NCBI RefSeq assembly: GCF_037392515.1
Contig: NC_090288.1
Span: 10,833,969-10,897,968, forward strand
Length of the DNA: 64,000 nt
Direction: 5' to 3'
DNA from: Haliotis asinina
Taxonomy: Eukaryota > Mollusca > Gastropoda > Lepetellida > Haliotidae
Shown: positions 1-64,000 of the stretch, piece by piece
How the letters are laid out: every line of letters starts with the position of its first letter
How positions within the stretch are numbered: the stretch's first letter is position 1
Notes under the pieces: model-generated
The model's input: the letters and a program-made list of their open reading frames with translations, nothing else
Told to the model about the DNA's origin: nothing
The model's database searches: none
Made by a program: the position numbers and the translations under genes

Positions 1-905
1 CAAACCACTGTTATTTGAATTACAAATGTTCTACTTTCAGAGAAGCAAACAGCCACTGGTACGGGCTTTCTGTGGATACAACCAACACCTCATTGTCACC
101 CTTACGATCATTAAAAGCACAAATAAGTATGACTACTTGAAACTACTGAAACTAATAATAATGGACATATTTTCACCATTTACCTCCCATATTTTGTGAG
201 TGAGTGAGTGAGTTTAGTTTTACGCCGTTGTTTAGCAATATTCCAGCAATATCATGGCGGGGGACACCAGAAAATGGTCTTCACACATTGTACCCATGTG
301 GGGAATCCAACCCAGGTCTTTGGCGTGACGAGCGAACGCTTTAACCATTAAGCTACACCCACCCCACCACACACCCGCACACACCCAACCCCACCCCCTC
401 CCATATTGGGTGTCGACTGGCCGAGCTCTTTACAATATGCATGAGGCCGCCTTCGTTTTGTAGTGGCTAAATCGTCCGCGGGTGGAATGTCGCAGGTTCG
501 AACACTGGCCGCGTCATAACAAAAGGCTAAAGCTTGGTTGTTGTTCCCTGCAAGGACCTCGGATTTAATGAGTAGAACAAGTACTAGTCGGCGCGGAGTC
601 AGTATAATTGTTTGAGTGGGATATTCATCCTTAACTGCGGCATGGAATCTCAGTGAGCTGGCACAAGGAAACCTGCTCAAATCTCGACTCGTTCAAGCAG
701 CCACATATAGAAATGCATACAAATACGATGTTAAACCCCTTTTCAACCCACCTTCAATATGCACGGCGTGCCTGGAGAATAATTCACATAGGTGTCATTA
801 CCTCCTGATTACGCTCTGATTACTTCAATCTAGCATCAGACACGATGCAGGGATGACGCTATGTCCAGCGTGAAACTCTGAATGCGTCAGCGTATATTGG
901 AACTC
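1..905 (+). repeat. Left copy of a direct duplication
   Basis: It matches 2370-2972 along its length, apart from a SINE at 194-396, a few short indels and point changes. The paired part includes a tRNA-like segment (B-box-like ggttcgaac near 495) and an end like a SINE tail (gatgttaaaccc), so the duplicated block itself contains an old SINE-like unit. The left end may lie outside the window. Confidence 0.8.
194..396 (-). mobile_element. tRNA-derived SINE (SINE-S) with target-site duplication
   Basis: SINE-S is my name for a roughly 165-bp family: a tRNA-like head (tagcctagtggttaaagcg, then ggttcgattcc) and a tail shared with SINE-L. It is reversed here. The 11-bp direct repeats cctcccatatt at 183-193 and 397-407 flank it. 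The other duplicate (about 2520-2532) keeps the empty site. Confidence 0.85.
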
Positions 906-1179
906 CCCTCTTTCCGGTAAGAGAAACAAAAAGTCATTGTATATCATTGCAATTGCAAGCAAGACTGAAGTACCGTCTGCAGAAGTTGAGTGTATGGATC
1001 ACCGTCTGTTTCCACTTGGCACGGCAATTGCTAATGCGACACTTTCTCTATGGTCCTTCTGGATCTGTTAGGATAACTGCGTAGAGTTGTATGGTGGGAC
1101 GATGCTTCAAGATATGATCGCTGATTGCCATCGATCGCAGATACAATGACACTAGAGTCTGAAGCCCATGGCAAAAGGG

Positions 1180-1332
1180 TGACGCAGTGTGTTTTTACGC
1201 GTATGTTATTTCAGTAGCATCACGACGGGGACACCGGAAATGGGCTTAGACATTGTACCCATGTCTAGATTTGAACCCGGGTATTCGGAGTGGCGAGCGA
1301 ACGCTTTATCCGCTGGGTTACCCCTCAGTCCC
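1180..1332 (-). mobile_element. SINE-S copy, diverged
   Basis: Reversed tail, ggacaccggaaatgggct body and tRNA-like head are all recognisable. Many substitutions suggest an old copy. Confidence 0.7.
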
Positions 1333-1439
1333 ATTCAGCTGGTAGTGCTGTGTTCCTCTAACACATGACTCTGGACATGTCTAGTTTTACTTTCATATTT
1401 CGAAAATGTCTGTTTATTTATCTCTCTACATGTAAAAGG

Positions 1440-1535
1440 TGAATGAGTGAGTATAGTTGTAAGATGCATTTAGCAATATTCGAGCAATATCACGGCGGGG
1501 AACACCAGAAAAGGTCCTCCCATATTGTACTCATC
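1440..1535 (-). mobile_element. SINE-S tail fragment
   Basis: The reversed tail and body (gcaatatcacggcgggg, caccagaaaagg) are present; the tRNA-like head is absent. Confidence 0.6.
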
Positions 1536-2369
1536 TATTTCCCTAAAGATTTATTTAACTTATAATAACATTCAAACATCGGCAGAAGAGACACCAAACG
1601 TTTCGCCATGATATTCCTTGACCGGTCATTAACAGATGACTTAGTTTATGATAATAAGGATCGAATTTGAGGTCTTTATTAAACGACAAGTGAAGTACAG
1701 AAACGTTTTATTTGGGGATATATTTACTGACACCAACAAATATACATTATGACAACATCTCTCTTGCTCTGTTTATACTCATAATTGTATACGGCAACTC
1801 GAAAATTTGGAAGCGATCAGTACTTTGGCAGCCATATTCCATCTCAGGTCAAGGTCATCCGTACGTAGTTTGTCACGTGACAGCTTTGTCGGGGTGTCCG
1901 GTTCGTACACCCTGGCTAATCCGTCTACATGGTTTCGTATTCTTTGGCTACTGACCAATCAGAATTCGACCAATTTTTCTTAAGGGTAATAAATAGATTT
2001 ATTGGGTAACTGCGTTGGAACACGCATTTCTAAATTTGTTAACGTTTTTCTCTGACGATTCATTTTTTTTTGGGTACCGGTTTCACAGGGACACGTTATA
2101 AGTTAGTTAAGATTTACATTTATCGAATGACGTAAATCCAAAAGAACGTGTAAGAGCACGTGTAACAATAGTGAAAGGACGGTTCTGACTTCAGTTGTCT
2201 ACCCAAATTATATACAACACAACCCTGAACCAGGAAGTTACCTTGACGTCTGACCTTTCTTTGTGAGAAATGGTACTAATGATTTTGCTATGTTCGTTCA
2301 TTCAATGTGTCTGTGGCGAGTTTATTTTGCGACTGAAATCGATAACCGATCTATGAATATCGATATGCA

Positions 2370-2972
2370 CAAACCACCATTATTTGAATTACAAATGTTC
2401 TACTTTCAGAGAAGCAAACAACCATTGGTACGGGCTTTCTGTGGCCCTTAAGATCATTAAAATCACAAATAAGTATGACTACTGAAACTTATAATTAATG
2501 GACAATTTTTTCACCATTTACCTCCCATATTGGGTGTCGAGTGGCCGAGCTCTTTACAATATGCATTTGGCTGCCTTCGTTTTGTAGTGGCTAAATCGAG
2601 AGCGGAAAGTCGTAGGTTCGAACACTGGCCGCGTCATAACAAAAGGCTAAAGTTTGGTTAGTCGGCTCGAAGTCTGTATAATTGTTTGAGTGGGATATTC
2701 ATGCTTAACTGCGGCTCGGAATCTCAGTGAGCTGGCACTAGGAAACCAGCTTAAGCCTCGGCTCGTTCAAGCATCCACATATAGATATGCTTACAAGTAC
2801 GATGTTAAACCCAATTTCAACCCACCTTCAAAATGCACGGCGTGCCTCGAAAATAATTCACATAGCTGTCATTACTTAGTGATTACGCTCTGATTACTTC
2901 AATCTAGCATCAGACACGATGCAGGCATGGTGCCAGCGTGAAACTGTGAATGCATCAGCTTATTTTGGAACT
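2370..2972 (+). repeat. Right copy of the direct duplication
   Basis: Partner of 1-905. It lacks the SINE at the cctcccatatt site and about 50 bp near 2660 that the left copy has. Confidence 0.8.
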
Positions 2973-3238
2973 TGTTTGACCCGCTGGAGTTGTCTCCACC
3001 TGGCAACAGGCTGGTTGATACTAAAGTGCTTTCAGCGGAAGCAGCCATAAAACGTGGCAGAGAAAATCAAATTAGACATTTTGATAGGAATGGTCAGTTT
3101 GAGTTGCATTGTGAGCGGGAATGTTAAAGAACAAACCAAACCTTTACATTTTGTACAACCACTTAGTACATGTTAAATTCTCCGATGGTACGGAGAGAAG
3201 ACATTGACTAATGGAACTGAACGTTAAACGTTAAATGA

Positions 3239-3392
3239 ATATATACTCATCGAAGCAAATAAGGGAACACATTAAAGTAAAAGTGTTCCTTTATTTATTT
3301 CCAGAATATACATACCTTGTGAAGAAACCAGGAAAAGAATATAGGAACACTTCCATGACTGTGTTCCGCTATTTGTTTCTATGAGTATATAT
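3239..3392. mobile_element. MITE with 32-bp terminal inverted repeats
   Basis: The ends atatatactcatcgaagc... and ...atgagtatatat are inverted repeats of about 32 bp with four mismatches. The body is only about 90 bp and non-coding. The TA-rich ends fit a Tc1/mariner-type TA target, but the family is inferred. Confidence 0.75.
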
Positions 3393-3427
3393 TATTAGGT
3401 ATGAATTTCGATATATACCTAATCAAA

Positions 3428-3541
3428 AGGGACGGTGGTGTAGTGTTTAAAGCGATCGCTCGTTCGACATTGGTTCGATTCCCCCTTGGGTACAATGTGT
3501 GAAGCCACGTACACCATACTCACTCACCCTAAAACAAACCT
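3428..3541 (+). mobile_element. SINE-S copy, shortened
   Basis: The tRNA-like head (gtggtgtagtgtttaaagcg, ggttcgattcc) is followed by gtacaatgtgtgaag and a short actc tail; part of the body is missing. Confidence 0.7.
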
Positions 3542-3664
3542 TGACAGACTAATGCCCTTTGAGTTGGTGGGATGACATTAACTTTCAACAAAGCTGGTCC
3601 TTGTCAATTAAATAGTTCTTGGCCCCGAGCATATAACCCCTGCTGTCGTTAAGGGTGGCATAAT

Positions 3665-3812
3665 GGTGAGTGAGTATAATTTATGTCACTTGTAACAGTT
3701 TAACGTGGAACACCAGAAAAGGACCTCACAAACTGTACCTATGTCGGGAATCAAACTCGGTCACCGAGGTGACGATCGAACGCTTTAACCACTAGGCTAC
3801 CCCACCGTCCTT
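3665..3812 (-). mobile_element. SINE-S copy, inverted relative to 3428
   Basis: Reversed head ends in aggctaccccaccgtcc. It faces the copy at 3428, so the pair could form a hairpin. Confidence 0.7.
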
Positions 3813-4244
3813 GAAATAATGAATTACGTTGTCAGATTTGGGGAACAAACTGTTTGCAGGAAAATGTATATTTCGAGGATCGATGTTATTTACTGGATTG
3901 TAAGGTCCTTCAAATTGTACAACAAGTGTCTACCATTACAACATATTCTAATGTACTGTAATACTTTGTGAATGTTTAAATTATTCCATGGGCTTTAAAT
4001 CTTATATCTGATAGCTGGTTAGAGACATAAACCTGTAATGTTGTTCTTGTGTAATGAATATTTTGTATAAGCAGAACTTGAATTGTTCCTCAAACGTTCA
4101 ATTTCCTTCAGTCGGTTGTTGAGGACCAAATCGGGAATCGTCAACGGGCGAATAAACTACTAATATTGTATGAAGCTCTTGTAAAATTGCAGCGTGGTAC
4201 TAATGTCGTTGCTTCTGAAGTCGCCCTTGGATTTCGCTGGTTGA

Positions 4245-4475
4245 TTGGTTGGTTTGTTGTTAAGCAAAATTCCAGCTTTATGGCGGCGGTCTGTAAACTA
4301 ATGAGTCTTTCCCAGGCAATCCAGTGATCAACAGCAGGAGCATCGATCTACGCAACTGGGATATGATGATATGTGTCAACCCAGTCAGCGAGCCTGACCA
4401 CCCGATCCCGTAAGTCGCCTGTTACGACAAACACGGGGTACTAAGATCAATTCTAACCCTGATCTTCATGGTTTA
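4245..4475 (-). mobile_element. SINE-L copy, diverged
   Basis: Reversed SINE-L body with ggcggtctgtaaa and gacaatccagtgatcaaca-like segments. Confidence 0.7.
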
Positions 4476-4556
4476 CGTTTACAGTGCGTTCACAGTGTAA
4501 AAGCCATGAAGGGAACTATGATAATATGAAAAGTCTATGTCAGTTTCCTGTCACAA

Positions 4557-4795
4557 GTGAGTTTAGTTTTACGCCGCACTCAGCAATATTCCATCTAGAT
4601 GGCGCCGTTCTGTAAATAATCGAGTCTGAACCAGACAATCTAGTGATCAACAGCATGAGAATCGATATTGGGAATTGGGAACCGATGACATGTTAGTCGC
4701 CCGATCCCGTTAGTCACCTCTTACGACAAGCATAGTCGCCTTTCATGGCAAGCACGGGTTTCCAAAGATGTATTCCATCCCGGATCCTCAAGGGT
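4557..4795 (-). mobile_element. SINE-L copy
   Basis: Reversed SINE-L from the gtttagttttacgccgcac tail to the gatcctcaagggtc head; a middle part is shortened. Confidence 0.75.
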
Positions 4796-5111
4796 CACAA
4801 AATAGGTATTACTAATTACGTTCCTGGTTTATCATAGCTTTTGATAGTCTTAACGAAAAATACGTCCATCCATATCTGTAAGAAATTCATCAACATGCAT
4901 GATGCAGATTAATATTGTCTGTATGTATCTGTTGTTATAAGGAGTTGTGATTTGATTATGTGAAAGGTGTGTTTGCACGTATTGATATGGCGAGAACATA
5001 AAACGGTACTCGTCAAAAATGACTTACCATCTTGCGACTCATGGCATAGAAGTATTAATAACTTATATACTGCTAAAGGTATTTCATTGTTCATTTGGTG
5101 ATAAGTCTGCG

Positions 5112-5262
5112 AATCACTGGTGACAAAAGCCTTCGCTCGTCACGCCGAAGACCGGTGGTCGATTTCCTACCTAGGCACAGTGTGTGACATCCATTTTGGT
5201 GTCCTCCGATGTGATAGTACTGAAGCGGCGTTAAACTATATTCTCTCACTCATTGTTAATCT
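5112..5262 (+). mobile_element. SINE-S copy downstream of the lectin gene
   Basis: Head cgctcgtcacgccgaagacc, body and the actc tail are present with many changes. It lies just past the lectin poly(A) signal. Confidence 0.65.
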
Positions 5263-5342
5263 CATTCCATTCAAGGTCTTCCCATCCCAACGGTTCCTGA
5301 CTGACAGTCAGTAAAACAACATACGACACGCTTTTGGTATCC

Positions 5343-5348
5343 TTTATT
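5343..5348 (-). promoter_or_regulatory. Poly(A) signal of the lectin gene
   Basis: AATAAA on the minus strand, 79 nt beyond the lectin stop codon. The spacing fits the 3' end of this gene and supports 5427 as the true C-terminus. Confidence 0.6.
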
Positions 5349-5426
5349 GTGCAACCGTGTAATGCAAGCGTTACAGAAGGGAACCACTGAATTCTACTGC
5401 TGATGGACATTTTGTGAGGCGTCTAC

Positions 5427-8400
5427 TCATAGGTCTCTCTCACAAATGTAATGTTTCGCTTCCATACCCTCCTTGTCACTCCACAGGAAACCATACTGGG
5501 GGTCGGCGACTAGGTAGTTTTTGTCGGTGCCGTTCTGTGGGTAGCCTGGACCCCAGGCAAAGTACGTCATGATTCGACCGTCATGAAACACCCAGTGGCC
5601 TTCGGTTTCGACGTCCGCCCCATCGATGTGGAATTTTCTTAACATATTGTCTAAAAAAAACAGAAAGTTTGAGAATGTACTCGGACGCGTAATCTATCAG
5701 TCACATGTGCAAATACTGTGACTGTCTCTAATAGTCACTGATGCACGTATTAACAATTTAATAGTCACTGCTGAACGTACTGACAGTCTAATAGTCACTG
5801 CTGCAAGTACACAGAGTCAAATAGTCACTGCTCCACGTACTGACAGTCTAATAGTCCAGGCGGCACGTACTGACTGTCTAATAGTCACTGCTGGACCTCC
5901 TAACAGTCTAATAGTCACTCCTGCACGTACTGACACTGTAATAGTCGACGCTGCACGTACTTACAGTTTAATAGTCACTGCTGCACGTACTGACAGTCTA
6001 ATAGTCACTACTGCTCGTACTCAGAGCCAAATAGTCACTGTTGCACGTACCCAGAGCTGTCTCTAATAGTCACTGATGCACGTATTAACAATTTAATAGT
6101 CACTGCTGCACGTACAGTCCAATAGTCGATGCTGCACGTACTCACAGTCCAATAGTCGATACTACACGTACTTACAGTCTAATAGTCCAGGCGGCACGTA
6201 CTGACAGTCTAATAGTCACTGCTGGACCTCCTAACAGTCTAATAGTCACTCCTGCACGTACTGACACTGTAATAGTCGACGCTGCACGTACTTACAGTTT
6301 AATAGTCACTGCTGCACGTACTGACAGTCTAATAGTCACTGCTGCACGTACTGACAGTCTAATAGTCACCACTGCTCGAACTCAGAGCCAAATAGTCACT
6401 GTTGCACGTACCCAGAGCTGTCTCTAATAGTCACTAATGCACGTATTAACAATTTAATAGTCACTGCTGCACGTACCTACAGTCCAACAGTCGATGCTGC
6501 ACGTACTCACAGTCCAATAGTCGATACTACACGTACTTACAGTCTAATAGTCCATGCTGCACGTACTGACAGTTTAATAGTCGATGCTGCACGTACTGGC
6601 AGTCTAATAGTCACTGCTGCACGTACTGACAGTCTAACAGTCGATGCTGCACGTACTGACAGTCTAATAATGACTGCTGCACGTACTGACAGTTTAATAG
6701 TCACTGCTGCACGTGCTGACAGTCAAATAGTCACTGCTGCACGTACTGACAGTCTACTAGTCGATGCTGCACGTACTTACAGTCTAATAGTCGACGCTAC
6801 ACGTACTTACAGTTTAATAGTCACTGCTGCACGTACTCACAGTCTAATAGTCTCTGCTGCACGTACTGACAGTCTAATAGTCACTGCTGCACGTACTCAG
6901 AGCCAAATAGTCACTGCTGCACGTACCTACAGTCTAATAGTCGATGCTGCACGTACTTACAGTAAAATAGTCGATGCTGCACGTATTTACGGTCTAATAG
7001 TCACTGTTGCACGTACTCACAGTCCAATAGTCACTGCTGCACGTACTCAGAGTCAACTGTTCACTGCTGCATGTACTAAGAGTCCAATAGTCACTGCTGC
7101 CGTACACAGAGTCAAATGGTCACTACTGCATGTACTGACAGTCTAATAGTCACTGCTGCACGTACCCAGAGTCAAATAATCACTACTGTACGTACTGGCA
7201 GTCTGATAGTCACTGCTGCACGTACTGACAGTCTAATAGTCGATGCTGCACTTACTTACAGTTTAATAGTCACTGCTGCACGTACTCAGAGCCAAATAGT
7301 CACTGCTGCACGTACTCACAGTTATATAGTCGATGGTGCACGCACTGGCACTCTAAGAGTCACTGCTGCACGTACTGAGTGTCTAATAGTCACTGCCGCA
7401 CGTACTCACAGTCTAATAGTCACTGCTGCACGTACTGACAGTCTAATAGTCACTGCTGCATGTACTGACAGTCTAATAGTCTGTGCTGCACGTACTGACA
7501 GTCAAATAGTCACTGCTGCACGTACTCATAGTCAAATAGTCACTGCTGCACGTACGTACAATCTAATAGTCACTGCTGCCCGTACCCAGAGTCAAATAGT
7601 CACTGCTGCACGTACTTACAGTCTAATAATCGATGGTGTACGTATTTACAGTCTAATAGTCACTGTTGCACGTGCTCACAGTCCAATAGGCACTGCTGCA
7701 CGTACTCAGAGTCAAATGGTCACTGCTGCTCTTTCTCAGAGTCAAATAGTCACTGCTGCACGTATTTACAGGCTAATAGTCACTAGCGCGCGTACTCAGA
7801 GTCAAATAGTCGATGCTGCACGTACTTACAGGCTAATAGTCGATGCTGCATCTACGACAGTCTAATAGTCACTGCTGCATGTACTGACAGTCTAATAGTC
7901 TATGCTGCACGTACTGACAGTCAAATAGTCACTGCTGCACGTACTCATAGTCAAATAGTCACTGCTGCACGTACTCAGAGTCAAATGGTCACTGCTGCTC
8001 TTTCTCAGAGTCAAATAGTCACTGCTGCACGTACTTACAGTCTAATAGTCACTGCTGCACGTACTCACAGTCAAATAGTCGATGCTGCACGTACTTACAG
8101 GCTAATAGTCGATGGTGCACGTATTTACAGTCTAATATTCACTGTTGCACATACTCACAGTCTCTATTAGTCACTGTATTCACTGTCTCTATAGCTAGTG
8201 TTGCACTCACAGTCTCTATTAGACACTGGTGCACTCACAGTCTCTGTAGACACTGCTGCACTTAGACATTAGCCACTGATTCGCTGGAAGCCGGCCAAAA
8301 ACTCATTTCAGATTTTTATCATGGTTAATGTCTAATTGAACGTTGTGTAACGCTGAAGCAAAAACTAATACGGAGTGCTTACCCACTCCGTATTCCATTA

Positions 8401-11400
8401 CAACTGACTCCTGCAACCTGCATACGAAAATTCAGTATTCGGACTCCAGTCGACTCGGACATCCGTAGTAATCAATTCCACCGCGAAAATTAACATATAA
8501 TGATTCTTTATTATTGTCATATAAATAGGGTATAAAAAATGAATTGAACCCACGAAGAAAAATTAGAGTTGGTCTCCAGCAACCATGCCTTAAAAGGCGA
8601 CTAACGGGATTGAGTGGTCAGGCTCGCTGACACATATCATCGTATTGCAGTTAAGCAGATCGATGCTCATAGTCCTGGTTACTGGTTTGTCTGGTCCAGA
8701 CTTGATTCCGTACAGTATAGATGGAATATTGCTGAGTGCGGTGTGAAACCACAATCATAAAAGGTGAAAAATAGTTAATAAATAACAACACTATTCGCGA
8801 TGGATTGAGATGGAACTTTAAAAATTAGGTTTATCTCGGTTAAAAGGTGGCGCTTTTTTATTTTTTTAAATGAATAGTTTTAATGTATACGTGTGCTTAA
8901 CAAATGGTTTAAAGATGATCGCTAATTATCTTATGTGATACAGGCAGCTACAGAGACAAGAAAAAAGACAGCTTTATCTGTGATTGTTTCACAAGACCGA
9001 CTGCCTACCTTTAGGAAACTATTGTCATGTGTCTTTTTGAGTGGCCGTCATATCTTCATTCAGTGATTGTAATCTTCAAATGTGGACGCACAGCCCATTG
9101 AGGCAAATGATAGAAAACGGAGAGTGCAGTTTCATATAATTTTGTACTGGGGTGTCTGGGGATTTTTTTATTGGACCAATTACGTCACAGTTTGAGAGCT
9201 GTCTTTGCGGCAGCATGACCCGCAGCGTTAGCAATGTAATACAACCAAGAAATGTAGTGTACTGGCCAGAAGCAATATAATCATTTATAATGAACTCAAG
9301 ACACTAGACACTAGTTTACATACACCACGTTGAAGCAGGACATACAGCCGATCCACCAACATTGTATTGTTCATTGACCTTCATTTTGCATGTTGGTCGA
9401 TGAACATCCATATTTCCTGGTCTGTCTTAAGTCGTATGGTAAAATGATATAATTTTCATTGTTTCTAATATAATGTTTGTCTTTTTTAGTAATCATCATC
9501 ATCAATCATAAGGAGTCTGGCTGACATGGCGTGATAAAAAGATGTTCGCGATGAAGCGTGATCACAAGATGTTCGCGATGAAGCGTGAAGACAGGATGAG
9601 GCGTGATAAAAAAAGATGTTCACGATGAAGCGTGAAGACAGGGTGAGGCGTAATAAAGAAGATGTTCACGATGAAGCGTGAAGACAGGATGAGGCGTGAT
9701 AAAAAAAGATGTTCACGATGAAGCGTGAAGACAGGGTGAGGTGTGATAAAGAAGATGTTCACGATGAAGCGTGATCACAAGATGTTCGCGATGAAGCGTG
9801 AAGACAGGGTGAGGCGTGATAAAAAAAGATGTTCACGATGAAGCGTGAAGACATGGTGAGGCGTGATAAAAAAAGATGTTCGCGATGAAGCGTGAAGACA
9901 GGGTGAGGCGTGATAAAAAAAGATGTTCACGATGAAGCGTGAAGACATGGTGAGGCGTGATAAAAAAAGATGTTCACGATGACGCGTGAAGACAGGGTGA
10001 GGTGTGATAAAGAAGATGTTCACGATGAAGCGTGAAGACAGGGTGAGGCGTAATAAAAAAAGATGTTCACGATGACGCATGAAGACAGGGTGAGGCGTAA
10101 TAAAAAAAGATGTTCACGATGACGCATGAAGACAGGGTGAGGCGTGATAAAAAAAATGTTCACGATGAAGCGTGAAGACAGGGTGAGGCGTGATAAAAAA
10201 AGATGTTCACGATGAAGCGTGAAGACAGGGTGAGGTGTGATAAAGAAGATGTTCGCGATGAAGCGTGAAGACAGGGTGAGGTGTGATAAAAAAAGATGTT
10301 CACGATGAAGCGTGAAGACAGGGTGAGGCGTGATAAAAAAAGATGTTCACGATGAAGCGTGAAGACATGGTGAGGCGTAATAAAAAAAGATGTTCGCGAT
10401 GAAGCGTGAACACAGGGTGAGGTGTGATAAAGAAGATGTTCACGATGAAGCGTGATAACAAGATGTTCGCGATGAAGCGTGAAGACAGGGTGAGGCGTGA
10501 TAAAAAAAGATGTTCACGATGAAGCGTGAAGACATGGTAGTGATACTAACCAGACGAGGAGTTGATTTGGTTCACCATGTGGCTTTGCTTCTCCGCATTG
10601 TCGATGACAAGGAGGTGTTCCCCTCGAGAATTACAGTCTTCCTCACCGGCATGAAACGTGGCTCTGATAAGATGAATCTGGTAGCACATGTTCAGAATTC
10701 TGTTGTGGACATAGGACAAGGGACATCCACCTGTGAAGTACATGGACAGGTTTGTGTTGGACTTATCATGCAACAATTATCAGACGGGGTCTTTTGAGGA
10801 CGGTATGCTGCTTATACATAGATACCTTTTCTGGATTTCATCTTGTTTTCTATTCATTCATACAACGTTTCAGGCTTTGTGCAGATGTCACTAAGGTGAT
10901 CGGGTGGTCAGGCTTGCTTGATCTGGTTAATACATGTCATCGTATCCCGATTGTGTGGATCGATTCTAAAGCTCTTTGATCACTGGATTGTCTGATACAG
11001 ACTCGATTAGTTACAAACTACCTCCATATAGTTGAACAAACAAATCTGAATGAGCATATTTGAAGGAAGTAAGGTTCGAATTAGGTTAGAATTTTTAATG
11101 TTTATCGTCATAGCCGGAAGTGTTTCAGTCATCTTTATCGCCATAATTAAACATTGATGTGCAAATATTACAAGCGTACAAACATCTGCAATACTGGTGT
11201 TGTGAATGAAAGCAATATCTCCCTAATCCATAATGTACTCAACTTTTAACCATATTTTCCGACGCGGCACTTAGGAACATGTCAGTCATGATTAACAGAC
11301 ATCACACTGGTAAAAGTCGAAAAATGCTTAATCTCAAATGTACTCAAGTGTTTGCTATATCTTTCCCATGTGATTTGCAGTGATCTCGAATCATTCAATC

Positions 11401-11811
11401 AAAAGACTCCAGTGGGGTCCACATTTGATTAAGTCAGACCGACATCATTCAGGGCTAATATTACAGACCCTTACGTTAAGACAGCCAAGCGAAAAAAACA
11501 AAGGTATCCTCACCTGTAGTAATACTGTAGTATTCTGTACCTATCTCCTGTTCTCCATCCTGCGGCGACGTGAACAACACGTCATGGAATTGACACCGTT
11601 GCTGTTGCTGCCTGTAGAATACAGACACACAAGCCTCGATTTGAAGACACAGACCCAGGCAGGTATATTTATTTCCAATATTTGGAACTTCAGAAATGCT
11701 GCTGCGTCTAATGATGATGTCTGTGAATGCCATCCAGTGGGTTCCATGGGCAGTTTCAATGCAAGGTGAGGAGTTAACGGCGAGTGATATGAGAATGAGA
11801 ATAAACAGCAT
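5427..11811 (-). CDS. Secreted PAN/apple plus C-type lectin domain protein, 3 exons
   Basis: Exons on the minus strand are 11811-11514, 10730-10551 and 5650-5427, giving 233 residues. Both introns are phase 1 with GT/AG ends, and the frame stays open across both joins. Residues 1-14 (MLFILILISLAVNS) look like a signal peptide; an in-frame Met lies upstream, but this one gives the best signal peptide. Residues 17-98 resemble a PAN/apple domain (Cys17, 51, 55, 61, 73). Residues 101-230 are a C-type lectin fold: GGCP, MCY, EDC, the HLLVID core, ETEGHW, the WGPG loop, LWSD and the final YICE. The usual second loop disulfide is missing (Leu206 and Met222 region), and the EPN/QPD sugar-binding motif is replaced by YPQN, so calcium-dependent sugar binding is uncertain. 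Gastropod lectins of this kind are usually secreted recognition proteins; that role is inferred. A poly(A) signal lies 79 nt past the stop. Confidence 0.82.
5690..8290. repeat. 30-bp minisatellite, about 80 units, in lectin intron 2
   Basis: The unit is about atagtcactgctgcacgtac plus tgacagtcta, 30 bp, with position-specific variants. From about 8165 on the units decay. Longer repeats are laid over the basic unit: the block starting at 5740 recurs at about 6062 and 6425, and one near 7460 recurs near 7870. As 30 is a multiple of three, long open frames of a decapeptide repeat (TAARTDSLIV) arise by chance. The array starts only about 40 bp from the acceptor of lectin exon 3. Confidence 0.95.
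8367..8394. repeat. Perfect 11-bp hairpin stem in lectin intron 2
   Basis: aatacggagtg and its exact reverse complement are separated by a 6-base loop. It lies just outside the 30-bp array. No function is assigned. Confidence 0.6.
8571..8755 (+). mobile_element. SINE-L copy, old
   Basis: SINE-L is my name for the roughly 270-bp repeat whose youngest copies are at 48940, 50908 and 52214. This copy lacks the first bases and the final actc repeats and is clearly diverged. It lies in lectin intron 2. Confidence 0.7.
9540..10535. repeat. 46-48-bp minisatellite, about 21 units, at the lectin exon 2 donor
   Basis: The unit begins gatgttcacgatgaagcgtg, continues aagacagggtgaggcgtgat and ends in a short A run whose length varies. 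The last unit ends about 10 bp from the splice donor of lectin exon 2 (GT at 10549-10550 on the minus strand). Open frames on the minus strand (HREHLFLSRL repeats) come from this array and are not genes. Confidence 0.93.
10889..11036 (+). mobile_element. SINE-L fragment in lectin intron 1
   Basis: It matches the middle of SINE-L (gatcgggtggtcagg onward to the cagactcgatta segment). The head and tail are missing. Confidence 0.65.
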
Positions 11812-11925
11812 ACCGTATAGAGTGAATAATGGTTGAGTTGGCGTGAGATTTGATGTCAGGAGCAATAATACTTTCTTTGTACTGGTAGACACTGATGAGT
11901 CCTTTCTGTGAAAAAGTCGCGCCAC

Positions 11926-12966
11926 CTTGGGGCGATCCCAATGTTTGACACAGGTACCTCACTCGATGTCTACAGAACACCTTATTACAACACAATATAG
12001 TATTGTCATTATATGTACATCCATCTTGAATGCATGTTAGATAGCACACCCCCTGGAAATATTGGAACTAGCCACTCATCATCATTTAATGTGGGTCATA
12101 AGGCTCTTCTTATGGATGGAGGTAAGAAAAATCGATTTTCTTAGGTTCCCGTGGGTTGGGTACTCGTACCTAGCGACTACAATCTGATTGAAGAATAACA
12201 AGGTTTATGATGAGCCAAGAAGGAAGGCAAGAGCAAGACAAGACTGACCAATACGTCAACTTCCACGACTATCATTGGCTATTAGGTTCTGATTTAGCCC
12301 TAAATCTCGCATTGAATTTTCTTCCAAAAGGAGTCAACAAAAATATTAAATGAGATCGACAACCCATGTATAGGCACCATCTGTGCGATGGCTGTTAGAT
12401 GTTTGATCTGAGGACAACCATACCAAGCCCACTTAAAACACTATCAAATAAACAACAGAGGTTACCTGGGCATTAATTTCGAAATTAAATATTATTGATT
12501 TTATTTTTTTATCTTTTTGGTGTCAGATGTTGCTCAGGACTTTGTGTATGCCATGTATGCTTCGGAGACTATCGCAACAATGTATTTGAGGAGGAGTTTC
12601 CTTGTAACCTGGAGAGATGTGTAATGGTAATTGGCTGAAAACATTCGTTTCCTCATCACAGTTTATTTTTGATGTGACAGATAATATGGTGCTGAAAACG
12701 GTAAGTATCCTGAAAACAACTGTTCTGGCTATTTGCGGAAAAACAGGATGTATGACTGTATTGTTTGCAATGAGAAATATCAGGCTGCTAGAAACCATTA
12801 TTGGCATTCCATTGACGTATTTTTATACGTCTCAAGTTCTTGAGTGAAGACTTCCTCATTAACACGGGCGAGGTGCTACGGTGCAGATGCTATATGTAGT
12901 GGTGAAGAGAAAATTAATGTCATGTTGGCTTTCACAGATCAGTCAAATGAATCAATTTCCTGCTAG
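11926..12966. other. Region upstream of the lectin gene, no supported gene
   Basis: It should contain the lectin promoter on the minus strand, but I see no clear TATA element. A short Cys-rich frame at 12528-12640 follows a pyrimidine-rich tract and an AG; I could not assign it to any family. Confidence 0.3.
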
Positions 12967-13325
12967 ATGAACCATAAGGATTCCGGTTAGAATTGGCCTT
13001 CAGCATCCCCTGCTTGTCCCGCTACTAACGGGATCCAACACATGTCATCGTGTCTTGATTTCGTAGATCGATGCTCATTCTGTTGTTCGGTGTATTGTGT
13101 AGTCACAACTCGATTATTTAAACACCGCCTTCATACAGTTGAAACCCTTGGAGATCTGGGCTAGAAATGAATTTCAGTAACTCATGTTTGTCCTAAGAGG
13201 CGGCTACCTTAATTGGGTGGTCAGACTCACTGACTTGTTTGACACGTCATCGTATCGGACTTGCGCCGTAAGACTCAACTCATTCATTTAGTAGCAATGT
13301 TGCTGAGCGCGGCATCAAACAACAA
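12967..13325 (+). mobile_element. Two adjoining old SINE-L copies
   Basis: 12967-13150 and 13151-13325 each run from a head like ggttagaattggccttcagc to an acagactcgattattta-like tail segment. Both are strongly diverged. Confidence 0.55.
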
Positions 13326-14597
13326 ACTAGCATTCAAGGTTCTGAATGATTTATGAACGTACACCATTTCAATGCGCTACAGGACTTTAATTCTAGCAAT
13401 CGCCCAAATATTATATATTAGGGATCTCTTGGGTCCCAACCTTTGCCAGTCATTGGGTTGGCCTCTTCGAAACATGCAATCTGATTTACTTGAAAGCATG
13501 AGCGAACCAGACAACATTGGTTTTGTCACAGCACAATATGCTTGTGACTTACCCGAAGACAAACCTCTTCCTCAAATATAAATCCCAGGCTTTCTAGGCC
13601 CTCTAGTTTGTTTCATTCAGTGTCACCGATTCAGTACTTATCTCAGCCTTCAGCAAAATGAATGGATGGTGAATCACAGCTTTGAGAACGCTACCGTTTC
13701 AACTTCAATTATAGACGCTGTACCCTGTTGAAAGCCAACAGTAAAGTACAGAACGAGTACTCCATTGTGTATGGACGGAAAGTACGAGTGAAATAAAACA
13801 TAATCTCCTATCAAAGGCTGACGATTTGTCATGCAACATAAGCATAATCTAAACATGCTTATTGAATGTTATGATGCATTAGTAGCTAGAGGAAATTCCA
13901 ATTGACAGGTGACGATGTGTAAAATTGTGACTCAACAATGATGAAAGCCAGTAAATCATTAAAGGAGAAAATGCAAGCAAAGTACGGATGAACCTCACGC
14001 TAGAAGTCATCATAAAACATCTCGAGAAATGTTCTACTAGGGGATCTAAATGCCATTGAAAACTCTCTCAGTTTTACACAAACAAAAGTGGGGTCCGTGC
14101 ATCAATGTATTTTCATTGAACAATATAAATACAAACGTCAATGCAATTAGGCTCTCAGTCTAATAACTCAGCTGTTCAACAACTTCTAGAACTGAATGAT
14201 CAGATGTCGACAACAGAGCACAATTGCTATCGTGTTTTGAAATACTTGGCGCAGATGGTTTGTTCATGTATTGGAAAGACAGAAAGTTAGTAGTAGCTAT
14301 CTCGTTGCCTGATTATATGTCAAATCGAAATCAATCAGTATTTTTAAACGGATTGTGTCAGAAAGTCGTGCATTTTGTCTATAATAATGACACTACTAAT
14401 AGACAATATTGTAAAGCACGGCCGTTTGATAATGATAGTATGATCCGGCAAGCTCAAAGAGATAAAATTCATATAGAAATGGTCCTGAATCTGGCAATTT
14501 GGATTTGCTAGGCGAAAGTATACCCATCCGGCTCATCCTTTGTGTATTAGAGGCGGGTATATACTAATACCGTAGAAAGATGTGACTTTAGTTTACT
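13326..14597. other. No recognised gene
   Basis: AT-rich sequence. The open frames of 60-95 codons here lack any family motif that I can recognise, and show no splice-site support. Confidence 0.3.
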
Positions 14598-14820
14598 CCT
14601 CTCTCAGGAATATTCCACCTATATGGTTGCGGTCTGTAAATAATCACGTCTGGACGAAACAGTCCAGTGATCAACAGCATGAGCATCGATCTACGCAATT
14701 GTGATACGATGACATATGTCAACCAAGTCAGCGAGTCAGACCACCCGATCCCGTTAGTCGCACCTTGCGAGAAATATGAGTTGCTGAAGATGACCTTTAA
14801 CCCGGATATTCACGGGTTCT
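14598..14820 (-). mobile_element. SINE-L copy
   Basis: Reversed SINE-L with recognisable ggtctgtaaataatc, gtcaaccaagtcagcgag and cacccgatcccgttagtcgc segments. Confidence 0.75.
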
Positions 14821-15480
14821 AGGGCACCAACATTTTGCAGGTATCAAATCCCATCAGTACCTTGGAATTATTTTCAAATCCAACACCAGAAGCCCTTGTC
14901 ACAAAGATTTCGTTATACGCTCAACTGCATGCATTTCTTGTATGAGGAAGGTAAGATTCTTTTTAGACAGACATCTTGAAAGCGACTTTCCTTATTTCTT
15001 TGAACGTTTATAACACCATCTCATATTTTCCCTGCGTAGTACGAGATGGTATCATACGCCTGACAGATAAAGCTCTTCCAGGTCTCCCACAATATACCCT
15101 CTTGAGGCAATCATATCATGAAACAGTCATGGATCAAAGAGACGGCAACCTCAAACCGTTTTATAGAAAATGTTGACTATCCGTCTAAAGCGCTGCAAGA
15201 GCCTATGTAGATTTTTGTCCGTTGGCATTCCGATTCTTCCTGATTTTGTTTCTGGGTTTGTCTGCACGTTGACTGTGGATTTCACCAGTGAGGTAAATAT
15301 TTGCGAGCAGCTTCACTTTCTGGTTTTCCTGCCACAGCGGGCACAAACAGCCAGACCAATGCTACAAGTGACGTTCCCACTTTGACTACTTATCACGACT
15401 GTACCCGTGTTTTCAAATGTAACAATTTACCACTGCGAATTATCTCGTAGCTACATCAGTGGTATTTTATCAGAAGGTTC

Positions 15481-15550
15481 AATAGCTACAAGAAAGAATC
15501 GTCTCAAAGGGTTCTTTGCCACCAGGAGACGATTGTTCCGTGTGGCTATT
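15481..15550. repeat. Imperfect 25-bp inverted repeat (70-bp hairpin)
   Basis: aatagctacaagaaagaatc with gtctc at the left matches the reverse complement of the right arm with about five mismatches. It could be a tiny MITE remnant. Confidence 0.5.
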
Positions 15551-15897
15551 TTGCCAACATGTGTAAACTGTGTTATTAATACCAGCGGTGTAGTGGCGGG
15601 ATAACACGTAGTGGCATATTCTGTTACACTTAATAACACGTGTATCTTTGTGATGAGCAGTCAACGTGCTAAAGCTGATTCACTCATTTACAACCCTTAC
15701 CATACCTTTATCCTTTCATAGAGCAATTAGCACATGCTTCCTATTGCAATATAAAATTTAAAAATTGTCACTGAAAAATTGCTATCGCCCACCCAGTAAG
15801 ATGTGGAATTGGTTAGCTGTATCACACAAAATGTATGTTTGAAAAAGTGTTCATAATTCCATAAAACCTGTATACGACGACCTTTTCCTTCATGTTA

Positions 15898-15960
15898 GTG
15901 GGGCGTTGGGGTTGCCTAGTGGTTACAACGTCCGATTCCTGCGTTCGATGCCCCATATGA
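15898..15960 (+). mobile_element. tRNA-like SINE head fragment
   Basis: ggggttgcctagtggttac and gcgttcgatgcccc mimic the A and B boxes of SINE-S, with the anticodon part shortened. It is not a foldable tRNA. Confidence 0.45.
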
Positions 15961-16365
15961 GTAGAATGCATGTAGCCATTGGTGTTGTTCGCTGTGATAT
16001 AGCAGGAACCTTCATTTTCTTCAGGAAATCGTTGTCTTCTCATTTCCGACAATAGCCCGCGATGCCGCTTTGCGTCTCTCAGTCGTAGGTGACATTTTGC
16101 ATTTAGTCCACAATACAAGATGAGAAGTAAGCTCAGAAAGCATTAAATGTCAGGGTGTAGATTTCCTAGTTCAGCACTCAAAACTATGTTTGCATTGGGT
16201 TGGTAGCTGAAGTTGTGATTCAAGCATCCTCTCAGAAATAACTGCGGGTGAGGAAAGGAGTGGGTTGTCCTTTAAGAATATTAAGCGCGTACATATGGGA
16301 GGATTGATAGATACAAAATAGACAGTACATCACTCTCAACCTTGATGCCGGAAGTTGTCTGAAAG

Positions 16366-16470
16366 GTATCCGTGGTGTAGTCTAATGGTTGAAGTGCCTG
16401 CTTGCAACGGTGACTGCCCGGGTTTGATTCCCGTATTGTGGCCACCATGTCGGAGAACTCCCCTGGACGT
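16366..16470 (+). mobile_element. tRNA-derived SINE head of another type
   Basis: gtggtgtagtctaatggttg and cgggtttgattcccg are good A- and B-box-like segments, but the acceptor arms do not pair, so a SINE head is likelier than a tRNA gene. Confidence 0.45.
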
Positions 16471-16808
16471 GGTATCGCAGGGACATGTCTTTTCAAGCCT
16501 TATTTGTGAGAGGATATTTTTTGTCCTCGACCTAGTAACGGAAGATATTTTTCAACGAATAACTATGGGTTGGATTGTTTCCATATTTTCAAGAATTATA
16601 GCAGTTTACAAAAATACTAGCCACATAACGAAGAAACTGTGCGTTGTCAAAATATTATCCCAGTTGATGGGTGCGATCCTATTGTCAAAAGTACATATAA
16701 ACTTTAATGGTGGGATCATGACATAACAAGTCGGGAGAATTTCAATTGAGAAGTCAATCACAATGACGTCCACAAGCGGGACAGGGGTCAATCGACCATG
16801 TCACAAGC

Positions 16809-17728
16809 TCAATAACGTGTATGTCTACTACCGGCACTGACAACAGCTGTGCATCGATAACGCATAGAGCCTATCAAGCGTGCAACGAAGGCTTGTGGGA
16901 CGTCACGCCAGATTCTCTCTGTACTCGCCCTTGACCAGTTCTGTTGCAAGGTCAAGGACGTTATTTGGCGGATGAGGAAGACGGCATATACGTCGATCCA
17001 AACATACTTCAGGTCTCGTCCCAAACATGCTCTATCGGAGAGACGTCCGGTGAATTTGCAGACCAAGACAGTGAGCCAAACTGTGGCGTTGCAAGAAATC
17101 AAACACCCACGGCCATGACGTTGCTAAAAAAGAAGTGTCACAGGTAGAAGAATCTGATCCCTGTAGCCCATACCAGTTGAGTTGTCCCGAACAATCACCA
17201 AAGGAGTTCTTTGGTGTGCTGTTATTCCACCCCACGCATCCCGGAACCACCACCAAAGCGATTCCTCAAACCTGGACTCATCTGTAAAAACAACATTTCT
17301 CCACCAAAACAAGGGTCTGAGGACATGATTTCGGCACCACATTCGGCGAGCTTGTTCATGACGTTGTGTCAGGATAGGTTGTATGACGTGACGTCGTGGT
17401 CTGATCCCGTCTGATCCCGTAAACGTCGTCAAATCGTGTTGGGGTGAATACGGCGAATTCCTGGGATGGTCCGAGCTGTCATCACTGCAGTCTGAAATCT
17501 GTGGCGAAGATGGGTCACCCTTATCCACCTGTCCTGTCTTGACGTTGCTACACGTGTACGTCCAGAACGTGGACGATCGATGACGTCATTTGTGTTCTGG
17601 TAGCGTCTCACCTGTGCAGAAATAGTGTTCCGGTGGCAGTGGAAATGTGCAGCCACTTGTCGTTGAGACATTCCTCCACGAATCATCCCTGTGGCCTCGT
17701 GACGTTGTGCAGACGTTAGCCTTGACAT
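16809..17728 (-). pseudogene. Decayed Tc1-like transposase
   Basis: Read from 17728 down, the start is MSRLTSAQRHEATGMIRGG with a helix-turn-helix (SQRQVAAHFHCHRNTIS), then an RPRSGR linker, RHVIQPILTQRHEQARRMWC and the catalytic-region segment WWRNVVFTDESRF. About 40 residues are lost between DESRF and WGGITAHQRTP. The C-terminal part (LQQNWSRASTERIWRDVPQ, then RCTAVVSAG and HTRY) is in another frame, ending with a stop at 16809-16811. At least two frame changes and two internal deletions, including loss of the second catalytic Asp region, make it inactive. I could not see terminal inverted repeats around it. It is a plain DNA transposon of the IS630-Tc1-mariner superfamily. Confidence 0.85.
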
Positions 17729-18230
17729 GCTATGCCTTTCAATAGCCCTTAATGTTTTTAACGATCGCAGGGGCAGGGGTTGAGCTTTCCAAAGTGACAG
17801 TATAGTGCGGCATTCATTTGCTGTTTTTTTCTTTCACGGAATGCACAATCATGCAACAACGTATTGCACGTCTGCAGGACGAAACCACTGACGTCGCGGA
17901 ACGTGGCACGTGCGTGCATATTGGATACTAATGTCACTAATCTCTGAGTTTAAATCCTTATGTGTCTACACAGGTTTGATAAATTTAGATTTTAAATTTT
18001 TGTATGCACAGTTTCTTTATGTCCCTAGCATATATTAACGGAAACGGTTGTTTAACCAATGCTCAAAATGCCAGTTTGTTGATTGTCTGGTCTGAATCAT
18101 TTACAGACCACAGTCCTAATACAGGAATATGGTTGAATGCGACGTTCAAAGGAAACAAGTCATATGCGCCAAAAAACAGCATCACTTTCACCCGTAGGGC
18201 TATCGGAATATCAGTAAACGCGGCGTAAAC

Positions 18231-18266
<36 letters not shown>

Positions 18267-19511
18267 CCAATCAACCAATGAAACACATCAATGAAACACA
18301 TCAATGAAACACATCAATCAATCAAACACATCAATTGGAATCGCTACGAAGTAACTGATAAGTTGGTCAATACGGCGGGACATACTCAATGGTTAGATTT
18401 GAAGTGGTTTTAGTCATTTCCAAAGATTTAACGAGGCCTGGCAACTTAGGTAAAAAATGGAAACTGACAAAAGACACCAAGTCCTCGTTGGTTGGCGCTG
18501 AGGGTAACAGCTTCCTGGTGAGATGGAAAAAGACACACACTTAATAACTTTTACATCGATTTCGACGCAGGTTAGCTCGTTAGAAAGCCATAGAAACCTT
18601 AAGATAGAGTATGAGGGGCGGTTAAGGACATGCAGCTTTTTTGAGGTGTCATAAATTGTAAATATATGTGTATTTACCTAAATTCTTGGTTTGAAAATTG
18701 GTGTTAAATCGGCGTTCGCCATTAATTGGTGGGACAGAACGCGTAAACCTTATTAAACCATTAAAGACTGCCGTGACGACCTAATTTTACCTGAAGTATG
18801 TTTAATGTTTCGAATTTAGCCATACCATTTGAAGACCATACACATATCTGTACGTTTCATTCGCGCTGAATGCACGAACAACACTCTAACAAGTTAACAC
18901 TTTGTTATTAGGTTAGCAAAATATTACAAACTGGTGAGCAATAAGAGGTCCATCCTTTGCATAGCATCAGCGCTACTAAATATGTAGACGATACTGTTAA
19001 ACTTTCATTAAAAGAACAGAGGGCTCTTAAATGTATAATTGTTATTCCAGATGTCTGTCTATTCTCATGAAAGAATGATGAGTCAGCCATGTCATCATAA
19101 TGTCATCAAGATTTCCATCATACCAGTTGGTATTGATGGTTATTAATCATAAAGTGCACATGTCATTCCAAATGCGGTCATAACAACACAATGGATATTG
19201 TCCATATCAACTGGTGTCTGCGTAAGTCGTACCTCAGATAGGGAACTGCCACACCGCATTTAGTCGTTATAAGCTATTCTATACTGTCACAGTATACACG
19301 TCGTTATACGAATTAACTGCTTTACATTTTGTGCCGAAATCCTTGAAATCGTATTCATATTGACAGTTTGGGGTGATCCCCCCTCACACCCCTTGGTGGA
19401 CACGAAAAGACCAACTGTCATTAATTTGCCAATTTGAACAGTCAAGCAGAGAGTTAATAAACTGTCAGTAGTTATCGCATCATACAGCTGGCTCGTGCGA
19501 ATCACTGTCTT
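17729..19511. other. Intergenic, no supported gene; short AATC repeat
   Basis: Nothing gene-like is seen apart from a simple repeat: (aatc)n at about 18232-18278, followed by several aatgaaacacatc units up to about 18335. Confidence 0.4.
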
Positions 19512-21375
19512 CATCAGCTGGTGCAGTCTGTTTCATTCTCCTTTCTGACCATCCTTTTCTGTAATGCAAAATACCTCCGTTTCGGAAGCTTCGTACCAGT
19601 AACATGCAAGACATCGTTTTATTGCAGGGGTCGTTAAAGTTCGAAAGCTCTGAACATCAACCATATCACTATACCCTTGCAAAGAGTTGTAAGAAGCGAT
19701 TTCATTGGATAACGATTGGTTTCTAATGACGCTTTTCTGCCTCAGTCTGCTGTGATGACCGTGATTGGTAAGAATCATGCGCATGTCCTTAGACAGCCAA
19801 TCATATTACAGCAATGGATATTGTTCTCGTAAACAAAAAAACACTTTAGATGCAGACGAAAGTTTTGGGTAAAATTTTGTGTACTAAAAGTCACCACATA
19901 TATCATATTATGGAAGTTGACGTATCGTGATAGTTTATGACCTGTGACAAAAATGCATCTTGCATATACGTGGAATTAAACATCGCGTAGGAGCGTGATG
20001 CTCAAGGCGAGGAACTTGACTAAAAAGGTTTTTAGCCACGAAAGAGAATTTACAAATTTACAAATGCTTCCCCTCCAAATAAATATGCATATTTAGAATC
20101 GGAAATTACATCAACCATTACAATCAAAAGGAATGTATTGGAAATACTGTATGATTAAACATGTCAGAGGTACATTTAGTGGTAGGATACTAACACGCCT
20201 TTCTGATCAGTGTGTAATATATTTTATCAAGCATCGATGATTGCCAGTGTGAAATCAATCAAGACAATGTGAGCTGTAAGGATTTTACAGCAGGTCAGAG
20301 CAGTACATTGCAGTTCAGGTGAGGCGTGATGTGACATAGATATATACAATATTGATACTTATCAAAACATATCTCTTTCTGATATTAATATTAGCTGATG
20401 TTTTTCGCTTCTGCCAGACTGTCAATAAACAAATTTATCCGTGTGATAGGCCAGCAGTATCACTGACATATTTGGCATTGTTGACTGAAACGTTGTAATT
20501 ACCTAATATTTTGCTGATCTGAATACGAAGTGCCAAAGATTGTTTCCTTGTAATTATAACGGTTTTTCATGCATTCAGCGACAATCAAACGTACATATGA
20601 TCTTCGCTGAATTAGAAAAAAAACATAATATTGTTAAGATCAGCTTTGTGAAGGTTTATTCATATTTTTCTCACTAAATGCACTCTGTGTTAAAATTTAT
20701 CTTTGACCTTGCCAAAGCATTTTTGCGAGGAACATTTATGTAATATTTTGTCCACACATTTAAATCATGGTCTAAGCATTTATTAAATCAAAGTATATCA
20801 TCCCTGATTTCTGAAAAATTGTAACCATTTTGGGGGTCGGCCTTCTAGACCACGGAAGCGTCCATCTGCTTGCCATGCTGCAGAGCAAGGAATAGAGCTA
20901 TAATATATGGTTCAATCTGCAATATGATCCTGATATTAATTCTGATCCTGAACAACAGTTCGGACGGCAAATGTTGTTGGGTTGTTGTCATATATGAACA
21001 TGAACATGAGGTTTCAAGTGGCTTCAAAGACCCATGAAGATCCGGTTTGTACTGATCTTCCTCTACCCACGTTCATGTAAAAGACGGCTACTGGGAACGG
21101 GACCCAGACCCGCTGACTTGCCTGACTCAAGTTATAGTTTCATTTTGACGATACCTGATGCTCATGATGCCAATCACTGGATTTTCTGTTCCGGTTTCTG
21201 TTATTTACAGACCGACGCATATTCCTGAAATATATACGAGGTGCTTTTAACAGCAAAAAATAAACTCCATGAGGCCGTGGTACTGACGGGAACAATTAGT
21301 CCATTCAACTGGCGTTTTCCTGTCGAAGGTTCATGGACGGATACTTGTGCACATTTGTACTAAAAAAAACTTAGT
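19512..21375 (+). repeat. 1.87-kb tandem unit, copy 1
   Basis: 1864 bp, starting at catcagctgg. It has private differences from copies 2 and 3: it lacks a 4-base taag present in them near 21783, and has atatatacaatatt where the others have acaaacactatt. A decayed SINE-L is at about 21015-21230. Short frames of 60-83 codons recur in each copy, but none matches a family that I recognise. Confidence 0.93.
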
Positions 21376-23242
21376 CATCAGCTGGTGCAGTCTGTTTCAT
21401 TCTCCTTTCTGACCATCCTTTTCTGTAATGCAAAATACCTCCGTTTCGGAAGCTTCGTACCAGTAACATGCAAGACATCGTTTTATTGCAGGGGTCGTTA
21501 AAGTTCGAAAGCTCTGAACATCAACCATATCACTATACCCTTGCAAAGAGTTGTAAGAAGCGATTTCATTGGATAACGATTGGTTTCTAATGACGCTTTT
21601 CTGCCTCAGTCTTCTGTGATGACCGTGATTGGTAAGAATCATGCGCATGTCCTTAGACAGCCAATCATATTACAGCAATGGATTTTGTTCTCGCAAACAA
21701 AAAAACACTTTAGATGCAGACGAAAGTTTTGGGTAAAATTTTGTGTACTAAAAGTCACCACATATATCATATTATGGAAGTAAGTTGACGTATCGTGATA
21801 GTTTATGACCTGTGACAAAAATGCATCTTGCATATACGTGGAATTAAACATCGCGTAGGAGCGTGATGCTCAAGGCGAGGAACTTGACTAAAAAGGTTTT
21901 TATCCACGAAAGAGAATTTACAAATTTACAAATGCTTCCCCTCCAAATAAATATGCATATTTAGAATCGGAAATTACATCAACCATTACAATCAAAAGGA
22001 ATGTATTGGAAATACTGTATGATTAAACATGTCAGAGGTACATTTAGTGGTAGGATACTAACACGCCTTTCTAATCAGTGTGTAATATATTTTATCAAGC
22101 ATCGATGATTGCCAGTGTGAAATCAATCAAGACAATGTGAGCTGTAAGGATTTTACAGCAGGTCAGAGCAGTACATTGCAGTTCAGGTGAGGCGTGATGT
22201 GACACAGATACAAACACTATTGATACTTATCAAAACATATCTCTTTCTGATATTAATATTAGCTGATGTTTTTCGCTTCTGCCAGACTGTCAATAAACAA
22301 ATTTATCCGTGTGATAGGCCAGCAGTATCACTGACATATTTGGCATTGTTGACTGAAACGTTGTAATTACCTAATATTTTGCTGATCTGAATACGAAGTG
22401 CCAAAGATTGTTTCCTTGTAATTATAACGGTTTTTCATGCATTCAGCGACAATCAAACGTACATATGATCTTCGCTGAATTAGAAAAAAACATAATATTG
22501 TTAAGATCAGCTTTGTGAAGGTTTATTCATATTTGTTTTCATTAAATGCACTCTGTATTAACATTTATCTTTGACCTTGCCAAAGTATTTTTGCGAGGAA
22601 CATTTATGTAATATTTTGTCCACACATTTAAATCATGGTCTAAGCATTTATTAAATGAAAGTATATCATTCCTGGTTGTGAAAAATTGTAACCATTTTAG
22701 GGGTCGGCCTTCTAAACCACGGAAGCGTCCATCTGCTTGCCATGCTGCAGAGCAAGGAATAGAGCTGTAATATATGGTTCAATCTGCAATATGATCCTGA
22801 TATTAATTCTGATCCTGAACAACAGTTCGGACGGCAAATGTTGTTGGGTTGTTGTCATATATGAACATGAACATGAGGTTTCAAGTGGCTTCAAAGACCC
22901 ATGAAGATCCGGTTTGTACTGATCTTCCTCTACCCACGTTCATGTAAAAGACGGCTACTGGGAACGGGACCCAGACCCGCTGACTTGCCTGACTCAAGTT
23001 ATAGTTTCATTTTGACGATACCTGATGCTCATGATGCCAATCACTGGATTTTCTGTTCCGGTTTCTGTTATTTACAGACCGACGCATATTCCTGAAATAT
23101 ATACGAGGTGCTTTTAACAGCAAAAAATAAACTCCATGAGGCCGTGGTGCTGACGGGAACAATTAGTCCATTCAACTGGCGTTTTCCTGTCGAAGGTTCA
23201 TGGACGGATACTTGTGCACATTTGTACTAAAAAAAACTTATT
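21376..23242 (+). repeat. 1.87-kb tandem unit, copy 2
   Basis: 1867 bp, nearly identical to copy 3 and somewhat less so to copy 1. The junction with copy 1 is a run of A followed by cttagtcatcagctgg. Confidence 0.93.
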
Positions 23243-25110
23243 CATCAGCTGGTGCAGTCTGTTTCATTCTCCTTTCTGACCATCCTTTTCTGTAATGCAA
23301 AATACCTCCGTTTCGGAAGCTTCGTACCAGTAACATGCAAGACATCGTTTTATTGCAGGGGTCGTTAAAGTTCGAAAGCTCTGAACATCAACCATATCAC
23401 TATACCCTTGCAAAGAGTTGTAAGAAGCGATTTCATTGGATAACGATTGGTTTCTAATGACGCTTTTCTGCCTCAGTCTGCTGTGATGACCGTGATTGGT
23501 AAGAATCATGCGCATGTCCTTAGACAGCCAATCATATTACAGCAATGGATTTTGTTCTCGCAAACAAAAAAACACTTTAGATGCAGACGAAAGTTTTGGG
23601 TAACATTTTGTGTACAAAAAGTCACCACATATATCATATTATGGAAGTAAGTTGACGTATCGTGATAGTTTATGACCTGTGACAAAAATGCATCTTGCAT
23701 ATACGTGGAATTAAACATCGCGTAGGAGCGTGATGCTCAAGGCGAGGAACTTGACTAAAAAGGTTTTTATCCACGAAAGAGAATTTACAAATTTACAAAT
23801 GCTTCCCCTCCAAATAAATATGCATATTTAGAATCGGAAATTACATCAACCATTACAATCAAAAGGAATGTATTGGAAATACTGTATGATTAAACATGTC
23901 AGAGGTACATTTAGTGGTAGGATACTAACACGCCTTTCTAATCAGTGTGTAATATATTTTATCAAGCATCGATGATTGCCAGTGTGAAATCAATCAAGAC
24001 AATGTGAGCTGTAAGGATTTTACAGCAGGTCAGAGCAGTACATTGCAGTTCAGGTGAGGCGTGATGTGACACAGATACAAACACTATTGATACTTATCAA
24101 AACATATCTCTTTCTGATATTAATATTAGCTGATGTTTTTCGCTTCTGCCAGACTGTCAATAAACAAATTTATCCGTGTGATAGGCCAGCAGTATCACTG
24201 ACATATTTGGCATTGTTGACTGAAACGTTGTAATTACCTAATATTTTGCTGATCTGAATACGAAGTGCCAAAGATTGTTTCCTTGTAATTATAACGGTTT
24301 TTCATGCATTCAGCGACAATCAAACGTACATATGATCTTCGCTGAATTAGAAAAAAACATAATATTGTTAAGATCAGCTTTGTGAAGGTTTATTCATATT
24401 TGTTTTCATTAAATGCACTCTGTATTAACATTTATCTTTGACCTTGCCAAAGTATTTTTGCGAGGAACATTTATGTAATATTTTGTCCACACATTTAAAT
24501 CATGGTCTAAGCATTTATTAAATGAAAGTATATCATTCCTGGTTGTGAAAAATTGTAACCATTTTAGGGGTCGGCCTTCTAAACCACGGAAGCGTCCATC
24601 TGCTTGCCATGCTGCAGAGCAAGGAATAGAGCTGTAATATATGGTTCAATCTGCAATATGATCCTGATATTAATTCTGATCCTGAACAACAGTTCGGACG
24701 GCAAATGTTGTTGGGTTGTTGTCATATATGAACATGAACATGAGGTTTCAAGTGGCTTCAAAGACCCATGAAGATCCGGTTTGTACTGATCTTCCTCTAC
24801 CCACGTTCATGTAAAAGACGGCTTCTGGGAACGGGACCCAGACCCGCTGACTTGCCTGACTCAAGTTATAGTTTCATTTTGACGATACCTGATGCTCATG
24901 ATGTCAATCACTGGATTTTTTGTTCCGGTTTCTGTTATTTACAGACCGACGCATATTCCTGAAATATATACGAGGTGCTTTTTAACAGCAAAAAATAAAC
25001 TCCATGAGGCCGTGGTGCTGACGGGAACAATTAGTCCATTCAACTGGCGTTTTCCTGTCGAAGGTTCATGGACGGATACTTGTGCACATTTGTACTAAAA
25101 AAAACTTATT
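23243..25110 (+). repeat. 1.87-kb tandem unit, copy 3
   Basis: 1868 bp. It shares with copy 2 the variants that separate both from copy 1, so the latest duplication (or exchange) involved 2 and 3. The array ends with a further catcagctg at 25111-25119 and then unique sequence. Confidence 0.93.
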
Positions 25111-25119
25111 CATCAGCTG

Positions 25120-28100
25120 TACGAATGAACAGATACTACTAGACGCGTTTGCTTCCTTGGCCAAGATCATCACCATTTTGTGATATGAATATTCACATCA
25201 AAGTATTCATGAAGGTACACATGAAAATTAGACATAATGATATCGCTTCATCACGGGTCTTCGCAAATCTTGGAAGATTTTACGGCTGCTTCGCACTGTA
25301 GCACGTGATGAAATGAGTCCTTCGGGAGTATAAGCATCAAATATACTGCATGATAAAGTCTAGATATTTTTGCTTTACCAACACAAGACAGCCGGACAGG
25401 AAATGACTGACTGAATAGTTAGAATGAAAAACCCAAATACTGTTATAGAAAGTAATCAGGTACGGATCAGATTTACACTATGTTCGTTCACTTCTATCAT
25501 TTATAGATTATTTGCGATCGTTGTTATTCTCTCATACATCGTTTTGTGTGGTTATCACAGTACCCAAATGACTGGTACACAACAGCACAATATTTCTCCT
25601 TGAGTGTCCATCTCAGTATTCTATTGAATTCAGAGAGATTAAAAGTTTGTTAAAGCTTAAAAAAACATCTATCTGCAATTAAGAACCAACGTAACAGGAC
25701 TATTGGACAAGACTGCAGTCGGATTGGCAAGAAGCGGGGTAGAAGATTTGGAACCGAGTTATCTTTAGGTACATGTCCTGCACGTGAACATGGCGAGAAA
25801 GATGAATACCGTTTTCATCTGAAGCTGGTACTGTTGTGATGAACTCGGAGACACCTATAAAGATTCGATAATTAGAATTGGTCTTCATGAACCCAAACTT
25901 GGTGTAACATGCATGATATATACAACAATGGCTATTAATAAAAGCGCCCCTTTCCAAGCTCTTGTGCATCCTCAAGGCGCTAACAAATTATTAACCCGGA
26001 TAACTCTCTAAGTGCCACTGATTCGCTAAAAGCTTAACAGCCATGTTACTTGTCCCATCGGGTACCCATTCACTGCGGGCGAGTTAGGTTAGACTATATG
26101 GTCACGTGTGCTTCGTTGTTTGGCAGAAATGAAGTCTTAGAAACTCTAAGGAATCATGCTGCCAAATGGTGTCACCTATTCAGTGACCATCTTCAGCTCT
26201 GTGAAAAGGACCACATAGCACCATGGATACGAGGCGACTAACTTGATGGGGTAGTCACATGTCATTTTATCCCAATTGCAAAGATCGATGCTCATGCTAC
26301 TGATCAGTGAATTTTCAACTCAGAAATTGCGAAATAATGCTTAAAACAGTGTGGAAACTCGTCTCATGACGAAATGTTTACAAGAAAATACTGACCTGAG
26401 ATGTCTGTGTGGAATTCCTTACAGGGAATATTTTCTTTTTCTTTTGCTGGTCAGTTTAATTGGGCCTTTTTTCTAAGTCCCAACAATATTCCACCTACGA
26501 CGGGGTGCAAATATTCGAATCCGGACCAGTTAATCCGGTGATCGATATTATGAACAACGACCCAAGCTATAAACCATTTAGCCGATTATGGGCAATCCAC
26601 TGATATAATTTATTATGTAAGAAAAGAACACATAATTGTCATCACTAAACCAGACCGTAAATCAGTCATCTTTCACATCATCAACCGCCCAAACCACAGC
26701 ATTATGTTGGACATTTTACAAATCTTATCAACCAATCTCCATGACTTCACCCTAAGAAAACGTTGCAAAGAGGGTTTCAATCAAAAGCCCTTCATCAATA
26801 CAGATCAAGAAAATCTCATCTCATCTGTTAACAATGACCCGATCAGAGCAGTCGTACTGTCGTTTCTGATTGATCTGAACAGCTTTTTGTACCAGATCAC
26901 GTACAGTTCGCCTTCTCCAGTTGCTATCGTATCACCAATAACACTCAGGGTTGTCGTTACGGTATCGTCTCAGGCATACCGCATTTCCTATAATAAGCGT
27001 CTGTGTGCGCATTTTGTCAACGGACTTCCAGACCCGGAGCTTGTTACAGGCCCGATGCTTATTGCGCTTTCTTAATTAATTGTAAGCGATCATTACGTCA
27101 AAGTTGGGGAGCACACCTCAACAGGTTTATTTAGGATCAAGGGAGATTACATATTAAAAAAACCAAAAGCTTATTAGACGAAATACGGTACCTTTTTGTA
27201 GGATTGTTATCCATAATAGCTGCATAGTCACAGTAATCTAGTATTTCGCTCTTGCTTGAATACGGTGTCAGGATCTTGAAATTTCAAGAATTAAAACAAT
27301 AAAAAATGCATGGCCCTAAAGGCTTCCACACTGTGCAATAGAATACAGAAGTTGTCATCCATAAAGGTTCCTTGACTTGTAAAGCTTGTAAAACGCCAAA
27401 CAGCTCAACCATTTATGAGCTGCTGGTGATCGTCTAGGTTCCAGCATTCGCGGTTTGGGTTTAACACAGGCCCAATCTACTCACTCAAGGAGGAACTGCC
27501 ATTTCACGGAGATGGAAGACACGTGATTACATACTTCCAGAACACGAATTGGTGTTAGGTCATTTCACAGTTGGGTCCTGCATTTTCATATTTCTGACAT
27601 GCTATTAGAAATATAATACCTCAGATTTTGCAACACAAATCAATCTCCATATATTCTGCTGTTATGATAAAATGCACTGTGAAAAGCAAAATATATTATT
27701 AGAGACCAGGGACTTTCACGAAGTGATCGTAAATCACTAAGGTAACCTTAGTGCAGTGTTAGAGAATCTGAGAAAAGGTTAACCTTTGAAATGTTGCATC
27801 GTGAAAGGAACCCCGTGCTCGCTAACAAAATAACCTTGGTCCGCTCAACCTGGAACATTAAACGGTTGATTTATTGTGAAACTGATTTTACGTTTGTTTC
27901 TAGGCAATCCGGACTTGAAATGTATTTGAAAAATTGAAATGTATTTGAAGCACCGAATCACAAGCAGAATATTCCAGGTTCCACAATGCCACACCCCACG
28001 ACTGTGTTAAGTCTATGGGCAGTGTGGGAGTTAAGATAAGGGAGTTAAGGCCAGTAATGCGACCATCTGCCTAGAGTCCACCGTAGCCAAAGCTCAGGTG

Positions 28101-28412
28101 AAGAGCTCAGTTGATCAAAAGGTGCCCGAATGCAAGATCATGACGTTATCCATCAGTAAGCACTGACATGAAATGAAGTCTATTGTTCAGCTATCAGTCA
28201 TGTTACGCATGTGAGTGATAGTCTGCCACGACTGACTACAACACAGCTGTGTCAGACCCACCAACATAAGATGCTATCTTCTAAACCTTTGGACTCACAT
28301 ACAGCCCCAGTCAAGCTGCACAGGGCCAGCTGATATCTGTGGACAGGCCACGACGTGGACAACTGGCTATTCGGTAAACAACGTTCAGAATCTGACAGTA
28401 CCTATCACAGAC
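25120..28412. other. Spacer before the USP cluster
   Basis: No supported gene. The longest frame (26704-27075, 123 codons) has no recognisable motif. A SINE-L fragment lies at about 26225-26340 and a small inverted-repeat element at 27705-27815. The last few hundred bases must include the promoter of USP A; no TATA box is evident. Confidence 0.35.
27705..27815. mobile_element. Small MITE-like inverted-repeat element
   Basis: The ends gggactttcacga and tcgtgaaaggaacccc are imperfect inverted repeats about 110 bp apart, with an internal palindrome (ctaaggtaaccttag). Confidence 0.5.
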
Positions 28413-30488
28413 ATGGCGAAATCGGAAGTCAGAAATATCTTGATTGCAATGGACGGAAGTGAGATCGCCGTTCGCGCGTTTGATTGTGAGTACCAATGAT
28501 ATTGAAATAACATAGCTTGATATTGATAAAAATAAGTGATTATGTTATTACACCAAATATGACAAAATTCCGATAATGTTAGGGCGATGACATCAGAGTC
28601 TGGCCGTTATTTGAATCAAAACCGGATCAGTGGACCACAAGGATTTGTGAATAAAACCTATATGGTTCCTCGAGAAAGAAAACGAATTGTGGATTGCATA
28701 TTTCGTTCTTCTACACACATAAATTTGACCCGTGAAGGTCCGTAGGCCTTCAGCGACATTGCTTGCCATAAAAGGCGACTCTGCTTGTCGTAAGAGGAGA
28801 CTAACGGGATCGGGTGGCCAGGCTCGCTGACTTGGTTGACACATGTCATCGGTTCCCAGTTGCACAGATCGATGATCATGCTGTTGATCACTGGATTGTC
28901 TGGTCCAGACTCGATTATTTTCAGACCGCCACCATATAGGAGGAATATTGCTGAGTATTCGCTCGTATTCAAGAGGGTATTGTTTAAACGTTTAATCGTC
29001 AGTAGTGGTTATCATCAACTTTACATAAACCTTTATGCTCTTGTTCTCTTAATTATGATTGCCAATATCATATGTGTGAGGTACACTAAAAATCTGTAAA
29101 ATGAGATCAAATTATTATACTCATACTTGTTGCCCGTGTCAAATAGACAAAAGTACAAAGCAGTACTTGAACAATCTTAATGTCATTGCTTCTCGTATCA
29201 ATACCCTCGTTATTAAACATTATGCGACTTACATGTATGTACTCTTTGCTCTCAAAGAGAAAAATCAATTTGATGTATGAGAACATGTATATACTAGGTC
29301 CGTTACCTCGTGGGGTAGCCTAGTGGCTACAGTGCCCGCTCGTCGCGCTGAAGACCCGGGTTCGATTCCCTACATGGATACAATGTGTGAAGGCCATTTC
29401 TGATGTCCCCTGTCGTGATATCGCTTGAACATTGCTAAAACAAGCGCAACACCCTACTCACTCGTTCACTCTTAATGTGAATAGCACACAATTATTCTTT
29501 ACGTAAGAATCAATGAAACCTAAAATGTCATGACACTTTTACTGCTACTTTTGTATCTCCAGGGTACGTCAAAGAGATTTACAGACCTCATGACCACGTG
29601 ATATTTGTCCACTGTCCTGAGCACAGAGCATCCATTCAGTCAGGTCAGTATCAGTTCAGTGCTGCGATCCGCTCTAGCATCATTCCTGTTCACAGCTTGA
29701 TTGGCAAATCATATTTGCGTGCGTGCGCGCATGCACTGGTCGAAACAGATGCCTCTTTTGTAGAACGCAAAATTAACGCGAATACGACACTCACTCAACA
29801 TGATGATGTTAGTGTTTCTACAAAAAGAACCTCAGTTACCATAGTAACGTGAAATATATCTGATAAAGCTTAGTGTTACGTCTAACAGTAATGATGGGTG
29901 ACAGCCTGACGGTGGAGGCCGAGATGGCAGCCGTGTTGGCGGAGGAGGCGAATCGAATCAAGTCCATGGTAGCTGAACTGGGAGAGAAGCTGAAAAAAGC
30001 AAAGGTATTTTACGGAACAAAACTTGACTCCACCCGTTAACGGCAAATATCAACAGAAGCTATCAACATATATGTCCAGCTATGTCATTGTTCAGAGTGT
30101 AGTGTAGCTGAATTAAACCCTCCTGGCGATGAGGGTCGGGGCTAGCTGGCACACTTTATTCACTGTTTTGCCGATCTTTTTCTCATTAAAATCAATGCTT
30201 GATGTCTTTACACTGCTCTTAAGTTATGTGTGGATTGAAATATCGGAAACCAATATCTTCAGTTGAAATTACCATCATGAGTGATCTCCCTTTCAGATTA
30301 GCGGAAAAGTGAAGTGCGTGCACGGGATGCCAGGGGAGGTAATCGTGCAGGTCGCGGAGGAAGAGAAGGTGGAGTTCATCATCACAGGGACGCGCGGATT
30401 GGGGGCGATACGGCGGACGCTTCTAGGCAGCGTCAGCGACTACGTCTTACATCACAGTAACGTGCCGGTGCTTGTCTGCCGTCACTAG
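28413..30488 (+). CDS. Universal stress protein A, 4 exons
   Basis: Exons are 28413-28485, 29563-29643, 29889-30004 and 30297-30488, with GT/AG introns of phases 1, 1 and 0; together they give 153 residues, the usual length of a single-domain USP. Residues 8-16 (NILIAMDGS) are the first strand and the nucleotide-contacting Asp14. Exon 2 gives [20 protein letters not shown], the second strand region. Exon 3 is a charged helix. Exon 4 carries the MJ0577-type ATP-binding signature G121-x2-G124-x9-G134-S135, followed by [18 protein letters not shown]. Such proteins bind ATP as dimers and are linked to stress responses; the role in this animal is not known. It is the first of four head-to-tail copies. 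Intron 1 holds one SINE of each family. A candidate poly(A) signal lies at 31341. Confidence 0.9.
28728..28962 (+). mobile_element. SINE-L copy in USP A intron 1
   Basis: Nearly complete from acccgtgaaggtcc to ggaatattgctgagta; the actc tail is missing. An open frame across it on either strand is a repeat translation. Confidence 0.85.
29306..29470 (+). mobile_element. SINE-S copy in USP A intron 1, 92 bp before exon 2
   Basis: Complete tRNA-like head (ggggtagcctagtggctac, ggttcgattcc), body and actcactcgttcact tail. Confidence 0.85.
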
Positions 30489-31340
30489 GACATTACACAA
30501 GTGTGCATTACCAAGCACAGTATCTCCCAGTGGCACCCAGAATCAGCAAGATTTGTGGTATATGTGAGGCCGGGCAACGGACGTTGTACACCAAACAATT
30601 GGATTTGACAATAGAAATCGCCACAGCGCTGCAAACATAGAAAAGGCTACATAAACTATACCTGCAAGAAATACTATCTAACAACCATTACTCGGCTGTT
30701 TGTATCTTAGCTGCCACCAGACGTTGATGTATACTTTCTTTCACCCGTTAGCATAATTAGATATCCTTTCGACCTATATATATAGCTGGTGTAGTTTTAT
30801 ACTCTCATACCCACATACGCCCAACCCACCGCTCTCTTATACCTGTAAATATTTCAGACGGGGAAATCCGATCTTCCGCAGTTCTTCGTCGTATTCAGTG
30901 GCATTGAAGGAAAATACGTATAGAGTGATTTCAAAGAGGTCTACGTCCGGACGGGTAGAGTGCACATACCTTTTCTAGCATTTAGCGCAAATATTTTGTT
31001 GCTGCAACAAAGCCCTGTTATCTCGAGGGCCGCATTACAGGACGGTGACCGGGTCAAGTACATATCAGGTAATACCTTTGTCAGATTAGATTCCAGTTTG
31101 TGGGGACAGACCTTGACTTCCAGTGACCTCATTATCTGACACAGTAGTTGAGTCTATACTTACCCTGTTCGTTACCTGTGCTGTGTGTGACCTACTGAAG
31201 ATATGTCGCACTGGCTATAACTTTGTATTGTACACTCTTGTAAAACAGCACGTTGGAGACATCGGTAGGTCTCGTGATGGGTGTTAAGCCATGTTGAAGT
31301 ATGCGATCTCAACAATTGAATGTTTTCGATATCATTTCTG

Positions 31341-31346
31341 AATAAA
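31341..31346 (+). promoter_or_regulatory. Candidate poly(A) signal, USP A
   Basis: AATAAA 853 nt after the stop. Copies B and C have one at a similar distance (883 and 843 nt), which hints that the 3' UTR length is conserved. No transcript evidence is available. Confidence 0.35.
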
Positions 31347-31490
31347 ACATTCCGTTATAACGACAGCAAATATTTGTTGTGTATTTTCGGTTTAAAGCTG
31401 GCCTCTCCTTGTGCAGGTCGATATTTCTTCTTGACCCTTTTCACACGGTCAAGGTCGCAGATACATGTAATTTGTTGCACATTTGGGTTT

Positions 31491-31668
31491 GGTTGTTGTT
31501 TAACGCCGCACTCAGCAATATTCCAGATGTGTGGCGGTGGTCTTAAATAATCAGGTGTGGACCAGACATTCCAATGATCAACAGCACGAACAAAGATGGC
31601 CATCCGATCGCCTCTTACGACAGACATGAGTTACTGTTGATCAATTCTAACCTGGATCTCCACGGGTC
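31491..31668 (-). mobile_element. SINE-L copy, internally shortened
   Basis: Reversed tail tttaacgccgcactcagc and head cctggatctccacgggtc flank a body that lacks the middle. Confidence 0.75.
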
Positions 31669-31904
31669 CGCCCATTTTGGAGAGCTGATGGCGAAATACT
31701 GTGTTCTAAGCGTTCGTTTGTTATGACAGTGGCCTCGCTATGGACACTTTTATCTATATCCGCATGTGTATGGACCGATGGCACCTGAAATTAATGAGTT
31801 TGGAAATCAGTGTTATATCATGGTGGCAATAAGTGGGTGACATGATGTACTTTGTTAGCAGCCAATTGGCAAAAGACTGAACAGCGAGTGAGAGGCTTTC
31901 AGCA

Positions 31905-32032
31905 ACACTAAAGGAACACTACGGAGGAGAGCCCCAGAAATAGGCTTCACACATAATACGCATGTTAGGAATCCATCCCGGGGCTTCGGCGTGACAAGCG
32001 ATCGCTTTAACCACTTGACTAGCCAACATCCC
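31905..32032 (-). mobile_element. SINE-S copy, diverged
   Basis: Reversed body and head (cttcggcgtgacaagcgatc, gctttaaccacttgactagcc). Confidence 0.65.
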
Positions 32033-32155
32033 CAACTGAACAGCGTAATTCTTTTAACTTATTCTGTCAAGGTCTCTGATGTTCCAATTGACAATGTCAC
32101 TGAGAATGCCGAACTCAACTGGTACTTCGTGGTAGTACTTCTTTATCTCAAAAAA

Positions 32156-32840
32156 CACGTATGATGTACGGTACACTAACAACCAGCCTCTCAAATAACA
32201 CGTATGATGTACGGTACACTAACAACCAGTCTCTCAAATAACACGTATGATGCACGGTACACTAACAACCAGTCTCTCAAATAACACGTATGATGCACGG
32301 TACACTAACAACCAGTCTCTCAAATAACACGTATGATGTACGGTACACTAACAACCAGTCTCTCAAATAACACGTATGGTGTACGGTACACTAACAACCA
32401 GTCTCTCAAATAACACGTATGATGTACGGTACACTAACAACCAGTCTCTCAAATAACACGTATGATGTACGGTACACTAACAACCAGTCTCTCAAATAAC
32501 ACGTATGATGTACGGTACACTAACAACCAGTCTCTCAAATAACACGTATGATGTACGGTACACTAACAACCTGTCTCTCAAATAACACGTATGATGTACG
32601 GTACACTAACAACCAGTCTCTCAAATGACACGTATGATGTACGGTACACTAACAACCAGTCTCTCAAATAACACGTATGATGTACGGTACACTAACAACC
32701 AGTCTCTCAAATAACACGTATGATGTACGGTACACTAACAACCAGTCTTTCAAATAACACGTATGATGTACGGTACACTAACAACCAGTCTCTCAAATAA
32801 CACGTATGATGTACGGTACACTAACAACCAGTCTCTCAAA
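32156..32840. repeat. 43-bp minisatellite, 16 units
   Basis: Unit cacgtatgatgtacggtac, then actaacaaccagtctctcaaataa. Units differ by only one or two bases, so the array is young or kept uniform. It lies in the spacer between USP A and B. Confidence 0.95.
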
Positions 32841-34183
32841 AGAACGTTTTTACTGAAAAATGTTCATAGTAAATAAACAATAATGTAATTAGATGGAGCC
32901 CTGAGATTTTATCCATTTCCTGACACTAAGGAAATCTAGACTTCCCACATTTTCTTACTTACGCGGGCTTTATTGGATGTATTTGCTTCAGGGTCTGTAC
33001 AGACTAGATGTAAGGAAATCATTGATGTTTCGCGAATGCCGTTTGGGCCCAGGAACATGAACAAACATCGACAGTATATCAACCCATACTCCCCTCGTGA
33101 CCCTTGAACAGTTTATATTATATCTGACGATGACAATGGTAAAATTATATCCCCGTACAGTAAATACACGTAACTGCAACATCATCAGCAATGATGATCC
33201 CCCTGCGATCACCCCACGTCGTCACCGTGTCCGCCAGCTGTGTATTACTTATAACACCGTTCTCCTTACATTTAGTCTCAGTTAGTTTAGTTAATTTATT
33301 TTTGAATATTCATCTCCAAAAGTAGCTGAAAGGGCCTAAAAGTATTCTGAGGCTGAGGCAATCTTGACCTGCTCGGTCATACTAGGCTTCAGTAGGGCTT
33401 CTTATTTAATTTATTGGCCCGGGAGGCAGACCTTCCTCTAATGTACACACACGTCTCTCTTTACTACGTCCTCGGTCACCAAGATATCACATTTCAGCAA
33501 CGGGGACTCTGTCAGCAGTGTGACAATACTTAATTCCTCCATCACCTCTCTTCTCACGTATTTCTCTTCAGGGGGGAGGCGGGAGACTGTCATTCACCCC
33601 ACTATTTTCAACGAGAACATCAGATATGCGATAGCGTTTAAATTGATACTCAGTCCGTGGTTGTATTTTCACATTGGGACAAAACCATGAATCAGCTGAA
33701 GATCAAATCATGGAATGTGGACGAATTTGGCGTAATGTGGACGATTGTGGCGTTACAGAGAAATTATAGTTTTATTCCAGTGTGCCCTGTGATAAGGAAT
33801 GTTGCGGTTGTTATGCCGAAGAGACGCTAAGTCCAAAGTTTCTGTATTTTAACACCTAATGTCACCAAAGGTATCCATTGGTGATTCGTGATTTTCACGA
33901 ATATGTTGCATTTTATGCCCTATGTCCTATGCTTTAGCAGATAATCGGAAATGGTTAATGTGTCAAAGTACCACATGACCATTGTGAACAAAAAGGGGGA
34001 GAATTGGAGAATGAAAAATTCCACTTTGTTTCATTTACGGCTTTTCCATTGTAGAAATGGTGGGGCGGAAGGAAATGGAACAATTTTAGAACTTTGAAAT
34101 CATAACGTATAGTAAAAGCGAGGCAGTTCAGAGCTAAGCAGATATATAACCTTTTCACATGTCATAAGCTTTTTATACAAGAG
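32841..34183. other. Spacer, nothing recognised
   Basis: AT-rich intergenic sequence between the minisatellite and a SINE-L, without motifs or splice-supported frames. Confidence 0.3.
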
Positions 34184-34425
34184 TGGGTGAGTTTAGTTTT
34201 ACGCCGCACTCAGCAATATTCCAGTTATATGCCGGCGGTCTGTAAATAATCGAGTCTGGACCAGACAATCCAGTAATCAATAGTATGAACATCGATCTAC
34301 GCAATTGGGATACTATGACATGTATCAACCACGTCCGCGAGCTTGACCACCCGATCCCTTTAGTCGCCTTATATAGCAAGCATGGGTTGCTGAAGACCTA
34401 CTCTACCCTGAATCTTCACGGGTCT
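34184..34425 (-). mobile_element. SINE-L copy upstream of USP B
   Basis: Reversed, nearly full: gtttagttttacgccgcac to cctgaatcttcacgggtc, about 500 bp before the B start codon. Confidence 0.85.
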
Positions 34426-34864
34426 TTTATACAAGACACAAGTTATTTATTGTGCGGATGTTCCATGTAGGAACGATGACAACAATCAATAAAGTACATA
34501 AACAAGATATGTAATAAGTCAGAGTAACAATGCATTATACTAATACGAGTGTATATAGTGGCCTAGAGCAATCTTGAGATCTCCTTTATTTGTTTGAAAC
34601 TGTATATATGATATAGTAAATTATTATTAATTATATGTGGTCCAGTAACGCAAATTGATTCTAATCATGATACAGAGCTCTCCGTCTCTCTGACAGCTGT
34701 AAACATGGTTGGTGATTAACATTTCGAGGCTGCATATAATAAGCACACCATGACACCGTCACGGTATTACATAAAAGCACTCATACCACGAACAGATGGC
34801 CAGTGACAAGCTCAAGCCTCCTATCTTTACCGCCTTGGGGCTAAATTGAAGGCTGATCTCTCTG

Positions 34865-34884
34865 TGACCTGTCACCTCTGACCT
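34865..34884 (+). promoter_or_regulatory. Three TGACCT-type half-sites spaced by one base, upstream of USP B
   Basis: TGACCT, TCACCT and TGACCT follow each other with one base between them, 48 nt before the ATG. This is the DR1 layout (on the other strand AGGTCA) bound by RXR- or HNF4-type nuclear receptors. The site is seen directly; binding is inference, and the region may be 5' UTR. Confidence 0.35.
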
Positions 34885-34932
34885 CGTAGCTCAGTCCTCT
34901 AAGAAATAGTGTAGTTTCTTCTTAAAACCAGT

Positions 34933-37900
34933 ATGGCTTCGCAACGGAATGTCGTCCTCGCAATGGATGGAAGCAACCACTCTATGTACGCCTTTGACTG
35001 TAAGTAATGCAATCTTTATATGTACCTCGATACAAGCTTGTACTGGGATGCAATAAGGGTGTAACAGTATATTTTGTAACATGTGCGTGTGAGTGTACAT
35101 GCGTAACACAACCCACACCACCCATGTGCTGTTAAATATGCAGACATGAAAGTGAGTGAAAAGTCAGCGAACATGCCATTTGTCATCATCATCGACCCTT
35201 GCTGCTTAATCTGAAACTTAATATATAAAATTGCATTCATTTCTCAACGGTGCGAGGAGCATTTGGTATTTAGATATATAACACATCTGACAGACAATTC
35301 GATATAGCATATCAGCTGAGTCGAGTCGGTTTGGAATTTCGAAGTAGACAGTTTGTAGAAGAACACCAAATGAATATATATAGCTAGCTTGAAATATGAG
35401 AAGGGCATGAGTATAAGCCTACGTTCGATGTACCAACTGCAAACATAACATGACCCGGTTTTTGAAAGCCGTGCTGTAATTTAAGGCTGTATTGAATGCG
35501 CATGGATGTATAGTAATTCTACCATTTAAAAACGTGCATCTTTGTAAGTGCATAGTACTAAGGACGCCAGTTGTTGTTTTTTTAGTTAAATTATTAAATA
35601 TAATCTCAGAGACTTGTGCAAGTCTACATTCACCCCAACGTGAGTCCTACAGTAGGACAGGATTTAGCATTCTCTAACGTTGACTGTCAATACCTGTCAA
35701 TTTTGAAACCTGATTGCTGCAGTATTAGGCATGTGATGGTGGTATTCTATTAAATCGCGCCTGGATTAGACAGTCCAGTGATTGATATTAAGAGCAACGT
35801 TTTGTGGGTATATGACACAGGTTCAACCATGTCACCGATCCTGAATACACGTTCAGCACCGGTGAAGATCCGGATTACTGTTCGTATGCAGTAGCCTATT
35901 ATTGTCGTAAGAAGCGACGAACAGGATTGGGGGGTCAAGCTTGCTGACCTGGTTAACACATGAGCGATACTCATGATGTTGATCACTGGATCATCTGGTC
36001 CAGACTCATAGTTAGAGTGAGTGAGTGACTTACTATTTAACGTCACATCGGCAATATTTCAGCCATATCGTGACGAGAACCATTAATACAGAGATGCCAA
36101 CCCCATCTGCTTCAAATAGTATTCATCACAAATAAAAATAGTATTTCAGAGACAAAAATAGTAACACACTCATCTCAACACATGTGTCCAACTGTTTGAC
36201 TAACCTGTAACAAATTGTAATGTTACTGTAACTTAAACAGGCCTTGACATACTTTCATCTACGGTTGTCTGCAATGTTAACGATGTTTCACGGTGTATTC
36301 CATATGGTTTTGACAAACTGGTTGCAAAAGTTATATACGCAAGTAAATCTGCCGATAAACGAAGCTGTATTTCTGTCTTTATTTACGAGACAAAAAATAC
36401 GTGTAGACAAATAATTAAAAATCGTACTTATTTACTACATGGTCGTAACATCGTATTTTCACCCCAGAATTCGTAACAAATACGACTTTTTCGTTACGGT
36501 TGGCATCTCTGTTAATATTATACATAATAGTGAATGGTAAAAACTTGTCAACGAAAGACAGTAAAACAGATAGATAACCACAGACAGATATTTAAAATTA
36601 GCAATTAAATCTAAAACAGTTTAACTACAGAGGACGATACAATATAAAAACGGGCTATAGACCGCCAGCAACTGAAGGTAGATCACCATACCAGGGTCCA
36701 TGGGGACTTACAGTACCTTTACTACCTACTTGGGCCCCAGTTGCATTAAAAACCTTACACCATTGTTGGAAAGTTTAGCCAAATTTTGAAAGAACACATA
36801 TACTACGTTTAAAATGGGGTAAGCAAAAATTAAACTCTGAAAGTTTTGGGACTTACGTACCCTCTCAGGAGGACAATAATTTTACGATACTTTAACCCCC
36901 TTTGACGATACAGCCACTAACAATACCAGTTGCTAATTTATAGTACCAGTCATTAAAATACAACTATCTACAGCACATATTAATCAAAATTAAATTATGA
37001 AATCCATTTCTTTTTAAAAAAAAAACATGACCAAATGAGAACTAACAGTGGTAAAAAGATCCTTAACAGTTTTGACATGGAAATATTTATCCCTTGTGAT
37101 ACTCATAGCTGGAATATTGCTGAGTGCGGCGTTGCGGCGTTGCGGTGTTGCGGCTTTGCGGCGTTGCGGTGTTGCGGCGTTGCGGCGTTGCGGCGTTGCG
37201 GAGTTGCGGAGTTGCGGCGTTGCGGCGTTGCGGTGTTGCGGCGTTGCGGTGTTGCGGCGTAAAGCAACAAACTAAACCCCACCTTCAGCTGTTGCTGGCG
37301 ATTTATTCTAACCCAGAATGTTCAATCCCTTTATTCAAAGTTATATTACAGTACCTGCATATATACAAGCACAAGTGAAAGTACATGAGTAGACTTCAAT
37401 TTGAAAACGAGGTCACTTTCAAACGAAACATGCATACTTGTCTGAGCCTATGAACCTATAAACAGATAAAATGTTATCTAAGTAACCCTAGACATGAGAT
37501 ATGAGTCACATTAACAAAGGTAAACATACACACTACCGCTGAATTTGAATTACAATCTTGTCAACAAGTGGACTCTCAAGACAACCTTGTAAAGGTGAAA
37601 CCTGCAAGTAGAGCTTGTATAGGTGACATCGACCTGCCCGGATAATATTTGGTTATGTCAAACTCAGACTGTAGAGTAATCGTGTCTCAAAGCATCAACC
37701 TGTGAAGATTCGGGGTAGAATAGGTCTTCAGCAACCCATGCTTGCCATAAAAGGCGAATCAGCTTGTCGTAAGAAGCGACTAACGGGGTCGGGTGGTCAG
37801 GCTCGCTGGCTTGGTTGACACATGTCATCGGTTCCCACTTGCAAAGATCGATTCTAATGCTGTTGATTGCTGGAATGTGTGATCCATACTCGATTATTTA

Positions 37901-38038
37901 CAGACCGCCGCCATATAGCTGGAATATTGCTGGGTGCGGCGTAAAACTAAACTCACTCACTCACTCAAAGCCAAAGACAGTAGTAGTAGTAGTAGCAGCA
38001 GCAGCAGCAGTAGTAGTAGTAGCAGTAGTAGTAGTAGT

Positions 38039-38127
<89 letters not shown>

Positions 38128-41100
38128 TAGTAGTAGTAGTAGTAGTAAGTGTACACTGAATTGCTATCGACGAACCCGCTTGTGCACGATTTGGTGCTTG
38201 TCAAAAATACTCACGTACGATTTTAAAGCAGTATTTTCCATTGTGATAAGAATATTGTATCTTTCTTTGGTTATTCAAGCCACAGGTTCACTTAAAAAAT
38301 CATTGGAAATATTGTCTTATTAGGGCAACGTATGAATTATTAAACATTCGTTGTGCGTCTGACAACTCTTATATTCTGCACTACTCGACAGAGAGTGTGT
38401 ATGGTTTTACGCCGTGTGTAACAATATTCCAGCGATATCACAGCGGGGAACACTAGAAATGGGCTCCATTTGTGGTCCATTTGTGTTTAAACAGGGTCTT
38501 CGGCGCAACGGCGGAACGCTTTAACCAATAGGCTACGGTGCGTGCAGTTATGTGATATGGAACCTGACCTTTGAGGAGCGAACGCTTTAACCATTAGGCT
38601 ACGGATAGTGCAGTTATGTGATATGGACCCTGACCTCTGAGTCATTAGGCTACGGATAGTGCAGTTATGTGATATGGATCCTGACCTCGGAGTCATTAGG
38701 CTACGGATAGTGCAGTTATGTGATATGGACCCTGACCTCTGAGGAGCGAACGCTTTAACCAATAGGCTACGGTCCGTGCAGTTATGTGATATGAACCCTA
38801 ACCTCTGAGGAGCGAACGCTTTAACCAATAGGCTACGGTCCGTGCAGTTATGTGATATGGAACCTGACCTTTGAGGAGCGAACGCTTTAACCATTAGGCT
38901 ACGGATAGTGCAGTTATGTGATATGGACCCTGACCTCTGAGTCGTTAGGCTACGGATAGTGCAGTTATGTCATATGGACCCTGACCTCTGAGGAGCGAAC
39001 GCTTTAACCAATAGGCTACGGTCCGTGCAGTTATGTGATATGGACCCTGACCTCTGAGGAGCGAACGCTTTAAACAATAGGCTACGGTCCGTGCAGTTAT
39101 GTGATATGAACCCTGACCTCTGAGGAGCGAACTCTGTAACCAATAGGCTACGGATAGTGCAGTTATGTGATATGGACCCTGACCTCTGAGGAGCGAACTC
39201 TTTAACCATTAGGCTACGGATAGTGCAGTTATGTGATATGGACCCTGACCTCTGAGGAGAGAACGCTTTAGTCACTAGGCTACACTGCCTTGCCGTCCGT
39301 ACCTACAGTATGCCCTAAGTAGACAGCGAAACAAAAGGGTTCATAGGTTAAATAAAATTAACTCAAACCATTGTATGTCTGATTCCAGGGTGGGGCGGTG
39401 GGGTAGCCTAGTGGTTAAAGCGTTCGCTCGTCACGCCGAAGATCCGGGTTCGATTCCCCAAATGGGTACAATGTGTGAGGCCCATTTTCTGGTGTCCCCC
39501 GCCGTGATATCGCTGGAATATTGCTAAAAGCGGCGTAAAACCAAACTCACTCACTCACTGATTCCAGGGTACTTGGAGAACATCCATAAGGCTCATGACC
39601 ACGTTATCATTGTCCACTGTCCGGAGTATCATGCAGTCATGCAAGCACGTGAGTATTCATCGTACAATCCGGACGCCACGTGCGAATCATTGTGTCAGAA
39701 ATTCAATTGTTGTTTTTCATTTGTATTTGTATATTCTTAAGCACATGTTCATGATATAGTCGGGATCGTACAATGGACTTTGCTTATAGCAGAGTTTGGT
39801 TTAAGGACGTGGGCAGGTTTTTGCGCTTCCGTTTATACATACTCACACGCACAAGAAACGCAATTTTTTTATCCAAACAGGAAACAAACTCGGAACCCTA
39901 AATCGATATGAGTGAAGCATTATAGAGGTATGAATAATATTTGTTGCGTTGTGGAAGGGACGAGTAAAAACACTTCAATAGCAGGAATCACCAAAACGCA
40001 TCATATTAATGAAAATGTGGGTATCATGCATACACTTCACTTAAAATCGAACATGGACGAATTGTCACCACCATTGGTGGGTATGAGGCTGCACAAAAGT
40101 TGGGCCTATCACAAGCGCGTATTGTCAAGTTTAACCCAAATTGAAAGAAACCAGGCTATAGGACGTTTGGAAGCTTGAATGTGTGTCCAAAATGTTGTCC
40201 GTTATTTGGTCGTAAACATAACCACGATTCACCAGCATCGATACAATGCTACACACAGACCACAGATGACCTTCTCTGGAGCGGTCGCCTTAGGTCACCA
40301 CCCCTCGACAAGATCGGCACATTTACGGTCAACACCAGAGAGATCCGTTATTGTCACCCCATTTACCTGTCGAAAACTTAATGTCATCAGTCTTGGTAGC
40401 CAGTGAAATGCCTTCACTCTTTTTTTCATCTATCTGACCATCTGACCCTGTTTGTATTTCTTGTGTATAATATTGAAAATTACATACATATATTCTTTAT
40501 ACTTTACTTACGTTACTTATGCGTATATTTGTGTTCGTATGCCAAAAAGAAAAAAAAGAACACGCTCACTCTCTCACTCACGCACATACACACATGCACG
40601 CGGTCACAAACTCAAGCACATACACTCACACAGTCACTGAATCTGAATACGTGACTGTGTATATTAAATTAGGAAGGTCATTCGACAGAGAAGTTACACA
40701 ACACCTCCGAGGGCCGTGCTCTTAACTATTAGTTATCTAACTCTCTTATACAATAGGTCCTAACGACACAGTGTCATGGGAAGGTCATCCACATGGACGC
40801 AGAGAAAATATCTGCAACGAGAATAGTTAATATACTGCCTCCACGTCACACGACATGATTACCCATAATTCAGTGTAGTAGCAGTGTACATTATACAACG
40901 GAAACTATGTGACTCGCATAATTCAAATGGCTCGGGCAAAGCCATTATCGTGATCATGTAAGACTTAGTTATATGGGAGAGCCGGAGATGTAACACGTTT
41001 GAGATCGGCGTGGTGTACTCCTATATGAAAGATCACAATCGGGGTGAATTTGAAATTCGTATTCATAGGCTGCGGTTTAAACTGATCTTTAGCAACCTTG

Positions 41101-43086
41101 ATTGTCGTAAGAGGTGGCTAACGGGATCGGGTGGTCAGGCTCGCTGATTTTTTTCATGCATGCACGCAGCAGCGTAAATTGATGCTCAAGCTGTTAGTCA
41201 CTGGGTTATCTCGTCAAGTTTAGCTGTAACATTAGGGTTAACAGACATACATACAAATCAAGACATACTGACTCAGCAATATTCTCGCTATGTGGCGGAC
41301 GTGTGTAAGAAATCGAGTCTGGGTCAGACAATCCAGTGATCAACATCATGAGCATTGATCTACGCACCCGATCCTTAGTCGCCTCTTACGACAAACATGG
41401 GTGGCTGAAGATAAATTCGAACCCCGATTTTCACGGGAGGTTAAGCAATAGTACTTGTTGTTACCTTTCCTGGCGCATTATGGGAACAAAGCAAGGACTT
41501 ATTGGCTCCGAATCATTACAATTGTCTCTGCGAGTTATCCATGTTAAGGTATATCAGTGGACATACACGGTAAATCGACGTGAGCCAGGACAATTGCAAG
41601 CAGTTACACTTTATACTTATTGCATGACGAACACGCTTATAACGAACATAACCGCACAGAGCACTGTTACCTAACCGTACCGGCCACTAACTGTATATTT
41701 TAGTCTACTTATGACGACCTACGATACACGACGAACTAAGACACGTGGTTCATTTCAGTTCGTATAAGCGTAGTTTGCTCTTTAACAATATTATTTTTAA
41801 AGCAACATCAACCCCTATTTCACCTAAACACGCGTGTTGTTTGTTAACGCTGACAGCGATGGTGTTGGCTGACGTCACGGCAGTGTCAGAGATCATGGCG
41901 GAGGAGGAAAAGAAGATCAAGGCGCTGCTAAACAACTTTGGGGAGAAACTCAGGAGCGCTGGGGTAAAACATTAATCATCATAATCTTATCGCGTTTTGT
42001 CGTAACTTGTAGGAGTGCTGGTTTGCTTGCTCTGTCGTAATGCAACATAAGACCCAGAATGGCATCACGTGATTCCGATGACATTTTCTTAATTTCTGTT
42101 CATAGTTGAATACCGCACTCCGCATATTATAATTGTAATGTATGATGGCGGTCTGCAGTAATCACGTCTGAAGTGAACAGTCCAGTGGATTATGTAATGA
42201 ACACACACACAGCTGAACACGATGGCATGCAATCAACGGTCAGATTACCTTGTCCATTTAGTCATGGTAGACACAGGTTGCAAAGGACCTATATTCTTAC
42301 ACGGAATCCTCGCGACTGTAAAAATGGCAAGAGCATCTATCATGTTAGTCATCCATGTCACAAGTCTGCCTCGACTCTATTTCTCTCATTCTCTGTCATT
42401 TAACACCGCGGTCGGCTACAAATTGTACTGACGTAGATCAGAAAGTACACAACTCGTACCTTCGTATTATTTTCCTAATAGTTAAAAAGCGTTTTCATTA
42501 TGAGGAAAGTGAGGTGTAGGCAATGTCGACGTCGCAATCAGATACGATGTATACGGTGTTCTTTTAAGCCTACACAATATGTGTGACATGTAAAATGAAA
42601 TGTTTTTCAAAACATTTACTTTGTATTGTTTGAAAAAAGTCCCAAAACACCAGGTGTGTCTATTTTCTTGTGTGCATCAGTGTATCACTATCAGAGCGGT
42701 TTACGCATAGAAGAGGCTGGACCAGTCAAATTAAAATGACATGAACAACGACTCACCTGATACAGGTCATGACTGTCAGATAGCCGCAACACTTCCTGGT
42801 CACCGATAATTATTCACGCAATTCTAGAATATTCTAATAACCAGACATAAAGACAGACTTGTCTACATTTCAGATTGGCGGTAAAGTGAAAAGCGTTGGT
42901 GGCCAACCAGGGGAGGTTGTGGTGCGGGTTGCCGAGGAAGAGGGCGCGAGTCTCATTATAACAGGCACCCGGGGGAATGGCACCATTCGCCGCACCCTCA
43001 TGGGCAGCGTCAGCGACTTCATCGTACACCACAGTCACGTCCCCGTGCTTGTGTGTCGCCGGAAGGCGCATGCGCATGAACACTAG
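34933..43086 (+). CDS. Universal stress protein B, 4 exons with long introns
   Basis: Exons are 34933-34999, 39568-39648, 41857-41963 and 42874-43086 (155 residues), with the same intron phases 1, 1, 0 as copies A and C. Exon 1 ends VVLAMDGSNHSMYAFD; exon 2 encodes WYLENIHKAHDHVIIVHCPE; exon 4 has the intact signature G116-x2-G119-x9-G129-S130 and a short basic, His-rich tail (RRKAHAHEH). Intron 1 is 4.6 kb and swollen by repeats: a MITE, a 9-bp array, a triplet array, a 66-bp minisatellite and several SINEs. A SINE just before exon 2 duplicated its target site, so the acceptor sequence is present twice, at 39387-39388 and 39566-39567. Only the second keeps the frame open: the first would read into the SINE and stop after a few codons. 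The family call is firm; choice of acceptor in cells is not known. Confidence 0.88.
35865..36013 (+). mobile_element. SINE-L copy in USP B intron 1
   Basis: Head ccggtgaagatccggatta through gttgatcactggatcatctg to the cagactcata segment; the tail is lost. Confidence 0.65.
36089..36511. mobile_element. Non-autonomous DNA transposon, 423 bp, 14-bp TIRs
   Basis: The ends cagagatgccaacc and ggttggcatctctg are exact inverted repeats. TTAATA is repeated directly at 36083-36088 and 36512-36517. The body is AT-rich and non-coding. The CAGAG end recalls hAT elements, but the target repeat is not 8 bp; the superfamily is left open. Confidence 0.75.
37105..37280 (+). repeat. SINE tail with an inserted 9-bp array
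   Basis: agctggaatattgctgagtg is the SINE-L tail. Its gcggcgt is followed by about 15 units of the 9-mer ttgcggcgt (variants ttgcggtgt, ttgcggagt) to 37260, after which the tail resumes (aaagcaacaaactaaac). The frames of repeated CGVAALRR are artefacts. Confidence 0.88.
37700..37970 (+). mobile_element. SINE-L, full copy, USP B intron 1
   Basis: Complete from cctgtgaagattcggggta to the actcactcactcactc tail; a triplet repeat follows directly. Confidence 0.88.
37979..38147. repeat. (AGT/AGC)n triplet array
   Basis: About 56 triplets of agt with blocks of agc. It abuts the SINE-L tail. Frames of poly-Ser, poly-Val or poly-Tyr are artefacts. Confidence 0.95.
38400..38537 (-). mobile_element. 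SINE-S copy from which the 66-bp array grows
   Basis: The reversed tail and body end in the head segment cgctttaaccaataggctac, exactly where the neighbouring minisatellite begins. Confidence 0.75.
38525..39290. repeat. 66-bp minisatellite carrying the SINE-S head, about 12 units
   Basis: The unit is gaggagcgaacgctttaacc, aataggctacggtccgtgca, gttatgtgatatggaccctg, acctct. A 51-bp form lacks 15 bp inside the SINE-derived half. Long minus-strand frames (PQRSGSISHNCT repeats) come from the array. Confidence 0.92.
39392..39557 (+). mobile_element. SINE-S inserted at the USP B exon 2 acceptor
   Basis: 166 bp, full and little diverged. The 13-bp direct repeats ctgattccagggt at 39379-39391 and 39558-39570 are its target-site duplication and contain the splice acceptor CAG/GGT. 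Confidence 0.93.
40120..40335 (+). pseudogene. Fragment of a Tc1-like transposase N-terminus
   Basis: LTQIERNQAIGRLEA, a stop codon, then VVRYLVVNITTIHQ and RYNA recall the helix-turn-helix start of Tc1 transposases; RQDRHI follows in a shifted frame. The rest is absent. It lies in USP B intron 2 (39649-41856). Confidence 0.6.
41083..41440. mobile_element. Two SINE-L fragments in opposite orientation, USP B intron 2
   Basis: 41083-41230 is a plus-strand SINE-L fragment; 41268-41440 is a minus-strand one lacking part of its middle. Confidence 0.7.
42110..42195 (-). mobile_element. SINE-L fragment, USP B intron 3
   Basis: Reversed tail half only (ggcggtctgcagtaatcacg, acagtccagtg). Confidence 0.55.
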
Positions 43087-44107
43087 ACCAAGCAGTTTCC
43101 TTCCATTGAGCAGCTGCTGGTGCCAGTGTCTGGAGACAAGATTACCCGGATAATTGACCTGTTCCATGGCTACCAACAAGCAAGCAATTGCCTTCCTATC
43201 TGTGGTTTGATTTTCTTAAGACCGCCAAGACACTTTTTTCGCCTTTTATATAATGTCTGGGAGTGTATATATAAAGACCGTGCTCCATAAACTGCCATAC
43301 TTTAACATAGACCTAGGACACTCACAGCGCTTAGATCGTTTTGTGCATCAGGATGCTAGCTCCTGTTATTCTTTGTTGATCGATAACACTTGAGTTTGCA
43401 GACAATGTGGAGTCTGGACCGTATCGAGACAAAAGTGCTAGGACTACCAGGTGCGCTGATGAATTGAAATGTCGATCAGATATTACTTTGCTAACGAATA
43501 TTGTACAATACATATTACTTGATAATCGCCTTTAATAATTGTAGAAATTTCATTGTGTATTCCTTGGTTTGTACATGCGCTTGGACATGAAATAGACTCC
43601 TTTACGAGAGCCAAATCATTGCCGTGGAAAACAAAAAGACTGAACTAGGTATTGTTTACGCTATGAACGCTATGCTCCAGCAATATCACAACGAAGACCC
43701 CATAAATTGTTTTTGCACATGGCATCCATGCATGTTTCAAGATAACGAAATTACTTTCTAAAGGCCCAATTTGGTAATGAAACAGGAGGTCAGTGCCATT
43801 ACATAACGTGTATCGTTATTTCTTTCCGTCAGTATATTCAGGTTTGTACTCGTACCGGACCAGACTTTTTATTGGTACATAATGTTTGAAATATACCTCT
43901 GTAACATACCATCAGTATATATTTCTTTAACTGGATCATATTCAGAATGTATAAATGGAGATATAGCGAATAAAATAACATACATATATGTCAAGCAACA
44001 GCAGCAAAACACCATGGGAAATTATTCAGATCCCTTGATTGTCATTCATATGTAAAATGAAACTATATTTTGTCACTTCTTTGTCCGTAACTAGTGCCCC
44101 ATGTTTC
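43087..44107. other. Likely USP B 3' UTR and spacer
   Basis: No second gene is seen. It includes the candidate poly(A) signal at 43969 and a faint SINE-S remnant near 43680. Confidence 0.35.
43969..43974 (+). promoter_or_regulatory. Candidate poly(A) signal, USP B
   Basis: AATAAA 883 nt past the stop codon of copy B. Confidence 0.35.
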
Positions 44108-44109
44108 GA

Positions 44110-44218
44110 CCTGGCCGCGTTTCACAAAGCAATCTAAGTGCTAAGACCACCGTGTCCCCTACAGTTTACTTTGACTTACGACAGTCGTAGCTACAAGAAC
44201 GCTTTGTGAAACCAGGCC
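44110..44218. mobile_element. Small MITE with gctttgtgaaacc ends
   Basis: cctggccgcgtttcacaaagc at the left, allowing small differences, is inverted as gctttgtgaaaccaggcc at the right. Internal cttacgacagtcgtag also occurs in the element at 52840. Confidence 0.65.
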
Positions 44219-44803
44219 CGGATCGGTACCGCCTCCAACAAAGTACGCCTCGGAGCCTAGGTGTGTAAGGAGCCTTACTTCTTCTTTGGTGTGTCAGATT
44301 TACGTTGCCAGGAAACCGAACATGATGTCGGCCTTAGAGTTCGATTCGTGCATTTCATAAAAATCAGTCGATATGATCGTTGTCTTATTGATAAACAATT
44401 TACTGTCGTTCAGTTATATTGACAGCACGTAAGCATTGCAGTGTCAGCATAAGTGGCACGCTGTGATTACAACTCGATAGAAGTTCGACGCATTTTCTTG
44501 TTCAGGTGAGGAGTGTGTAAGAGACAGGTGTCACGCGGCCACGTCAGCACCGACCAATCATTAATGTTATAGTCTCTTTGCGGTGAAAACGTACCGGTGA
44601 ATTTCACTTTAAGCAAAAACGTAAATGGAAATAAGTAAAATTAAGATTGCGAATCGTCATAATTCTGCCTTGTCAATTGAACAATTAAGTACATTTATGC
44701 ACACTGCAGGATTAAGGTTTACTACTGGGTGATTGAGCTTTGCTCCAAGTCTGTACAGAATGCTAAACCAATGGGTATTTAGTAATTATACCCTTCAAAT
44801 TGA

Positions 44804-45025
44804 GTGAGTGAGTTAGTTTTACGCCGCACTCAGCAATACTCCAGCGATATGACGGCGGTCTGTAAATAATCGAGTCTGGACCAGACACTCCAGTGATCAA
44901 CAACATGAGCATCGATCTTCGCATTTGGGAACCAATGACATGTGTCAACCAAGTCAGCGAGCCTGACCACCCGATCCGGTTAGTCACCTCTGACGACAAG
45001 CATAGTCGGCTTTTGTGGCATTTCC
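44804..45025 (-). mobile_element. SINE-L copy
   Basis: Reversed, from gagtgagtgagttagtttta to tagtcggcttttgtggca; the head is missing. Confidence 0.85.
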
Positions 45026-46670
45026 TTCAAAGAGCTTGATTACATAAGCGAACAGTTATCCAAGGACGCAAGTCTGTTTTTTCTTATAGTTTTTCTTAAG
45101 AAATGATCATGTGCACTCCAACCTTTTCATGGTTGAGACTTGTCCAAGTCTAGGGTGAAACCAACGAGCATGCGTATTTTTCATGAAACTAACGGAGACA
45201 TTTGTGTACACCGAGGATACCCGTGTCCAGTCAACCAAATCGGGCGATGACATGAAGACGTTGACCTTGAACATTCTCTGGGTGATGAGGCGGTCGTCTT
45301 CAAAGGGGTTTAAAACTAACCTCACCTCCTTCGACTGAACTGAAACCTGGAACAGAGTTGAAAATATCCAGATACCGTTTCCCGGGGATAAATATTATGA
45401 AAACATACGACATTGGAAGCTATCTAAACCAGCACTCATCGGGACTGAAGAGATAATCCAGTTTAGGCAGCGTGTCGGATTACAGAGCTGATGATAAATG
45501 TACAAGCCACAGATGGGTCTGAGATTCAATTATTCGGTTTCGTGGCTTCATTCAATTGTATTTAACACATACAACGTATGTGAAATATACCGATACACCT
45601 GAAGATAGCTAAAAGTCATATTCTTTCTTCCGGGGTCTGTATGACAAACAAGCATTAATGATTCACTAACCGAACCCTCCAGTCTCCGTGCTTATTAAAT
45701 GAGTGAGAATTTTACTACGGATCGGCATTATTTTAGCCATATAGCGACTCAGTGATACGTGACACTCTGGGTGCATCTGGGTACGAGGGGATATCAAAAA
45801 GTAGTGAATCTATCTATATTGTCGATGTCCAATGTTTGTCAAGTTTCCATCTTTTTTTAAAAAAGAATCATTAGCAAAACCATTTCCAAAGTTTCACATA
45901 TGTGGGTAATGTGGTTCACGAGAGATGAATCATCACAACACATTGGGGAATAATATTTGTAAAATAATTGCAGAAAAAGAAAACGATATGTCAATTGGTA
46001 CCTTTTATAATGGTATGTCCTCAGATAATATCCTATAAATTTCTTCAGAGTGGTATTGGATGAATTCCCATCATAATCAAGAGCAAAGATTTAGATCGCT
46101 TGATTTAGATTTAGACGGACTGTTTTTCAAGGACACTCCCATTTTGATCTTTCAAAAACATTGTGTCCAAATATTCCAGCTGGCACTTTTTTAAATATAT
46201 TGGGGCTGGCACTTGTCTGACCATTCCGTATTTAGTTTGAACCCTTGGCATCTTGTCTGAATGGTGAAAACATTAGAATCAGTTACGTCCTTATCATTAC
46301 GTCATCTGGAAGTGTGTGAGGGGTGTCCTAAAAAAAATCTTTCAGTGAACATGAAAGGGGAGGTCACTTTAACAGGGGGCTGTAATTTCAAATTGGTTTT
46401 TCATGCACCTTAGTTTCTAAGTTTGATTCTAGAAGACATCTACCTATCTCAAACACAGAAAATGCTTCTTTCACATTTTGTTTCCTGAAGTTTGTGATGC
46501 ATTTATTGCAGATTTTGCGTTCTTGGGCGTTACCAAGAAAAAAATCAAAGGATGAATCATAGCAAATCAGTTTGGTTGAGGTTGACAAATATTTATGTGG
46601 AAACATGACACATAAAAACAGTTGCATTCATATCAATGTCTGGATGGGGCTCAATACTTTTTTATATCCC
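45026..46670. other. Spacer, no recognised gene
   Basis: AT-rich. A decayed SINE-like tail (gagtgagaattttactacgg, tattttagccatat) lies at about 45700-45790. The frames here are short and without motifs. Confidence 0.3.
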
Positions 46671-46825
46671 CTTGTAGCCTAGTTGTAACGCTTTCACTCG
46701 TCACGCTGAAGATCCGGGTTCGACTTCACACATGTGTACAATGTATGAAGCCCATTGTGTGATGGTGTCTCCCGCCATGATATTGCTAGATTATTGGGAA
46801 AAAATTAAACTTACTCACGCACGAG
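46671..46825 (+). mobile_element. SINE-S copy
   Basis: Head ttgtagcctagttgtaacgc, ccgggttcgac and body are present; the tail is decayed. Confidence 0.75.
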
Positions 46826-47701
46826 TTCCATGCCACTGGTAAAGCTTCACAGTTAAGACCATCATGATCAAATTTAGATCTTGCTCCCACGGCGCTAAAA
46901 CCCAGTCCACTGAAAATTCAACACCATACGGCTGATCAGAAGCTTAAACACTCACTGAGCCCTACAGCAAGCCACGACTCCTGGGATTCAGACTCTTTGG
47001 AGAAGCCGTTAAGTGCGTCTAATTTAGCAATCAGCAAACACCGAGCATTTGAACCATCGTTGACCCCAGCTATGTCAAATCTCGTGTTAGCATCCAACTC
47101 CGGCCACACATCATCCTGTCTCACTGCCCATAATCCACATTATTTCCCATTTTGTCTTTCCGCCCTAAATGAAGCAAGTTTATTTTTCCCCACGTTAATG
47201 GGTCTGTTAATTTGTTACTGTCAAAAATATATTTATTCAGGGACTAAGCGTTAGTATGGCCCATGTACAGGACGATCTAGATGCCAGCGTTTTTCGGACC
47301 CCAGACTCTCTGTGTCCATTACAAGTTAGTAAAACAAACACACTAACTAAATGTTGTAACCCCGGTACAACTGAAGTCGCTCGCTTTTTTTCTAGTTTAA
47401 TTACACTATCGATTAGCTCAAATGACAAGGGACCATTTGTCCGATCGATTGGTAACCTGCATCTGTTACATGCCAATAATTCACCCATCCCCATGGCAGC
47501 TGTACATCTGCTGTGGCCGAGGTTGCGTGCAGCTATAAAATATTTATATTTTCGTACGACTACCGTAAATAACGGTTAATATAAATGGGATTGGGCTGAA
47601 GAAGAATCCAAAGACGTTGTAAAATTTGGATCAGATATTTATGGTGGCGTTGACTGTAGAAAACGTCGTTGTAGGCGCAGGACTGTAGCTAAAGAAGCTG
47701 A
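46826..47701. other. Spacer with unassigned open frames
   Basis: Frames of 62-107 codons overlap on both strands, without recognisable domains. Confidence 0.25.
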
Positions 47702-48328
47702 CAGTCTAAGTAAACTTATCCTCAGTACTTTTCGCTACACTTCACTACTGAGTCTAACAAAACCTTATAGGAGGTTGCGTCAGGTAACCTTGGAGACTGG
47801 CCAATCAGAACACAGCTTACCAAATCGCGAAAGTGCACATTCGCACATACCTTTTGAACTTTTTATCTCGTAAAGGTTCGTACCCGAACGATTCCGAATG
47901 CTATTTAGCGTACGCTCGTTCCCGGGTGATGCACACGGCGTACGTACTGCCATGACAACGGTGAGTGAACAGTCGCTGAAAATAGTGTTTTGGGCAACAT
48001 TCAAGGATGTTATCTTGTGGAAATATTAGCTAATGGTAACCATGTCAACAGAGACCCCAAAGCGTATACACTGCAGGTCAACTAAATGTGTTATATGTGG
48101 AGTTTTGTTTGTGGAGAGATCTGTGTCAGTGACCGGAATATTTTGAAAGTCCCTCCGATCCCTAAACAGTAGCCGTTGTCCGATCGGTTGAATCTGTTTA
48201 ACCGTCTCGCGTTTGATTGGACGGTCATTGGTCGCTCAAAGGTGACCTGACGCGATCTTCTACTAGGTTTTGTTAGACTCAATGGTAGAGTGTAACGAAA
48301 TACACTGAGACTAAGTTTACTTAGACTG
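47702..48328. mobile_element. MITE with long terminal inverted repeats
   Basis: The left cagtctaagtaaactta arm, with gagtctaacaaaacct and gcgtcaggtaacc further in, is inverted at the right end. The repeats extend over roughly 90-130 bp with mismatches. The 627-bp element has no transposase; its arms create short frames such as FRYTxxLSLTKPxRR on both strands. Confidence 0.78.
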
Positions 48329-48349
48329 AAGAAATTGACGACGTGACAT

Positions 48350-48546
48350 AGTAGCGGTAGTACTAGAAGTAGTGGTAATGGTAGTAGTAGCAGCAGTAGC
48401 AGCAATATTAGAAGTAGTAGTGGTAGTGGTAGTAGTAGAAGCAGCAGCAGTAGTATTGGAAGTAGTGGCAGTGGTAGCAGTAGTATTAAAAGTAGTGGTG
48501 GTGGTAGTAGTAGTAGCAGCAGTAGCAGTAGTAGTAGTGGTAGTAG
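48350..48546. repeat. Imperfect (AGT/AGC)n triplet array
   Basis: About 200 bp of interrupted agt/agc/ggt triplets. Confidence 0.85.
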
Positions 48547-48709
48547 ACTAACCATTAGTCTCAGAATATAAATGATTGTAACAAACAGACCCATTTACAT
48601 TGCGAAGGAGCCCCATGGGGGCCACGGGAAGTCTACACTTGCTTCATTTAGGGCTTTAGCATTTCAAGAAGAGCTAGGATGTAGTGAACGTCATGTGGCT
48701 CAGGGACTA

Positions 48710-48797
48710 GAGGTAGTAGTAGTAGTAGTAGTAGCAGTAGTAGTAGTAGTAGCAGCAGCAGCAGCAGCAGCAGTAGATATTTACAGTAGTAGTGGCA
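48710..48797. repeat. (AGT/AGC)n triplet array
   Basis: A second, purer block of agt and agc triplets. Confidence 0.88.
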
Positions 48798-48939
48798 TTT
48801 CCGTTGCTTTGTGACATGGCTTGTCGCATCTGCACACAATTCTACTGAGCTAACGATGGTAGCCTGTGAATATTACGGTCACTGGCAAGAAAGGCGATCA
48901 GAAAGAACAAGGTTATAAGTAAATGTGAAAAAGAAAGCA

Positions 48940-49216
48940 GAGTGAGTGAGTGAGTGAGTTTAATTTTACGCCGCACTCAGCAATATTCCAGCTATATGGT
49001 GGCGGTCTGTAAATAATCGAGTCTGGACCAGACAATCCAGTGATCAACAACCTGAGCATCGATCTGCGCAATTGGGAACCGATGACATGTGTCAACCAAG
49101 TCAGCGAGTCTGACCACCCGATCCCGTTAGTCGCCTCTTACGACAAGCATAGTCGCCAGTTATGGCAAGCATGGGTTGCTGAAGGCCTATTCTACCCCGG
49201 GACCTTCACGAGTCAA
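48940..49216 (-). mobile_element. SINE-L, full young copy
   Basis: Complete and close to the consensus of all copies here: gagtgagtgagtgagttta at one end, gggaccttcacgagtc at the other. Confidence 0.92.
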
Positions 49217-49734
49217 AGAAAGCAGACCCAAAACAAAACAAAGAGCTGTCCTAGATCTAGTAGAGGTGGATGTTGCAAATTTTGTAAAACATGTAGTTGC
49301 AATAACATTTAATATATCAGGCTCTATGAGAAGGTACATTGGTGACTTGATACCGTACGTATGGACAAACGTGCCGGACACCCCATCCCTGCTAACCTGA
49401 AAGTCACCCTGCCACCAACACTGCATTGCCAAACAGGATAGTTCAAATTATCAAAGTTCAATTATAAAAAATATGTCGTCAGTAAGAAAAATATTTTGGT
49501 ACCTTGCATATCTGAATTTTACTGTAAGCTTAAACATTACCACGTGCCAACAACATCGTTACATTTAAGAATGGCCTAATCTGCCTATCACATTACGTGA
49601 CCACGAGCATCCCCTGCAATAATAAGCCTTGTTTATGCATAAACCGTCCATGGAACCAAAGATACGTTTGTAGACAATCAGCAAGAATTATCTGTAAATG
49701 GTAACGATTTTTTGGGTAGAGTACGGTAGCTGCG

Positions 49735-49765
49735 TGACCTCTGACCCTTTCATTCAGCCTGACCT
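49735..49765 (+). promoter_or_regulatory. DR1-like pair plus a single half-site, upstream of USP C
   Basis: TGACCT and TGACCC are separated by one base (49735-49747), with another TGACCT at 49760, about 80-110 nt before the ATG. This is comparable to the triple site of copy B. Copy D has a single TGACCT at 60710. Confidence 0.35.
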
Positions 49766-49843
49766 ATTTGCGCAGTGATCGCTGCCGATTCCTTTGACGG
49801 TACAATATTCACAGACAGTCTTGTTCCGTCGAAGACAGGGAAG

Positions 49844-52800
49844 ATGGCAGAAGCTTCACACGAAAGAACAGTTGTCGTAGCTATGGACGGGAGTCACTTC
49901 GCAGCGTATGCTTTCGAATGTAAGTTAGAATGTTTTTTTTTATAATAATTTCATGCATCGATCAGTTTTGCGTCAGTCGCTGTGGAGCGTGGTGCCGTGC
50001 TCAGCTCTTCATTTATCAATAATATCCGCCGATGGACACCCAGTAGTTATTTATGAATGACATAAGATATGCATCTGCAGTCAGTGGTTGTCATTTTAAA
50101 ATGAAGTTAATCTATAAGCACTGTACTGTCAAAATTTTCACAAAACACTTGCATTTCAGTTTTGTTTTGCCCGGGAGGTGAAGGACGCCTCACCGGTGAT
50201 CAGAAAATCTCCATCCCATGATATTTGATGTTTGTGAAAGCATGACTTGCATGGAATGGTATCTGCGCCCTTTCATTGATATATGTATCTCATGAATAGT
50301 TCAATATTATATTTTACCAACATAACAGAGACGAAATATCAGATTAAGGTTGTACATATTATTCATAAATATATCTAAAGTAAAATTTAGTCCCCAGAGA
50401 TCTTATATTCCGTCCACTGTTGTAAGTGATCGGTGAGTGACATATGTGTTATTTGGTTGTTTGTTTTGTTATTTAACGTTGCACTCAGCAATATTCCAGC
50501 TGTATGGGCTTTGTGAGTGAGAGTATGTTTCTTCGAGGTTTTTAGCATTGTATATAAATGGTTATACTCCATTCTATAATTACAGGTAAATGTTGTGAAA
50601 ACGTATCCAGTATATCCACAGAGTAAAATGAGTATCATGTTTATAGCACATAAATCTAAATATGGAACTATAAAAAGAGTGGTGAGACAGTTTACTTTAA
50701 TGCCGCGTGTAGCACTATTCCAGCAATATCATTGGGAACACCAGAAATGAGATCAACACATTGTGCCCATGGGCCAGGATATTAGGCATGAAATTGAAAA
50801 AAAAAATAGCAGAAAGCTGAATTTTTCAGGAAAGCTTCAGAACATCATTAAGTGCATTAAGTGCACTTTTAAGTAGAAAGTTCTGCAAATTCTACCGTGT
50901 GGGACCCGTGAAGGTCCCGGGATAGAATATGCCTTCAGCAAGGGGACTATGCTTGTCGTAAGAGGCGATTAACGCGATCGGGTGGTCAGGCTCGCTGACT
51001 TGGTTGACACATGTCATTGGTTCCCAATTGCGCAGATCGATACTCATGTTGTTGATCACTGGATTGTATAGTCCAGACTCGATTATTTACAGACCCCCGC
51101 CATATGCTGTAATATTGCTGAGTGCGGCGTAAAACTGAACTCACTCACTCACTCTACCGTGTGGCATTTTCAAAATGGCCGTCAAATTCTTTCAAATGAT
51201 TATACACACAGAGATTTTGTCAATAATTATGCCATGTGATATATCAAATGGCAGCTCATCTCACAAGGAATCTAATTTGATATCATGCATGAACCTGCTA
51301 TTTGTGTCTAATGCTTCTGGCCGACCATGTGGACAACACAGGTCGTCGGCCGGACCGGAGAACGCGTTACCCACAAGACTACCCAAACTCCCGTTTCACC
51401 CAGCGAATGTCTAAGGGGTAATACCAAACCAATGCACATTAACACGATTTCAGTGATTCTAAATGGGGAATACACACCGGTCTTGCATCGCATCATATAC
51501 CACCTGTCAGATTCTAAGGGGAATACTTTCGTGTCTTGTGAGACAAGACAAATTGATTTTTACTATCATAGCTATATGATGCTACTAAGATAGCTGTAAG
51601 GCTTTATGAGATCGACATTTTAAAAAGATCGATTACAAAACCAAGTAGAGTCATACATCTTTGATACATTTCAACGGCCTATTCACGTCACCTCACTTCC
51701 GTAAAACATACTTGTTTATTCATGGAAACCACTTCTTGCTTGAAACAATTTCCACCTGACCTAACATAATAATGATCTTTCATGCCACACATGCATTAAT
51801 AAGAGCAATTTTCATTGCCCGTTCCTCGTTCATTTCTAAAGATTGCGTGCATTGGAAACAATAATTTAATCACGGATAAATGTTTGGATAGACAGACTGA
51901 CTGTCTGAGTTTGGCTTTACGCCACTCTGAGCAATATTCCAGTAACATCACGGCGGCGCACACCAGAAATGGGTTTCACACATTGTACACGTGGGGATTC
52001 AAACCCGGCTCTTCGGCCTGACGAGCCGCTCCTATTTTGATAGAACAACCAACCAAAATACTTTATTCTGCAGGGTACATGGACAATGCATACCGGAAGA
52101 CGGATTATGTTATTTTCGTCCACACGCCCGAGTTCCACAACGTCGTGTGTTCATCTTCAAGTAAGTACACGTTTACCATGTATTTAATGCTTATTTGGTC
52201 CAAACGACACCGGACCCGTGAAGGTCCCGGGGTAGAATAGGCCTTCAGCAACCCATGCTTGCCATAACTGGCGACTATGCTTGTCGTAAGAGGCGACTAA
52301 CGGGATCGGGTGGTCAGACTCGCTGACTTGGTTGACACATGTCATCGGTTCCCAATTGCGCAGATCGATGCTCAGGTTGTTGATCACTGGATTGTCTAGT
52401 CCAGACTCGATTATTTACAGACCGCCACCATATAGCTGGAATATTGCTGAGTGCGGCGTAAAACTAAACTCACTCATTCACTCACCCAAACGACACCGGT
52501 TTACATTAGCTGCCGGGTCGATGTCAGACTGGATGATTCATTATCAGGTATGAAGAATTTTTCAGTGGCATTTGTCTTTGAAGATAATTCTGCTTTTACC
52601 AAGTGCCAAATAAGTTATTCTAGTTCAGTTCGTCCGGTTTGGGAGACACTAAGAACTTCTTAATGTTGAATTTTCCACAGTTTGCTTGTATATTCTAGGG
52701 CGTTGAAGAAATGTGAATTGCAGTTACGTCTACTTATTACTTAATTCTAGATCTGTTGTGTAGCACTCGACAATCGTCAAGCTGAACCTGAATGAATAAT

Positions 52801-55316
52801 CGGGTGTCGACCAGAGAATTCAGGAACTGACATCATGAAAGTTTTCGAAGCTCTTTCAAAGCTAAGATAACCTTAAGTGCCATAAATTAACATTACCTTA
52901 CGACTGTCTTAGCGCTAAGATAGTCGTAAGTGCCATACCTTAACATTACCTTACGACTGTCTTAGCGCTAAGACAGCTTCGAAAATCAGGGTCCAGGATC
53001 TCCATGGATCTCGTGTAATGGGTGACACTTCTGCATAAGATTGGCTGACTCAGCATTTGAATAGCTACTGGCCAAATGCTAGCTGATTGTGAATCGGACC
53101 AGTAATATATTGATAAAGCTATCCTGACTGGTTAGCTGAAAATACCAGATAATTTGTTCTTTATTTAATATACAGGAAATGATTATGTCAGTTAATAAAA
53201 AGTTAAAAATCAGTCCGAAAAAGTCTCTTGAGACTATTAATCTTTTGTCACACGAAGATCGTTAATAGCAAAGAGGTCAAGAACCATTGCAGTACAAATG
53301 TCACATATGTCTTCAGTTAGCAAATATCACACCAGTTCTGACCCATGTGCATTTTGATATTGATATTTTGCAGGGCCAGTGAAGTGTGATGAGAGCTAGC
53401 GACATTTTCACTTAACAAGCCATCCTGGCCAGTGACTTTTCAAAATTAATTCAGACACTGAGTTGACTTAGCTGTCTACAGCCACCCTACTTTAGATTTG
53501 GGGCTAGAATTTGTCGACAGCATACTCGACTTAAAGAATCTTGTAAAGTCAACATGGGTAGAATAGGCCTTCAGCAACCCATGATTGCCATAAAAGGCGA
53601 CTATGCTTGTCGTAAGAGGCGACTAACGCGATCGGGTGGTCAGGCTCGCTGACTTGCATGACACATGTCATCGGTTCCCAATTGCGCAGATCGATGCTCG
53701 TGTTTTTGGTCACTGGATCGTCTGGTCCAGATTCGATTATTTACAGACCGCTTCAACATAGCTGGAATATTACTGAGTGCGGCGTAAAACTAAACCCACT
53801 TACTCACTGTAAAGTCAATAACTTGGTAGATGCGTGTCGCGGTACTCCATTTGCTCAGGTGGATGCTGATAACGTCACTAACTTGATTATCTTGATTATA
53901 TTGATAACCTGAGCGGTGTGGAGCAATGGCTGCATGGTCTTTACATCATACAGGTGGACTATTACTAAATGGGCGTGAAACAGAAAACAGGTACAGCTCA
54001 CTCATTCATTCGTTTATTCGTAATACACACATCTCCCCAGTGACCCAACAACTCGCTCAGGTCTGTCTGCAGGGCCCCTTGTAAATGGCGCGATTCGCGT
54101 GTGATTTGTAGGCAGAGAGCCAGGTGTAACAGCAGGCTGAAGAGACAGGTTTATAGCTGACAATTCTGAGTACCTACATGATGCATAGACATGCACGTAT
54201 AAATGCACATTGTAAATGCGCGTTCCTGTTTCCAGGTACGGACTATGCGGATCCCACGAGCAATGTAGTGATGGACATGTACCGAGCTGAGCAAAAGAAG
54301 GCCAGAGAACTCGTACAGAGTCTGGGACAGCGTTTGAAGGACGCTGGGGTAAGGGTTTTTTACCTTGGACGAGGAGGGAGGGGTTTTAGTTTATGGTTGG
54401 GTTTGGTTGTTTGTTTAAGACCTCATTCTGCAACAGCCCTGCTCTATGGCGGCGGTCTGTAAAAATAATCGAGTCTTGTTCAGTGATCAACAGCATGAGC
54501 ATCGGTCTGCAGGTGGGATTCGATGACATGTGTCAACGAAGTCAAAACAAGAATGGGTTGCTGAAGACCAGTGATAACCCGTAACCTTCACGGGTCGTGG
54601 AAGGAAGGAAGTCATGGTTAACTGAAAAAGATTCATTTGTGTCATAAACAGTAGACTACGTTCGTGACGATCACGCTTAAATAACAAAATAACGGATCGA
54701 TTGGAAAGTATCATGGTCATGACGTCACGCTGTATGCTGATTTGTGTATAACGAACCAGGGTTATATCGAACCATAATTAGAGGTCCCTCTGAGTTCGTT
54801 ATCCAATTTACTGTAACAAAATGTGATCTGGTTATGTTCTATTAAGATGAACGTGCAGGCTGTGTTTTGACCATGAAGTGTATTTTGCTACCTCGTGAAG
54901 GACAACGCTGTAGAACGATTGTGTCAGGTAGAGGCTTGGCGGTTGGAACAGGCACTTATCAGCAGAGATAATCAGATAGCAACAGTACAATGGGAGATTA
55001 TCGAGCAATCCCGACGTCCAAGTATATAGCAATGCATGGTTTAAATATTTTACATCGTACTTGACTTGGTTTTCAGGTTAGTGGGAGGGTCAGGTGTGAA
55101 TCAGGGTTCCCCGGCCAAGCGATTGTAAAGGTTGCTGAGGAAGAGCAGGCAGCGTTCATCGTGACGGGGTGTCGCGGGCAGGGCACAGTCAGACGGACAT
55201 TAATGGGTAGCGTCAGCGACTACATCGTCCACCACTCTCACGTGCCTGTTGTCGTTTGCCGTCATAAAGGTCACTATACCAAACACGACTTTCACTCCTC
55301 CCACAAGAAGAACTGA
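49844..55316 (+). CDS. Universal stress protein C, 4 exons, His-rich tail
   Basis: Exons are 49844-49919, 52074-52160, 54236-54348 and 55077-55316 (171 residues), intron phases 1, 1, 0. Exon 1 has RTVVVAMDGSHFAAYAFE, very close to exon 1 of copy D. Exon 4 has the signature G123-x2-G126-x9-G136-S137, in the form GCRGQGTVRRTLMGS, then the VSDYIVHHSHVPVVVCRH end of the fold. The reading frame continues about 17 residues past the usual end with a tail rich in His, Lys and Ser. Intron 2 contains two full SINE copies with clear target-site duplications, intron 1 holds several SINEs, and intron 3 a fragment. TGACCT half-sites lie 80-110 nt before the start codon. A candidate poly(A) signal is at 56159. 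Confidence 0.9.
50464..50506 (-). mobile_element. SINE-L tail fragment, USP C intron 1
   Basis: Reversed tttaacgttgcactcagcaa and ttccagctgtatggg only. Confidence 0.55.
50683..50773 (-). mobile_element. SINE-S fragment, USP C intron 1
   Basis: Reversed tail and body without the tRNA-like head. Confidence 0.6.
50908..51153 (+). mobile_element. SINE-L, full copy, USP C intron 1
   Basis: From acccgtgaaggtcccggga to the actcactcactcact tail. Confidence 0.92.
51902..52032 (-). mobile_element. SINE-S copy 41 bp before USP C exon 2
   Basis: Reversed tail, body and head (ttcggcctgacgagccgctcc). It ends just before the exon 2 splice region. Confidence 0.8.
52214..52485 (+). mobile_element. SINE-L with 14-bp target-site duplication, USP C intron 2
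   Basis: Complete copy. ccaaacgacaccgg is repeated at 52200-52213 and 52486-52499. It starts 53 bp after the exon 2 donor. Confidence 0.93.
52840..52986. mobile_element. MITE-like element with internal palindromes
   Basis: gttttcgaagct and agcttcgaaaa form the ends. Inside, ccttacgactgtcttagcgc is present twice, and 52897-52930 is a near-perfect palindrome centred on agcgct. Confidence 0.6.
53553..53807 (+). mobile_element. SINE-L with 11-bp target-site duplication, USP C intron 2
   Basis: Begins gggtagaataggccttcag region, slightly shortened at the head. tgtaaagtcaa is repeated at 53542-53552 and 53808-53818. Confidence 0.88.
54400..54596 (-). mobile_element. SINE-L copy, diverged, USP C intron 3
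   Basis: Reversed, with ggcggtctgtaaaaataatc, atgacatgtgtcaacgaagt and cttcacgggtc; a middle part is lost. Confidence 0.7.
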
Positions 55317-57724
55317 CGAGAAGACAAATGAATGTTTTTAACATCGAAGCACGCACATCGAATTGAAATGTACACCTCTGGCGTTCTTGCACAATCAGTT
55401 TCCCAAACAGTTGTCCAGTGTAAGTCAGAAACAGAAGGATGACATAACACTGGAATATCGAGGGTGTTTTGTCGTAGAGTGTGCATTTGGAAAGCAAGAA
55501 GAAGCTGTCAATCCACAATCCATGGGAGTTCGCGGCAAGAAAATTTTCTAGTAGTTCATTTCGCACTGAGGAAGTGAGTGAAGCATTTTCTCTAAAATAA
55601 TTTTGAGGGACCACTAACGAATGTAAATAACAAATGCATTTGTGTCTTCTTTGACGTTGTCCTAGGCCAAATGCTAGAAAAATCCCTATCTTTTAGGATC
55701 TCCTGCAACAGTGTTATCCAGTAATTAGTATGACACTTCCCACCCTCCATAAATTTTGTTGATATGGAACAAGCCACAGGATGTATCAGGTTACTAAACA
55801 CAAAGTGCACTAAGGTCCACGTGTTAATAGCTCAGGTGTTCAACTTGGTCAACATACGCAGGAACATATTACCGGATTTTGATGCTTTCACTACATCTGG
55901 CCTAGGAGTAGACAGGCATTCTAGGAGTTGAGAAGATGGGGAATGACGACAATTGTATGGATATCCAACTACTTTATTCTGTATCTATATAGGCGACATT
56001 CCGAGTCAGATTCTAAGGTCGTTGTCAAGCATGTGTCGTGACGTCGCCTATACAAAATACAGGAGTTGTATTTGCACGTAACATAAGATGCATTTGTGGC
56101 TACTTATGACATGCGGTCGTTTCTTGGCGCCTTTTAGGAGAAACCTAACAGCACATCGAATAAATGTACTCATCGAATGGGAATAATATATATATATATA
56201 TATACTTACAAGCTATTGGTTTCAAAACCATTTTCCGTTTTCCGATCAAATGACACAGCATTCTTTGGGGTGGTATGTCAAACCCTGAGTCTTATTGTAA
56301 CGAATGTGGCGAAAATGCATCCAGGCTGTAGTGCTTTTTGTTCGTGTGTATTGTTTGTAGACTTTGTTAAATGTACAAGATGCAGTGAAGTGTTGCTTAA
56401 TTGAGCATATCGCAAGCAAGTTTTTTTCCCTGACATTCCCAACCGTTATCGTTTCATGGCATATCATGCGCTGTACACTCCCTAGTCAGTCCAAGAACTG
56501 GATAGCCCATCTTTTTGTGATAAAAGTTCTTCTGGATCCAAAGTGGTCTTTGACTTCGGCGGAATCGTATTTTAGTCTATTCCGGCCTCACGAACGTGCA
56601 TAGTATACAGTATAATGTATACCAGGAAAAGGTAAATGCACACAGAATACTCAGTCTGACAATGGCTATTGCAATTGGAAAAAACAGAAGTGCTCAGCAT
56701 GCTTTCCAAGCTTATATACCAAACCGATCGCGGAACGTTTCCGTTTGTGAAGTGTTTAAAGAAGTTTGTTTACGTGTTATGCAGTATTTTTCATGTATTT
56801 ACGTACTTTAAAAATCTTCGTCTGTGACTGTTTTGTGTTTTTCGCATTCATATCAAACGTTACCATTCAATAGCTCCAACACTGGCTTCTGTCCATTTCA
56901 GCGATCTAATAATGAATGGTTCATGGTTACCGAGGAACATTCTGTAGCCATTGTTATCAAATTAAATGATCTCTCACGTCATCATGCTAGCAACAGAATT
57001 AACGTTGTACTCAGACTGTTTAATACACGTTGCCTTTCTGCCAGTACCATGCGGTATATCAACCATCGAAATAGCATTAACTTGACAATTGCCAATACTA
57101 CGATGGTTACAGTACGTCCACGCTTAGAAGCCGTTGCATAGCAACACAGTGTTCACGCTACGTTCACTTATGCTTATATCGTATTTACACCACGTTGTTT
57201 TATTACGATTTTTATCACCTGGTCTATCGGGCTTGAAAAAGTGCAATATGGATTGTATCAGTATTTTATCTATGTTTTTGTTCACGTATACACATTTTAA
57301 TGAATAAATTTTTAAAAATTCAACCTGTCTGTGCATCATTGCGTCAGTTGTTGACTCATCACAAATGGTACCTTTTTTTGGATTCTGTTTTGACACCATG
57401 CAAAGAGTTGAATTTGACGAAAATACATTTTGTTGCAAGTACAACTGTATTGGTATTTATCAAATAACAGTTTTACAAAAGCTACTATTACGTAGCGATG
57501 AACAATTTCCTTTCTTACAAACGTAAACGATATTTTCCCTCGGTGTGTAATAACACTATGTACCCTGTTCCCACCCGTACGGCTCTAGACCAGTGACTGC
57601 ATTCATAAAACATATCACTGTTGTTGTTTACTAACATACTGTCTGAAGCTCGTACTTTGGGTTCGCAGATTATTGACTTGCCTACCTTACATCTTAATAC
57701 TCTCAGCGGCCAATGTCCATATAA
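55317..57724. other. Likely USP C 3' UTR and spacer
   Basis: No second gene is recognised. It includes the candidate poly(A) signal at 56159 and a short (at)n run near 56187. Frames of up to about 105 codons have no motifs. Confidence 0.35.
56159..56164 (+). promoter_or_regulatory. Candidate poly(A) signal, USP C
   Basis: AATAAA 843 nt past the stop codon of copy C. Confidence 0.35.
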
Positions 57725-57727
57725 AAG

Positions 57728-57872
57728 GGCGGTTTGGTGGCCTAGTTCCTAAAGACCCGAGTTCGATTCCGACATAGGTACAACGGGTGAAGCCCAATTC
57801 TGGTGTCAACCGTCGTGGTCCTTCCCGAAAATTGCCAAAAGCGGCATAAAACACAAGTCACCCAAACACTGC
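57728..57872 (+). mobile_element. SINE-S copy, head shortened
   Basis: ggtggcctagttcctaaag, gagttcgattcc, body and the acaagtcacccaaacact tail. Confidence 0.7.
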
Positions 57873-59354
57873 TCCGTTTGGACGATAGGGTAACGTGCGC
57901 ATATAAGCACCATTACATTCACTTTGTCACGGGACTGAGAAAATGGCATTTTCACTCGCCATGCGGTACTTAACTAAATATCAATATTGTCACGGCATGC
58001 CTGAGAGCTAGTCTGTTAACTAACAAGATGTACTAGACAGTCTGTGTAAATTTATCGTAGCCTGTTCGGATTTCCGACTCTCTACTTCGGTGACCCTCGG
58101 TAATTCATAGACATGACACCGTACTAAATATCTGTAACAAGATCACTAATGTAGCGGTGATTTACGATGGGCCATTTTCAGGTATGAACATCACCAAAGA
58201 CCTAAACTGAATAACGCGCACCTTCTTAACTGATTGCGCCTTGTCACATGACCAAATTCATTAAGGTCGCGGTGACCTTCTGCACACCTGTCATGTTTAT
58301 GACAAGTTCAGATATCTCTGAAAATATTATGCAAAATTTTACTAAATCAGGTCATCCTAAAGCTATTATGTAACGGCGGCTCATGACACATTAATAGACT
58401 CAGAAAAACAGTGAATTAACAAATAATATGCGTTTTCAATTGTACATTTAATGGTGATTCTGTCATTGCAGTAGCATAAAAAGGGGCAGTCGTCACAAGC
58501 ATCTGAGGATTCGAACCCAAGTCTTGGGGGTGGGGAGGTGGGAGGGGATTCGACCACTTCGATACTTAAACTCTACCCTACGCTCCCCATTCCAATAAAT
58601 GATTCTTATATTTAAATACTTACGTCATCAAATGTTCAATATATTATGTATTCCTCTCATAAAGTGCACAAATGACGCAAACGTTCCCACTATTCTGTAC
58701 CATATTTTAAAGTGCTCAAAGCAGCCGTTACACCGATACTGCCCAAACATAAAGGTAGTGCATTATCTACAGCGTGTCTCCATGCCATGTCGATGACCTG
58801 CGGGGTGTGTACGTGCTCTTAGACATATGAGAAACTCAAAGAGGACTCAAATATTTACTCTCAGTCGTGCTAGTGGCGTTAAAAGCTGCTCTCTAGCATC
58901 TTACCTTGTCAAGCGATTAAATGGCTTTAAAAATCTAGCTCCCACCCCTACTCCTGACGGAAATTACATGGAGTCATATCGATCGAGCCAGTCCAACATG
59001 GCGATTGGCGTGTGTCAGGTGGGCATTGGCAAATATTTTCAATAACATTTCATGTTTTAATTAAAGTGTACGGTGTCTGAAACACTCCACGAGATCAAAA
59101 CTATCCTCAGCTATTCTTGACAGGGCGCCACCATTTTGTTTGATAGCAAAATGTCCGCATTGTCTGTGAAGGACATATACAAGAGACAGAACTCCTAATA
59201 GCCACTGGTGGAGCCACAAAATTTCAGCCTTTGTCCGCTGGGGTGAAAACTTAACTTTTACAGTGAGTTAACTCCCTAATCTCGGAAAGATGTATTCTCT
59301 TATTTGTTACAACAAACGTGTTCCTTGAATACTTGCATTGTCTCTTAATAGTTT
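57873..59354. other. Spacer, no recognised gene
   Basis: Nothing supported. A G-rich tract lies at about 58525-58550. Confidence 0.3.
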
Positions 59355-59523
59355 CAGTGACTGAGTGACTTTTTAAGCCGCTTTTAGCAATATTACAGCA
59401 ACGTCACGGCTCGGGACACCACAGATGGGCTTCACACATTCCACCCACGTGGGAAATCGAGCCGGCATTTTGGCATGACGATCCAGTTACGTTTTAACCA
59501 CTAATTATAAGCTACCCCACCAC
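59355..59523 (-). mobile_element. SINE-S copy
   Basis: Reversed, from agtgactgagtgacttttta to agctaccccaccacc; moderately diverged. Confidence 0.75.
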
Positions 59524-60819
59524 CTCTAGTAGTTTCAAGGGGGCGACAGAAAAGCGCGATTCCTAATTTATCGTGGCTGTTGCATGTCGGATATAAATTA
59601 TATATCAATCACTGGATTCTCTGGTCCAGGCTCCATTATACACACATGCCTTCATAAAGTTGGGACATCATATTGCTCAAGTACGCCGTTTCACATACTA
59701 TGCTGACGTGCTTCTCGAGGGCCAGTTCTAAATCAAAGAGCACGCAAGAGATTTCTTGCACACGCACTCGGCACGATCAAATTAACACCTATCCTGAGCT
59801 CTGGTACTGTGATGAAATTAAGGGTTTCTGGACTTTGGTCTGATGCAGATTAGCTCTGTCCTACCTGAGTGGGGGTGGGGGTTGTCACATTTTCACACGG
59901 GGTCTGCGCACCCTTGCAGCCCCCCCACCCCCCACCTCCTATGTGGTCTATCAATGGTCCTAAGCGAGAGTACTAGTCACTGTTGATAATCATTTCGGAC
60001 AAATTAAGCTTACTCAGTGGCGAACTCGACAATAACACTAATTCGTTGGCCATTGTAGACCTGTCTTGAAAAACCATATTTAAAAGAGGTTTGTCATGTC
60101 AGGGGTATATCGACTACCGCTGACCAATATAAGGGATGAGCACATACATTTTTGTCTAGACATTAACAACACACACAAGTACGCACGAACGCACAACGCA
60201 CGCACGCACAGTCAGTCTCTTAGATGCATATCAATTGCTCGGTGAGTTTCAGGGGTTTAAAATCATAATGACATCCAAACTCAAGATTTTGCAAACAAAA
60301 TAAATTTATTTAAACTCCTAAATTAAATCAACAATCAACAATGTTGAATAAAATAACAGAAACAATGCTGACTCCAAATATCTGGAAATGCCTACACTAT
60401 TGCCCCTTAACCCCTCAGGAGCTGAATGGACCAGCCCACTGAAGCCTAAACCTGTAGCACTATTTGTTGCTTAGCTAACCCCTGCCCGAACCCCAAAACA
60501 AGCCTAACTTCTACTAACAAAAATAATCCTACCATTACAACAATTTTGCTCCAAAATGTACAGAAATGATTTGTACGATGCATATAAGCAAGGAGACTAT
60601 ATAATTATGATGTGTTGTTCATTTTCCCAGATATAAGTACAACTACATTTCGTTATTACCAGTTTCGTATTCAGCAGCACGAGGCCTGAACATCAAATTT
60701 AGTCACAACTGACCTCGCATTCGAGGACGCTCGGAGCAACAGGACAAAAGGTGCATTGTCGGTGTGGCAGACGGGCTCGCAGTTTCATTCGGAAGATCGT
60801 GGACTCATAGATTTGCAAA
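59524..60819. other. Spacer and USP D upstream region
   Basis: A SINE-L tail remnant lies at about 59596-59690 and a (gcac)-rich run near 60180-60210. The last 110 bp before the D start carry one TGACCT half-site at 60710. Confidence 0.35.
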
Positions 60820-60901
60820 ATGGCTGGTACAGATGCAGAGGCAGAAAGAACAGTTGTCATTGCTATGGACGGGAGCAAGCACTCCGATGAAGCATTTCAG
60901 T
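60820..60901 (+). CDS. Universal stress protein D, first exon only (gene runs off the window)
   Basis: An ATG opens 27 codons (start MAGTDAEAERTVVIAMDGS) and the exon ends in a phase-1 GTGAGT donor at 60902, exactly as in the three upstream copies. The ERTVVxAMDGS core is closest to copy C. I found no second exon (one that would begin with the Trp-Tyr codons after an AG) between 60902 and 64000, so intron 1 is probably over 3 kb and the remaining exons lie to the right. It could also be an orphan exon, but the intact Met, frame and donor argue for a working copy. Confidence 0.75.
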
Positions 60902-63900
60902 GTGAGTAGCAATGTGCAGTTTGTGGACACTGGTGTGACATGTGACGGGTAGGTGTTGTTCAACGTGTCAGAGCAGCCTACTAGTATCGTTAACTTTAGT
61001 GAATACGGGCCGGACACGGATGTCAGTAGTTGTTTTGAACACAAACTGTTTTCGCAAATATCGATTTGCCAGCGTAGACGAAATGTTTTAGTAATTTAAA
61101 AAATGAGAATAAAAGGAGGTGTGCCGGTGCAGAGTAGAAATGTTCCCTGTGACATAATGTTTTGGTCACGCATTAAGTCATTGACGGTATATATTATATA
61201 GCAGCACAAAACAGTATAAACGTTTGTCTGTGGGATAAATATCATATTAATGTAATATGGCAAGCGGATAGCAATAGATGTAAGAGCTCAAATATGATAC
61301 TTTATTCATGCAGAGACCATACAAATTACAATAGACCATTATATGGTCTCTGATTCATGTGAGGTGAGATAGAGGCAGATGTATCCCCAGACATTGTTCA
61401 TGGTCTGAGATGGTGAGAGTCATAGGCATAGCTGAGGGGAACATGAAGCACCAAAGATGGCCAATCACATGAATATAAGTAAGTCTGTTCATCTGCCAAG
61501 TCAGGTGCATGCACAGGCCCCCACTGCAGATCATAAAATCGGAAAATTAAGCCCTGTTTTACTATCCAGGCCCTCTACAATAACATGTTTTATAGTAGGG
61601 AGTCTGGATAGTAAATTGGAGGTCAGTTCATAAATTTTGTGACCCTCAGTGGGCGCCAATGGGTACATGTTACATTGAAACTGATAATGAGTTTAAGGCA
61701 CACATTTTCCATCATTAATCTTGAATGTCTTTTTTATTTTTTTAATGTAATGGGTAGATTATTTAGACGTTTCTGTACACAATTCTGGAAGATTAGACTA
61801 CTGCTCACTACCTCATACTCCGGAGGATATACTGTTTCAAGCTACTTGAACCTACTCACTGTGCATGTGTTATGAGTGCTGGGGGAAAATCAGTGAATCG
61901 TTTGAACTCCAATTACGCAGGCTTTTTTTATTCATGTTCTCTTTTTTCAACTTTAAAGTTTCAATTGGCATTTCTGATGGTTTGTTTCGGCAAATGCGTA
62001 CTGAAAGGTATCAGAATCAGCAAAGTTGTGTTTTACATTGCATGTGACCTTTAAGGTAATACAAAGTGATTTTAGTATTTATGTGGTCAGTAACAGATGA
62101 CGCTCCCCACACATGTAGTGTGAATTTCCTTGCATACTCATCTGTTACAACAGCCATATGAATAACAAAGTTAGCATACCGAATGTGGCATAAATTTTGG
62201 AATGGTTTCTTTAAAAACAGAATTTTATGAATACATTAATATATAATGCCAGAATAATAAGCATGCCTGATTTTAACAATATGAAGCCCTCACTACAAAT
62301 TTATACAATACAATAGAGTAGCATAGATATGAATAATGCAAATTGGTGCAATCCCAAGCTGCAACCAGTTACTTTGTCGAAGAATCAAAATAGTGCTTAA
62401 TTTGTGTACCATTGCATGATAAATATTGAAATGGCACGGATGAAACATTTTCAATGTGCCCTCAGAGCACAACTAACATTATCTAGCCTCATGTAAGAAT
62501 GTCAAGTTTTGATGGGTCCATGTGACTCTGATAAAATACCATGTACATCCATCACGATCCGCCAGCGGGAGTATACGACTTTTATACTCCCGCTGCGAAA
62601 GTCATATCCTCCCGCTACGCCTCGGTGACGACGCGAGAAGTGAGAAAGTGTGCATCGACAGGCCTCGGGGAATACAACCTTACTCGGGACTGATAAAACC
62701 CTGTATTTCCCTCGACACGATGTGATAACTTATATTGTGATAATAATGCTCACAATGATACATTGAATGGAAAAGACAATAAATTTGACCAAATGAAGTG
62801 ATTCAAAACATGTTTTTGCATCTCATCAAATGTTTATCATTGACACTCTCAATTATACAGCTTAACATTGGTTAGGTAGTTTGTATGCCAGTGCTTATAA
62901 CAGGATATCCTGTTTCCAGGATGATAATATTGCTTGTGGGTTTGTGTACGAATCCTGTACAAAGGAAGCTAAACTATACTAGCAGGCAGGATAGTGTTCA
63001 AGATATGTTTAGAGGTTTACATGATGTTAAGAGATGTAGTAAACAGTAAATTGAAATGATATAATGTAAAACGCCAAATTTTCGTGACCGTTTAATTTTC
63101 GCGAATTTTCGCGTCAGACTTCATGACACGCGAATAAAAAGGCGATAATATAGATATATCATACACTCTATTCAACAACACAAAAACAATACAGGTGCCA
63201 TTGCTCAATCACGTGTCACCGCTGGATTAACACGGCTCAATCACATTCTGTTTTCATTGCTCTAGCACCTAATTAAAAAGGATTAATTCTGAGATCAATT
63301 ACATTAATTTGTTGTTAGATCACTTTGCAGATCTGTTATTTTATAACATCTCAAAGGTCACGCACCTGCTTGTCATGTAAAAACATTCAGAGACACCCCT
63401 GTAACAAGATCACCTCGCGAAAATAAGAAGGCGTGAAAAGGTTTAGTGGCCATCACTCGCGAAAATTTAAAGGGGTGGAAATAAGACAGTTTACAGTAAT
63501 TGATGTGATGTTTTTAGTTTAACTGGAAATATCAGAAGTTATAGGTACACTTATTTTCACAAAGGCGTACTGTATTACCTGAAAAGATTTCAGTTCTATC
63601 CCTGCAGTGATTATATATAATATATATTCATTCATGCAATTAATTTTTCAGCATTGGCAATTTTATTTAGTTACATTATTATTTTGCTTTGTGATACTTT
63701 CCCCTTATTCATAATATATATTCTGTAAAAAATAATTCATGAGAATAATTTCTACTGCTCTGTTTGTTCTACCTTCCACTATAGCTTGTCTTTACATGCA
63801 TGTACATTGTTAGATTTGTGAAGATGTATTGTTGCCTCACTTCCTGGTCTGTTAGTGACAGACGGAGGTAGGTGTCATAGAAATCTTGACAGATGTCATG

Positions 63901-64000
63901 TACACAAGCCAGGCAAGATTAAGGTCATTTCAAGTTTATTTCATTGCAAGAATATTGCACAAGTTTATTACCTTTGAGGCTAGGTACATTCATTTCTAAG
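60902..64000 (+). other. Probable intron 1 of USP D
   Basis: AT-rich, with no USP exon 2 found. It holds a 13-bp perfect hairpin at 62563-62595 (arms cagcgggagtata) and a possible element at about 63064-63497 whose two sides contain similar cgcgaaaatt-type motifs. Confidence 0.45.

Follow-up and report, generated by a model that had tools for sequence, protein, structure and literature searches.

A SINE insertion with target duplication doubles the intron 1 splice acceptor of a USP gene in Haliotis asinina

How does a gene survive the insertion of a mobile element directly on one of its splice acceptors? The gene USP B offers a clean natural case of this problem, with a SINE that is essentially unmutated, and it also asks whether a SINE tail other than poly(A) can furnish a branch point and pyrimidines. 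USP B is one of four USP genes (A to D) encoded on one strand at approximately 28.4 to 68.4 kb in the coordinates of the window (the whole 64,000-nucleotide stretch of H. asinina DNA that was analyzed), the last part falling outside the window. In gene models built from the sequence, each of these genes has four recognizable exons. Those of USP B, all on the plus strand, are the coding part of exon 1 (34933 to 34999; 67 nt, donor GTAAGT), exon 2 (39568 to 39648; 81 nt, phase 1 at both ends), exon 3 (41857 to 41963; 107 nt), and exon 4 up to the stop codon (42874 to 43086; 213 nt). In all four genes, exon 1 ends one base into a split codon, followed by GTGAGT or GTAAGT, and exon 2, which follows this same phase 1 donor, opens with CAG/GGTAC or CAG/GGTAT (CAG/GGTAY), so that the T/GG join between both exons yields a tryptophan codon. 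Since USP A, C and D share CAG/GGTAY, the ancestral acceptor of USP B was taken to be CAG/GGTAC, as found within the sequence CTGATTCCAGGGT.

This sequence is present twice on the plus strand, at 39379 to 39391 and at 39558 to 39570, and both copies are identical at 13 of 13 positions. The upstream copy holds one acceptor (acceptor 1; CAG at 39386 to 39388, exon start at 39389), and the downstream copy holds another (acceptor 2; CAG at 39565 to 39567, exon start at 39568). Between them, a full-length SINE in sense orientation occupies the 3' splice site of intron 1, which doubles the acceptor and the first bases of the exon. The element has a tRNA-like head and a (CTCA)n tail (approximately 39541 to 39559, plus strand) with candidate branch points of the form CTCAC, and it matches other genomic copies from end to end. 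Its length is either 166 bp (39392 to 39557) or, from the comparison with other copies, 168 bp (39392 to 39559), because the "CT" at the 3' junction can be assigned to either the tail or the target. An earlier note on this DNA had described a 166-bp SINE with 13-bp target repeats that span the intron 1/exon 2 border of USP B, leaving two identical CAG/GGT acceptors 179 bp apart; our analysis agrees on each of these points, with CAG/GGTAC inside both repeats and the length read as 166 or 168 bp.

A search of the 1.14-Gb genome for copies of the SINE gave 3734 candidates at first look, 40 of which were scored. The 40 copies closest to that of USP B (itself included) were ranked by similarity and are hence a non-random sample. 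After removal of two duplicates and of five copies that lack a usable repeat, 33 distinct insertions with usable flanking repeats of 9 to 16 bp remain; the repeat starts with T or C in all but one of them, which fits priming at the tail. Dispersed copies, defined ends and variable target duplications, as seen among these 40 copies, are features of a SINE, and the 13-bp duplication in USP B is typical of target-primed reverse transcription. The repeats of USP B are not a product of chance, given that they bracket a full-length element and that the 33 insertions carry comparable ones. The same repeats argue against the idea that those of USP B are older than the SINE, or that the insertion is an assembly error. 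The insertion is known from one assembly, but the joined 468-nt coding sequence of USP B (exons joined through acceptor 2) matched its own four exons in the genome once each (99 to 100%), the rest being five paralogous pieces at 72 to 79% (nine matches, all nine scored), and we regard this explanation as exceedingly improbable. From these matches it also follows that the assembly contains no second copy of the locus, either haplotig or retrocopy, detectable with the 468-nt query. Two pairs of SINE copies on the same contig (L064/L065 and L066/L067), approximately 119 kb and 7 kb apart, have identical substitutions and target repeats and are therefore probably segmental duplicates.

Over its first 149 bp, the USP B copy has no private substitution relative to the other 39 closest copies; where it carries a minority state (T52 and A70), other copies carry it as well (C is found at these positions in 20 and 28 of the 40, respectively). 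The absence of private changes, together with the perfect target repeat, indicates that the insertion is, as judged from its sequence, young; it may still be polymorphic, in which case carriers and non-carriers would be directly comparable. Regarding its origin, the head scored 19 bits against the Rfam tRNA model (gathering score 29, E = 0.21), and ARAGORN predicted no tRNA gene over the window. By eye, we take the head to resemble box A and box B of an internal Pol III promoter, and we presume that the copy belongs to the molluscan V-SINE/RUDI-like elements; a search of the full-text literature with strings of the SINE sequence gave a paper on a bacterium as its sole match. An animal genome has on the order of 10^5 acceptors, and with this number of candidate SINE copies a few insertions on acceptors would be expected before selection, so that the event is not unexpected in itself.

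The coding capacity of USP B is preserved when exon 1 is joined to exon 2 through acceptor 2. The product of 155 amino acids contains a Usp domain (Pfam; E = 5.4e-29, 102 bits with a cut-off of 24, residues 5 to 147), the remaining splice sites are intact, and the gene has no other damage. With an insertion this young, however, the intact ORF shows that USP B was functional until recently, not that it still is.

We estimated the strength of both acceptors with a simple position matrix spanning positions -20 to +4, built from 39 USP acceptors of the genome (17 of exon 2 and 22 of exon 4) with USP B left out. The matrix represents one gene family only, and one of its training acceptors (L039) was probably placed 6 nt off its true position; exon 4 matches beginning past query residue 8 were left out (which drops L041), and repeated acceptors were merged (from 24 to 22). 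Acceptor 1 obtained 8.0 bits (12 of the 39 training sites score lower) and acceptor 2 obtained 6.0 bits (8 of 39 lower), on a scale where the training sites, scored leave-one-out, range from -2.7 to 16.1 and the best of the other AGs within 39330 to 39660 reaches -2.3 bits. Among 11,792 plus-strand AGs of a 204-kb region, 1.7% reach the score of acceptor 1 and 3.3% that of acceptor 2. Under this model, both acceptors appear to be in the normal range of USP sites, acceptor 1 (the unproductive one) being somewhat stronger. When the intron part was scored alone, acceptor 1 obtained 5.2 bits (10 of 39 lower) and acceptor 2 a poor 1.9 bits (3 of 39 lower), and acceptor 1 was ahead in 94% of 2000 bootstraps (5 to 95% range of the difference, -0.1 to 7.1); acceptor 2 gains ground over the whole span because it alone retains the native exon start. 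The pyrimidine fraction from -20 to -4 is 0.71 for acceptor 2 versus 0.65 for acceptor 1. The higher score of the old upstream site suggests that the unproductive acceptor may win, and the proposal of the earlier note that the SINE may have rebuilt the 3' splice site is not demonstrated by the model.

Sequences of the form yUnAy were taken as branch-point candidates. Acceptor 1 has a candidate, TTAAC, at -28, and acceptor 2 has CTCAC candidates at -19, -15 and -11, all within the SINE tail. In addition, CTGAT is found at -7 of both acceptors, where its A is close for a branch point. The tail CTCAC at -19 or -15 would be a likelier source of the branch point of acceptor 2 than this CTGAT. The splice context of acceptor 2 had been proposed to derive from the SINE, which holds for the upstream sequence, nearly all SINE tail, but not for the CTGAT, which is duplicated host target. 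A similar arrangement is found at exon 2 of another USP gene (L048; minus strand, at 4.40 Mb of contig C9, on which the window also lies), where ACTCACTCACTCACTCAC is located immediately 5' of gcttgtttcag/GGTAC and CTCAC occurs at -25, -21, -17 and -13; the SINE profile scores only 8.9 bits at this array. This suggests that a family member can carry such a sequence at this acceptor, if the L048 gene is active. On the reverse strand of L048, an (ACTC)n array at approximately 4403 to 4431 adjoins the 5' side of this acceptor, and in exon 4 of this gene (L026) the acceptor likewise comes after a CTCA-rich stretch.

What would the two acceptors produce? Acceptor 1 would retain the old branch point and pyrimidine tract and lead into SINE sequence, and translation from exon 1 gives MASQRNVVLAMDGSNHSMYAFD-WWGGGVA-stop, that is, exactly seven codons after the join, where a stop within about seven had been anticipated; such a message would be expected to be degraded. 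Acceptor 2 would lead into the true exon, taking its branch point and pyrimidines from the (CTCA)n tail of the SINE. Competition between them would give a mix of productive and unproductive messages, and with it a partial loss of USP B output. Such mixed splicing across both acceptors is the outcome that we tentatively prefer from the sequence features described, even though the poor score of acceptor 2 on intron bases alone (3 of 39 training sites lower) speaks against it.

It is also conceivable, but in our view unlikely, that the insertion is silent for splicing, with acceptor 2 used nearly always because it adjoins the true exon and finds sufficient parts in the tail. Only acceptor 2 retains the native exon start, its score falls within the range of real USP acceptors, a comparable CTCA array occupies this position in L048, and the ORF and other splice sites of USP B are undamaged; yet the better intron context belongs to acceptor 1, and an intact ORF carries no information after so recent an insertion. 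RNA folding bears on this outcome in both directions. Three of four fold windows predict that acceptor 1 pairs with CTGGAAT of the SINE (probability 0.93 to 0.96, and 0 in the fourth), but the pairing is missing in the largest window and local folding closes both acceptors, leaving them almost never open. A 7-bp complement of this type is present for 5.9% of random 13-mers.

A near-null allele, in which acceptor 1 dominates, nearly all message ends in the SINE and USP B is turning into a pseudogene, would fit the higher score of acceptor 1 and its TTAAC at -28, and redundancy with other USP genes (23 exon 4 matches in the genome) could permit such a loss. Against this, USP B carries no other damage, although it would be too early to expect any, and we consider this outcome improbable.

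Beside the seven-codon dead end, which is upheld, the earlier note had not considered the skipping of exon 2. Given that this exon has 81 nt and phase 1 at both ends, skipping preserves the frame: the exon 1-exon 3 join would leave 387 nt (from exons of 67, 107 and 213 nt), or 129 codons including the stop, with 27 residues of the Usp domain lost. This could occur if both acceptors were weak, and passages on FAM161A and NF1 report exon skipping where a SINE or Alu element had inserted at an acceptor or close to it (PMC3976383; PMC3219598). Both acceptors of USP B score like genuine ones, however, and skipping is an unlikely but serious alternative here.

SINE and Alu elements inserted at intron/exon borders, or close to them, are already known to change splicing. 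In the merle PMEL/SILV allele of dogs, a SINEC_Cf is inserted at the intron 10/exon 11 boundary with a 15-bp target duplication (PMC7349775; PMC6091007). As described in the passages available from these sources, merle resembles USP B in having a SINE (tRNA-derived in merle) inserted with target duplication at an intron/exon border, a choice between two acceptors, and a tail that influences this choice. In contrast, the merle SINE is antisense, with a cryptic acceptor in the SINE body and a poly(T) tail, whereas the SINE in USP B is sense, its acceptors are the target copies and its tail is (CTCA)n. The merle passages are silent on a second complete acceptor created by the duplication. In NF1, a sense AluY is located at the AG/exon border of intron 14 (c.1642-1_1642), an 11-bp target duplication is listed for a sense AluY at this intron, and 4 of 14 Alu insertions in NF1, in the AG or the pyrimidine tract of a 3' splice site, led to skipping of the downstream exon (PMC3219598). 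The AluY shares with USP B a sense element at the AG/exon border, but the outcome given in this source is exon skipping, in patients. In FAM161A (dog PRA3), a SINE 15 to 16 bp before the acceptor, with a 14-bp flanking repeat, alters splicing (PMC3976383, which also cites HCRTR2 as a further splicing-changing SINE case); the outcome is again exon skipping, and the passages at hand mention no duplicated acceptor of the kind present in USP B. Finally, passages on introners describe splice sites recruited from target duplications, as in USP B, but these are new introns generated mostly by DNA-type transposition (PMC9860276), whereas in USP B a retroposon doubled the acceptor of an existing intron. 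What sets USP B apart from these cases is that each acceptor is an exact copy of the target and that the element is sense with a (CTCA)n tail; the literature searches for splice acceptors hit by a SINE or Alu element with target duplication listed no molluscan case.

We also analyzed whether SINE sequences are frequent before USP exons. We found SINE matches of at least 5 bits in the 200 nt before exon 2 in 8 of 18 USP genes, before 3 of 22 exon 4 acceptors and in 136 of 1500 random windows; with a cut-off of 20 bits over the same distance, the counts were 4 of 18, 1 of 22 and 91 of 1500. USP B is included in these counts, L044 and L054 probably represent one shared insertion, and L051 has only 130 nt. 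A SINE hot spot before USP exon 2 is suggestive only, the test being post hoc and weaker at strict cut-offs. The sequence CTCACTCA was present within 45 nt at exon 2 of 2 of 18 genes (USP B and L048), at 1 of 22 exon 4 acceptors (L026, same gene as L048) and in 5 of 1500 random windows (USP B, L048 and L026 identified by reading). Target preference was rejected as the cause of insertion on an acceptor, as the effect in a nick-site model was weak: trained on 32 insertions with USP B left out, it gave acceptor regions 1.32 to 1.48 in sense and 0.86 to 0.91 in antisense, with a background mean of 1.04. RNA structure was likewise discarded as an explanation, as the 271-nt stretch is no better folded than its shuffles (z = 0.46).

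A broader and distinctly doubtful proposal is that this SINE family brings ready-made acceptor parts: a preference for a T/T or T/C step, which is found in pyrimidine tracts, a (CTCA)n tail giving repeated CTCAC, and a duplication of 9 to 16 bp able to copy the AG. A sense insertion at a 3' splice site would then create a second, tail-driven acceptor whose productive share could be tuned by the number of tail repeats, like poly(A) length in merle, and USP B and L048 would represent a single process at two different ages.

Other features were observed in the window. Copies of the SINE family are located at 29310 to 29469 (sense), 93 bp upstream of exon 2 of USP A, and at 51898 to 52026 (antisense, partial), 47 bp upstream of exon 2 of USP C. 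Intron 1 of USP B harbors a tandem array of 66- and 51-bp units (38514 to 39283), many of which match the antisense head of the SINE family from model position 7 or 12 to approximately 60; with a SINE copy (38390 to 38536, minus strand) at its edge, the array probably grew from a SINE. Long open frames at 5722 to 8265 (plus strand) and 9775 to 10513 (minus strand) consist of short tandem repeats and are probably minisatellites rather than genes, and broken frames at 16809 to 17833 (minus strand) bear a resemblance, by eye, to a Tc1/mariner-type transposase.
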